Part shown: positions 1-64,000 of the stretch, piece after piece
Position numbering within the stretch: position 1 is the stretch's first letter
Layout: each line of letters starts with the position of its first letter
Assembly (NCBI GenBank): GCA_956465555.1
Contig: OY101117.1
Location: 744,001 to 808,000, forward strand
Length of the DNA stretch: 64,000 bases
Origin: Nitzschia sp. pyKryTriq1
Lineage: Eukaryota; Bacillariophyta; Bacillariophyceae; Bacillariales; Bacillariaceae
Reading direction: 5' to 3'
Notes under the pieces: generated by a model
What the model was told of the DNA's origin: nothing
Database searches by the model: none
The model's input: only the letters and a program-made list of their open reading frames with translations
Made by a program: the position numbers and the translations under genes

Positions 1-2961
<2,961 letters not shown>

Positions 2962-3283
2962 AAGATGATTCGGAGAAATCTAAATGCCACATGGCGAAAT
3001 CTCGGGGAAACACGAAAGATTTATTGTGCCCCGATCATCTCGCCTACAGTATCTCCTCACTCTTTCAGTGGGTTCGCCAACAACGAGTACTACACCTTTT
3101 TTTTTATTTTAAAAAATGGTCGTTTTACTGAGTTCGCCTCGGAGTAATTGAGACTATCCCTTCTTATTCATGCATGCATGCACGAAAAACGAAAACCCAA
3201 AATTACGATAGAAAAGAGCATCTCAAAGTTACCCTTACAAAGTCTCGATCATCACCATCAACATTACACTGGAAGAAGAAACA
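2962..3283. other. Intergenic, ABCC 3' flank and next gene's 5' flank
   Basis: It holds a T-rich stretch near 3100-3112 and a short tandem GCAT word near 3172-3181. No gene, repeat family or RNA was recognised. Confidence 0.5.
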
Positions 3284-4723
3284 ATGCCACCCAGTCTTTT
3301 ATCTTTACAAATACCTTTCTTGGACGACCAAGACCTCCCTGATGGAGTTGGATTATTTACAGGTGGGAGAAGCAGCTCTTTCAACACCGATGAATTCTCA
3401 GCTCCACTGAAAGATGAAGCCAGTCTCTGCTCGCGCACCGAAAAAAGCAGAAAGGATGAAATTTGCCACCCAGTAATTATTCGAGAAAACAGCTTGGCTA
3501 GTATTCACGAGGATAGGAACATTCGAGGATCAAGTTTTGGGCAACAATGTGATCAGCAAAACGAGAAACGAAGAAGATCAAGGCGTTCCAGCCTTGGAGA
3601 TGCTCGCCTGGTAGATGATTCATCAAGTGGACTGGGCAGGGAGTCACAGATCAGTGACACTTCCGGATTTCCCGTTTCTACAGGGCCCGCCCCGCAACGG
3701 CGAAGAAGAGGGGCTCAACGAAGAAGGAGCTTGGGTCAACTGACGATGGAGCAAGGGACGACTACCCATTATCACACTGCTAACTTCAGTGGTGATGGGT
3801 TTCCCGTGATCTCCACAGGCCGACGCAGCCGTCGGAACAGCCAGGAAAGACGACCAAGTCGAGAAGAGAAAGACGGAAAGCGGTCGTCTCGAATGGAACG
3901 AGTCGATGCAATGCCCACTCGCCAGAGGAGGTCGAGCACGGGTGATTTGAGAACAGCCGGATGCGTTGAACAAGAGAAGGTCAAATCAAGTGCGTACGAC
4001 GAGATTCTAGCAATCATTTCCGATCATTCGCGGATTCTACTCGCGGACAACCATATTCAGACTTTGGATTCTGGAATAGTAAACAGCAGTGAGGCTCTAC
4101 AGGACCCAGGTGTTCGTCGTAGGCGAAGAAGTGGCTCAACGTCAAGTCGATCACGACCAAGACGGTCGGCGAGTCGAACACCAGGAGTTGATGACGCCTC
4201 GCAACCTGTTTGCGGTATGCCCACAGAGATCAATCCAGCGAGAAGAAAGTCTCTAAGCAGTCGTTCTCCCTCTGTTGGTCGACGGTCGGGGCGTAGAAGT
4301 TCACTGGACAACTCTCGCCCCTCCGTCAACCCGGGGAGCTTAGCCCGACAAAGTACTGATACTCGAACGAGAAGACGATTTTCAATGGACGGCACCTCTC
4401 GCATCAGAGGCGCCTCTAAGGATTCTTCCCGAAGACGCAAATCTATCACTCCACCTCCTCCGCGCCGATCAGGACGCCAGGCATCGCTTGGCGGCTCCCA
4501 GCGTTCCGTTCGGTCGAAGAGCCCCGAGGTCGCCCCACGAAGTAATAATAATATGATAACCGCCACAGGAAGAGAAACGTCGATGGATTACGATTCTCGT
4601 ACTATTATTGACAATGGGCGACGGGTAAGGCGGACGGCGAGGCGTCATTCGGTTTCGTCAGGCATTGCTCACCTTTATGCTGGTGCGGGCGAGTCAGCCC
4701 TCATTGCTGTGGCCGATTGCTGA
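3284..4723 (+). CDS. Arg/Ser-rich low-complexity protein
   Basis: Uninterrupted 479-residue ORF. The family is not recognised. From about residue 85 to the end it is dominated by recurring basic-Ser clusters of the form RRRRSxx, RRxSxD and SRRNSQE, which resemble repeated basophilic kinase sites (RxxS). No signal peptide, membrane segment or folded domain is evident, so it is probably disordered. The first ATG sits after an A-rich leader (gaagaaacaATG), which suits a diatom start. It converges on the homogentisate dioxygenase gene with about 115 bp between stops. The C-terminal sequence HLYAGAGESALIAVADC is the only non-repetitive stretch. It could be a scaffold or nucleic-acid-associated protein, but nothing in the sequence decides this. 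Confidence 0.7.
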   Translation: MPPSLLSLQIPFLDDQDLPDGVGLFTGGRSSSFNTDEFSAPLKDEASLCSRTEKSRKDEICHPVIIRENSLASIHEDRNIRGSSFGQQCDQQNEKRRRSRRSSLGDARLVDDSSSGLGRESQISDTSGFPVSTGPAPQRRRRGAQRRRSLGQLTMEQGTTTHYHTANFSGDGFPVISTGRRSRRNSQERRPSREEKDGKRSSRMERVDAMPTRQRRSSTGDLRTAGCVEQEKVKSSAYDEILAIISDHSRILLADNHIQTLDSGIVNSSEALQDPGVRRRRRSGSTSSRSRPRRSASRTPGVDDASQPVCGMPTEINPARRKSLSSRSPSVGRRSGRRSSLDNSRPSVNPGSLARQSTDTRTRRRFSMDGTSRIRGASKDSSRRRKSITPPPPRRSGRQASLGGSQRSVRSKSPEVAPRSNNNMITATGRETSMDYDSRTIIDNGRRVRRTARRHSVSSGIAHLYAGAGESALIAVADC

Positions 4724-4837
4724 ACACAGGGGCAATCAACCAGTCTACCCCAAATCAGTCGAAGAGCAACAAGAAATGGACCGCCAGTTCTCTAGTAATC
4801 TACTCATATTAGTTATCGAGATCTTCGTACCACATAT

Positions 4838-6211
4838 TTATTCTTCTTTCTTTGAAGCATATCGATTGGGCAAAGACTTCCAACACTCCCCGTACGCAGT
4901 TTCCAGACATTCATGCTCCAGTGCGTACTTGGATAAATGTAGCATGCAACTCGTTTCAAACATAAATGCGAGCCCACCCGAGAAAAATGCGGGTTTGTCG
5001 CATGGGTCCGCCACCGCTCTATCGTAGCTTGCCGCGTCGGGGCCATGCGCTGTCATACACGAATGAAGCGATCCTCCGCCAGCAGAGAATCCTTTCTTTG
5101 CATCGTAACTGCCTTCAATCAGTCCCATAAACTCGGTCATCGTATTGCGATGGAACCATGGGGGTCGAAAAGTATTTGGGTCGGTACTCATCCAGCGCGG
5201 CGGGAAAATGACAAAATCGCAGAGAGCGGTTCCTGTTTCGTCCCCGACGCACGTCAATACTGTGTATATGGAAGGATCCAGATGATCATAGGAAACTGAA
5301 TTGATAGCGCAGAACTTTGTCAAGTCGTACTTGAAGGGTAGATAATTACCATGCCAAGCGACGACGTTCAACGGCGTCGACGATATCGCTTTGCTCCAAA
5401 GTTTGGAACCGAATTTGTTGTACAGATTGGCGTTGGAATGTGCCGTGACTTGCTCCAATGATTCATACCAGGCTACAGGGTACTGAAAGTCTCTGGCATT
5501 TGCTAATCCATTGCTTCCAATGGGTCCCAATTCTGGCAGAACAAAGTGCCCCTTGAAAATTTCCAGCACGTAGCCCCTCTTTCTTACATCGGACTCAGAA
5601 TCAGCCACATGTACGGTGAAGGTGATGCCTCGAGGAATCACACAAATTTCAGTGGGTTGAACACACAACCGACCCATCTCCGTCCGAATATGCAAAACCC
5701 CCTCTTGTGGAACGATCAAAAAGTCTCCATCCGAATTGTAGAAGTAATCCTTCATTCCCTTTTGAAAGAGATACACGTAGATTGCCAGTCCAGTCTTGGT
5801 CGCAGGTTCCCCCGAGGAACCCAAGAGATGCATTCCCGAAAGGAAGTCTTTACCACCCCATTCCTTATCTTCGAATGGTTGCCATCGCAACGGGTTGGGG
5901 TCCAAGATCCCCGCGGTTGGATCAGAGCCTCCTAAGAATTTTTCTGTGGATTTGAAAGGATTCACATTGTGAATGACACTGGGCTGCTGGCGATACAACC
6001 AAGTTCGCTGGTTGACGTGTCGGGGTCGTGTAAAGGCAGTTCCCGACAGCTGTTCCGCATACAAATCAAAGGGAACTCTGCGAGGGTTGTTGCGACCTTT
6101 GGGTAGAGCGCCCTCCGAGGCCTCGCTTTCGAAAGAGTTGGCGTAGCCAGTTTGATACACGAGCTTGTCCTTCATGGTGATGGTAGCTGCCGAAGATGCT
6201 CGCCGAATCAA
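4838..6211 (-). CDS. HGD: Homogentisate 1,2-dioxygenase
   Basis: 457 residues, close to the usual eukaryotic length of about 440. The enzyme opens the ring of homogentisate with O2 to give maleylacetoacetate, a step in tyrosine/phenylalanine breakdown. Family hallmarks are YQTGYANSFESEA at about 19-31, RTWLYRQQPS near 69, WHGNYLPFKYDL near 286, and the iron-binding region WFHRNTMTEFMG. His354, Glu360 and His389 (in AHGPDAAS) match the 2-His-1-Glu site in order and spacing (human His335, Glu341, His371). The first ATG adds a basic, Ser/Ala-rich dozen residues that might be a weak mitochondrial presequence. A second Met at residue 13 (MKDKLVYQTGYANSF) gives the classic cytosolic start. No intron is needed. 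Confidence 0.97.
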   Translation of the reverse strand: MIRRASSAATITMKDKLVYQTGYANSFESEASEGALPKGRNNPRRVPFDLYAEQLSGTAFTRPRHVNQRTWLYRQQPSVIHNVNPFKSTEKFLGGSDPTAGILDPNPLRWQPFEDKEWGGKDFLSGMHLLGSSGEPATKTGLAIYVYLFQKGMKDYFYNSDGDFLIVPQEGVLHIRTEMGRLCVQPTEICVIPRGITFTVHVADSESDVRKRGYVLEIFKGHFVLPELGPIGSNGLANARDFQYPVAWYESLEQVTAHSNANLYNKFGSKLWSKAISSTPLNVVAWHGNYLPFKYDLTKFCAINSVSYDHLDPSIYTVLTCVGDETGTALCDFVIFPPRWMSTDPNTFRPPWFHRNTMTEFMGLIEGSYDAKKGFSAGGGSLHSCMTAHGPDAASYDRAVADPCDKPAFFSGGLAFMFETSCMLHLSKYALEHECLETAYGECWKSLPNRYASKKEE

Positions 6212-6761
6212 ATTATGTGACTTTCAAAGGATTGTATGCTTGATCGAGATCTTGGTTCTTATTGTAGTGACTGGATCGATGTCAACTGCTGTCTTGACGA
6301 TGATGCTGTCTGTCAAGAGTCAAGAACAACAGAACAACAGCATCCGTTTGGATTTTACGAAATTGTTCATCTTTTCCTCGCCATTTTGGGAAGCCTGGCA
6401 TCATCGAATTCTTCGTAGAGATTCTACCTGTATGTACGTACGTTCGACTCCGTACTACACTGTACGAGAATACCTATTGATTCCCGCATGACCAACTCTT
6501 ATAGTCCGATAACACTGAATTTCACTACCGGTTCGTACCTGGTACCGACTGTATGATGTTCGAACTCGTTTGGACCTCTGCCGACTCTCTCTAGTTTACA
6601 TAGTTCTGGCTGAAGACATGATATGCTGTATAGGGGGGTCGGGTAGAGGCAGAGTTTGTGGTATAGTGGTACCACGGTAGTCAATGTCTATAGTTTTAGT
6701 AACATAGCATGAATGCATCATCGATCCAACGAACAACTACAAGTACAGTACCAGTACTGCG
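6212..6761. other. Intergenic: HGD upstream and sulfotransferase 3' flank
   Basis: About 550 bp with GTACGTACG, TACCGGT and CAGTACCAGTACTG words typical of gene flanks in this genome. No ORF with protein-like composition and no RNA gene was seen. Confidence 0.5.
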
Positions 6762-8279
6762 TCATCGACGGCGGCGGTTTTGCTGGAAGTATTTCCTTTG
6801 AATGTATCGTAATCCCAGCGTCATTCCCAGAGACCATATAATCGCCAAGGAAGCGATCAGATAGAGAGACTTGAGACGATTGCGACCGAAATTCGGCACC
6901 AATTCTTGCAGAAAATCAATGACAATCTGTTGATTTTCTCCAACGCCACCATTCACGTTGACCTGTCCCCAACGTTTTGGGTCCAAGCCAAAGGCGTCCC
7001 CTAGAATCTTTCCAGCGTTTGGGTCCAGGATTGGCACCTCTACCATGGCGTGGGATGGATTGTCTTGGACAAATTGTCGGACACGCGCGTGGTGTCGATC
7101 GTAAATGTCGCGCATAATCAACGCCATTTCGGTATCGTTATTTTTATCCTCGGGCAATGAGTCTAGCTCCCCGCGGTGATAGAATTCATTTACAAAGTGC
7201 CAGTCTGTTTCGCCGTCTGCCCAAGACTGAACCGAGTGGATCCAAGAATCAAAGGGCCGAGTGTTCAAAATAAAGGTGGCATTGGGATAGTGTTTGTGTA
7301 TGTCGTCCAGGTTGAAGTACTGCGGGAAAAACATGCGCTTGCCGAACTTTTCACGTGGATCGAAGGAATCTTCCAAGTCAAGTTCACCATCGTCCAGAAG
7401 CAAGCCACGGATGCCTTCACTTTTATTCCACACGATTGGGCGAGGGCCGTTTATCTCCGCGTACACGTCGAAGTTCCCACAGTTGTGAAATATCGATCGA
7501 TTCCTATTTAGATTCTTCAACATGCAAGCCGACATCAAACCGGGTCCACCGCTCTGAGCCCTGAATTGATTTCCGCAGCAATACTGTCGTTGACAAAAAT
7601 CAAGAAGAAGGAGAAGGACGGGGCTGTGAGATGGGGTGAAATCCTACAGCACAACATGATCATATTGTATCCACGAACATTGAATCAACGTCAGGCTTTG
7701 ACTACGTACCCAGTGTTGGCATTTAAAATATTGTTCTCGTTGGGATCGAAAGAATTGAAAAATAGAGCTCGTTCCCGCCTTGGGGAAGCCCACAACGATA
7801 ACAGGTTTGGGAAGCAACATAGAAGGTGACGAGGAAGAATCTGAATCCTGATCGTCACTACTCCTATGTAACAACCTGTGGTGCTTCCGGTGACGACGAT
7901 GAGTGTGACTCCGATTCATAGGGCTCTGATTATTCATGCGTTGTTGTAGACTTGCGTTCAAAGACTGGCTGACGATTTTTTCAACAAGATTCATTGCTGG
8001 GTTTTCGTCAAGCCCCTGCTCGTCATGCCGCTCGTCATGCATCCTCTTGCGTCGTTCCAACATTTTCGCGTGGCGCTTTCGGATCGATTCTTTCAACTGC
8101 TGTCGTCGTAGGCCCCTCAAGGGATTGGAGTCCAAGTCACCGTCACCATATCCGTAAGATTGATAATCGAATGGACTGACGCTGTCTTCAAAAAGATCAG
8201 AAACAGCCACCAGCAATCCAGAGATCCACAGACAGAGGAGAGTGATCGCGATGCGTCGTAAACATCGGGGATCCAACAT
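6762..8279 (-). CDS. Membrane-anchored P-loop sulfotransferase-like protein
   Basis: Two exons, 8279-7710 and 7553-6762. The intron at 7554-7709 (donor GTACGTAG, acceptor CTCAG, phase 0) joins ...KCQHW to SGGPGLMSACM, giving 453 residues. The N-terminal hydrophobic anchor (IAITLLCLWISGLLVAV, residues 10-26) looks like a Golgi type II signal anchor. A His/Arg/Ser-rich linker follows. The 5'-phosphosulfate loop is VVGFPKAGTSSI (about 162-173), and a probable 3'-phosphate element is TRPFDSW (about 288-294). A second hydrophobic helix lies at about 420-442 (LYLIASLAIIWSLGMTLG), followed by a basic tail, so the domain is tethered at both ends. PAPS-dependent sulfation of a glycan or other Golgi substrate is inferred from the fold; the acceptor is unknown. 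Confidence 0.82.
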
Positions 8280-8982
8280 CTTGTTCTCTTCTCGTAGCTA
8301 TATGTACTAAGTAGCGAAAAGAATGACGATGAGTTCTACCGGTACCTCCTATGTCGTCCACCGTCCTTGTCCGAAAAGCAATTCTACAAGTTGTACTGTA
8401 GCTTTATGGGTAATGTTTCGGTTGGCAACACAGCAGCCCCTCTGTACGTACTACCAGTTGTATCGTAGCTATTTTATTGTTGTGATTTGTGGTCGGCTTT
8501 TGAGTTAGCGGTTTGGGTTGTTGCTATTGCCGTGTGCAGTGTGCCGGCGCGCCAGCCTCCTTATTTCCACGAAAGATGAAAAAATTAAATAATCGGCAGT
8601 TTCTTTACGAAGTTGGATCAAGTGGTTGGATATTTTGGAACGCCAACGCGCGCCAATGCGGTTTGCTTGCGCGGCCGGCGTGGACAATAATTACAGGTAT
8701 GTGACGGTTAAAAAAATTCAATTTGGACAGGGAGTGGTCGAATTAGTCCCACGGTGTCAACGACGACGACCGACTTATTCGACGACACCCCGGACATGCG
8801 GTACCTGGTACTTTCGAACTTCGAACTGTTGTCTCGTAATCGACGATCGACGCGTCCACCATGATGATGCCATCCCCATCACCCATCATTAATCTTCCTT
8901 ATTGTCAATCAAAATCAGCGACTAATGCCTTGCACGTAGGTTTTCTTCGATACAAGTACAGAGTATCTTGTTATAACTCATC
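8280..8982. promoter_or_regulatory. Divergent intergenic region, sulfotransferase / PXMP4
   Basis: 703 bp between two divergently transcribed genes, so it must contain both promoters. No distinct motif beyond short palindromic ACCGGTACC-type words (near 8338) and a GGCGCGCCAG word near 8546 stands out. No RNA gene was found. Confidence 0.45.
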
Positions 8983-9907
8983 ATGGTTCAGAATCATCAT
9001 TCGTTAACGGAAGAAATCCAAGCCATCTTGGGCGCCTTGGTGGGAGGTGCCAGATATGGCTTTAAAATTCGTGTTCCCCACGCGCTGGTGATGACGGTTT
9101 TGTTTCGGAGAGACTTGACATCCACCGAAAAGATTCGCTCGGTAACCAAGTTGGCCTTGGAACATGCCACCAATTTGGCTGCCTTTGCCACCGTTTATAA
9201 GGTCAGTTTTTTCTAAATAATGTGATCCATGAAACTGTGCAATAATAGCTAGTGCGTTGAACTCATCCGTTTGGAATTTCTGTTTCGACAATAATTTATG
9301 AATGAATGAATGAATCCAGACGATTTTGGCATTATTCAAAAGAGCATCACGATACCTACGACACCACGAAATGGATGCCAAGTCAATAGGACGGACAATT
9401 TTGGCTATGATTGGTAGGTTTCGCCAAGCAGTGGGTGCGGTGATCTAGAACTTGGCAAATTATTTCTTACCATTCTCATCTTTCCCAGTCGACGGGCCTT
9501 CGCATCATATTCCGCCAGCCTTGGCGCCCGCCGGGGAACCCGATCGATACTATCATTCTTTTGTTGCGGGCTGGTTAGGTGGATATTTTGTCTGGGGTCG
9601 CTACTCATCAGTGAATCATCAAATTGTATTGTACTTGGCGTCCCGGATACTGGTAGGTTTAGTCAAACGGGGATGGGAGCAGATCCATGGGACGCCCCAC
9701 CATCACCCCTCTTCTGCTTTGCAGCATCCAAAACTTTATCCTTTCATGGCAGCTACCGTCTGGGGAATCGTAATGGCACTATTTGAAGAAAGTCCACATG
9801 TACTTCATCGGTCACTAAGAACGAGTATGGATGAAATTTATCGCTATCAGCTATCTAATTTGTCCGCACGGTCAGAAGAACGGTCAGAAGACAAACGTGA
9901 CAGCTAA
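8983..9907 (+). CDS. PXMP4: Peroxisomal membrane protein 4 (PMP24) family, Tim17-like
   Basis: Three exons: 8983-9201, 9320-9413 and 9489-9907 (introns 118 and 75 bp), giving 243 residues. Match to the PXMP4/PMP24 family rests on GGARYGFKIRVPHALVMTVL, the NLAAFATVYK segment, AGWLGGYFVWG followed by VNHQIVLYLASRILVGL, and a C-terminal TVWGIVMALFEE with SLRTSMDEIY. These occur in the order and spacing of the vertebrate protein (about 212 aa). The protein is a multi-pass peroxisomal membrane protein of the Tim17/Tim22/Tim23/Pmp24 superfamily. Its exact role is poorly known even in animals. The tail ends in a charged stretch rich in RSEE. A GAATGAAT microsatellite sits at the end of intron 1. Confidence 0.9.
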
Positions 9908-10020
9908 CTCAATCTTCCGAACTCGGTGGTAACTTTGTGTAGAAGTGAGCTGCATACAGGTTGGACTTTGTGACTACCAGTTGACCTACTCTTCGTTATT
10001 ATCAGCACAGGGGGTCAACG

Positions 10021-11103
10021 CTAAAATATGGACCACAGGCTATCCAAGCCACTGGACCGTGGGCGGTCTTTGTAGTAAAAATCGCCGGTGTAGTCAGCAA
10101 CTGCTGGCCAATCATCGACCGAACGAAAACCATATCTGGACTTTAGCTCCGAAAAAGCATCGGAACCACTAGGACCAAGATCCGCGCAAGTGACTCCCTC
10201 TGCGTCAATGGATCGTCGGACGAGCTCGTAGACACTGTGAAACCACACATAATTTTGGGCGGCTGTATCATCCGCGTAGAACCATTGCCCTCGGATTGTC
10301 TTGCCTTTGCGTACTTCATGCGCAATGGCAATCACTTTTCCAGTCGTTGAATTGCGATACTCGTGTATTTCTCCAGTCATTCGAGTAGTGCCAATGTATC
10401 GCGAAATGCCTTCTCCCAAGGCGTCGAGGAATCCATAGGTGCCACTCAGCAGTCGAACCTCATGTGCCACCACGCAACGAAAATGGGCCAGCGACGAGTG
10501 TGGGGCTGGTTTTCGATCTAAAATTGGTTTGGTTGTGACGGTGAAGTTTTGTTGAAGAGCTCGCGCTATGGTTCGTCGGCAACCCCGCGGCAAACTCTTG
10601 ACCCAGTCGTCCACACTGGTAATATTCTTGAGCTCGAGCAACGCATGTGGTCGAGTTTTGAATTGCCCCGTCCATTGACCAGCTCCCATGGCTCCCAAGG
10701 AATAGTATTCCCTATCTCCAATGGGAAGGGGATCTCCTACCCGTTCTTCCTCCTCTGGTATCATGGCTTCCGCCTTTCTCAACATTTGCATTGGTTCAGA
10801 ATTTTCTGGGAGATTCCCAAAAACTGCGGCAAAAGCCACCATCAGATTGTTGTATTCAGGGACACCCGCAAAAGCCTGGGTAACCCAGGCAAAAAGGGAG
10901 GCGACCTCTTCGTCATCCAAAGTAGGCTCAATCTCCACGGTTTGTCGAGCATCTAGAGCTCGACCACGGTTGCCGACGACGCTTATCAGGCATCGTGCGG
11001 TTGACGAGCAAGGAGGTGCTCTCACAAAAAATGCCGTGACTATCGGAAGGACCAAGAAGAATCGTAGGACTCGGAAAGTTGGAATGGATGCCATGGCTAA
11101 CAT
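10021..11103 (-). CDS. Probable plastid-targeted GNAT-like protein
   Basis: The chosen start (11103) gives 360 residues beginning MLAMASIPTFRVLRFFLVLP. A hydrophobic signal peptide ends in VTA-FFVRAPP, which resembles the diatom plastid ASA-FAP cleavage site; a Ser/Arg transit-like stretch follows. The open frame extends 51 codons further upstream, but that extension lies in a foldback repeat and is rejected. The mature part contains LPRGCRRTIARALQQNF and a C-terminal half (NYVWFHSVYELVRRSI ... DLGPSGSDAFSELKSRYGF) that resembles the acyl-CoA N-acyltransferase (GNAT/FemAB-like) fold, where a final helix precedes a YGF motif. That assignment is tentative. Substrate unknown. Confidence 0.6.
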   Translation of the reverse strand: MLAMASIPTFRVLRFFLVLPIVTAFFVRAPPCSSTARCLISVVGNRGRALDARQTVEIEPTLDDEEVASLFAWVTQAFAGVPEYNNLMVAFAAVFGNLPENSEPMQMLRKAEAMIPEEEERVGDPLPIGDREYYSLGAMGAGQWTGQFKTRPHALLELKNITSVDDWVKSLPRGCRRTIARALQQNFTVTTKPILDRKPAPHSSLAHFRCVVAHEVRLLSGTYGFLDALGEGISRYIGTTRMTGEIHEYRNSTTGKVIAIAHEVRKGKTIRGQWFYADDTAAQNYVWFHSVYELVRRSIDAEGVTCADLGPSGSDAFSELKSRYGFRSVDDWPAVADYTGDFYYKDRPRSSGLDSLWSIF

Positions 11104-11208
11104 TTCAGTGGTCGGCCGTGGGCTTGCTACGAAAATGATGAGAAAAGGAGAAGGAGAGACGGATGAACTACGATGAAAATAGAGGAAAGCAAAGATTTTC
11201 GTCGTTGT

Positions 11209-11719
11209 ATAAGCCGTGTCGCGCGGGCGCGGGTCACCGGAAATAATTTTTGCCACGAATTTTCTTCGTCGCGCCCACGCGATAACACCTGCTGTAGTAA
11301 CTACCTGTCTGGCAATGGATCACTGTCACCAAATTAAACGACTGACGTTACGAATCGTCGGTAAGTATGTTTAGGTAGAGTGTGCTGTGTAATGGTATGA
11401 CCTTCAGAGCTGTTTATGATCATTTCAGACCTTGGCCCATTTTACATAGTAATATCACGAGGGAGTCCCTCGCGATAATGCTAGTTAAATTTGGCCAAGC
11501 TCTAAATGATCATAATCAGCTCTGAAGGTCCTTTCCCTCTTGCAGCACGTTCAACCAAAAGATACTTAGATGATTCGTAACCTCAGTCGATTAATTTGGT
11601 TATGGTGATACATTGCCAGACAGGTAGTTACTACAGCACGTGTTATCGCGTGGGCGAGACGAAGAAAATTCGTGGCAAAAATTATTTCCGGTGACCCGCG
11701 CCCGCGCGACACGGCTTAT
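11209..11719. mobile_element. 511-bp foldback (long imperfect palindrome), MITE-like
   Basis: The left half (11209 to about 11464) is the reverse complement of the right half with only scattered differences. The terminal parts match almost perfectly: 11209-11325 against about 11605-11719, including the MAKIISGDPRPRDTAY-encoding stretch read on both strands. The centre is CGAGGGA-G-TCCCTCG at 11458-11472. No protein-coding capacity. No clear target-site duplication was seen next to the ends. The arms would fold into a hairpin of roughly 250 bp. It ends about 105 bp upstream of the plastid GNAT-like gene, so it may supply part of that 5' region. It could be a non-autonomous foldback/MITE insertion or a locally generated inverted duplication. 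Confidence 0.85.
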
Positions 11720-11822
11720 GCGTGGTTGGAACTAGCAAAAAAGAAGATTACGTCATCACAGAAATTTGACTTCACGGACTTCAATGCACCGCTTGGCCGA
11801 CGGGATCCCTCGTGCGACGCAC

Positions 11823-11944
11823 TGAGGGATGGCGATTCGCAGCGCTCGCGCGGAATAGATATTACGCGCAGAGTTTTGAACCCCGCGGAAATTCTGCGAA
11901 GAAGCGCGTCATTCCGCGCGAGCGCTGCGAATCGCCATCCCTCA
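11823..11944. repeat. 34-bp perfect inverted repeat with 54-bp spacer
   Basis: The arms at 11823-11856 and 11911-11944 are exact reverse complements (TGAGGGATGGCGATTCGCAG... and its complement). The spacer is AT-poor and contains GCGCAGAGTTTTGAACCC. It lies about 100 bp beyond the larger foldback and is unrelated to it in sequence. It may be a small foldback element or a hairpin transcript source. Confidence 0.85.
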
Positions 11945-12209
11945 CTCGATGGAGCGAGGCGAGAGACCCCCTCTACGTACCAGTACCCGGTACCCGGTAG
12001 ACTACTTTATTGTACTGACCGTGTACTACAAGTTCATAGTAGGATTTTGGAAATAATCTACTGGCAGTGAACGCTACTACTTAAACCCGCATGAGTTTTG
12101 CCGTATCACCAAGGCTGTTTGTAGTAGCAATCACATCAGGAATCAACCTGAAGCAAAACGGTCAATCCTCGAGCCTGCTCCCTTCCCATGTTGGGATATC
12201 AGGTGCATA

Positions 12210-13550
12210 CTAGCGTTGAATGAACGATAACACAGCATTACAATAGCCTTCCGGATCTTCGTGGGCCAAGCTGACACGTCCCCCAATCGAAATTTCGTTG
12301 CCACCATGCCCATTTTCTTCCACGAGATCACGAAACGTTTTCTGTGGTTCGATCGATGATGATTCATCATTATTTGTAGCCTTGCGTTTCGACTTTTGCC
12401 AGAACCAGCTCCGTGCTTTGTTTCTTCGTACATCGCGTCCCTTGATGACATCGATTCGTATATTCTTTTTGTTTTTCAGCGCATCTAAACTTCTCTGGCA
12501 TCCATCTTGAAGGGTTCCTGCCAAAAATGCAAACGTCGAATAACGACTCATGCCTCCCCGAGCAATTGCAGTCTGGTAGCAATTCGACCTCCAGGTCTCT
12601 CCCAAATTATCTGGATTGGCCACAAGATTCTTCTCGCTGAACGTTTGAATGAATTTTCCTTTGTTTCTACAAGCGTACCACCAAAAGAGTCGACCAACCA
12701 CGCCGCACAATCTTGCATAGGCTTTCGCAACCTTGGAGCTATCCGAAGCATTGAGAAAGAAGGGGAGACTCGGAGCCGAGGATATTATCACATTGGAAAC
12801 CGGCTTACTCAATGGAGAGGTTGGATCCAAGGACTTCTCTGCGACCTGAAGTGCTATTGGTGAACAACCACCATTGGCAACAATACACCATCGATCAACA
12901 GATTGTTCAGCTTGAGCGACTTCGATTTTGGCCATAAGGTCGATCAATTGATCAGTCCAGTCCGAAATGTTGAGCATTGGCAAATGTTTTGGAATTGATG
13001 ATGATGATTCGTCTGAAGTCGATATCGCCGGATCACAGGCACTGCCACTTCCGAGCAGATCCGGTGATAAGATCAAAAGTCGATCGGAACGCTCTGCATC
13101 CTTATTGGAACGAAATGCATTCAGAAGCCTCTCATAAAACCAACGTGAAATACCGACACCGATGGGATGCACTAGCACGATCCCAATGGTACTTGATTGT
13201 GCCGGATTTGACTCCAGGGTCGGCTCTAGAAGTAGCTTGTCGTATTTGTAGGCATAATTTAGCTTTGTCGACGACTCAAATTCATCCGAGGCCTTTCGGA
13301 GCAAACGACGACGGAGGGACCACCGACTCCCTGGCTGCTTACCGAGTTTCTTTGCGATCACACAGGTTGATTGCTCTGTCACAGCATTTACCGGGAGCTG
13401 GATGTCCGGTAACTCATCTTCTGATTGCGCGGCTACCAGGCGGCTTGATCTGACCGAATATGTTCGATGGGGAAGAATGTAACCATTTACCACGAGGAGA
13501 CTCGCGAATATGATAGCCAGGCCTGACGAAAACGCTACAAATTTGCACAT
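12210..13550 (-). CDS. Alpha/beta-hydrolase-like protein, probably plastidial, without nucleophile Ser
   Basis: 446 residues from the ATG at 13550; the open frame runs upstream to 13775 but only this Met starts a signal peptide (VAFSSGLAIIFASLLVVNG-YILP). The cleavage residue Tyr and the basic Ser/Arg stretch after it suit a diatom plastid presequence. The fold is indicated by VLVHPIGVGISRWFYERLL (oxyanion region), LSPDLLGSGSACDP, and a C-terminal VSLAHEDPEGY that would place the His. At the nucleophile elbow, where GxSxG is expected, the sequence reads CIVANGGCSPIAL, so the usual Ser is absent. Related cyanobacterial and plastid proteins also carry a Ser-less elbow, as far as I recall. It may be a non-catalytic or altered hydrolase. 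It diverges from the lumen-protein gene at 13976. Confidence 0.72.
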   Translation of the reverse strand: MCKFVAFSSGLAIIFASLLVVNGYILPHRTYSVRSSRLVAAQSEDELPDIQLPVNAVTEQSTCVIAKKLGKQPGSRWSLRRRLLRKASDEFESSTKLNYAYKYDKLLLEPTLESNPAQSSTIGIVLVHPIGVGISRWFYERLLNAFRSNKDAERSDRLLILSPDLLGSGSACDPAISTSDESSSSIPKHLPMLNISDWTDQLIDLMAKIEVAQAEQSVDRWCIVANGGCSPIALQVAEKSLDPTSPLSKPVSNVIISSAPSLPFFLNASDSSKVAKAYARLCGVVGRLFWWYACRNKGKFIQTFSEKNLVANPDNLGETWRSNCYQTAIARGGMSRYSTFAFLAGTLQDGCQRSLDALKNKKNIRIDVIKGRDVRRNKARSWFWQKSKRKATNNDESSSIEPQKTFRDLVEENGHGGNEISIGGRVSLAHEDPEGYCNAVLSFIQR

Positions 13551-13975
13551 TGTGAGCGCTGAGATCCTGGGATGTTGTTGCCTTTGCAGTACTTTTGGTT
13601 GGGTTTGTGCTTGGAATGTACCGGTATGTACAAGTACCGGTATGTACCAGGTACAGTATCTTCTTGAAGACCAAGCGCTTCCGATCGCGGTGACAGCAAT
13701 CGTTTGTACTGGAGAACATAAAAAAGATAAAAGATCGTTTGGATACTTCCATGATTCGCTCGACTCAATCATCAAGTGACGTCAGAAGAGATCTTTGCCG
13801 CGCCGCGCCTTTCTGCCTTCTTTTTTGAAACACATCATTTTCGCCACATTCCACCATGGCAAATGCAAGAGTATATGTAATAGTCTATAGCAAGGGCAAA
13901 ACCAAATAGAGTTATTTTGATCACTATCCCAAAACTTTGAAGGAATCGCCTGCGGTACAATAGATCCACAAAAAA
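13551..13975. promoter_or_regulatory. Divergent promoter region between two plastid-protein genes
   Basis: 425 bp shared upstream DNA. It contains nested GTACCGGTA/TACCAGGTAC palindromic words at 13618-13655 and a full CRE palindrome TGACGTCA at 13777-13784. Joint control of the flanking plastid genes is an inference. Confidence 0.5.
13777..13784. promoter_or_regulatory. CRE-type palindrome TGACGTCA
   Basis: Perfect bZIP/CRE site in the divergent promoter. It lies about 190 bp upstream of the lumen-protein ATG and about 230 bp upstream of the hydrolase-like ATG. CRE elements mediate CO2/light responses of some diatom plastid genes. The same extended word GTGACGTCAGAAG recurs at 54385-54397. 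Confidence 0.45.
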
Positions 13976-15043
13976 ATGAAAATCGACAGGCCAAGCGTGA
14001 TGGTACTCGTCGTTGCTCCCATGATCGTTCGAATATGTTGCGTCTCGGCGCTGCTGGCAACACAAAGACGCCATGCTGGTGTGGCAACGGCGACGACGAC
14101 AACGACGTCTCAAAGCCGACTGAGCAGCCTCAACGCTCATTCTCGCCGTGAAGTCTTGTTGGGGAGTATTGCAGCAAGCCAGTTGCTGGTGCAAACGGCA
14201 TCTGCGATGGAACAGAACCCAGCTGTTTCCCAGCTATTCTCGTCTCAGGCTCCATCCACCACCCTTGAAAGTGGATTGCTGGAGAGCCGAGTCAGAAGCA
14301 ATGTGCTATTACCTCCTACATATGGAATGGAAGGTCCTGATATTTTCTATCCAGAGTAAGTAATGCGATCTGCAGTGGTTACACCATTCTTACGACCTAC
14401 TCTCATAGTGTGCTCCCCCTGAAATGGAAGATGGTTCTCTGGCACATGGAAAGTCGCCTCGGAAACAAAAGAGATCCAAGCGCCGTGTGGTATTGCCTTG
14501 TTCGGTGGAAATGTTACTTTCATCAATGCTCAAAACGATCTTGGGAATATCTTGCGATATGAAAGCAGATTTCTTGTCGACGGCAAGGGAAGAGTCATTG
14601 CAGACCGAGAATTCAACGTGAAGTCGATCGCGAAAGTTGCTTTGGGCGAGAATAGTGTTGTGGATGTTTCGGCTGCAACCCCAAACAAGTTCTCCTGTCT
14701 TTTATCTCCGGCGGGCTCACCCTCGATGTTGACTGTTGATTTGATCGTCCTAAACAGGCGGCAAGAACCCGTATCTACATATCAATTCGATTGCAGCGAG
14801 GTGGTTCGAGAGATTGCCTCGCCTGTCGATCGACCCAAGCAGACGCCAGCCATATTGAAGGAGATAGAAACGACTTCGCTGTATAGTTACTTTCCGGACA
14901 CCGACCAAGTGCGCTGTCGACAGCGTTCTGCGGCATTTCTACTTCCGTCCAACGAAAACCCCGTGGCTATGAAAATGTGGCAAGCCAGTGGAGGGCGAGC
15001 CATCGATGTGAGATTCTACGATGTCACGTACACTCGTATTTGA
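13976..15043 (+). CDS. Thylakoid-lumen protein, DUF6816-like
   Basis: Two exons, 13976-14355 and 14431-15043, give 330 residues. The intron donor is GTAAGT. The frame needed downstream (EWFSGTWKVASETKEIQAPCG) contains TGA at 14420-14422, which rules out the nearer TAG acceptor at 14408. The only workable acceptor is AAG at 14430, giving a 75-bp intron of the usual local size. The N-terminus is tripartite: signal peptide, transit region, then a twin-Arg segment SRREVLLGSIAASQLLV ending TASA-M, as in Tat-imported lumen proteins. The mature part (GPDIFYPEWFSGTW, LRYESRFLVDGKGRV) resembles the cyanobacterial/plastid DUF6816 family. Function unknown; a photosynthetic-membrane role is inferred from location. 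Confidence 0.75.
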
Positions 15044-15167
15044 GGATCCCTCAGCAATTCATAATGTTCCAAGCTGCTGTTAAGCTCTCTATCGGTTATC
15101 AAAGGAATGTCAGTATTCTACAAGTGGTGTGCAGAATTGATGGACCGATACCAGATATTGTTACTAC

Positions 15168-16922
15168 TTAGAACACAAGTGCAAGAGCTACAAGACCAAA
15201 CAAACTCATTCCTCCAAGCGACGCAGAGCCACTGGTGTCATTCTCGCATGTATCCTTTGAGACACCGAAGGTGCGCCCAAAATCTTCTACGCCTTCGAGC
15301 GTTGTCTTCTGGTAGGTAGTATCACAAGGAGGAAAACCAAGGTCATACCCGCAGAACCATGGAAGTTCCATGTTCCATTCTTTGACCTCGATCTTCATGC
15401 GGGGGTAATAGTACATGAATGCCATACACATTTCGTCGGCACTTCCAATACCAAAGACTCGCCCCTTTCCGTTGAAGAAACATGTGGTTTTGAATCCGTC
15501 ACCTGGTTGGATGTCATAGGGGTCCTGTTGGATAGCGGCGTTTCCATTTTGATCGAATTCCCAGTAATCAATAGTGGCTTCCCTAACAACTTCGCCGTCT
15601 CGAATCTGTTCGTTTACCATCCGAGCACCAGTCGCATGCATATGCAAATATTCTCGAAGAACCGTGACAGGTTGGCCTACAAGCGAAGAGCACGTTCCGG
15701 GGCATTCGAAGGAATGTTGAGACTGACCGTCGCCGACAGGTTGCGAGAACAAATTGACGTTTGGATCTCCAACAGTGAGGATGCCGACCTGCTCGTCCCG
15801 AGGCTGGCTTGTCCAGAAGACGCGAACACCGCTGTTGTCAATAATTCCTGGTGTCTTCAGGGCGTTGTTGTAGTGTACTTCGATCTCGAAAGCTTGGAAA
15901 CCATTCTCTCCAAAAAGAGGGGCTCCAAGATTTTCAGGCAGACTTACAGGACCCTCGCCTGGAGCCCAGACATACACGAGCTCGTCGAAACCTTCGTCGC
16001 CGCATTCTCCTTGTTGACTTCCATAAATGATGTAGTGATGCACGTATGCTTCGTTCCCTTCTTGGATCCGAGGTTCGAAGCCGATGAGATTCAAGATATC
16101 GGTTGTATTGAGAACACCCTGTTCAATCAGATCATCTCGGGAGACGCAAGCGTAGGCATATTCAGTCTCTTCGGTGGAAATTTCATGATTGATCGAAGCA
16201 ACAGAAAAAAAGCCATCAGCTTGTTCATCCATTGCCTTATCAAAAGAAGCCCTATCGTCGCCGCTTCCAAAGAAGCGAATCGCTCCACGAGCGCGATTCA
16301 AGCCGTGATAGCCCACCTCTGGGCTGTCGCCCCAAGCCGCAATGACTCTATGAGGAGAGACTAGTGTCGAAGCATCATTGAAGATCTTCTTGTCTTGAGT
16401 ATCGTCTGTATCGAGAAGTCGCTTCAATTCAATCATGATAAAGCCTCCCTCCTCGTCGACGCTGGATGAAAGCAATTCCCAGTCGGAGGAGCAATCATCA
16501 GGCTGGGGGAAACGCATGTCGTTGGTGTAGGCGTCCACGATTTCATTGGGCTTGGCTGCTTCAAAGAGAGCCATATCAGCACCAAGCATACCACCGGCTT
16601 CAGCGATCCCAAAGCCAACCCAACCGGAAGCGCGAGCAGCGACGGCTAGATAAACATACTCTCCATCTACCTTCCAGTGAATCGCAGCTCCGTTTTCAGG
16701 CTGGGTGGGATCTGATCCTTGGAGATATACCATGGCTGTATACTTGGATCCGATATCGTTGTCATCGTACCAGCTGAGGTAGGGATCCGCGTTTACGCCT
16801 TCGAAGTGTGTGCAAGCGTCTGAAACGTCTGTAGCACGACTGATCTGGACACCACAATCCAGGAGCGCTTCAGTGTGCCTGAAACAGAAAGCAAGTGGAA
16901 GGGCACCAAGAGCGAATTTCAT
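15168..16922 (-). CDS. DOMON / copper type II ascorbate-dependent monooxygenase-like protein
   Basis: 584 residues without introns. The order is a signal peptide (LGALPLAFCFRHTEA), a DOMON domain (about 50-210, with WVGFGIAEAGGMLGADM), then DBH/PHM-like copper domains. Candidate ligands in order are the HHY pair near residue 295, HYNN near 351, LHMHATGARM near 425, and Met in DEMCMAFMYYYP near 500. The first pair reads HHY rather than the common HHM. The C-terminus is a short hydrophobic tail (LGGMSLFGLVALALVF) after a Ser/Gly stretch, which fits a GPI-anchor signal. The family hydroxylates small phenolic or amine substrates or peptides in the secretory pathway; the substrate here is unknown. 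The extreme 3' end lies about 125 bp from the converging lumen-protein gene. Confidence 0.88.
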   Translation of the reverse strand: MKFALGALPLAFCFRHTEALLDCGVQISRATDVSDACTHFEGVNADPYLSWYDDNDIGSKYTAMVYLQGSDPTQPENGAAIHWKVDGEYVYLAVAARASGWVGFGIAEAGGMLGADMALFEAAKPNEIVDAYTNDMRFPQPDDCSSDWELLSSSVDEEGGFIMIELKRLLDTDDTQDKKIFNDASTLVSPHRVIAAWGDSPEVGYHGLNRARGAIRFFGSGDDRASFDKAMDEQADGFFSVASINHEISTEETEYAYACVSRDDLIEQGVLNTTDILNLIGFEPRIQEGNEAYVHHYIIYGSQQGECGDEGFDELVYVWAPGEGPVSLPENLGAPLFGENGFQAFEIEVHYNNALKTPGIIDNSGVRVFWTSQPRDEQVGILTVGDPNVNLFSQPVGDGQSQHSFECPGTCSSLVGQPVTVLREYLHMHATGARMVNEQIRDGEVVREATIDYWEFDQNGNAAIQQDPYDIQPGDGFKTTCFFNGKGRVFGIGSADEMCMAFMYYYPRMKIEVKEWNMELPWFCGYDLGFPPCDTTYQKTTLEGVEDFGRTFGVSKDTCENDTSGSASLGGMSLFGLVALALVF

Positions 16923-18758
16923 GATTTCGGTGATGGATTACAGCTGTGAAATTGTGAGGAGAGAGGCGAAGAAGATAATATAAACGAATGGTTGTTTGTT
17001 GTCTTCCGCACTCCAAGACTGCGAGGATGTTCCAGAGAAAACCAATTCTGGTGAAGCCACGATTTGAATGACGATGATGATTCTTCGCTCAATCTCTGAT
17101 AGTAGAGTTTCACTACGCAACAAAGATATTTCCAAGTACATGTAGGATCGTAATTGGGAGTAGTCGCATTTTGGCATCTGTGGTTCGTGGCATGTAGTTC
17201 TGACGGAATCAAGGAACAAGCAGGAATGTCCCCATAATAATTCATCACGACTCGAATCATTTGACTCGAAAGCTCTGTCTCGCCACAGAAAGGGCTCAGG
17301 CGCCTACTTTTGAAACAGAAAGGCAAACCCCACGCAAGATATAGAGGTACATATCATACAAGTACCGGTACCTGGTACTTGTACTGGGCCGTGGGCTGTT
17401 GAAATCCGTAAGTTCTCAGCGGTGGTGAGCGGCTTAGGGATTCGGGATAGTGATTGACTATTTCATGGATCGATACCCAATTCTTGTCGACATATTAGTC
17501 CTGGGGTGGACCTAATGTCTGTCCGTCTATCAATACCACCCACCAATACAACACGTCGTCTGTCCAACGCCCCGTCTGATGCTGCTAATTGAGACAATAC
17601 TGCGTTACCACTAACATGATAGAAAAATTATAAATTATTTTACTGGTGGTGTTTTTGTCTATTCTCAAACCTTGGTAAATAGAGAGGAGAACCCAGGTGA
17701 GATTGTCCCAGATTGTGCGCAGGACGATCAAAATCGCTCGAGGGAAGACGCAAAAAAGTGAGGAAGACTTGTGTGCCTTGGCAGTGACGGTGGACAGTAC
17801 CTTGTTGCAAACATCCACACAGAGAGGCAATAAATATGAAAGATTGAGGTCCTCTAACTTGGGCGTATGGATCTCATACTTAGCATTCCCGATGTTCCAC
17901 TTAATGGAACTGGAAGAGTTGCTTGGCGACTTCTTCTTCCACTCAATAACAGTAGCGTTTGGGTTGCTCATGGTGAGTGCAATAGCTTCTAAAGAAGAAG
18001 AGTCAGTTATTCAGGTGCTTGGTTTGTGGCCTGAACTTGTGATGTCTTGCGATCTCGATGGCGCCACTGCTGTTGTCTTCATGTACCTTGCAATGCACTT
18101 AGGCATTCGATGTGTTTACTTCAGCCGTGTGTTCCTTCTTCATTTCGCGTAGTATGTTCATGATCGGAATAGCTTCGCAAAGTGCATATGCTAGTCTCGT
18201 AATTTCGCTCTTGGTCGATGAGAGTGCGATTTCTTGCTGTAGTTGGGACTTGTACGGGATTGGCATTCCTGCGTAGCATATGTAGTATCCATGGCGTGAT
18301 CGCGCAGTTGAACGGTCCTTACCCGCAAGTTCGGGGTCCCAGTTTCCTGCGAAGTCTGCATCAACGTACTACTAGCTACCGGTACATACTTCTGAATCGA
18401 TATCGCATCTTCAGGTGCCGCCAGACGTGAACTAATAACTCCGAGTGTCGTCGGCCGGCGCGCGTGCCTATACCCGACCCACGACTTGAAAATGAGGCGG
18501 GGCATATTTATTTTTGAGGCACAAAATGCATGGATGCAAGGACCGAGAGGAGGACCCGCCACAATACCGGTAACCCGCACTCGGAAGATGAAAGAAGTCA
18601 GTCGACAAGTAATACTCGTACTCTGTACAAGTACCGATACCTTACGGAAGTGGTGAGGCGTTCCAACTTTTCCAACTTTATTCGGCGTGACAAGCAAATC
18701 TTCTTCCTTTCCCCTCGATGATCCGAAAGATAAGGACATTCTTTTTCAAGTAAGATAG
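16923..18758. other. Long intergenic region with possible retroelement scrap
   Basis: 1.8 kb without a convincing gene. It contains GTACCGGTACCTGGTACTTGTAC words at 17360-17385 and GTACAAGTACCGATAC at 18626-18641. A minus-strand stretch at 17585-17990 has weak gag-like character (listed separately). ORFs seen here on both strands lack consistent protein-like features. Confidence 0.45.
17585..17990 (-). pseudogene. Possible decayed retroelement gag-like fragment
   Basis: A minus-strand reading (about 130 codons ending at 17585) contains MSNPNATVIEWKKKSPS, YEIHTPKLEDL, LCVDVCNKV and FPRAILIVLRTIWDNLTW. The pattern of a DVCN motif followed by a basic-hydrophobic helix is reminiscent of gag-like ORFs of diatom LTR elements, but I could not align it securely. 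No downstream pol domain is present. It could equally be a chance ORF. Confidence 0.22.
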
Positions 18759-21584
18759 GTGCGCAAACGAAACGATTTTGCAATATCACCAAGCGCCAGT
18801 CGAAAGATGGGCCGTCGGAAAGAAGAAAGGCGTACTAATAACGAATCGAAGAATTCTCCCAAGAAGACACTATCAGCGGGAAGATCTGAAAGTTCTACGA
18901 GCTTATCACAAAGGGAGGACCGCATGCAAGTGCTGGATCTAGTTGACATTGCTGCTACTAGAGGCCCATCCGACGGTGCATCAGATTCAAATAATTTGTC
19001 AACAGGCGGTCGACCGAGACTGGCTCAGGAAGAATCATCCTGTTCATCTGGTGCTGCTCAACCCAAACAGCCACCACGAAGAAGGCATTATGACCACGGT
19101 GAAGGCAGAGGAAAAACGAAGGTACAGGATTCACTGTCTTGTTCCCAGTCGGTGATGACTACAGAAAGTGAAAGGGAGGGAATGAGCACTTTGGATTTGG
19201 TGATTGGGAAACGCTATGCATCTTTAACCTCTCCCGAAAGTGACAGGGGGCAACTACAGACGCCAACTTTAAAACGAGGTGATGCTTCAAATCCAGTTAT
19301 GTTGGAAGCTGGCACAGGTGTTCTTGTGGATCATTTGGTGTCAGGCAATAAGCTCGATTTGTGGGATCGGTGGCGTCGTACAGCAGGAGGCCCTAGTGGA
19401 ACCAATAACAACTTCGGATCGAGTTCCGAGAAACGTACCGAACGACGAGAGGTGTACTTTGAACGAAGTGATGGTTCAATGTCAACGATTATGCCGGACC
19501 CTCCATCTTTACACCAAAGGGGTCACTACGCTGCTCCGGGGGCATTTCGCATGAGTTCAGGCGGTACCAACGACGACGTCGAATCATTAATTGACTCCGT
19601 CACAAGCTACCCGACTGTTGGAAGACGAAACGCGAGCGGATCACCAGCCATCGTTGAGGCTAGTCTAGTCTACGATGATCAAGTCCCAAGTGATGATTAC
19701 CCTCCTATTCCTGCGTCAGCGTTCACAGTCAGCATGGGGGGGAACACGTTGATTACCACAGATACTACGACTACAACAAAGGCGAGTCCGATTGTCGAGG
19801 CTATACCTCTGGATGAAATCCAAACCGTGAAAGCATTCTTCAGCACTCGGAAAGTTAAATGCTTCCTCCTTGCCCTTACTGTGGTGTTCGTTATCCTGGC
19901 GCTTGGAACGGCATATGGTGTCAATGGGTTTCAGCAAAGCAGATTATCCAAAGATTCCAGTGCTTCCTATTATGACGATCCCCCCACCAATCCCCCTACC
20001 ACAGAAGGTGACTTGGAATTGGAGTACTTTTTGAAAGTTGCGATACCAGATTACACGCGATCGGCATTACGCTTGCAGAATTCGCCACAAAGTAAAGCCC
20101 TCTCATGGCTTGGAAACAATACATTCCTTGGAAGCTACGACCTTTCTCGTCGCATGCAGCGCTTTTCTCTCGCGACGTTCTATTTTTCGACAGGTGGCGA
20201 CCGTAGATGGGACAACAATTCTGGCTGGCTCTCAGATGATCACGAGTGTACCTGGTTCTTTTCAACAGACCAGATAGAGGGCAATTTCGAACCATGTGAC
20301 AACAACACGTTGACCAGATTCTCATTGGTAGAAAACAATATGCGAGGGACATTTCCACTTGAAATATCGTTCTTGAGTTCTCTCGAAGTTTTGGAGATGC
20401 CAAGAAATGTCCTTACTGGATTCTTACCAACTACGCTCGGACAAATGAGCATTCTCCGTTCCGTGCATCTTTTTGACAACTATTTGAGTGGCACCGTGCC
20501 GAGTGAAATTGGGGATGCCTCGAGTTTGGAAGTTTTTGATGTTGGTGAGTGCTCCTCGCATCATGGTCAGCCGACTTGTAGAAGCCCACAGGTCGTTCCT
20601 TCCGAAACTCACCAGTTTACTCCGCGGTGAACCAACAGAGTACAATTTGATGGCTCAACTTCTGCCCGAAACACTAGGGCGACTTTCCAATCTGAAGGAG
20701 CTACTGCTTGATCGTAATTTATTGCGAGGAAATATTCCGATTGAATTCGCTCGTCTTTCCAACCTCGGTACGAGCGATCACAAAATTTAGCTTGCACTCT
20801 TACATATATGGGGGGACGAATGCACTCAACTCTGTCTTTCGTTACTCTTTCTTCAGAGACATTTTATCTGTTTTCGAACTCGTTCAGTGGTACAATCCCA
20901 ACGGAGGTAGGATATCTATCAAATCTGCGGAGTATAAGATGGGAAGTCAACAGGCTTTCCGGGAACATTCCTACCGAGATTGGCCTCCTGGAAAACGTAG
21001 TTGATCTCAGTATCGGAAACAACACTCTACGTGGCTCTATCCCTTCCGAAATTGGAGCTCTATCACAACTTTCTTACTGTGATCTATTTTGGAACTTTCT
21101 ATCGGGAACTATTCCAACTGAAATTGGTCGCTTGACAAACGTCGAACGAATGTATTTCGAGCGGAATCGATTGGAGGGTCCTATTCCATCCGAGCTGGGA
21201 AACATGAAGAGATTAAGCCGGCTTTGGCTTTACTCCAATGCATTGACGGGCACGTTGCCCAGCGACTTTGGGCGACTGAGCAATAGCATCACCAACTTGG
21301 ACGTGTCATTCAACGATATATCGGGAAGCCTTCCGACAGAGATTGCAAGATTGACGAACATCGAATCGCTTTCCTTGGAATTCAATTCCTTCACGGGTCG
21401 TATTCCTTCTGAGCTTGGGCGTCTCACTAAACTCTCTCTGCTGGCACTTCATGAGAACTTTTTCACTGGGACTATTCCTTACGAGATTTGTCTGCTCAAG
21501 GCATTCGGGAGCCTTGACAATATCGTCGTCGACTGTTCGATGGTCACATGCGATTGTTGTGTTTGTAGCTCCGATTTGGAATAA
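18759..21584 (+). CDS. Leucine-rich-repeat transmembrane protein, diatom LRR type
   Basis: Three exons: 18759-20544, 20639-20767 and 20857-21584 (introns 94 and 89 bp, both phase 1), giving 880 residues. The joints restore LRR periodicity (FDVEYNLMAQLLPETLGRL and SNLETFYLFSNSFSGTIP). The first ~365 residues are hydrophilic and Ser/Arg-rich with no signal peptide. A single TM helix follows at about 366-388 (CFLLALTVVFVILALGTAYGV), then a Pro-rich spacer, a WDNNSGWLSDDHECTW cap-like segment, and about 12 plant-type LRRs (consensus LxxNxLxGxIPxEIGxL). The end is a Cys cluster, VDCSMVTCDCCVC, typical of diatom LRR proteins. The topology implies a cytosolic N-terminus and an outside or lumenal LRR domain. 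There is no kinase domain. A recognition or adhesion role is inferred. Confidence 0.88.
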
Positions 21585-22121
21585 GCCAAGAGGATGAAAA
21601 CTAGAAAATATGTTGCTCTCAATGGGGAACCTTATCGTCACGAATAGCCAATAGTCTACTACGAGTACTTCGTACTGTAGTCTACAGGTACTCTCTCTCT
21701 CTAGCTCTCTACTCTACTAGTAGCTAGAGCTCTACTCTACTACGTCTACAACTATCGTTCCGGCGTGAGCGAGACCACTCGCCTCACGACTGTCAAGGTA
21801 ATTGTTAATTTAGACAGTGCACTTTTACGCTACTTTCGCTTAGCTTACTACTGTAGCTAGTAGAGTAGAGATGAGAGGGCTAGCAGGCAGGCAGCAGCAG
21901 GCAGAGAGAGAGGACTACTACTTCGAATAAGAAACTGGAAGTTCATTCACGATTTTCCAGTCGTGGATCCTTTAAGCGATTTCAAGGTTCGGCATTTTGA
22001 TGAGATGGCGCATGACCATGATCCATGCTATGGTCGTCACTTTTGACACACCATTGCCCGCAGCGGAGCTTCATATCTCCAGGAATAAGTTCAGTACTCT
22101 GTGCAGGTAGAGTAGTATAGT
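21585..22121. repeat. Intergenic microsatellite-rich segment
   Basis: Dense CTCTACTAG/GTAGAG words at 21655-21745 and 21850-21875, then GGCAGGCAGGCAGCAGCAGGCAGAGAGAGAG at about 21885-21912. This segment also serves as the proteasome gene's 5' region. No gene was seen. Confidence 0.6.
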
Positions 22122-22952
22122 ATGAGGCTGTGTAGCTTTATCATGACGATAGCCACTTTGGTGGAGGTTGTGGTGCCTGAATCCAACTTTGATCCGTATG
22201 CTGCCAACGGTGGCCTTGTGAGCGCTGTCGCCGGCAAAGATTTCTGCATCATTGCTGCCGACACTCGCATGAGTGGTTCGGGGTATTTACTTCATTCTCG
22301 AAATCATTTGGCTAGCCGCCTTTGGACTGTCAATGACGATCCTATCATGACGCAAGTTGAAGAGACCTTGCGATCATCCTATGATAGCGAGTCGCCTCCT
22401 GCTGTGGTGGAACGCCAGCTGGCGCTCTCGCAAGCTCCCATGCTGATCGGATCCTCAGGGTGCACCGCGGACTGCCGGGCACTACAGTCTGATCTTCGCG
22501 CTGATTTGCGAGTTGCCAGTCACTTGGGGCAAGCCAAAATCCAGGTTCCAGATCAAGTGGCCACTACCTTGAGTCAAATGTTGTATCAGCGCCGTGGATT
22601 TCCGTATTATGCATTTTGTGTTGCGGCGGCCTTGGATGCCGAGTCTCAAAGGGGTCAGGTCTATGTTTACGATGCCATTGGATCCTATGAGCAAGTAGCC
22701 GTGGCAACATCGGGCACCGGGCGGGAGGCGCTGCAGCCAATTTTAGACCGAATGTTTGAAACCGCTCGGGAGTCTCCTCGGCAAGTCGAAGGGACTGCCT
22801 CCAACGCCGTGCGCAAACTTTGTCAGGCGTACCGATCTGTTTCGGAACGAGAGATTGAAGTCGGTGATAAGCTGGTCCTACATGTTACCGAGGTACTGGA
22901 CGGCGGCATGGTGAATTGCAAGGTTATTGTTGTACCATTGAAAGAAGACTAG
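22122..22952 (+). CDS. PSMB1: 20S proteasome subunit beta type-1 (beta-6)
   Basis: 276 residues, no intron; Met9 is an alternative start. It matches the beta-6 subunit: FDPYAANGGLVSAVAG, FCIIAADTRMS, MLIGSSGCTADCRAL, MLYQRRGFPYY, YVYDAIGSYEQVAVATSGTG, LQPILDRM, and a C-terminal ISEREIEVGDK-like helix (VSEREIEVGDKL). The subunit is structural in the core particle. The residue after the Gly-Gly is Leu, so no N-terminal Thr nucleophile is present, as expected for a non-catalytic beta subunit. Relative to animal PSMB1 it carries an insertion of roughly 35-40 residues (WTVNDDPIMTQVEETLRSSY... to QLALSQAP, about residues 67-105) before the MLIGSSG strand. Confidence 0.95.
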   Translation: MRLCSFIMTIATLVEVVVPESNFDPYAANGGLVSAVAGKDFCIIAADTRMSGSGYLLHSRNHLASRLWTVNDDPIMTQVEETLRSSYDSESPPAVVERQLALSQAPMLIGSSGCTADCRALQSDLRADLRVASHLGQAKIQVPDQVATTLSQMLYQRRGFPYYAFCVAAALDAESQRGQVYVYDAIGSYEQVAVATSGTGREALQPILDRMFETARESPRQVEGTASNAVRKLCQAYRSVSEREIEVGDKLVLHVTEVLDGGMVNCKVIVVPLKED

Positions 22953-23536
22953 TCGAACTGACTGACTGTGTCGGTATTCAAAGACTTGAAGAATGAATCG
23001 CTGACTTTGCACGATGCGTGATTACTTATAAACTACGATTGTAGGCTCGAAAACGTAGAATCGGCGACCCAGATTGAGATATTAGTGGCTCTTGCTACGA
23101 TACTCTAGAGAGACTACGAGTACAGCATGACAAGATCAATGTTATGGTTGGAGAGATGACACTGAAATGTCACGTCTCACGAGACTATTTATGGTCCATG
23201 GACGACTTCGTTGGTCCATATTTTCATGATGTGGTCCTCCACGTTCAACGTACTCGTAGACTACTTATTAGAGAGGATTGCTATTGGCGTTGTTAAACTT
23301 TCATTTGTTTGCTCTCTAGTTTTCTAGCTACATGTACCGGTACTTGTAGTCTACTACCACCAGTACCAGTCTGCCGGTACGAATACGAGTGCGAACTATG
23401 AATAGCCGATCTACTGTACTAGCTCGCCTCTGAAAAATTACAAGTACGCGAATGAATAGATCCCCTCGCTCACGCCTCTCTCTCTACCGGTACTCTCTAC
23501 TCTACTCTACTCTACTCTACTCTACTACTCTACTAG

Positions 23537-23571
<35 letters not shown>

Positions 23572-24304
23572 CTCCTCACTCCTCCTCACTCCTCGACTCA
23601 TCACTCTACCGGTACATACAGTAGTAGTATTTCTCCGTGTCAATGCTCATTCTGATCATCCTTCGTTTCCGTTTGACCCGCGTCTGTTTGCCTACCGTAC
23701 GTGTACCTTATGACGTGGACTGCTACTAGCAAGACTTTGGTTGGAGAGAAAAAAACATAGGAACGCGGGCCGGCGTCCGCCGCCGGCCGGTCGGCCTGGC
23801 CTACTTCGTACCGGTACATACAGTACAGGTACCGGTACATATTTTTTGAAGCTGCGTCTCCCCCCAGTACTGTACACTGTAGACCTACCTGTACAGTACT
23901 TGTACCGTATGATACCGTACTTTACTCGTACCCTACTCTACTAGAGCTAGTAGTGGTGTCGTCATCGTCTCATCATCATTTTTCATGGTAGTGAGAGACA
24001 GCTCATCTCCCACCATCATCCTCCACTCCATCATCTATCTGACGCCTCTTGCTCTCTTGACATCATTCGCATGCAGACCTATCAGGACCACCCCTATACC
24101 GTATGTGTGTTACAGCCAGTACAGCCAGTCAGTCTATCGTCGATTCTAAAATTCATGCTCTGAACGCAAACGTAGTATTGTCAGGTTTGGTTTATAGATT
24201 GATTGCTTCAATCATTGATTGATTGATAGATTGATCGATCAACTGAGCAGCCTCGCTGAAAGTCATTTTTCGCCGTCTGTACAGTACGCACCATTGAAGA
24301 AGTT
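22953..24304. repeat. Long intergenic microsatellite/palindrome-rich region
   Basis: 1.35 kb with no gene. Contents: ACCGGTACTTGTAG words at 23336-23380; (TCTAC)n at about 23496-23535; (GA)n at 23541-23569; CTCCTCACT triplication at about 23570-23595; GTACCGGTACAT words at 23810-23840; a GATTGATTGATTGATAGATTGATCGATCA run at about 24210-24241. The last ~300 bp is the upstream region of the Fic-RING gene. Confidence 0.65.
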
Positions 24305-27217
24305 ATGGAGGGGACGAGCATTGTGAATAGTAGCGCTGTTATTGTTGCTGCTGCTTGTGAGGAAGAGGCTCGTCGCCGGCGGCGACACAAGAGATCGTTG
24401 GTGTCGCCGGATGACAAGGAAAATGACACGACAAGCATCCATCGTCGCAGTAGCAGTAGCAACCCCAAGAAGAAGAAGAAGAAAAAGAAAACCAAGAATG
24501 ACAACGACAATGACAGTTGCGAACACGAACGAAGCAAGAAGAAATCCAAAAGGCAGCGTTCACAGAAAGACCGCAACTCGAAAAAAACGACCACCAAGAC
24601 TACTACTCGTACTTTGCTAACAATGACACCCAACGCCGTGGAGTCACTCGTGGCGTTTGCGCAGTCTTCGGGCAAAGACAAGCCTTGTCTCGAAAAAGAT
24701 CTTGTCGTCCGGATCCGTCTGGAAGAGAACAGCAATAGCAGCTCCAAGTGCTTGTATGGTTCTTTGGAGAAGCCCCCTCATGATCAGACGTTACTAGCGA
24801 CTCTCGATGACAGCACGCATACACTTCCAGTGTTGCTCTTGAACGATCCCCGCAATGATCTACTCCAAAGTCACTTGGCAAGCGCGTCTACCGGTTGGAT
24901 TACCGTGGTGGCGCGTGGTCTGATTGCCACCGATGGGCACAATTCACGATACGACCTCGATCCTATCGTTTGCTTGACAACGGTTGAAATTCTCTCCAAG
25001 ATGCCTCTGGAAGTGGAAGCCAGTGGCCTCGGAAGCCCCTACCGTCTGCCAACTAGAGCTTCGTCATCATTGCCGCAATCGCCTTCTCCAGGAGGACAGC
25101 AGCAACAGCAGCAGCAGTCTTCCAGCTCCAGCACCGCTCGTGTTCGTGCCGGTACTGTCGGCAGCTTCTTGGATCAGACACTTCCCTTTATCACGACCGA
25201 CGAGTTCACACGGTGTCATGATACAACCACACAGCGTTTGCTTCTATCCGAGCCATTCTCCTCCTTATCTTCCACCACAGACGATGATTATGAAACGAAA
25301 CGTGGTGAGGATTCTGTAGTTGCCTCCATTGAGACCTTGAACCAGCACGCCGAACAAGTACAAACCTTTTTGACGCGGCATTCTGCCATGATGACCCTCC
25401 AGGCCAACTCCCAGCCCACGGAGCATGCGGTTCAAAATTACACGAACGCTCTCCGCGAATTTGCATCGTCTCAATTGGATCGACAAAAGGCGTCCTTGGC
25501 CACAAATGCCGGTCGAGAGGCAGAAGATCGTGCCAGTCTAATTACTCTACAGTATACCGATGTCTTGGAACGAGCCATGTCGAAACATGACGATGAATGG
25601 AGTACTAATGGTTCCAAAGAAAAAGATCGGGTAGGAGAGGGTGATTGTTTGACTTCGAACCGGTTGCTCCAGTGGCATTCCACACTCTTGAACGATTTAC
25701 ACACAGAAGCGGGCCAAATCCGTACGAAGACGGTCCGTGCGGGCCATACAGTATTTTGCCGGCCCAAGGAGATTGCCGGCGAGTTGGACAAATTTTGTTT
25801 GGCCTTGACCAACCTGCAGGAACGCCTTCATCTGGGACGGGCGAAGACGACCATTGGTGGTAGTTCTCGTCCTTCGACTCCCACCTCGTCAACCAATAAT
25901 ACGGCCTCCTCGGCGACCAATGCCTGGCATGCCATCTTGTTTGCCGCCGTGGCCATGTATGGGATTGTCGATATTCATCCCTTTGCCGATGGAAATGGCA
26001 GAATGTCCCGAATCGTTGCCAATTGGGCTCTCAAGTCTTTTCCCTTTACCATCAACTTGTTTGCCACTCCCGCGCAGCGTGCGGAATATATTTTGGCGTT
26101 GGAGCAAACTCGTCATTTACTGAGCCTCTCAAATCAAAAGAAGATTCACGGGGCTGTCACGTCTCATGAAATCTTGCAAGTCACCAAGTCGATCGGTATT
26201 TTTGCCCCGTTGGTACGACTGTTGATGGACAGAATGGGACGGGCTGTGGTGGAATTTCATCGCGTGTGGCAAGAAAAGTCGGGCCTTGCGGCCGAAGCGT
26301 TGGAATGCAAGGCCGCCCGACAAGCTAGGGAAAGAGCCAAGGAAGGAACCTGTATTATTTGCCTAGACGAAAATCCCAACATTGCCACCTTGTGCTGTGG
26401 AAAGGCTGTCCACTTGAATTGTATTGCGGAATGGCTGAGTGGCAAGAATTCATGCCCGTGCTGTAGATCCGAGTTGCCCTCCATCAGTGGGCGTGTCGTT
26501 CGAGCAGCACGAAACGGTGCAACTGCCCGTGGTGACAATGGAGGAGGCGACGGAGATGCAGTCAGTCCGTCGAGCCGACGTTTACACAGACGTTATTTTC
26601 GAAATGCGCACGACGTCATTGTGAACTTGCTGAATAACTATAATGGGGAAAACCACAACAGTACAACGGAGACGGCAGAAGACGATGGCTATGATAGCGC
26701 ACATGATACTACGACAGCAGAAGTTCGATACGGCGATGACGACGAGGACGAAATTATTCTAGACGAAGATGACGAGGAGGGGTCGTCGTCCTCTTCTGAT
26801 GAGGACGATGATTCTTCGGATGAAGATTCCTTGGAAGATAGCGACGATTCCTCCTATGTGATGATTGCGAGAAGCGTCCCACGAACTACTGATCGCATCG
26901 AAGATCATGATTCAGGGCTTTTGTCGGGACAAGAGAGCAGTCAGGACGATGCAAGTATTACTTCAAGCCACGAAAATGGTAGAGATCAAAGTGACAACTC
27001 CCAAGACTACGTTGCTGGACCAGATAGTGATATGGGTCAGGATACGACTGCTGAAGACGAAGAGAATGGCCCAGTAGACGCCCTCACCCCCAGAGTTAAC
27101 GAATACTGTGATGCTTTGTACTGTCGGAACCGTCCGGCGATCGATTGTGCGAACAGTCTATGTGGGCGTTGCTGCGTGTTGGGAGGCGAATTTCACTGCC
27201 CAAGGCACAATTCGTGA
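24305..27217 (+). CDS. Fic-domain / RING-finger fusion protein (intact Fic motif)
   Basis: 970 residues in one exon. Order: a basic, Lys-run N-terminus (about 20-100, NLS-like); an uncharacterised region (130-230); a Q-rich linker; a Fic domain at about 345-610; a C3HC4 RING at about 683-722 (CIICLDE ... CCGKAVHLNCIAEWL ... CPCC); a long Asp/Glu/Ser acidic tract; and a C-terminal Cys/His cluster (YCRNRPAIDCANSLCGRCCV ... CPRH). The Fic motif is HPFADGNGRMSR with His558, the full catalytic HPFx(D/E)GNGRxxR. Fic enzymes usually transfer AMP from ATP to a protein hydroxyl; RINGs recruit E2 enzymes for ubiquitin transfer. A dual AMPylation/ubiquitin-ligase protein is inferred. The usual inhibitory (S/T)xxxE(G/N) helix is not clearly present. 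A paralogue lies tail-to-tail 98 bp away. Confidence 0.9.
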   Translation: MEGTSIVNSSAVIVAAACEEEARRRRRHKRSLVSPDDKENDTTSIHRRSSSSNPKKKKKKKKTKNDNDNDSCEHERSKKKSKRQRSQKDRNSKKTTTKTTTRTLLTMTPNAVESLVAFAQSSGKDKPCLEKDLVVRIRLEENSNSSSKCLYGSLEKPPHDQTLLATLDDSTHTLPVLLLNDPRNDLLQSHLASASTGWITVVARGLIATDGHNSRYDLDPIVCLTTVEILSKMPLEVEASGLGSPYRLPTRASSSLPQSPSPGGQQQQQQQSSSSSTARVRAGTVGSFLDQTLPFITTDEFTRCHDTTTQRLLLSEPFSSLSSTTDDDYETKRGEDSVVASIETLNQHAEQVQTFLTRHSAMMTLQANSQPTEHAVQNYTNALREFASSQLDRQKASLATNAGREAEDRASLITLQYTDVLERAMSKHDDEWSTNGSKEKDRVGEGDCLTSNRLLQWHSTLLNDLHTEAGQIRTKTVRAGHTVFCRPKEIAGELDKFCLALTNLQERLHLGRAKTTIGGSSRPSTPTSSTNNTASSATNAWHAILFAAVAMYGIVDIHPFADGNGRMSRIVANWALKSFPFTINLFATPAQRAEYILALEQTRHLLSLSNQKKIHGAVTSHEILQVTKSIGIFAPLVRLLMDRMGRAVVEFHRVWQEKSGLAAEALECKAARQARERAKEGTCIICLDENPNIATLCCGKAVHLNCIAEWLSGKNSCPCCRSELPSISGRVVRAARNGATARGDNGGGDGDAVSPSSRRLHRRYFRNAHDVIVNLLNNYNGENHNSTTETAEDDGYDSAHDTTTAEVRYGDDDEDEIILDEDDEEGSSSSSDEDDDSSDEDSLEDSDDSSYVMIARSVPRTTDRIEDHDSGLLSGQESSQDDASITSSHENGRDQSDNSQDYVAGPDSDMGQDTTAEDEENGPVDALTPRVNEYCDALYCRNRPAIDCANSLCGRCCVLGGEFHCPRHNS

Positions 27218-27315
27218 AGACTTGCATAGATGGCATGAAACGCCTCTCGTTCCCCTCTATTGAAGACAATTTTGACAGTAACCATAAGAGTAGCGGGTTT
27301 ATTCATTATGGAAAA

Positions 27316-29670
27316 TTAGCTGTAGTGGGTGCGGTCTTCGTAGCAGACACCAATTACCTGCTCCCTGGATCCACGATGATGTATGCACGAATCCTCGTGA
27401 AGGCGGCAGCACGTGCCGCACCGTTTGTTACAGCATTCTCTCGTAGCGCAGTTCTGGCAGTTTCCTTCGACACAAAGGGCAGGCGGATCTCCAGCTCGGG
27501 TCGCTGGTGAGACGGACTCACAGTATTCGTCCTCTACGGCTTGGTACGCTACTCTCTCGTCGGAACTGCTGTGCTCCGATCCATCGTAGCCATCCGACTC
27601 GTACACAAAGCTATCGCGGATGAGCCATGGCGCCCTCGTCGTTGTAAAATGTTGCTCGCCCACAAGTTGCCTCGAGAGTGAACGCGAAGTTTGCTCGGGA
27701 AGCACCAGATGACGAGGAACCATCAACGGCATAGCGAGCTCCGAGCTCGTTACATCGTGATGTGTCACCTCAGACTGACTGTCTTGACTACTCGAATCAT
27801 CGCCATGGACCGCAGGGTGAACATCATCTGCTGTTCGTGGCAAATAGACGTCCCGGGCTGCTGCATGGAGATCGAAGAGGGAAGCCTGGGCGGCATGGAC
27901 ATTGCCTAAGAGGGAAGGATCGAGAAATGAAAGCCTTGGGAAATTTCCATTTGTTCGCACTGCATCAAGATCATGTCGTAGACGATCTTCGAAGCTGTCC
28001 GAGCTACTGCTCGAGTCTGTTTCTTGGGTCAATACATGGAACTCTGGATCATCTTCACTATCCGCGAACTGGTCCCTCGTCAGTGTGCGCACAGAATCTG
28101 CTTGTCGTGGATTAAACACGAAAGGTTCAGAAGACGCGGCAGAAACGTCAGATGATTCTGCCACCCCTTCTGACCTTGAAGCGGTCTCCGGGTCGTTCAA
28201 CATTTCCTCGTATCCCAAATCAGGATCATCAGTCTCGTGCTCCTCGTCATCTGTGCTGCCATATTGAACACGCCAACGGGTAGCACTATATGATAAAAGT
28301 GATACACCTGAAGAAGACGACGAGGAGCTTGAAGATGAGGAAGAAGATGACGACGAAGATGACGACGAAGAAGAAGAGGAGGAGGAGGAGTCATCCGTGG
28401 CTTCGTTTGCAAGATAGGTGAGGAGCTCTCCAACTATCGAATCCGCTTCGAAGCTATCTTCATCGTATCGAGTGCCAAAGCGGTTGCGCTTCGGCAATTG
28501 GAGTGAAGGCAAATCATTGCGACACTGAGGGCAATTCGTATGGTTTTGGAGCCACTCAGCGATGCAGTTCAGATGAACAGTCCTTCCGCAGCAAAGGGTC
28601 GCCATGTTTGGAGCGGTATCCAAACATATGATGCACGTGCCCTTTGAGGCTTGCAATTCGCGTGCTCGACGAACGACCTTCGCCTCGGCTTCTTCCGTAG
28701 CTAACTGATCTTTTTCGTTTACTAGCTTTCCGAAGTCATCCACTGCGCATGAAAGTCGATTCACCAGGACAGCCACTAACGGCGAAAGTAGACCCGGCCG
28801 TTTGAGAACTTCCTGCCAATCCAAGTAGCCAATTTTGCCATTCTGTGCAAAGCAAATATTTCTTCGCGTCTTCTCCATAGCGAATATATACTCCACCTTC
28901 TGGGCCGGCGTTTGATACAATAGGGCAATAAGAGGAATGCCACATCGTTGCAGTGCCCATGTGAGGACAACCTGCGCAAGTTGGCTATCATAGATGTTGC
29001 GATTGGGCTTGATAGTTTCAGAAGCAAAAAAGGCCGTCAAAGCAAACGTGATAGGTTTCAGGGACGCCATTTTGCTTGGCTTCTTCGTTGAATAGTCTAT
29101 ATGAGTCGTTCCCATGGTTTCCAGTGCTTGGATCAACGTTTCAGTCTCCGCATCAATCGCTTCTGCCGGGCAAGAGACGATACTCGTCTCGGGCGGCCCC
29201 TTTGGCTTCTTTCCTGATAGCAGCTCGTACCACCTTACAAGCATATCTTTATTCAGAGGTTTGTCCGTCTGAAGTGCATTTTCCAAAGCCTTTCGCTTTC
29301 CCTCCAGATCCTCCATCGTCTCCTCCTCGACGCTGAACAAACTAGCTGTGAGGTTTTCTATCTGTGACTCTTGGAATTCTCGCAGGGCTCTCGTATAATT
29401 TTGAAGTGCGTCGTTTGTCGATTTGGTTGGACACCTGTTCTTCCACGGTGATGACGAATGAGCGTCCGAACTGCCTTCTTGCAGTGATTGCAGTGCAAGA
29501 TACTGCACCGAAAAGTCTGTGATCTTCCATACTTTTTTCTGCACATCCGGTGCGAGATCAAATTCTGTAGCAAACTCAAAGCAAATATCAACTGATTTTG
29601 AAGCTCTAATATGTCCCTCCTCACGGAGTTCTTCCAGTGTTGCCGAATGACTCACGGTTGGTGGGTCCAT
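27316..29670 (-). CDS. RING-finger protein with degenerate Fic domain, paralogue of the convergent gene
   Basis: 784 residues, no intron. It aligns with the neighbour over NYTRALREFQ (NYTNALREFA), the helix before the Fic loop, TPAQKVEYIFAMEKTRR (TPAQRAEYILALEQTRH), and the RING (residues 346-383: CIICLDTAPNMATLCCG, VHLNCIAEWL, CPQC). The catalytic Fic motif is lost: the equivalent of HPFADGNGR reads KPNRNIYDS (about 221-229), so His and the GNGR loop are gone. After the RING are a poly-Ser run (about 28310-28390), acidic low-complexity sequence, and a C-terminal Cys/His cluster (CNKRCGTCC ... CIHH). It probably retains E2 binding but not AMP transfer. It may act as regulator, partner or competitor of the intact paralogue. 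Confidence 0.87.
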   Translation of the reverse strand: MDPPTVSHSATLEELREEGHIRASKSVDICFEFATEFDLAPDVQKKVWKITDFSVQYLALQSLQEGSSDAHSSSPWKNRCPTKSTNDALQNYTRALREFQESQIENLTASLFSVEEETMEDLEGKRKALENALQTDKPLNKDMLVRWYELLSGKKPKGPPETSIVSCPAEAIDAETETLIQALETMGTTHIDYSTKKPSKMASLKPITFALTAFFASETIKPNRNIYDSQLAQVVLTWALQRCGIPLIALLYQTPAQKVEYIFAMEKTRRNICFAQNGKIGYLDWQEVLKRPGLLSPLVAVLVNRLSCAVDDFGKLVNEKDQLATEEAEAKVVRRARELQASKGTCIICLDTAPNMATLCCGRTVHLNCIAEWLQNHTNCPQCRNDLPSLQLPKRNRFGTRYDEDSFEADSIVGELLTYLANEATDDSSSSSSSSSSSSSSSSSSSSSSSSSSSGVSLLSYSATRWRVQYGSTDDEEHETDDPDLGYEEMLNDPETASRSEGVAESSDVSAASSEPFVFNPRQADSVRTLTRDQFADSEDDPEFHVLTQETDSSSSSDSFEDRLRHDLDAVRTNGNFPRLSFLDPSLLGNVHAAQASLFDLHAAARDVYLPRTADDVHPAVHGDDSSSQDSQSEVTHHDVTSSELAMPLMVPRHLVLPEQTSRSLSRQLVGEQHFTTTRAPWLIRDSFVYESDGYDGSEHSSSDERVAYQAVEDEYCESVSPATRAGDPPALCVEGNCQNCATRECCNKRCGTCCRLHEDSCIHHRGSREQVIGVCYEDRTHYS

Positions 29671-30568
29671 ATCGAATGTATGGAAGGGTGGAGGTCCCCT
29701 GTAATTACACGGAAGACAAACGAGAATTGAAAATTCGGATTGCTCCTCGCTATCAAGACGATGACTTTTTCAATGTATGGATCACCCCTCAAAGTGATTC
29801 ATCACAAGAGGACTGGTTTCTTGGCAACTTGTGAGGGTCAGAGATACTGTTTGTAAACATGCACCGTCGAGGAAAAGGAAAAGCCACTTTTTGCAGACTA
29901 CCTCACTTCGTATGGTACAGTAGAACATATCCCACCATCGTCGATCCCTGTCGATCGAAAAGCAAAGAGATTTTTCTCAGAATTTGCGTGGATAGACATC
30001 CTACGTAATCTCCCGTAGAATTCGTACTGGAGAGACTTCTTGTTAGGTCAGTACTGAGCCCACAGGTACCTGCTGGTACGTGACCGATGCTTTCGGCTTG
30101 CTTTCGGCGGGTCTCAGTCGAGTGACTTCTTCGACTGCATCCTTCAGGACAGGATACTATTTTTTTCTTCTCGTACTTTACTATTGCTCTAATGCTTCCT
30201 TTCTCCTTTCAGTATAAGTAATCTATTCGTCCAAAAGTGTCTGTTAGTATTATATTTTGATGCACAGTATGGATATAAGAGTTTCGTACGAATGACAAGT
30301 AGCTTTATAGTTTTCCTCGAGTGGTACTGTACACGTTTCAATAAGTGATCCTATCCCTTCCGTTGCTTCCAAAGTAATAGATTTGAAAGGGTTACTTTTG
30401 TTGCCCCCTGTGCGGTCGTTAGCTTGTCCGATCTGTCGAGATAAATATGGATACTAGCTTCTAGACCGACATGGGTTGTGCCCTCTCCAAAGTATTCAAA
30501 GACATTTTATCAAAGAAACAAACATCACCACCATTTCACAAACACCCACAAACAAATAAGCAGAAATG
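29671..30568. other. Intergenic upstream of degenerate Fic-RING gene
   Basis: About 900 bp. It contains GTACCTGCTGGTACG at 30065-30079 and AT-rich unique sequence at 30170-30300. No gene or RNA was recognised. Confidence 0.5.
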
Positions 30569-32194
30569 CTAGCTCGCCAAACGGTATACATATTCCGGAA
30601 GCTCCTCTTCTCCCGACATGACTTCAGAAGCCACCGCTCTCAAAGATACTGTGTACAGCATTGGTAATTCCTCGCCATAAAGTTCTTCCGCCGCCTCGAT
30701 GAGGCTGAAATCCATGACGATTGTCGCCAAGGAGGGACAGTGGATCCAACTATCTGAAAGTGCATCATACCATCGTTTTGTATATGCTGGCGATTGTAGA
30801 GCGGCATTTTCCAGGACTTCCTTCACTTCCTCGTCCATATCGTCCTCCAGCTCATTATCTTCTGTGTCTCGAATCATTTTGCGGATTTCTTCTAGAACCA
30901 GAGTGTCACGATCGATCTTTCCAGCCTCCTTCGCCGGACTTGTAGGGACCTCATCAGTAGTCTTGACGGGAACCAAGTCTTCGTCGATCGATTTCACAGC
31001 TGACATCTTCTGTTTCAAAAGCTCTTCACTATTGCTGTGAGGTTGTTCAAAGTGCCCTTCTGGTATTGCAGATGAGACAAACTTTTCTTCCTCATCCGTA
31101 CGCTCATGCAATAAAGTTATCGCAGGTAGCTCTTGCTCGATTGGTTTCTCATCAGGAACAGCAATCGGAGCTACCACCTCTTCTTCAACCGGATTCACGG
31201 CTGACATTACTTCATCCTCCATTGATTTATCGTCAGGGACAGCTATCGGAGTTACCATCTCCTCTGCGACCAATGGCACTGTTGGAGCCATGTCTACCGG
31301 CGGCTCAAACTCTTGAAATTCTTCTTCATTTCGCTCTTTTGGTGTTTCATCATTTGGAGCTTTCTTCTCATCTTCGGTGTCCTGGCGTAGTAAGTTTATC
31401 GTTGGGAGGTGTTCTTTTCCTTGTTGCTGTGTTTCTTCGCCTTCTTTCTTTCGTCTCGAAATTACGTCTCCCTTCGCCGTGTGCTTGGGTGTGAATTGGC
31501 CTAGAGCGCTTCCTCGCTTTCCACGCAAACTTTGTGACATCCAAGTTGGAGATTGACCATCCGCACCAGTCGAATTATTATTACTTTCTTCATCACGTTT
31601 GTGTTCAAAAGCTTTCATTCGTTCACGAATACTTCCAATCTTTGGAACCTCTTCTTTTTTTGTAGAAACAGGAGTTGCTTCTTGCTGTGACGGCGGAGGG
31701 AAAGGGAAAGCCCTCAAGGTCATTTTCTTTGTTGTAGGCGTCACGACTTCGACCGGGGTCTCGTGTGGTGGTTCCTCCTTGTGTGGTTCCAATGCCGATG
31801 GTGACGACGACGATGATGACTGTTGCTTTGGTTTCACGACAAATTTCTTTTGGATTTGTCGTGGACTCACAAACACGGACAGATCTTCCATAGTCTGCCG
31901 GGTGCTCTTTCTCTTTTCGACGAAAGATCCGTCCTGCTGATGCTGATGCTGCTGTTGTTGGGTCAGCTCGGCTTTCGTCGTCGTTACCGCCGCCATCGCT
32001 ATTTTCTTCTTATAGAAACCACGAGGAGACACCGCCAGCCGAGCAACATCAGCAGGGGCACCTATGGAACCAGAAGCTCTCTCTTCCCACGAGCTCAACA
32101 AGCTTTTGATCTTGCCGGATGGCGACGGGCCTCCATTCACTGCGGTTGTGGTTGGACTTGTTGTGGGCTTCTGCGTTGCTTCCATGGTCGTCAT
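30569..32194 (-). CDS. Acidic low-complexity protein of unknown function
   Basis: 541 residues, one exon; Met4 is an alternative start. The N-terminal third is basic and Ser/Thr/Gln-rich (SGKIKSLLSSWEERAS, SPRGFYKKKIAMA, SPRQIQKKF, SIRERMKAFEHKRDEE), a set of short motifs spaced by disorder. The middle is acidic with a two-fold repeat: EEMVTPIAVPDDKSMEDE and EEEVVAPIAVPDEKPIEQE. The C-terminal ~70 residues look folded (TKRWYDALSDSWIHCPSLA, FSLIEAAEELYGEELP). No known domain, signal peptide or TM segment was recognised. It diverges from the SAP-like gene at 33086. Confidence 0.65.
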   Translation of the reverse strand: MTTMEATQKPTTSPTTTAVNGGPSPSGKIKSLLSSWEERASGSIGAPADVARLAVSPRGFYKKKIAMAAVTTTKAELTQQQQHQHQQDGSFVEKRKSTRQTMEDLSVFVSPRQIQKKFVVKPKQQSSSSSSPSALEPHKEEPPHETPVEVVTPTTKKMTLRAFPFPPPSQQEATPVSTKKEEVPKIGSIRERMKAFEHKRDEESNNNSTGADGQSPTWMSQSLRGKRGSALGQFTPKHTAKGDVISRRKKEGEETQQQGKEHLPTINLLRQDTEDEKKAPNDETPKERNEEEFQEFEPPVDMAPTVPLVAEEMVTPIAVPDDKSMEDEVMSAVNPVEEEVVAPIAVPDEKPIEQELPAITLLHERTDEEEKFVSSAIPEGHFEQPHSNSEELLKQKMSAVKSIDEDLVPVKTTDEVPTSPAKEAGKIDRDTLVLEEIRKMIRDTEDNELEDDMDEEVKEVLENAALQSPAYTKRWYDALSDSWIHCPSLATIVMDFSLIEAAEELYGEELPMLYTVSLRAVASEVMSGEEELPEYVYRLAS

Positions 32195-33085
32195 GATCGT
32201 CTAGATTCTGGTGATGATGAATCCAATCTTCGAGAGCAATCACTTCATCTACTAGACTATATTAAGAGGACACCGCCTTCTCTTGCTTTCCGAATAAGAA
32301 AGAGAAAGAAGAAGGAACAGATCGCATCCGGTTTCCGGTTTCAACAGTGGGAAGAATCATCCTCGCTGTTGACGCTTGACGCCCGGTCGGGCGGGCGGGT
32401 GGATAACACGACAAAAAATCGAAGGTTTGTTTCTCTATCTCCCGCCACCCCGACCCATAATGAGCGACGACTCGTCCCTCGTCATATTATGATGATGCGC
32501 CTCTCCACTCCGTCCGAGTGTTCGATGACGTATTTGAAAAGTGGCCGGCGCGAAATACTAAATAAGCCCTAGAAAGTCGACACGAATTGCGACAGACATT
32601 ATTTATTGAAAATTGGAATCACAGTAAAGCACTAAGTAAATAATTGTCTACATCATACAGTGTAGCAATATGCATTTCTACGCAAGCAAGAAGGGACATT
32701 ATTTTATTCGAGCAGGAGGTATTGTATGTAACGAGCGAAGAAGCAGGAAAACTCGTACAGGTACAGTACAGCAGTCGTACAGTTAGTAGACCATGTACTT
32801 CTACTGTACGTACTGTACCGCCGGTAAGTGTGGATAACAGCGAAAAGCGATCCTCGATCTTGTGCTTCCCGCAGGCCTGCCTCATCTTCCGCTCCTCTTT
32901 TTCTTCACATGCTGCATACTGGTACAATAGCAGAAGCGAGCAACCAACGCAGTCCATACGACCAGTTCAGACCAGTTCAGTTCGTCCACTCCTTGCTAGC
33001 TTACTGCACACACAGTCGTTCGAGTTCTCTAGAGCTACCGGTAGCGAGGAGAGACCAGAGACACGGGTATCGCCTAAAGGCGACG
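32195..33085. promoter_or_regulatory. Divergent intergenic region
   Basis: 891 bp between divergent genes. GTACAGGTACAGTACAGCAGTCGTACAG and GTACGTACTGTACCG words sit at 32756-32822; CGGTCGGGCGGGCGGG at about 32382-32397; an imperfect duplicated GACCAGTTCA at 32960-32979. The upstream reading frame of the SAP-like gene is open through part of this region, but only the ATG at 33086 has a sensible context. Confidence 0.45.
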
Positions 33086-36000
33086 ATGGCAATAATGGAT
33101 CCTCCGCCACCAAACGAAAACCTTGTGGATCACGCCGACGGTGGAAGCCATATTGGCGACAATTCAACAATCGGAAGCAAGGATGAGGAGTCGTCGTCCA
33201 CTAGAAACGATGTCAACGGCAACGGTCACAATGGCAATATCGCGACTCCTCAAGTCGCGACAATATCCAGTAACGTTGAACAAGAGTCATCGTCAACGCC
33301 ATCGCGGTCGGGCGAACTCAAACAGGCGGAGGACAGTGTTTCAGATGTTGCCGCGGACGAGCCCCAGTCGAAAGTTCAATTCACTCGTCAAACGCTCTCG
33401 GAATATCAAGCCGCGAAACAGAAAGCCAAGCAAGTGAAAATGGCCGCCATCATGAGTGACATGGCAACGCTAGAGACAGAAGCTTCGTTGATGGAACCGT
33501 CGGACAGGAATCGAAGTAGTAGCTGGCAACCTGCGTCTAGCCAAGGTCAAGGTCATTCAGACGCTTACAACAGTGTTCCGAATTTACCAACATCGCCCCA
33601 GAAACAGGTTTCCAAAACGACCGCGAAGAGAGTTCCGTCGAGTGGATCGCACTCCCCGAAATCCATAAGATTGAAGAATCGGGCCAGGGCATCAGACACT
33701 CTGTACTCTAAATCCGATCACGGGCCCTCCCGGCGGCATCAAAATCAACATCACGACCAGCATCAATCCGAAAAAGATGTCAACCTGTCATACCAGCGCC
33801 TACGTCAACAAACGTCCCGCCCAAATAGGCCGGTGAACACTCCCATGTCGGGCGAGGACGTCAAAATGGGATATGCCACCTTGCTGAGTCGCAACCACAC
33901 TGCAGGAGCCATGCCTCCGGGCCAAAGTATGGGAACAGCGAGTAGCATGACAATGTCCTGGGGCGGCGACGGCGATGACTCCAGCGACGATCTCACACTT
34001 TTGCGGGACGACGACTGTAGTGACGAGGAAGACGTGCGCGCGCGTCATCGACCCTTGAATCGGTCGGGAAATAACAATAATTCTTCTTCACAAACACCGG
34101 GTGGTGCAGTGTTCGATGAAAACGCTATCAAGACTCAATACGCTCGGATGGGCATTGCGGCTAGGCGGCCTCTATCGGGAGGAGGGGAAGGCCTTCCCTC
34201 GCAGAGCGAACACGGAACAAAGAGTACAAGAATGAATCAAAGACGACCAGCTTCTTCGCACCCATTCATAGACGACGATGATGATCCACGAGCAACCACA
34301 AATCAACTGGAGGCAGAACTGATACGAAAGTCCTTATCGATGACTAATGACGCGTCACAAGAAGCAGCACAACAGGAAACAGAAGAGGATAGACCCTGGC
34401 CGAGCGCACTTGCCTACGACCCCACTAGGCCTGGAGCCCATGGAATCCACGCTCCAGGTTCGCAGGAGACGCCAGACAGGAGGGAGGGATTTGAGCGATA
34501 TGATAGTTATTTGACCAGCCGTGATCAATATTTGGTTTCTGCGACATTGGTGGACAAAGACGACGACGACGACGACGAAGATCGCCGGAAGCTGGCCAAG
34601 GACAGGAGCGAGCGGTTTCGTTTGTTAGAAAGCCGTCAGGCAGAGTTAGAGCAACAAATCGCGGAACAGAAAAATCTGATTTTGAAACATAATGAAGAAT
34701 TGAACCGCTTGAAAAACTCTCATGGAGAAATTGTGCAGGCCGAGGTGGTAGGGGATCAATCGAATACAGAACTGGGACGTCAGATTCGACAGCGAGAATC
34801 CATCATTGCTGAAAAAGAAGCCGAGCTGAGCACGTTGATGGGAAGATCAATCCCGGGAATGGGTTTGCTGAAAAGATACGATCAAAAGAAAGAGAAGAAA
34901 AAGAAGGGAAAACTCATGAGCAAACTGAATCCATTTCGAAAAACCACCGAGACCATCCGAGAGCTTGACGAAGATAACAACAGCTTGATGTCTTCCAGCA
35001 CTCACTCGAAGAAGCAAAGCTCTCATCACAAACGGCCCTCAATTAATACATCCAGTCACGAGAGAGATGAAGACGGGTGGAGTGGCTCTTCTCGGGGCGG
35101 AAGCGGTTCTTTTCGTGGAGATATGGATGTTTCTGGTCACGACGCTAGTGAGAACAATTTACCAAGCAGAGAAGCTCTTTTATTGGAAACTAAAAAGAGA
35201 TCGGAACGATTTATCGCTCCAGAAAAACTACCGTTTGATGACCACACAATTTCCGAGCTGAAACAAACTCCCGAAGACGCAAATGTAGATATTTCCGGAT
35301 GTGTCGAACGGGGGCAAATCGTCAAGAGACTCCAAGAGGCCGGTGTGAAACCTAAGAAGAAAGGTCCTCTCAACAAGTTTTTTGGCAAATCGAAGTCACC
35401 CAAGAATAGTCTCAACAAGTCTTCCTCGCACAGTCTGAACATGTCCTCACATTCGAAAAAGACTCCAAAGAAAGAAAATAAACGAGTTGTCGATATTCCA
35501 CCAGACGACATGCCAGCCCCCATGGTAATGGAGAAACAAGATTCCTTCTATGCCCCGAAACAGATCGATGTGTTTGACGGTATCTCTATTTCCCAACTCA
35601 AAAAGATTGCGCAGGATCGAAATGTGGACGTCACCACATGCACAGACCGAACTGATTTGGTCAATGTATTGTACGCAGCGGGAATGCGGCCACAGGGTGA
35701 AGGCGATCCTCCCAAGGACCCACTGCACGCTTTCAGTATTTCAGAACTCAAGAGGCTCGCTCATGCAAACAATGTGGATATTTCATCATGCGTAGAGAAG
35801 GGCCAAATCATCGGAGCTCTCAATGTCGCTGGTGTGCGGGCACCTAAGAAAGGATCGGCGACATCCAGCGGCGGAGTATCTTGGGAAAAACTGTCCATTT
35901 CGGAACTGAAAAAAATTGCTCGCCAAAAAAACGTTGACGTGTCCATGTGCGTGGAAAAGACGGAAATCATTTCTAAATTGCGTAGGGCTGGCGTCCCCCC

Positions 36001-36328
36001 TTCCCCGTCCAATGTGAAAAAGGCTGCCCCTAGACTCTCAAGAGGCGAGCTAGCAGAATGGCGACCAGCTCAGTTGCAGATACTAGCCATCCATATAGGC
36101 GCCACGTCGTCTGGAAGTGCGGGCTCGGGAGACCTCTTGTCCAAGATCATACATGTTGCCAACGAAGAAAAAAAGAAGCTTCGCGCTCCCATCCGGGCGA
36201 TTGCATCTCTTGGCCCCGCCCCACTCGGAAAACTTCGGAATTTCGCCAAAGAAAAGCGTGTGGATATATCAGGATGCGTCGAAAAGGATGAGATGCTTCA
36301 GCGTATTGTTCAAAAGTATGTCCGGTAG
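33086..36328 (+). CDS. Large protein with coiled coil and C-terminal SAP-like repeats
   Basis: 1080 residues from ATG 33086 (MAIMDPPPPNENL). The open frame begins at 32828, but the extra 86 residues look like translated leader. Residues 1-500 are Ser/Asn/Gly-rich and disordered, with repeated SEDVKMGYATLLSR-like and DENAIKTQYARMG-like elements. A coiled coil follows at about 502-546 (ESRQAELEQQIAEQKN). A Lys-rich stretch (KKEKKKKGKLMSKLNPFRK) comes next. The C-terminal third holds at least five helix-turn-helix units of about 38 residues at about 715, 829, 880, 932 and 1044, each built as (I/L)SxLKxxAxxxxVDxSxCVEKxxIxxxLxxAG. This resembles SAP/MANF-C-terminal-like motifs. These units could bind nucleic acid or protein. 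No enzyme domain is seen. Confidence 0.75.
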   Translation: MAIMDPPPPNENLVDHADGGSHIGDNSTIGSKDEESSSTRNDVNGNGHNGNIATPQVATISSNVEQESSSTPSRSGELKQAEDSVSDVAADEPQSKVQFTRQTLSEYQAAKQKAKQVKMAAIMSDMATLETEASLMEPSDRNRSSSWQPASSQGQGHSDAYNSVPNLPTSPQKQVSKTTAKRVPSSGSHSPKSIRLKNRARASDTLYSKSDHGPSRRHQNQHHDQHQSEKDVNLSYQRLRQQTSRPNRPVNTPMSGEDVKMGYATLLSRNHTAGAMPPGQSMGTASSMTMSWGGDGDDSSDDLTLLRDDDCSDEEDVRARHRPLNRSGNNNNSSSQTPGGAVFDENAIKTQYARMGIAARRPLSGGGEGLPSQSEHGTKSTRMNQRRPASSHPFIDDDDDPRATTNQLEAELIRKSLSMTNDASQEAAQQETEEDRPWPSALAYDPTRPGAHGIHAPGSQETPDRREGFERYDSYLTSRDQYLVSATLVDKDDDDDDEDRRKLAKDRSERFRLLESRQAELEQQIAEQKNLILKHNEELNRLKNSHGEIVQAEVVGDQSNTELGRQIRQRESIIAEKEAELSTLMGRSIPGMGLLKRYDQKKEKKKKGKLMSKLNPFRKTTETIRELDEDNNSLMSSSTHSKKQSSHHKRPSINTSSHERDEDGWSGSSRGGSGSFRGDMDVSGHDASENNLPSREALLLETKKRSERFIAPEKLPFDDHTISELKQTPEDANVDISGCVERGQIVKRLQEAGVKPKKKGPLNKFFGKSKSPKNSLNKSSSHSLNMSSHSKKTPKKENKRVVDIPPDDMPAPMVMEKQDSFYAPKQIDVFDGISISQLKKIAQDRNVDVTTCTDRTDLVNVLYAAGMRPQGEGDPPKDPLHAFSISELKRLAHANNVDISSCVEKGQIIGALNVAGVRAPKKGSATSSGGVSWEKLSISELKKIARQKNVDVSMCVEKTEIISKLRRAGVPPSPSNVKKAAPRLSRGELAEWRPAQLQILAIHIGATSSGSAGSGDLLSKIIHVANEEKKKLRAPIRAIASLGPAPLGKLRNFAKEKRVDISGCVEKDEMLQRIVQKYVR

Positions 36329-36991
36329 ATTCAGACTTCCAATACGAGTACTAACTCGCTACGCTACTACGAGTAGACGATACTACGTGGATACTGGAAC
36401 TGCTGTCGGAAGAACCAATCACCGTCATCCATCTTGGCGCGTGCATTAGCAAAAAGTTTTAAGACATAGATAGATTGCGTCACGATGACACTTTAGCGTA
36501 CCGGTACTGATACCTACTTCTTGGAGGCATCCCAGACAAAAGTTGAGAGGGGATGGCACATGAAGGGAACAAAATTTCTATTCTCTACCGGTAGAATACT
36601 ATTAGAGCTCTACTACTAGTAGTAGAGTAGAGTAGAGTGTGATGTACAGTACTCGTACACGAGGAGGAGTGAGATGCTTCATTGGCTCAAGCGGTGTCGG
36701 CTTCGTACGAATGAATAGTAGACACAGACATAACCTTTTTCGACCCATTCGACCTTATTGATTCGTCGGATCAACGAAATATCGCCATGCGCTATGCGCT
36801 ACAGTATGGGTGATCGCAGCCATCAGTTTTTTTTGTCGCTTCGAACGAAAGGGCTTCGGACCTTGTACTTCATTCGAACATCGAAAGCATCACGTCTCTT
36901 CTTTTACTTTACTACTCTTGGTTATCATGATCACAAACTCGACGGATTGGAACGCAAACTCTACTGTGGAGTCTCAGACAATGGATCGATA
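36329..36991. other. Intergenic upstream of TRM5
   Basis: 663 bp with ACCGGTAGAATAC and CTACTACTAGTAGTAGAGTAGAGTAGAG microsatellite at about 36585-36638. The TRM5 frame is open from 36758, but the upstream residues are not TRM5-like. Confidence 0.5.
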
Positions 36992-38656
36992 ATGACTGCC
37001 CTCTTCTTTCGTATACTCTCCGTCATGTCATTATCTTTCGTGGTTCAAATGCTGCAGACTCCGCAACGGACGTTCGGCTGGTCGCTTCGTCGGCAGAGAA
37101 TGATGCCGTTGTCCTTCTCAACGTCAGCACCATCGGCACAGTTAGCTCGGTCGGCCATCCTGCAACTAAAGAGCAAACCCGACGACTCTCACCACCAAGA
37201 ATTCTCCACTAGCTCAAAAGTCGAGCTGACAGCCGAACAACAAGATCTTCTAAAGAATTGGAGAGATCATCCTGCCATCAACCCAACGTTGGTCTTCCCG
37301 ACATTGCTGGTTTCCTCGGAACATTTACAGCGATGGATTCAGGATCCTCGACTTCAGCCCTACCTAGCAAAACCTTCCAACTGGGATTTCTTACAACATA
37401 TTCACCCGCGATTGAAACAAGTTCAAGACTACAACGACACCCACAAGCTGCTGCTCCTCCTCCAAAATGAAAACAACGACAATGTGTTTGACGACAACAA
37501 AGCTGACATATCTCTGGATTTACTTCAAAAAAATACAAAGGAGAACGGCTTGCCTTTAGATTTTGGTCCTGATCTAGAGATTCAAATATCTTTTCGACAG
37601 CTGTCGTTTGGCTACATTTTGAGTCAACTGCTACCTGTCGCAGCACCTTCGGCCTACGAACAAATTGGCCATGTGGCCCATTTCAACCTGAAACCACAGC
37701 ACAGTCCGTATGGAGAGCTCATCGGACAGGTCCTACGTGAGACAAACCCGAGTATTGATACAGTGGTGAGCAAGATTGGAGAAGTCAAGGGAGATTTTCG
37801 AACGTACGACCTGGAGGTGTTGGCAGGGCCGGCCAATTTTGAAACTACCGTCATTGAGCACGGAGTACCGATTCGACTGAATGTCGCCGACTGCTATTGG
37901 TGTACTAGGCTATCAGGGGAACGCCAAGAGCTTATTCAAGATATTGAGCTATCCGTAACGAAAACGAAAAAGAAAGATTTGGTGGTTGCCGATGTCTTTT
38001 GTGGTGTCGGGGCAGTCTGCTTGCTACTAGCGAAAAACAATCCGAACTGTACGATTCTAGCCAATGACTGGAACCCAACAGCCATCAAATACTTCAGAGA
38101 GTCCATCACACAGAATGGTTTGGACGCAACAAAACAGTTCCAGCTTTCATGCGGGGATACGTACGACTATTTGATTGAACTCGGAACGGATGATCGGCCA
38201 CCAGAATTGATCCCCGACCATGTATTGATGAACTATCCGCTGGAAGCGCCGACGTTTCTTGGAGCTCTGAGATGGTGGTCAACCAGGTCAGTGTCCCAAA
38301 AATTTAAACAGACGTGCCGCTATCCGAGATTCCACGTGTACACATTCGCTCGGTCCTCGAGCAAGGGCCGGGACGACGACGAGGAAGTTGCCGTCGATCT
38401 TATCGCCGACGAGCTTTTGCCGATGATGGATACCGCCGGCGAGACTATTTCGCATGATGGAATGGAAGAAAATAGCAGTGGCAAGGCGGAGGAGGAGACG
38501 TCGACCTTCCACCGCCGACAAGAGCTAGACGAAGATTTCGATACTCAAATACAGACCCGCTTGGTCAGAGACGTGGCTCCCAACAAAGTAGTTGTGTGTG
38601 TCAGCTTCTCTGTAACGCCCAAGCTGATTAGATACATGCAAGGAGACTACTCTTAG
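36992..38656 (+). CDS. TRM5: tRNA (guanine37-N1)-methyltransferase
   Basis: 554 residues from ATG 36992. Trm5/TYW2-family enzymes methylate N1 of G37 next to the anticodon, preventing frameshifting. Diagnostic parts are the D2 region (FRQLSFGYILSQLLP, IGHVAHFNLKPQHSPYGELI, VVSKIGEVKGDFRTYDLEVL), DCYWCTRLSGERQELI, the SAM-binding loop VVADVFCGVGAVCLLLAKN (about 332-350) with ILANDWNPTAIKYF, and HVLMNYPLEAPTFLGAL in place of the usual MNLPxxAxxFL. An insertion of acidic residues lies before the last strand (VVVCVSFSVTPKLIRYM). The N-terminus (basic, Met/Ser/Phe-rich, SLRRQRMMPLSFSTSAPS) looks like a mitochondrial presequence; dual mitochondrial/nuclear location is known for Trm5. Several in-frame Mets make the exact start uncertain. 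Confidence 0.92.
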   Translation: MTALFFRILSVMSLSFVVQMLQTPQRTFGWSLRRQRMMPLSFSTSAPSAQLARSAILQLKSKPDDSHHQEFSTSSKVELTAEQQDLLKNWRDHPAINPTLVFPTLLVSSEHLQRWIQDPRLQPYLAKPSNWDFLQHIHPRLKQVQDYNDTHKLLLLLQNENNDNVFDDNKADISLDLLQKNTKENGLPLDFGPDLEIQISFRQLSFGYILSQLLPVAAPSAYEQIGHVAHFNLKPQHSPYGELIGQVLRETNPSIDTVVSKIGEVKGDFRTYDLEVLAGPANFETTVIEHGVPIRLNVADCYWCTRLSGERQELIQDIELSVTKTKKKDLVVADVFCGVGAVCLLLAKNNPNCTILANDWNPTAIKYFRESITQNGLDATKQFQLSCGDTYDYLIELGTDDRPPELIPDHVLMNYPLEAPTFLGALRWWSTRSVSQKFKQTCRYPRFHVYTFARSSSKGRDDDEEVAVDLIADELLPMMDTAGETISHDGMEENSSGKAEEETSTFHRRQELDEDFDTQIQTRLVRDVAPNKVVVCVSFSVTPKLIRYMQGDYS

Positions 38657-39886
38657 TGTATCATCAGCAATGGTGCGCGCGGCTCCCATAGGGCCATACA
38701 TGAACAAGAACGAAGAAACGAATTTGGAAGACTCCTGTCGGTGACGTCTATGCTAGACCTAACTATACGACGCATGGTGTACCATCCGATCGAACTACAA
38801 CGACGAGACGGAATCGGACAATGGGACGCTATTTTCTGAAATCAAAGTCTCCTTGTAGCGCCTTTCGTATAGAGAGGACCTGGAAGCATTCTGCCAACAT
38901 CTCCACTCTATAACTGCAGGTCGATTATTAGAAAGCAGCAACAACAAGGAAGACACATTTCTGCAACTCTAATCTTAGGAGGGACGACGATTGCCAGTAC
39001 GTTTAAAAATGAGAGTTACTACATGTAGTTTGTCGCCATACTACTAGAGCGGACTTGAATCATTTCGTGGCTTGACAATTTGGCATCGAGAATTTCGGGC
39101 TTTTATCACGGTGTATCGCAAGGAAACACAAATCCTTTTATTTTTCCGTCAAAATTGGTGCGACTCGAACTACCTTCTTGTCGCACTGGGCTACAAGGAG
39201 CTCTTCAAAGTAAAAAGAAAAACCTTTCACGCACATGGCCGACTGGTTTCTCCTTGATACTACTTCGAAGAGAAACTTCTAGATTTCTGTCAGAAGCTAA
39301 CAAAGTGTGGGAGAGCTTGCTCTCCACTTTGCTTCTCTTGGCTGCATTATTCTTGATCTTGTTCTGTCTTTCGGATCTTGGGAAGGCGGGTTAGCAGGAA
39401 TAAACTAGCGTACATTCCAAAACACATGAATATCGTGAGATGTACGACTAACATGAGTACGCGCGCACGAATGCGCGACATACGACAATATTCATGTCGC
39501 AATTCGAGCAAGCCGGCCAAACGAGCTCAATGCGCGTAATCGCCTAGAATGCCGACGAACTTGACCTCTGAAGATCTTCCTTTGTTGATGACGAGACAAT
39601 CGATAGAAAAGAGGAAACCTTCACCTCCTCTCGTCCAATGAAACGATTACAAGAAGGTAAACGTACGCATTGAAACAGTCAGAGTAGTAGAAAGAAATGA
39701 GGTGGTGGACAAACCACATCGACGAAAACGAACTACTGTCTCATGTTCAGAATAATGACAAAGCATAGCCAGGGGGCCAGGGGGTTAGTTTACATACAGT
39801 AGCGCTAAAGTAGTATTCTTGTGTACATATTCGTAGTTCATACGTGTCATTATCATTTTAAAATGACAGTTATTAGTGGGTTTTCT

Positions 39887-40393
39887 GCAGTATCCTTACG
39901 GAACTGCCACGTGGTCATCACCAATGTGGATGCACATGATCATTTGGAGCAGGATCTCTTGCTTTTCATTCTTGAGATATGTTTCTTAATCTACCTCTAC
40001 AGGCAAGCTTTGAAGCAATAAGACAACAACGACAACTACTCATTGACGAGAACCTACGAAGACAGAATCTGAAACGATGACACTACGATTATCAGATTGA
40101 CCAGGAAGTACTAGTCAAGGATGAGGGCGGTCAAAAACTAGATTCACCAACAAAGGGACCATTCCGCATGGTACAAGTTCATGCGAATGGAACACTTACT
40201 ATTCGGAGAGCTCCCAACGTTACGGAGCGATATCACTGCGTCGAGTCTTTCCCTTTCGCCAGTAATGAAAGGTTTTCTCGCACGCCAATACTATTATCGG
40301 ATCTTTTATGGGACTAAGATCCTCGAGGGGAAGAGTGCAGTATCCTTACGGAACTGCCACGTCATCAATGTGGATGCACATGATCATTTGGAG
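39887..40393. repeat. Direct duplicate pair flanking retroelement fragment
   Basis: Copy A (39887-39949) and copy B (40337-40393) share GCAGTATCCTTACGGAACTG... through ...CACATGATCATTTGGAG. Copy A carries 6 extra bases. They lie either side of the integrase fragment, as expected if it inserted into, or was duplicated with, this segment. Confidence 0.8.
39998..40275 (+). pseudogene. Ty3/gypsy integrase C-terminal fragment (broken)
   Basis: One plus-strand frame reads QASFEAIRQQRQLLIDENL, then an in-frame TGA near 40076, then HYDYQIDQEVLVKDE, KLDSPTKGPF, VQVHANGTLTIRRAP and NVTERYHCVESFPF. This is the GPF/Y-type C-terminal end of Ty3/gypsy integrases, where a YDYxxGDxVLVK motif is followed by GPFxIxxVHxNGTVTI. 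Only about 90 codons survive, with one stop and no LTR, RT or RNase H nearby. It is an old retrotransposon remnant, not a gene. Confidence 0.75.
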
Positions 40394-40599
40394 TATATCA
40401 TATACGGATTCTACATTAATATAGAGAGCCGGCATGGCCTCCCTTTGGCGAGCCCTGCCGGCCTTCAGGATGATCGTTTGATGGTCACAATGATAGAATC
40501 ACTTTAATTGAAAACTACTGTTCTTCTAGAATACGTCATTTTCCACCCAATCGTAATGTTGGAAATAAAGTACAGACGCAAAAGTGCGTACGAGTACCG

Positions 40600-40805
40600 G
40601 CGGTGGTTGCGTGTGTACTCTACTTGTACAGTACTGTGCCGGTACAGTACTTGTACAGTACCTGGTACAGTACCAGCCAGTACCAAAAGAGAAGCATCCT
40701 TCTTGTGTACCGGTACGTACGGTACTGTGCCCCAGTACAGGTACCGTACCTGTACGTACCTGTATGAGTGCTTCCGGTACCAGTACCAGTACCGGTACGA
40801 GTAGA
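40600..40805. repeat. Dense cluster of GTAC/ACCGGT palindromic words
   Basis: About 200 bp composed largely of GTACAGTAC, GTACCGGTAC, GGTACAGTACC and GTACGTAC-type overlapping palindromes. Similar but shorter clusters mark many gene flanks in the window, e.g. 13618-13655, 17360-17385, 23810-23840 and 60100-60150. It may form hairpins or serve as binding sites. Function unknown. Confidence 0.7.
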
Positions 40806-41055
40806 AGGATGGAGGAGTCTTTTTCCCTTTCAAGAAGAAAAATAATAATAACTCCGTGTTCATAATGACCGTGCTCGAGTACTTTTAACTTCAGTAGTTT
40901 TCTGACGTGGATCAGACGTGGAATCAGATGATAACGTTCCCTAATTTATAAATAATCCTGTACCGGGTCAGAACGGCGAGGAATCATTCCGATCACGGAA
41001 AACCCGTACCCCATTTCGATTTTCCAGCTGCTACTAGTAGTACCGGTACAGTAGG

Positions 41056-41098
41056 GCAGGCAGGCGGCATCAGCAGGCGGCATCAGCAGGCGGCATCA
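41056..41098. repeat. 13-bp tandem repeat (AGGCGGCATCAGC), three copies
   Basis: Three consecutive near-identical units just upstream of the 195-residue protein gene, followed by related GGCGG words. Confidence 0.75.
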
Positions 41099-41237
41099 TA
41101 AAGGCGGCGAACACGACTACTGCGCCAATACAGTACACGTACTGTACCGGTACGAGGTACGTGTAAAAAGGTGAAACTGTTGTTGTGATACTTCTATCAT
41201 CATTATTTTAACTTCCTCTTTATCCTGTGTGTATCAT

Positions 41238-41238
<1 letters not shown>

Positions 41239-41269
<31 letters not shown>

Positions 41270-41270
41270 A
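41239..41270. repeat. (TTGA)n microsatellite
   Basis: About seven tandem TTGA units about 40 bp upstream of the start codon at 41308, so probably in the 5' UTR. A similar run lies upstream of the Fic-RING gene at about 24210-24241. Confidence 0.85.
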
Positions 41271-41307
41271 AATCAACAGGCTCGAGATCAAGTTATCCAA
41301 AATCACA

Positions 41308-41895
41308 ATGCCTCCCATGTCTTCCATCAGTAGGGACGTCGCGACGTCACAGTCTTCATCACGGCTAGGAGTAGTGCCGTCGCCGGTGAAAAGCCTCGAA
41401 AAGCGAGCTAGTAGCGTCGATTCTCGTCGCGAAGCAGTTAGCAGTGGTCACCGACATAGGAGACGAAAGAGTGTTAACGTTACATTCTCGCCAACAGATG
41501 AACTACAAGAGATTCCTCATATTAATGATCTTTCGGACGAAGAAGTCGCAGATGTATGGATGACACGAGAAGAACTTCAAGCGATCAGACGGCAATGCGC
41601 AACCATAGTCAAGTTCATGGACATGGACTCTGCAGTCAAACACGGCGTGTGCTTGAGAGGGCTCGAACAGAACACACCCAGCTATGTTGCGGTACAGGTT
41701 GAAATTCGGCAGCAACTTTACGACGCTGTCTACGCCATTCAAGAGTTTCAACTAACGACTGGAATGGTGGTCATGGATTTGCTTGCCGAAACGTGTCAGA
41801 AGTTTTCTTACGAATCGGTGCAGCAGGCTCATGTTGTGGGACTCAACGACGCTATGTATGTGCAATCTACGCTGGATGTCGCCACTTCTAGATAG
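41308..41895 (+). CDS. Small protein of an uncharacterised diatom-type family
   Basis: 195 residues, one exon. A Ser/Arg-rich start (SSISRDVATSQSSSRLG) is followed by a conserved-looking core: VNVTFSPTDELQEIPHI, DLSDEEVADVWMTREELQ, IRRQCATIVKF, HGVCLRGLEQNTP, and a C-terminal helix ending SVQQAHVVGLNDA. The arrangement V(W/Y)xTxEExxxI ... CxRGLExxT is one I associate with a large uncharacterised stramenopile/diatom family, but no biochemical role is known to me. No targeting signal or membrane segment was seen. Confidence 0.75.
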   Translation: MPPMSSISRDVATSQSSSRLGVVPSPVKSLEKRASSVDSRREAVSSGHRHRRRKSVNVTFSPTDELQEIPHINDLSDEEVADVWMTREELQAIRRQCATIVKFMDMDSAVKHGVCLRGLEQNTPSYVAVQVEIRQQLYDAVYAIQEFQLTTGMVVMDLLAETCQKFSYESVQQAHVVGLNDAMYVQSTLDVATSR

Positions 41896-42523
41896 AGAGG
41901 ATAATGATTAACAAATCAACAGATTTTTGCATAGAAATATCGCTCATGTAGAGAAGGTCTCTCTCCTACTAGAAGAGACGAGTCATCAGGTCAGAGTTTT
42001 GCATCTTTGGACGGCACCATGTAGCCATGTATCAACATGAGGATGAATACGGAATACGAGTTATAATAATAACATGAACTCCATTTCCAAAAGAAGTTCT
42101 TGTCTACCGGTTGGGACCTGTGTACGACTGTGCGTTCTGGGTGGGTGGGTGGGAGAAGGCTGAAATACTGGTAACTTTGGCACAAGGGGCTCTATAGCTA
42201 ATAGACTATAGAAGATGCTAACGCAGATGTAAATCCTACCCTACTGAAATGCTAGCGGGAGGTTTGGGATCTTTCGTCCTAGTAAAGTTGAACGAAAAAT
42301 ACCCTTCTAGTAGTAACTAGAGGACGACTCTCTTTTCTTCGAAGATAGATGCAAAAGAAACGCACCGCTACCGTTCAGTGTTTGAAGACGAGACAGACAG
42401 ACGGTCTCGACTTGGTAGCAGCCGCTAGTAACTTTGGACCAAGGCGAGTATTCGAGAAGTGTTTCAAAGTAGACCACTGGAAGATTTCAACAACGGTATC
42501 GAATCGTCATCGGTCTCCATCGA
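41896..42523. other. Intergenic, convergent 3' flanks
   Basis: 628 bp between the converging 195-residue protein gene and cyclophilin-like gene 1. It contains CTACTAGAAGAGACGAG near 41967 (also found near 60241) and a GGGTGGGTGGGTGGG run near 42139. No gene was seen. Confidence 0.5.
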
Positions 42524-44039
42524 CTAAGGTGTCACGGTTTTCACTTTATCGACGTTCTTCGAATCCTTCAGTGAAACCTTGGCCTTCCCAGATTGATCCT
42601 CTTTCGATATTGCGGGTGATGTCTTGTTTGCCGGCGAATCAACTCCATCCTCCTCGTCCACCCTGACCTCAATTATTGTGGGATTGTCGATCAGAGTCTG
42701 TTTTAAGGGTTCCAAGGCATCTCTCAAAGATCTAGCGAATTGGAATTCCATTGGTTCTGGTAGCTCTTCCAAGTCGATCGTAGATCCATTTCCAGGTTTG
42801 GGCGTGATAACGATGGCTCGAACAATGGGGACCTGTTGTTGCAAAAATACATCGTATTCGTTCCCTCCTCCAACGGTTGGCTGCTTGAATAAAACCTCGA
42901 GATGCTCTTTTCCCTTGGTTATTCGGCCAAAGCAAGAGTCCCCTTGTTCCTCGAGGGCGTGTTGGATCTGCCCACCAGGACCATGGGCTTCGATATTGTC
43001 TAACTTGTTGATATAAAAATCGGGTCCACCAGGTCGTCCTGCGAAGCCCACCGTCCAGATATCATGCGGAAATTCATGTGAATAGTCGGGGAACGCCAGA
43101 GTATCTAACTGCAGATCTTCAAAGGGTTTTTTGCTGGATGGTTTTCCTTTCGCTAGCTCCTTGTATCCATTTGCTGGGAACGGCCCTGCCTGCAAAACGT
43201 GCTCTGTATTGATGTAAAAGTACGCACCGTTCCACAAGCCGTGCTCTATCTGCTCCAAAAACAAGTGAATTGCATGCGGAACGGCGTTAAGAGGTGCCAT
43301 TTCGATCACAATATCGTAATCCATATTATCGCGGACAAACGTCATTTGCACTTGGTGTGGTCCAGGGCCGAATCTAGATGTGTAGTGGTCAGTACTCGTG
43401 CAGAAAAAAGGCCGTGCATCCGTGGACTTGGGCTACTTACCTTTCTAGAACAGTGCGTTTGGACTCTTTTCGGATGGCTTGTTGCATCAGCCCAATTTGC
43501 CTCATGTAAGCGGACTCTCGTTGCTTCAAGCGAGCGCCGTCCGTTTTCTTTCCTGGTGATTCATATTTCTCTCGTAGCTCGTCTCGTTCATCTTTAAACT
43601 GTTGATTTTCCTTTTCAAGCTGCTTTATTCGGGGTCCATATCGACCCTCTGCCCGCCGCGCCATTTTTGTTATTTCACGTTGTACATTATCGATTTCACG
43701 TCCCGTCCACTGGATTTTATTAATAGCGCTTCGAGCATCCTTCGCGTTGTTAACGCCTTGAAGCAATGATCGATACTGTCCTCGCGAGCTCAGCCACAAT
43801 CCCGTCAAAATTAAACTGAAGATGGCCATGGCAGAAGCAGCAAACATGAGGGGGGAGAACCCGGCTCCGCTGCGTCTCTTATTGTACTTGGACGGCTCGC
43901 CGTACATTCCTCCGCTGGAAGACAAACCACCACTGTATCCTCCATATCCTTGGCTGTTCTTGTCGGAAAAGCCTCCCAGCCCTCCACTGCTGCCATGAGT
44001 TGGCAAAGAATCACCATTATTGTAACCGCGGCGTAGCAT
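42524..44039 (-). CDS. Cyclophilin-like single-pass membrane protein, copy 1
   Basis: Two exons, 44039-43441 and 43373-42524. The 67-bp intron at 43374-43440 (phase 2) joins KESKRTVLER to FGPGPHQVQ, giving 482 residues. Order: a Gly/Tyr/Ser-rich N-terminus (GYGGYSGGLSSSGG); one TM helix (FSPLMFAASAMAIFSLILTGLWL, about 57-79); a coiled coil (about 120-195); then a cyclophilin-type fold (IVIEMAPLNAVPHAIHLFLE, WNGAYFYINTEHVLQAG, GFAGRPGGPDFYINKLDN, DSCFGRITKGKEHLEVLF). The Arg of the FHR motif needed for prolyl isomerase activity is replaced (YIN), and the Trp-containing loop is absent. It is therefore likely a pseudo-cyclophilin binding partner facing the ER/Golgi lumen. The frame also runs upstream across the tRNA gene; that part is not coding. 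Confidence 0.83.
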
Positions 44040-44295
44040 AAGGGTCAAGAATTTACAGTAAGTAAGTGGTTGTTTTTGACGGGTGGTATACCTTGAAGGA
44101 CAGTCGGAATCAAAATAATAATGACGGAGATGAGAAATGAGAAAAGGCAATGTGCCAGCAGGCCAGTGTAAAAATGACGGAGCGAGTGGAGGCGACGGCG
44201 CGATCGGTGCACGTGGTGCAACGAGCGGGAAATCATCAATGTGGGACCGTGCGTGTGGCCGAGTGGCTGCTTCTTTTTTACCTGTAAAAAAATGC

Positions 44296-44301
44296 AAAAA
44301 A
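44296..44301 (-). terminator. Pol III oligo-T terminator of tRNA-Ser
   Basis: Six T residues on the minus strand, eight bases after the tRNA 3' end. Confidence 0.7.
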
Positions 44302-44308
44302 GATTGTT

Positions 44309-44389
44309 CGACACCGACAGGACTCGAACCTGCGCGGATAACTCCATTTGATTTCGAATCAAACGCCTTAACCACTCGGCCACGGTGTC
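44309..44389 (-). tRNA. tRNA-Ser (anticodon CGA)
   Basis: Acceptor arms GACACCG (44389-44383) and CGGTGTC pair fully, with discriminator G at 44309. The D-loop region is GCCGAGTGGTTAAGGC. The anticodon arm TTTGA-TTCGAAA-TCAAA puts CGA in the loop, reading UCG. A long variable arm (TGGAGTTATCCGC) is diagnostic of type II tRNA-Ser. The T arm is GCAGG-TTCGAGT-CCTGT. There is no intron and no encoded CCA. A six-T pol III terminator follows on the minus strand at 44301-44296. It lies in the promoter region of cyclophilin-like gene 1. Confidence 0.96.
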
Positions 44390-45308
44390 ATTATTACATA
44401 GTATGTAAATCAAACATTATAGATTCAAATACTTTGCACCTAGCGAATACCGTACTGTAGAATGCAATACAAGGCCCGTACAGGTAGCCTGCGGTAGGAA
44501 ACCTACGCAAAAAACTTGGACGGGGAAATGTAAAATCGGCGCCACGAGGAAGACCGTATTCCACACGTTTTCTACGCAGTTTTTCAGCTTTTGGCATTGT
44601 TCCTGACAACAAGATGATACGCTTGCTTGTTCACCGATTCCATGAAAGAAGTGAGTGACACGGTCAGCATGATGATCAGTGAAATGCCATTCCCAGCAAG
44701 CACAGAGGCCTGGATGGCCTTTGTCTTAGTACCAGCGCCAGCAGTGTATCGTTTACTGTTTCGATGTACTAGTAGTAGTAAGCTTCAGGCTTTGTGTACC
44801 AATTGGTATGTTGCGAAGTCTCTAGTCTAATAAGTCGTAGGAGTTACGAATGTTTCGTTTTCCAAATTATGATGCTGATCCTCTTATTCTATCTGTCTAC
44901 TTTCTGCTTTTATGAATGTTCGAGATGGCCCCATGGGCCCGTTACACATGGTTTCCATGGGCCTTTAACTCGTGCTTCGTTGGGCCCAGAGCTCTTGATC
45001 TACTGGACGTATAGTCCTCGGTCTCGCAATAGTATTGAGTAACGAGTCGAGTCTATATCGTCCGTACGTCGTTCGTTGTACGTCATCATGAGAAATGAGA
45101 ACGTTTCTCAACAGACATCAGCAGGGCATGAGGGCAGGACAGCAGAGGCGCGAACAACCAACACAGACGAGGTTTTGGTCGTGGCCATTTTCGAACATTT
45201 CAAATTTCAATTTTGCCATCACTCGTGCTCTTTTGTTGCCAAAGTGGCGATCGGAGAGAGCTGGCGTTTTGATTTCTAAGTATAGGTCTGAAAGGTTTGA
45301 ATAGCAAT

Positions 45309-47308
45309 ATGGATGCGAACTGCCCTGAAGTTGCAGCAGCTGCAGCTCATCATGGCAACGATGGTGATCAAGATGATTCTTCTACTTCCCAACAGAACCG
45401 TCGCAAACGTCACGCGACCGAAACAGCGCCCTGTGATAACGGTGGATCTTCAGCGGATCCTCCCTTTTCCAAGCATGTTCGAATGGAGGACGGGAATAAT
45501 TTCCCACGAGCTCCCTCGCTGCAAGCCTTTATCAAAGAACCGTCGGCCTACCGGCCACGGGCTGAATGGTTGCAGGTTTCCACAGAAGGCTCGACGGGCC
45601 ACTTTCGTCTCATGCAAATGGTATCGCAGGATTCTTCCGTGACGTCTCTCCCGCTGGCCAAGGTTCCATTTGGTGCTGATAGGGATTCGGCTCTGCACCA
45701 TTGCATTCGAAATGGACACTACGAGTGTGCCAAGCGATTGATCGAAGAAGGTGCCGTAGTCGACGTCGAAAATATCAAGGGAGTGACTCCGCTGATCTTG
45801 GCTTCGCAAAGTGGCAGGTTGGATTTAGTTGAAAAGCTGGAAAGCTGGGGTGCCAATGAGTCCCATGTGACGCTTAACGGTTCGACAGCAGCGTTGCAAG
45901 CAGCTCACTTTGGAAGGCTACCAGTACTTCGATTCCTTCTGAAGAAGAATCGACAGCTCCTAGAATTGGCGAATTACCACCATACTACCTGTTTGATGCG
46001 TGCATCACAGGAGGGACATTTGGATGTAGTCAAATTCCTCTGCGAAATGGGTGCCTTGATAAATCGAAAGAACATGCAAGCAATGACGGCGCTCATGCTC
46101 GCCTCTCAGAGAGGGAATGCCAAGGTCTGCGAATACTTGATCCAAGAAGGAGCAGAATTGAACTCCATGACTCAACAAGCCTCCACAAGTCTCGTTTTGG
46201 CTTGTAAACGCCAACATATTGAAACCGTAGAGGTATTGGTACGGGCGGGAGCAGAACTGTATGCCAAAGACTCCCGAGGACGCACAGCTCGCGATATCGT
46301 GTTGCATCGCCACAACAACAATCGGCAACGCCCCGAGGCGGATACTGACAACAATTACTCGACGCCCGAAGTCGTTCAAAAATTGACGACTCTGTTGGAT
46401 GCCACAGTGCAGGTGGATTTGATGCGTCTTCAAGCCAGAAAAGATCGTTCTTGGGCATGGATCCGAACATGGACACTCTTGCAGCAGGATCGAGCGAGAC
46501 TCCGTGGAGCCGAGGGCGTTCCTCTCCATGATGCGATTGAAGTTGTAAAGCAACGGCAATCCTTTTCACTCAGCACCATGGCCTGGATTCGAACGCTTGC
46601 GCTACCAGCTCCACTAGTTCGGTTGATAGCAGACTTTGCTCCTGTCCCAAACATCCTCGATCGACGAGTTACGCTACTGATTTCTCGCTGTAGCGCCGAT
46701 CCAAATGCAGCGTTGACTTCATGCTTCGACTTGATCGATGAGGTGCTGGAAGACGGCGGTTTCTTGAAAGCTTGCGATCAGGCTCTGATTCCGCCACCGG
46801 ATAACTTTCCTAGCTGGGTAAGTTGATCGGTACCGGTACTAGGATGGGTGTATTTCCGGTTCTTTGAATCCAGTCAACTCACAATCCCAACCTCTTTGCC
46901 ACCAAATAGTCTTCATGGAAGGGTTGTCGGCTCCGCAACGCTCGTATGGGTACATCGTCTGGCGATGCCATGCCGCAAGCTCTCCGTGGCCAACTAATTC
47001 GTCCCAATGCGACCTTGTCTCAGCTTCGGCGGCCACTAGATCCAACTGCACTTGTACAACACAGAAGATTTGCCGGATATTTGCAAACTCTTTCGAAACA
47101 CGCTGGCACCTTGACACCCATTTTGACGGCTCCTCCGTACGACCTCGGGCCGATTGTGGTGCAACAATTAGTCACGATCAGTGATATTTGCTCTGTGATA
47201 CGGCGTCTAGGGTCGCATCAAGGTTGCGGAGGTTTCAGTGCAAGTGTAGCTATGGATGTCATCCTCTTCACCAGCAGACTCTGTGGCTGGTACGTGGGAG
47301 ATATCTAG
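45309..47308 (+). CDS. Ankyrin-repeat protein with uncharacterised C-terminal domain
   Basis: Two exons, 45309-46817 and 46910-47308; 635 residues. The donor is GTAAGT; the CAG acceptor at 46873 would run into TAG at 46907, so AATAG at 46909 (92-bp intron, phase 0) is used. The N-terminus is Ala/His and Asn/Gln-rich. Five to six ankyrin repeats span about 126-335 (DSALHHCIRNGHYECAKRLI, GVTPLILASQSGRLDLVEKL, MTALMLASQRGNAKVCEYLI, STSLVLACKRQHIETVEVLV, GRTARDIVL). The rest is helical (LPAPLVRLIADFAPVP, an F-box/ankyrin-associated-like PLVRLIADF motif, and LRRPLDPTALVQHRRFAGYL). No enzyme domain was recognised. It is a probable protein-protein adaptor in the cytosol or nucleus. It converges on cyclophilin-like gene 2. 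Confidence 0.85.
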
Positions 47309-47444
47309 ACCGAAGAAAATGGCACACCGAATTCAAGCAGTTGGTATTTCAATGCTATAGAAGGCGATTATTGTTGTACTAGCTCTATGTGTTCGCTTAT
47401 GTTGGGAGCGTTGTCGCGATGGTTCTGATAGCCCTCATCCATTT

Positions 47445-49074
47445 TTAAGGCTCCACCGCGTGTTCAATTTTGGGCCGTCGCGGCTTTCGCTTACGCTTGT
47501 CCATCAACTCCTGGACTGGATCGTGAGGTGACTCTTCTTCACGTACTTTCTGTTTTGCCTCTGTTTGGGTCTTATCTTGGCTAGCAGGAACATCAATTTC
47601 AGGGAGACTACTACTGCTAGACTCCTCTCCAGCAGCAGCAGCAGGCTTCTTGGTGAGAATCTCTGCTTTGTTGATCTCCACAGGTTCAGTCAAGAAAAAG
47701 TGCCACTCGGAACGATCTCCGTATACAGGTTGAGCAAACAAGGCAGCCGCATGCTCCTTGCCTCTTGTTATCTTTCCAAAACACGAGTCTCCTTGCTCTT
47801 CCAAGGCATGCTGGAATTGGCCTCCTGGTCCATGAGACTTTGTGTTGTCGACTTTGTTGATATAAAAGTCGGGCCCACCAGGTCTACCCGTAAAACCCAA
47901 TGTCCACGGTGAATGTGGAAAGTTGTCCGAATAGTCAGGAAACGCTAATTGATCCAGTCCTTGCGACTTGAAAGGATGCATGGCAGTTGCGCGATCCTCG
48001 GCGTCCTCGTCGTCGGAAGAAGCTTCATCCTCGTCGGATAGTTGCGGTCCAGCTTGAATGACGTGTGGCCCATTCAAATAGAAGTAGCAACCATTCCAAA
48101 GCCCGTGTTCGACTTGCTCCAAAAATACATGAACCGCATGTGGGACATACTCCAATGGGGCCATTTCCACCACAAAATTCCTTTCGACGCCTTGCATAGT
48201 AAATGAAAACTGAACTTCATGGGGTCCTGGTCCAAAGCTGCAAAAATAAAAAGAAGAAGAAACGATAAGTCGACGTCAATGTCGATAGCCGATCGACACC
48301 TTTTATTGTCTTCTTGACGTACCGTTCCAGAACGTTTCGCTTGGACTCCTTTCGCGTTGCCTCTTGCAAGAGCGCCACTTGGTTTTGAAATGCTTCTTCC
48401 CGAAGTTGCAGGCGCGACTCTTCCTCCTCCTTGTCCGGCCCTTCGTACTTGACGCGCAATTCGTCCCGTTCCTTTTGTAGAAGACGATTCTCTCGTTCTA
48501 GTTCTTGCTGTCGTCCCGCATGCTTTCGCTCGTTCAACTTGACACTGCGATCTTTTTCGCCTTGCGCATCGGCTAGATCTGCCTGCAAATTCCTGTAGTG
48601 ATCCATAAGCGCATTGGCGTTGGGTACCTTGAATTCCGCAAGCACGGAATTGTATTTGCCGCGGACATTCATCCACATACCCATCATGGCGATGCTCCAC
48701 AGTCCCATCAGCATGCACACCAACACCAAGAAGTTGCTACCTCCAGCACCGCCCATCAAACTTCCCAATGACGGAAAGGATGTGGACGGCGATGACTGCT
48801 TGGAATACTTGTTGTCGTCTGCTGGTGCCGAAGAAGAAGAAGCGTAACCAGTCGAGGGTCCGTACCCACCACCAGCAGCACTGGCACTGTAGCCACCATA
48901 ACTTTGGTTGCCTCCGCTGTATCCTCCGTATCCAGCATTGCTGCTGCCGCCACCGTGGCCGTTGCTGGAATATCCACCACCGCCATCGCCACCGCCGTTG
49001 TATCCACCATAGTAATTATTCTGCGAGCCACCTCCAGTGGCATAGCCAGGTCCACCTGCACGTTGTCGCATCAT
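47445..49074 (-). CDS. Cyclophilin-like single-pass membrane protein, copy 2
   Basis: Two exons, 49074-48323 and 48237-47445. The 85-bp intron at 48238-48322 (phase 2) joins KESKRNVLER to FGPGPHEVQ, the same position and phase as in copy 1; 514 residues. Order: a long Gly/Tyr/Ser-rich N-terminus (GYGGYSGGNQSYGGYS), one TM helix (about 118-138, LVLVCMLMGLWSIAMMGMWM), a coiled coil with many KER residues, then the cyclophilin-like domain (VVEMAPLEYVPHAVHVFLE, WNGCYFYLNGPHVIQAG, TGRPGGPDFYINKVDN, DSCFGKITRGKEHAAALF). The catalytic Arg is again missing (YLN). An acidic insertion (EDEASSDDEDAEDR) and a basic tail differ from copy 1. The two copies probably arose by local duplication. Confidence 0.84.
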
Positions 49075-49580
49075 GCTCTCAATGCAATAATAATATTATG
49101 TTGTTGTATCAATGGAAGTCGTAAGTCGTCCACAATGCTGCAATCAGGTAACAGTACCAGGTATACGGTATGTACCGGTAACCGGTAGGTTGCGGTTGAT
49201 GTGGTTGTGTGTCGTCTGTCGTGTGTCTGCCTGTCTGCTACTTGTTTCGCCGCGCGCGTGTGGGTTGTCGTTGTTGTCTCGTTTTTTTCGATCCTCTCGG
49301 GATCACCTCGCGACACGTCTCATGGCGCGCCAGCCCGGCCAAAATTGATGCCACCGATGTCGACCCAGTCGACTCCAACTATGTGTCAGAAGGTACCCGG
49401 AAGTTGAACCTGTTTGCTACCGGTATGGAACACGCATCGACCATCGACACCCCTTGGATCCTTTTTTCTTCTCTTACGTCGTTTGAACATTATTACACTA
49501 CACTATTTCGTTGTTGTCGTCGTCATCTCCACAAACTAGACTACCAGTCGACTACCTTCTCAAACCAACTTATCTTTACC
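49075..49580. promoter_or_regulatory. Divergent intergenic region
   Basis: 506 bp between cyclophilin-like gene 2 and the plastid membrane protein gene. Words ACCAGGTATACGGTATGTACCGGTAACCGGTA at 49156-49187 and GGTACCCGG near 49393 are the only features. No RNA was found. Confidence 0.45.
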
Positions 49581-50048
49581 ATGATGCTCCGAATCATTTC
49601 TTTCTTCTGGATGGTGGCTTTTGTGGCTGCCTTTGCTCCAGCGACTCCTTCGGCGCGATTTGGACTTGCCAGTACCCCCCGATCCTCCTCCTCCTCGCGC
49701 TCAGCGCCTGCACCGGTAGTGTTTGCCATGTTTTCGGGAGATGAACCCAAGGGATTGGAAGAAGTGGGAGACGCCCCACAAACCACCACAATGGAAGCAT
49801 CATCGTCTATTGGCGAAGCAGAAGGAGTCAAAAAAGACGCTCCCAAGGCGGTCTACCGAAACTTGGCGCGAGGTGGACAAGTCACAGAAGTCCCTTGGGT
49901 GGACGATGCCATGCGGGCCAACACCAAGCCTTGGGAAATGAGCTGGTGGGCGTACCTTATCTTTGGACTACCATTTACGCTACTCGCTAATGACTTTTTG
50001 CATTTCCTTCCAAAAGACGGCCCCTTGTCCTTTTTGACTACGCTGTAA
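49581..50048 (+). CDS. Small plastid-targeted single-TM protein
   Basis: 155 residues from ATG 49581; an open frame upstream to 49209 is not protein-like. The signal peptide (MMLRIISFFWMVAFVAA) is followed directly by FAPATPSARFGL, an almost canonical diatom AFAP cleavage site with a Ser/Arg-rich transit peptide. The mature part is acidic, then VTEVPWVDDAMRANTKPW and a TM helix near the C-terminus (SWWAYLIFGLPFTLLANDFLHFLP). The plastid location is well supported; function unknown. The size and layout resemble small thylakoid or envelope accessory proteins. Confidence 0.82.
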   Translation: MMLRIISFFWMVAFVAAFAPATPSARFGLASTPRSSSSSRSAPAPVVFAMFSGDEPKGLEEVGDAPQTTTMEASSSIGEAEGVKKDAPKAVYRNLARGGQVTEVPWVDDAMRANTKPWEMSWWAYLIFGLPFTLLANDFLHFLPKDGPLSFLTTL

Positions 50049-50667
50049 ATATATTGCAGCTTCGATGGAAGCAGGGATTGCACCTAACGCATAGTATACG
50101 AGTACAGTCTAAGCATTTCAACCAACTGCCAGCGACTGTGGGGCGGTCTCGCTCAAGGGCAGCATGCATCACGTCCGCTGGTTTGTCGGCAAAACCACGG
50201 GAAAACCTAGTATATTAACGAATTGAATTGCTCGTGAAAGTGTAGATTGTTTTATTATTTCCCAAAGCTAAATAGATCCTTGCTCGCGTATATACATAGT
50301 CGTTGCCGATGAAAAGAACAGGACCCCAACTACAATATCTCTTCGCGACCAATAATACCCCATGGTAGACGAAGATCCCTCGAACCCCCACGCAAATGTG
50401 GTGAAGAGTCAAATACGGTTGCGTTGTTGAGCTCGCCGAGGTGGAGATAAATCGGACGGGACTGCAGCTACCGTATTGTTTTTGCCTGCAAAGCGGCGTA
50501 TGTGCACCGTTTCGAGTACCTGGTACCGTCTGAACCGACAGCTCGAACTCGAGACATCTCTGAACCACCAGTAGCACAAGATAGAAATTTTGATTTTCAG
50601 CTCTGAGCTTGCGACTTAAAGTGCGCCGTACGTTGTGCGAAGATCATGTGCTCGAGGTCAATGTCGC
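50049..50667. other. Intergenic, convergent 3' flanks
   Basis: 619 bp between converging genes. GTACCTGGTACCGTC near 50517 is the only notable word. No gene was recognised. Confidence 0.5.
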
Positions 50668-51462
50668 TCAAGAACTCCCCAAGGATGATTCAATCATCTC
50701 CTTCTTTGATGCCTGCCTCTTGTGTTGTTTCCTCATAGCTATTTTGTTGGTTTTTCGTCTCATATTGCCTACGTTTTCAATCCGGATGGCCTCCGACATT
50801 TCGAAACATAGCCGGCTGACTTTGTCTTGCAGTTCGTCGAATGCAGAAGAGGCGATCCTGTGCACATTCTCCTCCTGCTCGCGGGTTATTTGTTTATCGA
50901 TCGCAGTCATGATTGCATTAAATATAGTATCGTATGGTTGCCCAATATCTTCCACAAAGCTTTCCATGAACACGTTCGGATTGCTCGGATTGTCGTGGTA
51001 GATAAACCAAAGCTCGAAACTCAGTTTGTCTATTGTGGCATCCACCAACTTAAAAAGTCTCGACGCAGCATCACGTTTGCCAAAGTAGACATCGATGGCC
51101 CGATTATACTGAATTTTGTTGCATCTCCACTGCGTCAATGCCTCGTCGTACATGTTCCATTTTTTCTCATCCTCCTCCACCAAATCTTCGGGAAAGATGC
51201 CTTCGGGGCGCATTTTCCGCCAAGCTACTCCCCACGCATAGTATCTCATCAAAGACGAAAGCCGCTCAGCATCTGCCATGACCTTTTCCATTGTCTCTTG
51301 GGCTCCTCGAATTTCTTCTTTCCGATTTTCTTTCTCGGTGGCTCGCCGTGTCGTTCGGGAATCGTATAGTGTGATGGTGCCGATCGTGAACAGGCCAATG
51401 ATCACTGGAAGCGCCACATATCGCAGCAGGAGCTCCAATAGGTCCGTGTCGACCTCTACCAT
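50668..51462 (-). CDS. Unknown N-terminally anchored helical protein
   Basis: 264 residues from ATG 51462 (MVEVDTDLLELLLRYVALP). Twenty further upstream codons are open but include no better start. One TM helix lies at about 8-32 (LLLRYVALPVIIGLFTIGTITLY), then a basic stop-transfer (DSRTTRRATEKENRKEE). A mostly alpha-helical soluble domain follows (LMRYYAWGVAWRKM, NPNVFMESFVEDIG, AIMTAIDKQITREQEEN), ending in a Lys/Arg-rich tail. No family was recognised. Confidence 0.7.
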   Translation of the reverse strand: MVEVDTDLLELLLRYVALPVIIGLFTIGTITLYDSRTTRRATEKENRKEEIRGAQETMEKVMADAERLSSLMRYYAWGVAWRKMRPEGIFPEDLVEEDEKKWNMYDEALTQWRCNKIQYNRAIDVYFGKRDAASRLFKLVDATIDKLSFELWFIYHDNPSNPNVFMESFVEDIGQPYDTIFNAIMTAIDKQITREQEENVHRIASSAFDELQDKVSRLCFEMSEAIRIENVGNMRRKTNKIAMRKQHKRQASKKEMIESSLGSS

Positions 51463-52222
51463 TTTCCGATGGTCAATTACGAGACAAAGACCAAATCGTT
51501 GAATGTATATTCGTATTATCAACTAGAAGTGACTGTTTCTTTCATCCTTATTGGGCATGGATCTATATCCCATGATGGGATGGTTGTTTTGGTTTTATGC
51601 GTCGACCGGAGGGAACTTTCGGCGAAAAATAACTCGGAAGTACGACTCAATATTGACTTCGTGGAAAGTCTACAAAGACTTTGCGTGGATTGGATATTTT
51701 TAATCTAATCGTTCGACTAAATCCGTCGTGCTTTACAAGATTGCGACGAGGATTGATGGTTCGCCTTCTTTTCTTTTACACGGGTCGAAGCGCTCACTCC
51801 ACTGCAAGTAGTACTGTATTTGTGTACAGTAATACTTGTACTACAGTAGAGTGCACGAGAACTCTGCATCTCCGAATTATTGCGCGAGTTCAAAGCACGC
51901 AGACTACGAGTACTAATACTACTACTCTTGAACGTTCAATTGTTGCGAGGATTCGAGTTTCCTACTTCTCCACTACTCTCTACTACCGGTAGAGAGAGTG
52001 GTACCACTTGAGGAGCCACCGGTAGGGTCCGCTCATCTGCTCACGAACTACTGTACTAGCTATTAGGTAGGTATTATTCGGGAGACAAGCGCCTCGAGAG
52101 ACCTGCTAATAGCAACTCGGGTTACCAGCTACTTGTAGAGTCGCAATTTGAATAGTACACTTACCAACTCAAATTATACTTCTTTTAATGACATTCAAGA
52201 ACTCGAATCTACGAAGAATGGT
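51463..52222. repeat. Intergenic, palindrome and microsatellite words
   Basis: 760 bp. GTACTGTATTTGTGTACAGTAATACTTGTACTACAG at 51810-51846 and CTCTCTACTACCGGTAGAGAGAGTGGTACCAC at 51974-52006 form short inverted repeats. No gene was seen. Confidence 0.5.
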
Positions 52223-53516
52223 CTATTTGTCGGTGCTGAGCGGACTGTGTTCCTCCTTCTCGATATCTACATCGTCCTTACTCCTTCTCGATTTAGGGAA
52301 AGAAGATTTGTCGTAGTTCAGAGCGACTATGAGGAACAAGAACACCCCGCCAGCCCCAACTCCATATGCAATCTGGAACTTCTTCTGGTCGTCAACACTA
52401 GGAAGGATTGTCGTGCCAAGACTAATGGTTACGATGGCCAATATGAGAGCCATGTACCCAAGACTTTTGTGGACAATCTCCCAAATCAGTCTGCTTTTGC
52501 TTCGTTCTTGGCCTTCTTTGGGTGCAGCCGGTCGAAAGACGGCGTTGATCGGTTGAAGTAGGCCCAAGCACATGGTCACCATTCCCAAAATCCCATGCCG
52601 ATAATTACTGTATCCTTTGTCAGCAAATACCTGAAAGTTTCTAAGCGCAACAATCCACCCGATGATTGCAAATAAGAGGCCCGCAATCTCACAGAATCGA
52701 TGGATCTTGAACCAGTGACCATCCGGGCGATGCTTGAAGAATCGCGCAAACAAAGCTCCGGATGGTAGCAAAAAGCCCCAGCCGATGAGCATGAGACAGC
52801 CATGAACCACTTGTTGTCTCTGTAGTGGCGTCCGACCACTACTAGGATCGGTGATAATTCCAATTGTTTGGTTGCTGTCAGCGAAAACCATTGAAATATC
52901 TGTCATGTTGTAGGTCTCAATGCACGCATTGCTCAAATCGTGGGATGCCTGTGCGTCGATGACTGAAATGGTCGGGGGAATACCACTACCCTCATTCAAG
53001 TCAACAATTTCTGCATCCATAACAGCACGGAATCCAGTTCCCAAATCTCCCATTCCGGTGCAGGTGGAGCAAGAGCCTCTACGACCTGTATTTCTTGCAA
53101 GCGTAATGATTGTCTCCTTGCCAGCATTGTCCAATTGAAATCCGCGTGTAAACAGCATTTGATCTGGCTTGGGATCGAGCAACACTTCAAAGGGAGAATT
53201 GAAACAGGATGGAATATCTACGAGGCAATGGACGGAATGCCTTCCAGGCTCTTCCAGAGTTTTGACACCGGGGTTATCCAACAGAGTTGTCCTGTCGATA
53301 CAAAAGAAATCCATCTATAGTAGGGCATTGAATAGAAGGATCAGAAATACACGGCACATACCTACACGAAATCGAGTCGTCAAACAAGGGACCACTTACA
53401 ATAAAACCCTCGACGCAAATCCTTTCGCCAACCTCGAGTGCAGCAGTCGTACAAGCAAAGGCATGGATAGATAGCACCGATGCAACGAGACGGAAAGGAA
53501 AGTATCTGAGCTTCAT
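52223..53516 (-). CDS. Cytochrome b561/ferric-reductase-like membrane protein
   Basis: Two exons, 53516-53400 and 53314-52223. The 85-bp intron at 53315-53399 (donor GTAAGT, phase 0) joins CVEGFI to MDFFCIDRTTLLDNPGV, giving 402 residues. A signal peptide (FPFRLVASVLSIHAFACTTA) leads into a Cys-containing lumenal/extracellular domain (SVHCLVDIPSCFNSPFEVL, CSTCTGMGDLG). Then come at least five TM helices carrying the His pattern of b561 proteins: VVHGCLMLIGWGFLLPSG, HWFKIHRFCEIAGLLF, NYRHGILGMVTMCLGLLQP, IVHKSLGYMALILAIVT. b561 domains pass electrons, often from ascorbate, across a membrane via two hemes. The N-terminal domain is a type seen with b561 cores in other stramenopiles, as far as I recall. 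A charged tail follows the last helix. Confidence 0.85.
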
Positions 53517-54067
53517 GTTCGCGTCGTCTTAAAATTATGTCAATTGTGGCATCAATGAATGATAATACCGGTGCTTGTATTGCATAGTAGTCGTCGATCG
53601 TCGATGTCATCGATATTGTTGGAACTGCTCGAGCAGGAATCAGGATGGGTTTTGGTTCCATGTTCCATTGTTATGCTGCGCTCGGCTCTTCGCTTCGAAT
53701 CTTTCTCGCGCAGTTTCGGCGGTGGAGAGGGCGTATGTGCGATTATTATTTTTTGCTCTCACATACAGTAGTACCAGCAAGTACTCCACGTATTCCACAT
53801 TAAGCGGGTAAGGCACAGACGCCGAGCCCCGTGACCACAGAAGGCTGACCGAGGAAGGACGGACCAAGCTCAAGAGGCGGAGAAACCAAGGATAAACAAA
53901 GCATCTGCTCCTCATCTTGTCAGCAGATAACTCCTCTCCCTCCAAGCTGTAGTCTATCAGCACCAAGCAACACCATAAATCTTGATTGTTGAGAAACATC
54001 TGTTGGACTCTTTCGCTACGCGATCGCAAGGAGAAAGAATAGATCCCTCTCTCACACAACAAGTACC

Positions 54068-54088
54068 GGGGGGGGGGGGGGGGGGGGG
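54068..54088. repeat. Poly-G run (21 G)
   Basis: Uninterrupted 21-base G homopolymer after AAGTACC. It could be a real G-quadruplex-prone tract; its exact length is prone to sequencing error. Confidence 0.9.
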
Positions 54089-54385
54089 TTGTGCAAGTGA
54101 TAATCCCGGTGAGTCAAAAAGTGGTGGTGGACCCACCGTGGGTGTTTACTGTGAGCTCCGATTTTGAGGATGTAGAGGTCGGTGATTATATGACGTTCGC
54201 CACTGCTGCCGCTAGAGACACAAATGATGGGTCTGGAAAACGCAAAGAGCCTCCTTACTCTCGCCCACCCTCTGTCACGACTCTAGGGAGGTGGGGAGCA
54301 ACCCTTTTACGAAGTAGAAGAAGGGCGAATAAGATAATCATCATATCGTCTTGTGCGCGCGTGCTTTGCTTTTGATTTTCGTTAG

Positions 54386-54393
54386 TGACGTCA
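54386..54393. promoter_or_regulatory. CRE-type palindrome TGACGTCA
   Basis: Perfect site in the extended word GTGACGTCAGAAG, identical to the one at 13776-13788. It lies about 340 bp upstream of the TIR-like/TPR/MORN start. Confidence 0.4.
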
Positions 54394-54735
54394 GAAGTCG
54401 CGCGTTCTCGCTCGTGATGGCGAATGGCGACCTCCCACCACGATGATGCACATGCATACCGGTAGCGGCCAACATAGTATGATTCCAGATTCATTCCAGA
54501 CCCGCCATGCACGAACATGCGATGGTGTTCTTTGTTCATTGTTCATTTGTCCTTTCCGATGGCAGAGGTGAAAGAAGGTTTTGAAGGTCTCATATTGATC
54601 CATTTTGGTGTTCCATCGTTTCAATGGCAGTTGTTCGCTGCTTGAGGTAGTTCTCCTGAGGTTGAGGGGCTGACAACTGGGCGTTATTTGTACGAGTAGT
54701 CGCTTGGCGAAGAATCGGTGACTTGTAAAAGAATT

Positions 54736-57700
54736 ATGCCGATATTACCATTAGGAGGAAAGGATAGAGAATTGACTGTATCGTCCATGGCGGCCGCATC
54801 ATCTGTGATGATGATAGAAAGCGAGACCTCATTATTTCCAAGGTGCGGGATCCGACTCTCTTATTTGACGCAAGGAAATTTTTGGAAGGATTGTCATATA
54901 TCGAAATCGGATGTTGAGGAATGGACCACACAAACAGTTTGCGAGGAAATCATCATTCCTCGGAAAGGCAACTACCAGTCGTCCTACTGTGATTACTTAT
55001 TGAAATAGCAGAGCTGCGAGTACTATGACAAGGACAAAAAAGAAGATCGATCACTCAGCTACGTTGGATCGGCCGCCAATGTGTTTGTGAGTCATGCTCA
55101 CTGCAACAACTTTTTGCAGTTGATCGAGACGCTAGACCACCACTTTGCACTCGGAAGTGACCTGAATGAAGAAAACGAAGGCACCACCTGCGCGGAAGAA
55201 GAAAATAATGGTAGCCACCATCCCCACGACGACATCATTCTATGGTTGGATTTATTCTCGTTGAACCAACACTCGCCGCTCGACTGGAACTTCGAATGGC
55301 TGAGTAGCACCTTTCGGGCGGCCATTCAAGATATTGGCCGGACAGTCATGGTTATGAGTCCCTGGAAGGCACCTGTACCATTTCAACGTGCTTGGTGCAT
55401 CTACGAGGCATATTGTACCATTCAAACAAATGCAGAAATTGACCTAGAGGCGGAGACTGCAAGTGTTGGAAGCAGAGTCGAGGATGACGACTCTCTATCC
55501 AGCCCCTTAGAAATTGCCATGAGCCCACGTGACCGGCATCTTTTTATGCAAGATATCCTTAAAAAACGAGATCCTTACACCACTATGAATGACATTTGGA
55601 CGACGATACGATCCAAGCACAGTGTCTGTTCCAAAGCTTCTGACCAAGAAAGGATATTTGAAGCCATTAAAAAGGGCGGAGGGTTTCAGACCATCGACAC
55701 AGTGGTGTTGGCACGCTATCGGAAATGGGTACTTCAAGTGGCGCTCCAAGCCCTGCGAGAGCATGAAGGTTCTGATAGTCGTGACGACGATGTACGTGTC
55801 GACTCTGCTGCTATGCTTCGCTGGATCATTGGCACCCTTTACAAAATGCAAGGAAAGTATGGACCAGCAGAGGAGTTCTTGGAAACTAGCATGAACATAT
55901 ATCAGGCACGGTCTGGATTGGACAATGTGAGGACCTTGGAAGTCATGAATACCTTGGGAAGATTGTATGAATTGCAAAATCGGAAAGAAGATGCCGAAAG
56001 GGCGTATCAAGACTGTTTGCAACGACGACTGAAGCTCCTGGGTCCGACTCACCCACAGACGTTGGACTCGGTCAATAACCTTGCTTTGCTGTATGGATCC
56101 GGCTATGGTGGTCGTTTAGCAGACGCCAAGGCTCTGTGTAAGCTGTGTCTGAAACAGAGGCGCGCCTCGTCAATGCTTGGAGAGGACCACCCGGATACAA
56201 TTGCATCGGCTAGTAATTTAGCTAGCTTGTACTTTCGACAGGCGCAGCAAAGCGACGCTGATGCGGGCGAACAAGAACACCTTGTTGCTAAAGCTGAGAA
56301 ACTCTTTCGATACTGTTTGGCGAAGCGGATTGAGCTACTCGGTGAAGATCATCCTGATACCATCCATTCCATGAATGACCTGGCGAGCCTGTGTCTTGTA
56401 AAAGGCGACGGGCATGACGCTGCAAAGCTATACCATGAGTGTTATTACCAGCGGAAGACTACTTTAGGGGAAGATCACCGGGAAACGCTTCAGTCCCTGC
56501 ATAATTTGGCTCTGGTTTATTCCAGTGCAATATATTATGATATTGACAGATCTTTACTGTGCCCGCTGAATGAACAAAGTGGGCGAGAAAATCCCACAAG
56601 TCCAGAGGAGCTTTTCCGCGAATGCCTACAAAAACAAACTGCCCTTTTGGGTCCAAGCCACACTGACACCTTGGACACCACATGCAATCTTGCACTGCTC
56701 TTGGAACGGGAGGAACGGTACCATGAAGCATCGGCATTTTTGGAAGACTGCTTGGAACAGAGGATCGCAAGCGTCGGAGAAGATCATCCTGATACTCTGT
56801 CGGTAATGCGTCAACTCACTACTCTGGATGAGAAAATTAAATTTCAACGCGGTCGCCCGAGCCAATTTTTGGACACCAATCCAATAATGGACCCGTCTAA
56901 GCCTGTGCCATTGTCGGTGAATCCAACCCAGTTTGATATGTCAGATGAATCTGACAACGAATCGGTGACCAGTATTGTCTCTCGTGCTTCACATCGATCC
57001 GAGCGCAGTGCAGGCTATCACTCGATCGGTAGCCGCACAATCACGTCGAGAGCGTCACGGCTTTCAAATAATTCCAGAGAAGGGAGCACGCGTAGGGCGA
57101 AGAGTTCCCTCTCATTGGACAGCACGGGCGAAAGAACAAACGATCTCTCGCAGGAAGAATCCTTCGATGACGCTGATTCTACGGCGAAATCAACCGCGAG
57201 GACTGTGGAAACTACGAAAGAATCCACTGCCCCGAAGAGGGACTCGCTGTCTTCACAGACGTCCCGGAGATCAGACAATTCGACAGCCCCCTTTTCAAAC
57301 CGAAGGCAACCACGGCGAAGGGTTTCTATCACATTGCCGTTGCAACCACTATGCCCTGGGGTCAGTAAAAATTCAGTCATATCCGCCTCGATCAAGAAGG
57401 TTCCAGGACGCTCACGTTCCGCCAGGGGCTCTTCTGGAGTAAGTTCCCAGGCAGAAAGGAAGTTGCCATTGCGGCGCCCAAGCTTCACTCCCGGTGTCCG
57501 TGGTAGCTCTTCGAGTGAGACGAGTCGATCAGTGGATTCCTTGGCGTCTGATATCATATTTGTTTCCAAGGAGGAAATTGAAGATAGCTACGGCGTGAGG
57601 GGTATTTACACAGGTACCATGTCAAGGAGCACCAGAATACCGAACGGTCACGGGCAGATGGATTATATAGATGAGACGAACTCGACAAAAGGAAGGTCCT

Positions 57701-58149
57701 ATGCGGGTGAATGGATGCAAGGAAGCTGGAACGGCTTGGGTAGGCTGTCGCATGGTGGTGACTTTTACAGGGGTTATTTCAAGAATGACCACAAGCACGG
57801 CCCTGGTACCATGCACTTTAAAAATGGACAGATTTTTGAAGGCTACTACAAACGGGATCTGATGGTGAGAGGAAAGGTCACCTATCCTGACGGTTCCAAG
57901 TTCGAAGGACGCTTTCGTCATGATAAGCATGAGGGGAATGGCAAATTCCTGTTTGCCGATGGCGCCTTGTACCGAGGTGAATTTGCAGGTGGTAAGTTCC
58001 ATGGTCAAGGCTCTCTCTTTTGGACGGATGGTACATGGTACCAAGGAGCATTTGAGGCTGGGCAGAGGCATGGAAAGGGAAAGGAATTCAATGCCGATGG
58101 ATCGGTGCGCCACGAAGGTCATTTCCACCGAGGGCAGCCACTATCATGA
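54736..58149 (+). pseudogene. TIR-like / KLC-type TPR / MORN protein gene interrupted by one in-frame TAG
   Basis: One frame from ATG 54736 to 58149 spans 1137 codons except for TAG at 55006-55008 (codon 91), just after SSYCDYLLK. Both sides look coding and family-like: TVCEEIIIPRKGNYQ before, SYVGSAANVFVSHAHCNNFL after. Order after the stop: a TIR-like domain (about 116-215; FVSHA, ILWLDLFSLNQH, WCIYEAYCTI), about seven kinesin-light-chain-type TPRs (about 360-700; LGxxHPxTLxSxNNLAxLY), a Ser/Arg-rich disordered linker (about 730-940), and six MORN repeats plus a partial seventh (about 970-1130; YxGxFxxGxxHGxGxxxxxDG). No intron that removes the TAG is apparent. It is a nonsense allele, readthrough gene or sequence error. 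The domain mix suggests a signalling scaffold. Confidence 0.82.
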
Positions 58150-58265
58150 CAACGCTTGCCATGATAAGGCTGCTAGAAGATCATACACCCAATAGCCCTA
58201 AGATACAGTTCTACCATATAAACCAGAATAAAAGAAAAACAAACTCCATTCCTTCCCTATAGTAA

Positions 58266-59498
58266 CTATTCCCACTCATATGGGCTTTTCCCATCCTCTC
58301 CCACTTCCTCAATCCATTCGGAAGGAACCAGACGAATTAATGATTCAGCCTCGGCCGGATAGTTAGGTGTACCCAGCAGACGGGCAATGACATCCTGGGA
58401 CGCCACTTGAAGCAACTCATTGAGTACGTGGATATTGACTTTTCGCGCTTGGATCGCCTCACTGAAGACTTTGTAGGCGGCTTCATCACGTTTGGCGACA
58501 TCCGGTATATTCCGGAACACACGCAGGATATGTGTGAAGTGATAGGGTTGGATATCTATGCTGTCCGACTGCTTCAGTCCTGACCAAATGCGTTGCGCCA
58601 CTGGAATGGCAATTTCTACAAATTTGGGGGTAACTGTTTGATGCCGAGCCGACAACGCGGAGCACGCCCTGAGAGCATGAGAAAAGGAACTAGCATCCGT
58701 CATTCCTTTCGAGTCCAATTCGTACAATAGTTTTGCCGCGTCTAGTGGACGCGTTTCACTTCTGCTATTCGCATACGCACTGAGAACTTGGTTCCAGTGG
58801 ATTACCGTTGGTTGTAGCTCCAAATGACCCGAGTCCTGCATCCGTTGTACTATGGCACGACAAATTTCTGGCACATCCTTTCCATGTTTGTCTTTGGTAC
58901 CGTGCAGATATTTACTGCTGTACATTCTCAGAACACGCCAGTATGTTTCATGGGTCGGAATAGGGAGGGAAAGAGGTAGACTCGGCTCGTCTCGAAGTTC
59001 TTCAAACTGCTCCATAGCCTCCAAGAGGGCGCGGCCGCGTTCTGCCCGTTGCCACATGGAATTCGTCGTTTGCTGCGGGAGGTCTGCGAGTTGCTGCAGA
59101 ACGGCGTGCACTCGCTCTGTCGTCACTCGATCAACCGTCTTTGTCAGCCCTACTTGAAACAACTTGTTGAGCAGGTCCAGGACCATTCTGGATTGACCGT
59201 CCACCACGGGTGCATCGTCCAAGGGTTCAATGTCGTCGCTCCACGCATTCACATACTCTGCAGACTGGAACCAATCCCGCCAGTCGGGACTCTTGTCATA
59301 CACGGAATGAATACCAGTACCAGTATGAGTACCAGTACCATTATTGAAAGGAGGATCTGAGACTTTGGACTTGGTGGAGAAACAATGGCCCGTACTCGTA
59401 TTTCCCTGCCCTTGATACCTGAAGCAGCCAGGAAGTGGTCGACGCCGCGAAACCCGGGAGAATTGATTGCGAGCACCCCGAAAGTATGAAGTAGACAT
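58266..59498 (-). CDS. Putative mitochondrial PPR-like protein
   Basis: 410 residues, one exon. The N-terminus is basic and Ser/Arg-rich (SYFRGARNQFSRVSRRRPLP), a likely mitochondrial presequence. The body is all helical with degenerate pentatricopeptide-like pairs: PTHETYWRVLRMYSSK, QPTVIHWNQVLSAYANS, DAAKLLYELDSKGM, TDASSFSHALRACSAL, QPYHFTHILRVFRNI. PPR proteins bind organellar RNA. The repeats here are weak, so the assignment rests mainly on periodicity and context. The sequence around 59280-59345 contains a CAGTACCAGTATGAGTACCAGTACC run that is translated into a TGTHTGTGI repeat. Confidence 0.65.
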   Translation of the reverse strand: MSTSYFRGARNQFSRVSRRRPLPGCFRYQGQGNTSTGHCFSTKSKVSDPPFNNGTGTHTGTGIHSVYDKSPDWRDWFQSAEYVNAWSDDIEPLDDAPVVDGQSRMVLDLLNKLFQVGLTKTVDRVTTERVHAVLQQLADLPQQTTNSMWQRAERGRALLEAMEQFEELRDEPSLPLSLPIPTHETYWRVLRMYSSKYLHGTKDKHGKDVPEICRAIVQRMQDSGHLELQPTVIHWNQVLSAYANSRSETRPLDAAKLLYELDSKGMTDASSFSHALRACSALSARHQTVTPKFVEIAIPVAQRIWSGLKQSDSIDIQPYHFTHILRVFRNIPDVAKRDEAAYKVFSEAIQARKVNIHVLNELLQVASQDVIARLLGTPNYPAEAESLIRLVPSEWIEEVGEDGKSPYEWE

Positions 59499-60543
59499 AC
59501 TGTAATATTATTCGTACAAGCAATCAGCCAGACAAAGGTAAGCAGGGGGTGCTATACAAATCAGGCACACTAGGAAATTGAAACAAGAGGGGGTGATTGC
59601 AGCTCAAAAGGCTCATGGTTTTGAGTTGTGAGTTGTGACACTTACATGGCCGCACTTCATCAGTGTTATATTGTCATCGTGGCGTGTTCGAATATCTATC
59701 CACAACGGACGTTTGCGGAAAGACGGACGGACGCGACCAGCGTTCACGATTACGCACGATCACGCGCGACGCACGTTTCGATCACGACTCAGAGATTCTT
59801 TCTAAGACTCTCGGAGACAATGTATGATCCTCCAAGAAACTTTAAGAAGCCAACAGACTTCTATCGAAATACATGTCAACGCATTCAAGAAAATAGAAAT
59901 GAACCAAAGTTCATTTCATCAGTAGAGCATTCAGCTCATTAATTTAATTTATGTTAGCGCACTTCGTTAACCCACAGTCAAATTAGTCCTTTAGCCCGAA
60001 TCCCTGAGCCGCTAGCCACTGCCTAGAACTCACGGATTTTAACAGTGGCGTCATTCGTCATCGGCAGATTTCGCCGCTTCAAAAGCCACAACAGATACCG
60101 GTCGACGGTACCTGGTACAGATCTACAGTACCAGGTACGGGGTACTTGTACACAGTGCACACACGACGATACATACACGGAGCAGCGATTGAATCAATCG
60201 ACTCAATGTGCATGTTCTACCGGTAGTACTAGTAGAGTCTCTACTAGAAGAGACGAGAAGCAAGAAGATCCGACATCAATACCTCTACTCCTACGTTTTC
60301 GTAGACACATCAGGTCTTCAGCAGAAACACCAATACACAAGACTTGGCATAGGCGGCTCTATACTACGAATATATGGTACGCACTCTTAAGCATTTCGAG
60401 ATATCCCTAGTAGCAGTGCTAGTATACTACAGTATTTGTAAGAGCGAAGCTTTTATGACGGAAAAAGTGAGGCTGCACTACTTGGCCAGCCTCAAGCCAA
60501 ATATTTCATGTATTATTCTCTATTCGACGATAAGATCAGGGTT
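59499..60543. other. Intergenic with palindromic words
   Basis: 1.05 kb. Nested GGTACCTGGTACAG...CAGTACCAGGTACGGGGTAC at 60107-60143 forms an inverted repeat (CTGTACCAGGTACC-type arms). CTACTAGAAGAGACGAG near 60241 also occurs near 41967. ORFs here look spurious. Confidence 0.5.
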
Positions 60544-61209
60544 TTAGTTTCCTTTCTTGCTGGCTCCTACAGTTTCCTTCACCCTGTGGAATCCAACTTG
60601 GATCGACGCATAGGAATCAGTGTCATTTAGCATACCAGGACCTTTCTTGCCTAGCACAAATCCCAAAATCGCTCGACCGAAGGCTTTCAGCAGGAAGAAG
60701 AATCCAAAGTTCAAGTGTTTCACCATGGCGTCTCCAGCATATGGTCTGGCTTCTGGCGGAGCCCATTTTCGTCCCAATACGAGCTTTGGCATGTATATCG
60801 GACCTTTGGTTATCAATTTCTGGTAGAGTAAAACGATTGGGCCGATGGTCACTTCCGCACCCAATGGGGTGCCACATTCGTTGCAATACAACCGGACCAT
60901 GGGCGTGGAATCCTTCAATTTTACTCCCTGTATATTTTCCTGGCCTTGCACGACAGTAATGTCGGATTTATAAAAGTTCACCAGGTGCGTTGCATAGTTC
61001 TCGATCACATAACCCCCATTTGGACAAGCTTCACAAAAGCCAATACAATCATCGCAATGACAAAGAGCAGTCGTCTGATCGATGAGTGCAAAAGAGGAAG
61101 CGGGGACCTTGAGCTCGCATTTCACGGCCCCACAAGGGCACTCAAACGTTCCCACCCGAGTTCTCGTTGCCAACAAGGAATCGAGAATGGAGGCGACCAA
61201 AGACATCAC
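60544..61209 (-). CDS. GFA / CENP-V-like zinc-binding protein
   Basis: 221 residues, one exon. The GFA (glutathione-dependent formaldehyde-activating enzyme-like)/CENP-V fold is a Mss4-like beta barrel that binds zinc. Its Cys set is CPCGAVKCEL near 24, CHCDDCIGFCEACP near 50, and LYCNECGTPLG near 106. GFA-family proteins act on thiol or glutathione adducts, but most members are uncharacterised. The central segment is longer than in bacterial GFA proteins, and a C-terminal hydrophobic stretch (FGFFFLLKAFGRAILGFVLG) could be membrane-associated. The second Met is directly adjacent; the start is otherwise clear. Confidence 0.8.
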   Translation of the reverse strand: MMSLVASILDSLLATRTRVGTFECPCGAVKCELKVPASSFALIDQTTALCHCDDCIGFCEACPNGGYVIENYATHLVNFYKSDITVVQGQENIQGVKLKDSTPMVRLYCNECGTPLGAEVTIGPIVLLYQKLITKGPIYMPKLVLGRKWAPPEARPYAGDAMVKHLNFGFFFLLKAFGRAILGFVLGKKGPGMLNDTDSYASIQVGFHRVKETVGASKKGN

Positions 61210-61580
61210 GACTATTAATTTGTGGTTTGTATTCTATCAAAGATACTTGTATCGAACGACGACGATGATTGGTGATGCTTGCTCTCTGGAATGCAGCACA
61301 CATGCACCGGTATCATCGATAGCAGCCACCATCATCTTCTTCTCATCGCATCAAGAAGGATGAACACGTCCCACACCCCGTGCATACCGGTACTCGTAGA
61401 CTACAGTACTCGTACACCGTTCCGGCAAGAGGTTTTGGCGGGAGGAAAAACAATAAAATAAAATGAGAACCAAGCCCAAGCAGGATCTCTGTGTGATAAT
61501 CGTCTAAATTTGGACCTCTTGAATGTGAAAAGCTCGTTGGATCCATACCCAAGACCAACCGCGCAAGCAAGACCATCGAC

Positions 61581-61747
61581 AGACCTTTTTGCACGGAAGA
61601 CGACAGACGCGAATATGGCAAACTGCGGAGCGCTAGCGGAATCGCGGAAATCACCGCGGGCGGCTTCACCGCGGTGATTTCCGCGATTCCGCTAGCGCTC
61701 CGCAGTTTGCCATATTCGCGTCTGTCGTCTTCCGTGCAAAAAGGTCT
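61581..61747. repeat. Perfect palindrome: 79-bp arms, 9-base loop
   Basis: The arms at 61581-61659 and 61669-61747 are exact reverse complements with no mismatch; the loop is GCGGCTTCA. It begins AGACCTTTTTGCACGG and is rich in GC hexamer words (GCTAGCG, CCGCGG). No flanking duplication was evident. It could be a MITE/foldback element or a source of a long hairpin RNA. The absence of any mismatch suggests recent origin or active homogenisation. Confidence 0.95.
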
Positions 61748-61891
61748 ATCACTTCGACAAAACACTAAACACATACAAAACACGCCGGCCGCTATTCTCT
61801 CACAAAAATCTCTCACCTGCATTATTGAGATCTGAGGCAAGAAATCCGCGCAGCCTCCGCGCGAGTTCTTGCCCCAGGCAACCCTTTTCGC

Positions 61892-61956
61892 TCTTAATAA
61901 CGCCGTTATTAAGAGGCCAGGCAGTACTTATGGCAAAATAACTTCCGTTATTTTGC
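61892..61956. repeat. Two small near-identical hairpins
   Basis: TCTTAATAACG-C-CGTTATTAAGA (61892-61914) and GCAAAATAAC-TTCC-GTTATTTTGC (61933-61956). Both are built around AATAAC/GTTATT and sit about 150 bp from the big palindrome. Confidence 0.8.
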
Positions 61957-62524
61957 TCGAAAGACCTATTCGACTGTTTCTCTACTCTAGCGATGTGGAC
62001 GAATTTGCGTTCGCGCCCATCACACAGAACTGGCATGCTCGCGCATCCGAGAAAGCCCTCCATGGGCGTAGCTTTTGAGGACAATCTGCCATTGTCATTG
62101 TCAATTTTGCATTTTGGTGTCTTGTTGTTGAGTCCGAGGAAACCGATTGACCCCGTTGACTCCACAATTGACCCGGTTGACTGCACAAAATACCCCGTCC
62201 GGATGATGTCTTTCCCCTAATTAATGTTGTGTCTCACTTTTGCTTTTTTTAATCGAATTGCTCCTACCGGTACGACCGGTACGAGTACATCGTCTGACCA
62301 TTCGGTTGAATCACATCAGGTGTGTGGTTTTTGCAAAAAAGAGGGTCCAAAAAACCCCGTACAGTGCTGTAGAACTTGGTACAAACAGGACTTTTCCATT
62401 TTTCCTGTAGCTTTTACAGACCTTTTCTACCAGAAGGCGATTCGGAATGTATATGCCTGCACACCCGAAAAACACACAAAATTGCACGAATTCGAGTGTT
62501 CCTAAAGCGCTACTGGTACAAGCT

Positions 62525-62856
62525 GGCTTGGGTGATTCTGCGAGCCTTACATAAGTAATACAACGAGCCTTACACATTTAATACTCGTATAGGAATGGTG
62601 ACAGACTGGCTTGGGTGATTCTGCGAGCCTTACATAAGTAGTACAACGAGCCTTACATATTTAATACTCGTATAGGAATGGTGACAGACTGGCTTGGGTG
62701 ATTCTGCGAGTCTTACATATGTAATACTCGTATCGGAAGGCTGACAGACTGCCTTTAGAAATTCGGCGAGTCTTACATATGTAATACTCGTATCGGAAGG
62801 CTGACAGAATGGCTTGGGTGATGATTCCCTGAGCCTTACATAAAATGTTGTCCTGG
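62525..62856. repeat. Minisatellite of 83- and 60-bp units
   Basis: Units start at 62525, 62608, 62691, 62751 and 62811. The first two are 83 bp, the next two are 60 bp (lacking an internal 23-bp segment), and the last is partial. Shared core: GAGCCTTACATA...TAATACTCGTAT...GACAGACTG. The unit also encodes a repeated peptide on the minus strand, which I regard as incidental. Confidence 0.88.
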
Positions 62857-63248
62857 AATGAAAGACATGACGATGGTTGATTGTTTTGTGTTGGCGTGTT
62901 TGTGTTGTGGGTCTCGCAAGTGGTGGGTGGGTGGCAGGCTGGCTCAAGTGGGTGGCAGGCTGGCTTGCATGACATCAACCCCACATAAGCCCCTTCGCGG
63001 AATCATTTCAACACGGTGTATCGCGTGGCCCAGCACGTTATTTAGTCCAAGGGCATTCGAGGCAAGAACTGCTTGCCTGGGCGCGCAGCGCCCGTGCTTC
63101 TACTGCATACTGGAGTCTGCCTAAGGGTAAATAATACACCATTATTTTACGACAACGAAGTCAACAAAGAAGCGACTGCCTCCCACTCGCGACTTAGGAT
63201 AATATCTTCTATCTACTACTACAAATTCGAACTAATACGACTCTCAAA

Positions 63249-63959
63249 ATGACGAAATCACCAGTATCATCAACTAATAACCAGGCTATTAGCGTGGAAT
63301 CACCTCATAATAATGACGTTCTATGCGGACGTGGGGGGCTCTCCAACAAGCACCCGGGAAACCGACTCTTCAGGCGCCTCGTCAATTCGAACAAGCAGGT
63401 GTATCAAAGAATGATTACACCTTCGCACAAGCAGGTCCTAGTGCTGTCGATCATCGAATCGATTCACAATCAATGCGGCCGATTTATTAGAAAAGAAGAC
63501 GGTGAATGGGTTGAGATTTCTCGCCGGGAGGCTGCCATTAAAATCTCACAGGCACTCCGAGAAAGCATTGACGACTCCTCTTCCGAGAATTCATCGTGCT
63601 CTTCATCATCTTCCAAGCCTAGGAACTCAACTAATTTCAAGGAAGCCGCCCAAGAAAGAAGGGTAAGGGCAAACTTGAGTCCACGAAGTTCCATCATGCT
63701 TGCTAAGACTCTGTTCTCGCAGGTGGACGGGGGTTTGATGGATGCGTATGGAGACGAAGACGACTTCGAGCCAATCCCTCTGAACGAGCAACAGCCAGCA
63801 CCCACACCCGTAATTCGACATGAGGAGAATTTTGAGCCGATAGGCATCAATCATGTCTCCACCACTGTATTTTCTCCTCAGCTGGACGATTTCTTCGTTG
63901 CGGCTATCACCCGTTCAAATGCCGAGGACAGTAGTATTTTTGAGGGCTTTTCCATTTAA
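63249..63959 (+). CDS. DUF6824-domain protein
   Basis: 236 residues, one exon; the ATG follows ACTCTCAAA. The N-terminal DUF6824-type domain (about 18-105) contains NDVLCGRGGLSNKHPGNRLF followed by RRLVNSNKQVYQ, SIIESIHNQCGRFI and the final WVEISRREAAIKISQALRE. This small domain, with its GRGGxxNxHPGN signature, is greatly expanded in diatoms and is of unknown function; a regulatory or nucleic-acid-binding role has been assumed because it often sits with disordered tails. The C-terminal half is Ser-rich and acidic with ARANLSPRSSIML-like and DDFEPIPLNEQQP segments. It is a complete, compact gene at the window edge. Confidence 0.85.
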   Translation: MTKSPVSSTNNQAISVESPHNNDVLCGRGGLSNKHPGNRLFRRLVNSNKQVYQRMITPSHKQVLVLSIIESIHNQCGRFIRKEDGEWVEISRREAAIKISQALRESIDDSSSENSSCSSSSSKPRNSTNFKEAAQERRVRANLSPRSSIMLAKTLFSQVDGGLMDAYGDEDDFEPIPLNEQQPAPTPVIRHEENFEPIGINHVSTTVFSPQLDDFFVAAITRSNAEDSSIFEGFSI

Positions 63960-64000
63960 AAGAAATAGTGCACAGCAAAAACCAAGAGCGTTCCTTTCAG

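What the first reader, a model, noticed from the sequence alone, without database searches (positions are those of the whole stretch)
24305..29670. Tail-to-tail Fic-RING paralogue pair: one intact, one with the Fic active site erased
The convergent neighbour shares the pre-Fic helix (NYTxALREF), the post-Fic helix (TPAQ...EYI.A.E.TR), the RING and the terminal Cys/His cluster. The catalytic loop, however, reads KPNRNIYDS instead of HPFADGNGR. An enzyme/pseudoenzyme pair separated by 98 bp suggests a regulatory couple: the pseudoenzyme could be substrate, antagonist or scaffold for the active copy.
Basis: partly seen in the sequence, partly recalled or inferred. Interest (0 to 1): 0.9.

Follow-up and report, generated by a model that had tools for sequence, protein, structure and literature searches.

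The report
Diatom ubiquitin-ligase with erased Fic site
Two neighbouring diatom genes encode old relatives that join a Fic (protein-AMPylating) domain to a RING (ubiquitin-ligase type) domain; in one of them the Fic active site has been replaced by a different sequence that a relative also keeps, so it looks like a working protein that gave up its old chemistry rather than a dying gene.

The parts
24305..27217 (+). Gene A: 970-aa RPA70N-like OB - Fic - RING - Cys/His protein, intact
   Evidence: open frame; Pfam Fic 2.3e-17 and zf-RING_2 1.6e-6
24617..25015 (+). A aa 105-237: beta-rich OB-like domain resembling RPA70N
   Evidence: five strands plus helices, high pLDDT except aa 141-160; family profile: 15 of its best 16 PDB rows are RPA1/RPA70 N-terminal domain, E 0.038-0.38, sub-threshold
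25427..26224 (+). A aa 375-640: Fic fold core
25976..26002 (+). A aa 558-566: HPFADGNGR catalytic loop, intact
   Evidence: the His and G-N-G-R columns identical in 111 of 111 non-B-clade rows
26351..26467 (+). A aa 683-721: RING finger
27107..27208 (+). A aa 935-968: C-terminal Cys/His cluster
   Evidence: loose pattern in 102 of 121 sequences scanned, A and its copy P0001 both counted
27218..27315 (.). 98-bp gap between the two convergent genes
27316..29670 (-). Gene B: 784-aa pseudo-Fic - RING - Cys/His protein
   Evidence: open frame; 32% to A over 389 aa; 59% to P0112 in the core
28642..29565 (-). B aa 36-343: Fic fold predicted, catalytic residues lost
28972..29010 (-). B aa 221-233: replacement loop KPNRNIYDSQLAQ at the Fic active site
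   Evidence: aa 219-233: 13 of 15 identical in P0112; window aa 218-232: 14 of 15
28519..28635 (-). B aa 346-384: RING finger, eight conserved Cys/His and the terminal Arg kept
   Evidence: model confidence here only 49-80
27907..27936 (-). B aa 579-588: RLSFLDPSLL tail motif specific to the B subfamily
   Evidence: 7 of 7 B-clade, 0 of the other 114 sequences scanned
27376..27474 (-). B aa 733-765: C-terminal Cys/His cluster
   Evidence: pLDDT 89-90 over aa 731-760; matched by the loose pattern; kept in P0042

Best explanation
B is a conserved RING-type protein, probably an E3 ubiquitin ligase, whose former Fic AMP-transferase domain has lost catalysis and was kept as a binding module. Shown: the Fic fold is predicted to be kept; the general-base His, the GNG of the loop and both loop arginines are gone, and no Arg stands at the aligned flap position; the replacement loop is shared with a second, diverged protein, and a tail motif with the whole subfamily; the RING residues are kept; the N-terminal OB-like domain is absent. 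Inferred: B binds a client or partner through the altered Fic face and brings it to an E2 through the RING. It probably descends from an active OB-Fic-RING protein that both AMPylated and ubiquitylated clients; B would keep only the second activity. Any functional link to neighbour A is open.
Against: Only B and P0112 carry the KPNRN loop; P0112 lacks the C-terminal Cys/His cluster. No relative's DNA could be read, so selection on B rests on protein identity; A-B dS is saturated. B is the only one of eight frames tested without any excess in the codon-usage score (-0.002 against 0.012-0.042; the reference held the other seven frames but not B), though the score hardly separates frames in general. 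B-P0042 and B-P0085 Fic identities are ordinary for their RING identity (26th and 18th percentile), so the burst of change shows for P0112 more than for B. No transcript evidence for B. The long stem (about 1.0 change per site) would also fit a time of relaxed selection. E3 activity is inferred: RING pLDDT is 49-80, and no Cys/His stands at the usual fourth-ligand place; an adjacent Cys pair (C360, C361) may serve instead. The flap region aligns poorly in B. The alignment given to AlphaFold2 held active Fic proteins, which favours that fold; Foldseek alone was weak (E 0.03).
Confidence: 0.6

Rival explanations
1. Regulatory couple: B binds A or A's clients, for example as a heterodimer, and restrains or scaffolds the active enzyme; the genes stay adjacent because they act together. 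(Compatible with the best explanation.)
For: Adjacent and convergent although ancient paralogues, with three Fic-RING genes found in 40.65 Mb. From 22 ORFs of 250 aa or more per 64 kb my rough estimate of chance adjacency is under 1 in 1000. A canonical and a degenerate Fic protein work together in C. fetus (PMC5651007, passages).
Against: 29 A-clade tree rows but only 7 B-clade proteins found; none of the 7 comes from the nr-annotated sets that supply A-clade proteins such as N. inconspicua P0014 and P. multistriata P0018. No longest-contig length shared by a B-clade and another hit. B lacks A's OB-like domain.
Confidence: 0.2
2. The adjacency is only a relic of an old inverted duplication; A and B now act independently. 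(Compatible with the best explanation.)
For: Deep split of A and B clades; A-type without a found B-type seems common. Inverted repeats of 20 nt or more between the two genes are two: a 31-nt, 81% arm pair over the conserved NYTxALREF codons, and a 20-nt, 75% pair at non-corresponding places, so no recent copy.
Against: Linkage kept since an old duplication needs a long time without rearrangement; synteny in relatives unseen.
Confidence: 0.5
3. The altered loop has a new chemistry (as AvrB rhamnosylates), so B is not a pseudoenzyme.
For: Fido proteins with divergent motifs can be active: AvrB (PMC10866546, passages), Fic2 of C. fetus (PMC5651007, passages). B's loop is conserved in P0112.
Against: His to Lys, both loop Arg to Gln and GNG to YDS remove the known nucleotide-binding set.
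Confidence: 0.12
4. B is a decaying pseudogene.
For: Fast stem; OB-like domain absent; no codon-usage excess; partly damaged site in P0085 shows loss can be stepwise.
Against: 784 codons open; loop, RING, tail motif and Cys/His cluster conserved.
Confidence: 0.06

Closest known systems
FICD/HYPE (metazoan Fic AMPylase of BiP)
   Different: FICD has a transmembrane segment and TPR (review PMC12409994, section 4); A and B have a RING and Cys/His cluster, and A an RPA70N-like domain. The stretch that I take for the inhibitory helix reads SLxTNAGRE in A, P0013 and P0016, without (S/T)xxxE(G/N) (13 rows viewed).
Campylobacter fetus Fic1/Fic2
   Same: a canonical and a degenerate Fic protein working as a module (PMC5651007, passages)
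   Different: bacterial toxin-antitoxin; Fic2 keeps its His and stays toxic; B has lost the His and has a RING
AvrB (Fido glycosyltransferase)
   Same: Fido-fold protein with divergent catalytic motif (PMC10866546, passages)
   Different: bacterial effector and active enzyme; B is a eukaryotic RING protein with no known activity
RPA70N (N-terminal OB domain of replication protein A 1)
   Same: A's N-terminal domain: 15 of the best 16 PDB rows of the family profile are RPA1/RPA70 N-terminal domains, coverage up to 3-111 of 114
   Different: E-values 0.038 or worse; Pfam Rep-A_N only 0.14, in one of 15 members; absent in B

Membership tests
Fic/Doc (Pfam PF02661), A | profile match over cut-off | tested here: met
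   64.1 bits against cut-off 24
Fic/Doc (Pfam PF02661), A | HPFx[D/E]GN[G/K]R motif | tested here: met
   HPFADGNGR
Fic/Doc (Pfam PF02661), A | AMP-transferase activity | not testable with these tools
   needs assay
Fic/Doc (Pfam PF02661), B | profile match over cut-off | tested here: not met
   no PF02661 row at E up to 10; none at B in the genome scan
Fic/Doc (Pfam PF02661), B | catalytic motif | tested here: not met
   KPNRNIYDS
Fic/Doc (Pfam PF02661), B | Fic fold and common descent | tested here: met
RING finger (PF13639), A and B | profile over cut-off and conserved Cys/His | tested here: met
   28.7 and 30.9 bits, cut-off 27.3; the eight Cys/His columns kept in 115-118 of 118 rows
RING E3 ligase | E2-dependent ubiquitylation | not testable with these tools
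   needs assay
FICD | TM + TPR + Fic architecture | tested here: not met
   no TPR family in the Pfam rows of A, B or C; TM segments were not scanned for
RPA70N OB domain, A | significant profile match | tested here: inconclusive
   E 0.038-0.38 for the RPA rows; Pfam 0.14 in one of 15
Enzyme/pseudoenzyme regulatory pair | conserved adjacency | tested here: inconclusive

The most novel reading that the evidence does not exclude
Raphid diatoms have a multi-gene family of AMPylase-E3 fusions (RPA70N-like OB, Fic, RING, Cys/His), tied to chromatin or replication stress; one branch lost AMPylation once or more and became pseudo-Fic E3s that oppose or redirect the active forms, B acting on the clients of its neighbour A.
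Probability: 0.15. Interest if true: 0.9.

Novelty: new variant of a known kind. Interest (0 to 1): 0.68.

Why it matters
A recent review says that eukaryotes have a single Fic protein, in metazoans (PMC12409994, section 4), although an earlier survey speaks of four eukaryotic Fic/Doc groups (PMC4454073, passages). Of 118 relatives found, 109 carry both Fic and RING by the precomputed Pfam labels, and those with a visible name are diatoms: AMPylation and ubiquitylation may sit in one chain. B's branch gives a natural series from intact (HPFSDGNGR) through partly damaged (HPFSNGNWR, VPFxVGNQR) to erased and shared (KPNRNxYDS), a direct test of how an AMP-transferase becomes something else.

Tried and rejected
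Recent tandem duplicate: rejected; A+B+P0112 as a clade fails (AU p 6.7e-5), and the two inverted arm pairs between the genes are short (31 nt at 81% over a conserved protein stretch; 20 nt at 75%, non-corresponding). Pseudogene: thought unlikely, as above. Codon usage: weak for all frames, nil for B. Lost OB exon upstream of B: five N-terminal queries, no convincing remnant in 29671-32600 (best E 0.44). Canonical inhibitory motif (S/T)xxxE(G/N): 57 of 120 proteins hold the string somewhere (40 printed), but the 13 rows viewed lack it in the aligned stretch; I draw no regulatory model from it. One origin or several for the dead site: undecided (the six as one clade not rejected, p 0.35; P0042+P0085 as sisters only 77/42), with a long-branch warning. 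Foldseek alone on B: best row FICD at E 0.03, none at 0.001, so the fold claim rests on VIA-align. In A's VIA list no OB-fold row is shown; Fic rows fill the 50 shown. NCBIfam: best row for A an effector family at 27.5 bits against a cut-off of 450; none reached its cut-off. Papers: no hit for Fic domain + RING finger + diatom or Fido + Bacillariophyta; one irrelevant hit for Fic + AMPylation + diatom; nothing on a Fic-RING family noticed in the listings (51, 54 and 85 list 20 of 43, 181 and 36).

Full report
What is there. The window lies on contig C3 of a 40.65-Mb, 20-contig genome. Gene A (24305-27217, +) is an uninterrupted 970-aa frame, gene B (27316-29670, -) one of 784 aa; the gap between them is 98 bp. 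A has Fic and RING by Pfam, B only RING, yet the two align at 32% over 389 aa. A third member, C (780 aa, intact HPFADGNGR, four Cys/His repeats by eye), sits on contig C7. Over the whole genome the Fic profile is met only by A and C (only the best candidates are scored there).

The family. Three protein searches gave 118 relatives including A itself as P0001 (one search scored only the 8000 and only the 7999 candidates sharing most words). By the precomputed Pfam labels 109 of 118 have both Fic and RING, 6 Fic only and 3 RING only. The names visible in the listings are Nitzschia inconspicua, Pseudo-nitzschia multistriata and heimii, Amphora coffeaeformis, Mayamaea pseudoterrestris, Cylindrotheca closterium, Bacillariaceae sp. 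and Fragilariopsis (kerguelensis); that all these are raphid pennate diatoms is partly recalled, the taxonomy tool having been used only for P. heimii and F. kerguelensis.

How odd B is. I aligned 117 proteins (A, B, C and 114 relatives; P0001 dropped as identical to A, P0116-P0118 found later). In the 111 outside the B clade the catalytic His, G, N, G, R and the Arg at A473 (which I take for the flap Arg) are identical in 111 of 111. Damage is not wholly confined to the B clade: P0028 has D to V, P0096 has Lys for the second Arg, and some rows vary at P or F. In B and P0112 all the listed residues differ, though the flap stretch aligns poorly there. Counting the later finds by eye, 5 of 120 distinct proteins lack the His: B, P0112, P0113, P0114 and P0116.

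Where B belongs. In the 117-row tree B joins P0112, P0113, P0114, P0085 and P0042 (100/96), next to a 29-row clade that holds A (joint support 97/91; rooted at the midpoint for drawing). Without the loop columns and with P0116 added (38 rows that I chose out of 120) the B clade stands at 100/99, and A+B+P0112 as one clade is rejected (AU p 6.7e-5). A and B are thus old paralogues. Within the clade P0042 is intact (HPFSDGNGR), P0085 is damaged (HPFSNGNWR, next Arg to Gln), P0113/P0114/P0116 read VPF[EQ]VGNQR, and B/P0112 read KPNRN[IM]YDS. Whether catalysis was lost once or several times is not resolved.

Not decay, as far as can be seen. B's replacement loop is 13 of 15 identical to P0112 at aa 219-233, and 14 of 15 at aa 218-232, a tie with the NYTRALREF stretch for the best non-RING window of the pair, whose median is 9 of 15. 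Compared with 6105 pairs outside the clade, B-P0112 has a normal to high Fic identity for its RING identity (84th percentile of 334 matched pairs), while P0112 against intact P0042 is very low (0.6%). Pairs are not independent, so these are descriptive, and B-P0042 and B-P0085 are not unusual (26th and 18th percentile), which weakens a 'burst' for B itself. The tree's stem of about 1.0 change per site still suggests fast change, then constraint. A tail motif, R[LM]SFL[DE]P[SE]LL, is in 7 of 7 B-clade sequences and 0 of the other 114 scanned (P0001 and A counted separately there). The RING keeps its Cys/His, W373 and R384; that these serve E2 and ubiquitin contact is recalled from RING biology. 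Against this, B alone of eight frames shows no codon-usage excess, and no DNA of a relative could be compared.

How it probably works. A: an AMPylase-E3 fusion, with clients chosen by the OB-like and Fic domains. B: the Fic fold remains as a docking surface with a new loop shared with P0112; the RING brings an E2; the tail motif docks another partner. All of these functions are inferred. A link to A is possible because the genes are neighbours and Fic proteins can dimerise (FICD; dimeric FICD entries are among the rows), but nothing here shows it. Against an obligate couple: found A-type proteins outnumber B-type (with the search bias named above), the 7 B-clade hits do not come from the nr-annotated sets that supplied some A-type hits, and no longest-contig length is shared. 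This last test is weak, because contig ends, clustering and gene calling can hide a neighbour.

Known parallels. The review PMC12409994 (section 4 read, other passages seen) gives one Fic protein for eukaryotes; PMC4454073 (passages) reports four eukaryotic groups. C. fetus Fic1/Fic2 (PMC5651007, passages) is the nearest canonical/degenerate pair that I found. AvrB (PMC10866546, passages) warns that a divergent Fido motif need not mean a dead enzyme. The paper searches showed no paper on a Fic-RING family in the listings seen; the library lacks most subscription papers.

Noticed in passing
window 22122-22952 (+): 20S proteasome subunit gene (Pfam Proteasome 5.9e-17) upstream of A; neighbour of two RING genes, probably coincidence.
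   Followed up: no
L003 811-3153 (contig C7): Third paralogue C: intact Fic, RING and four C-terminal Cys/His repeats by eye; it lies in a distant 23-row branch (100/100), nearest P0095 and P0101. P0117 (Fragilariopsis, two repeats by eye) was not in the tree.
   Followed up: partly
window 24617-25015: N-terminal domain of A resembles the RPA70N OB fold, which would hint at a nuclear, DNA-damage or replication role.
   Followed up: partly
window 26351-26467 and 28519-28635: The family RING has an invariant adjacent Cys pair (118 of 118 rows) and no Cys/His at the usual fourth-ligand place (my reading of A and B, recalled RING spacing), a possible RING variant.
   Followed up: partly
P0028, P0096 (relatives): Outside the B clade, P0028 has Val for the loop Asp and P0096 Lys for the second loop Arg: possible further weakened Fic sites.
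   Followed up: no
window 32909-36328 (+): 1139-aa ORF with weak matches to RNF34L-like and ARMET_C models.
   Followed up: no
window 18807-21584 (+): Two adjacent ORFs with leucine-rich repeats, perhaps one intron-split LRR gene.
   Followed up: no
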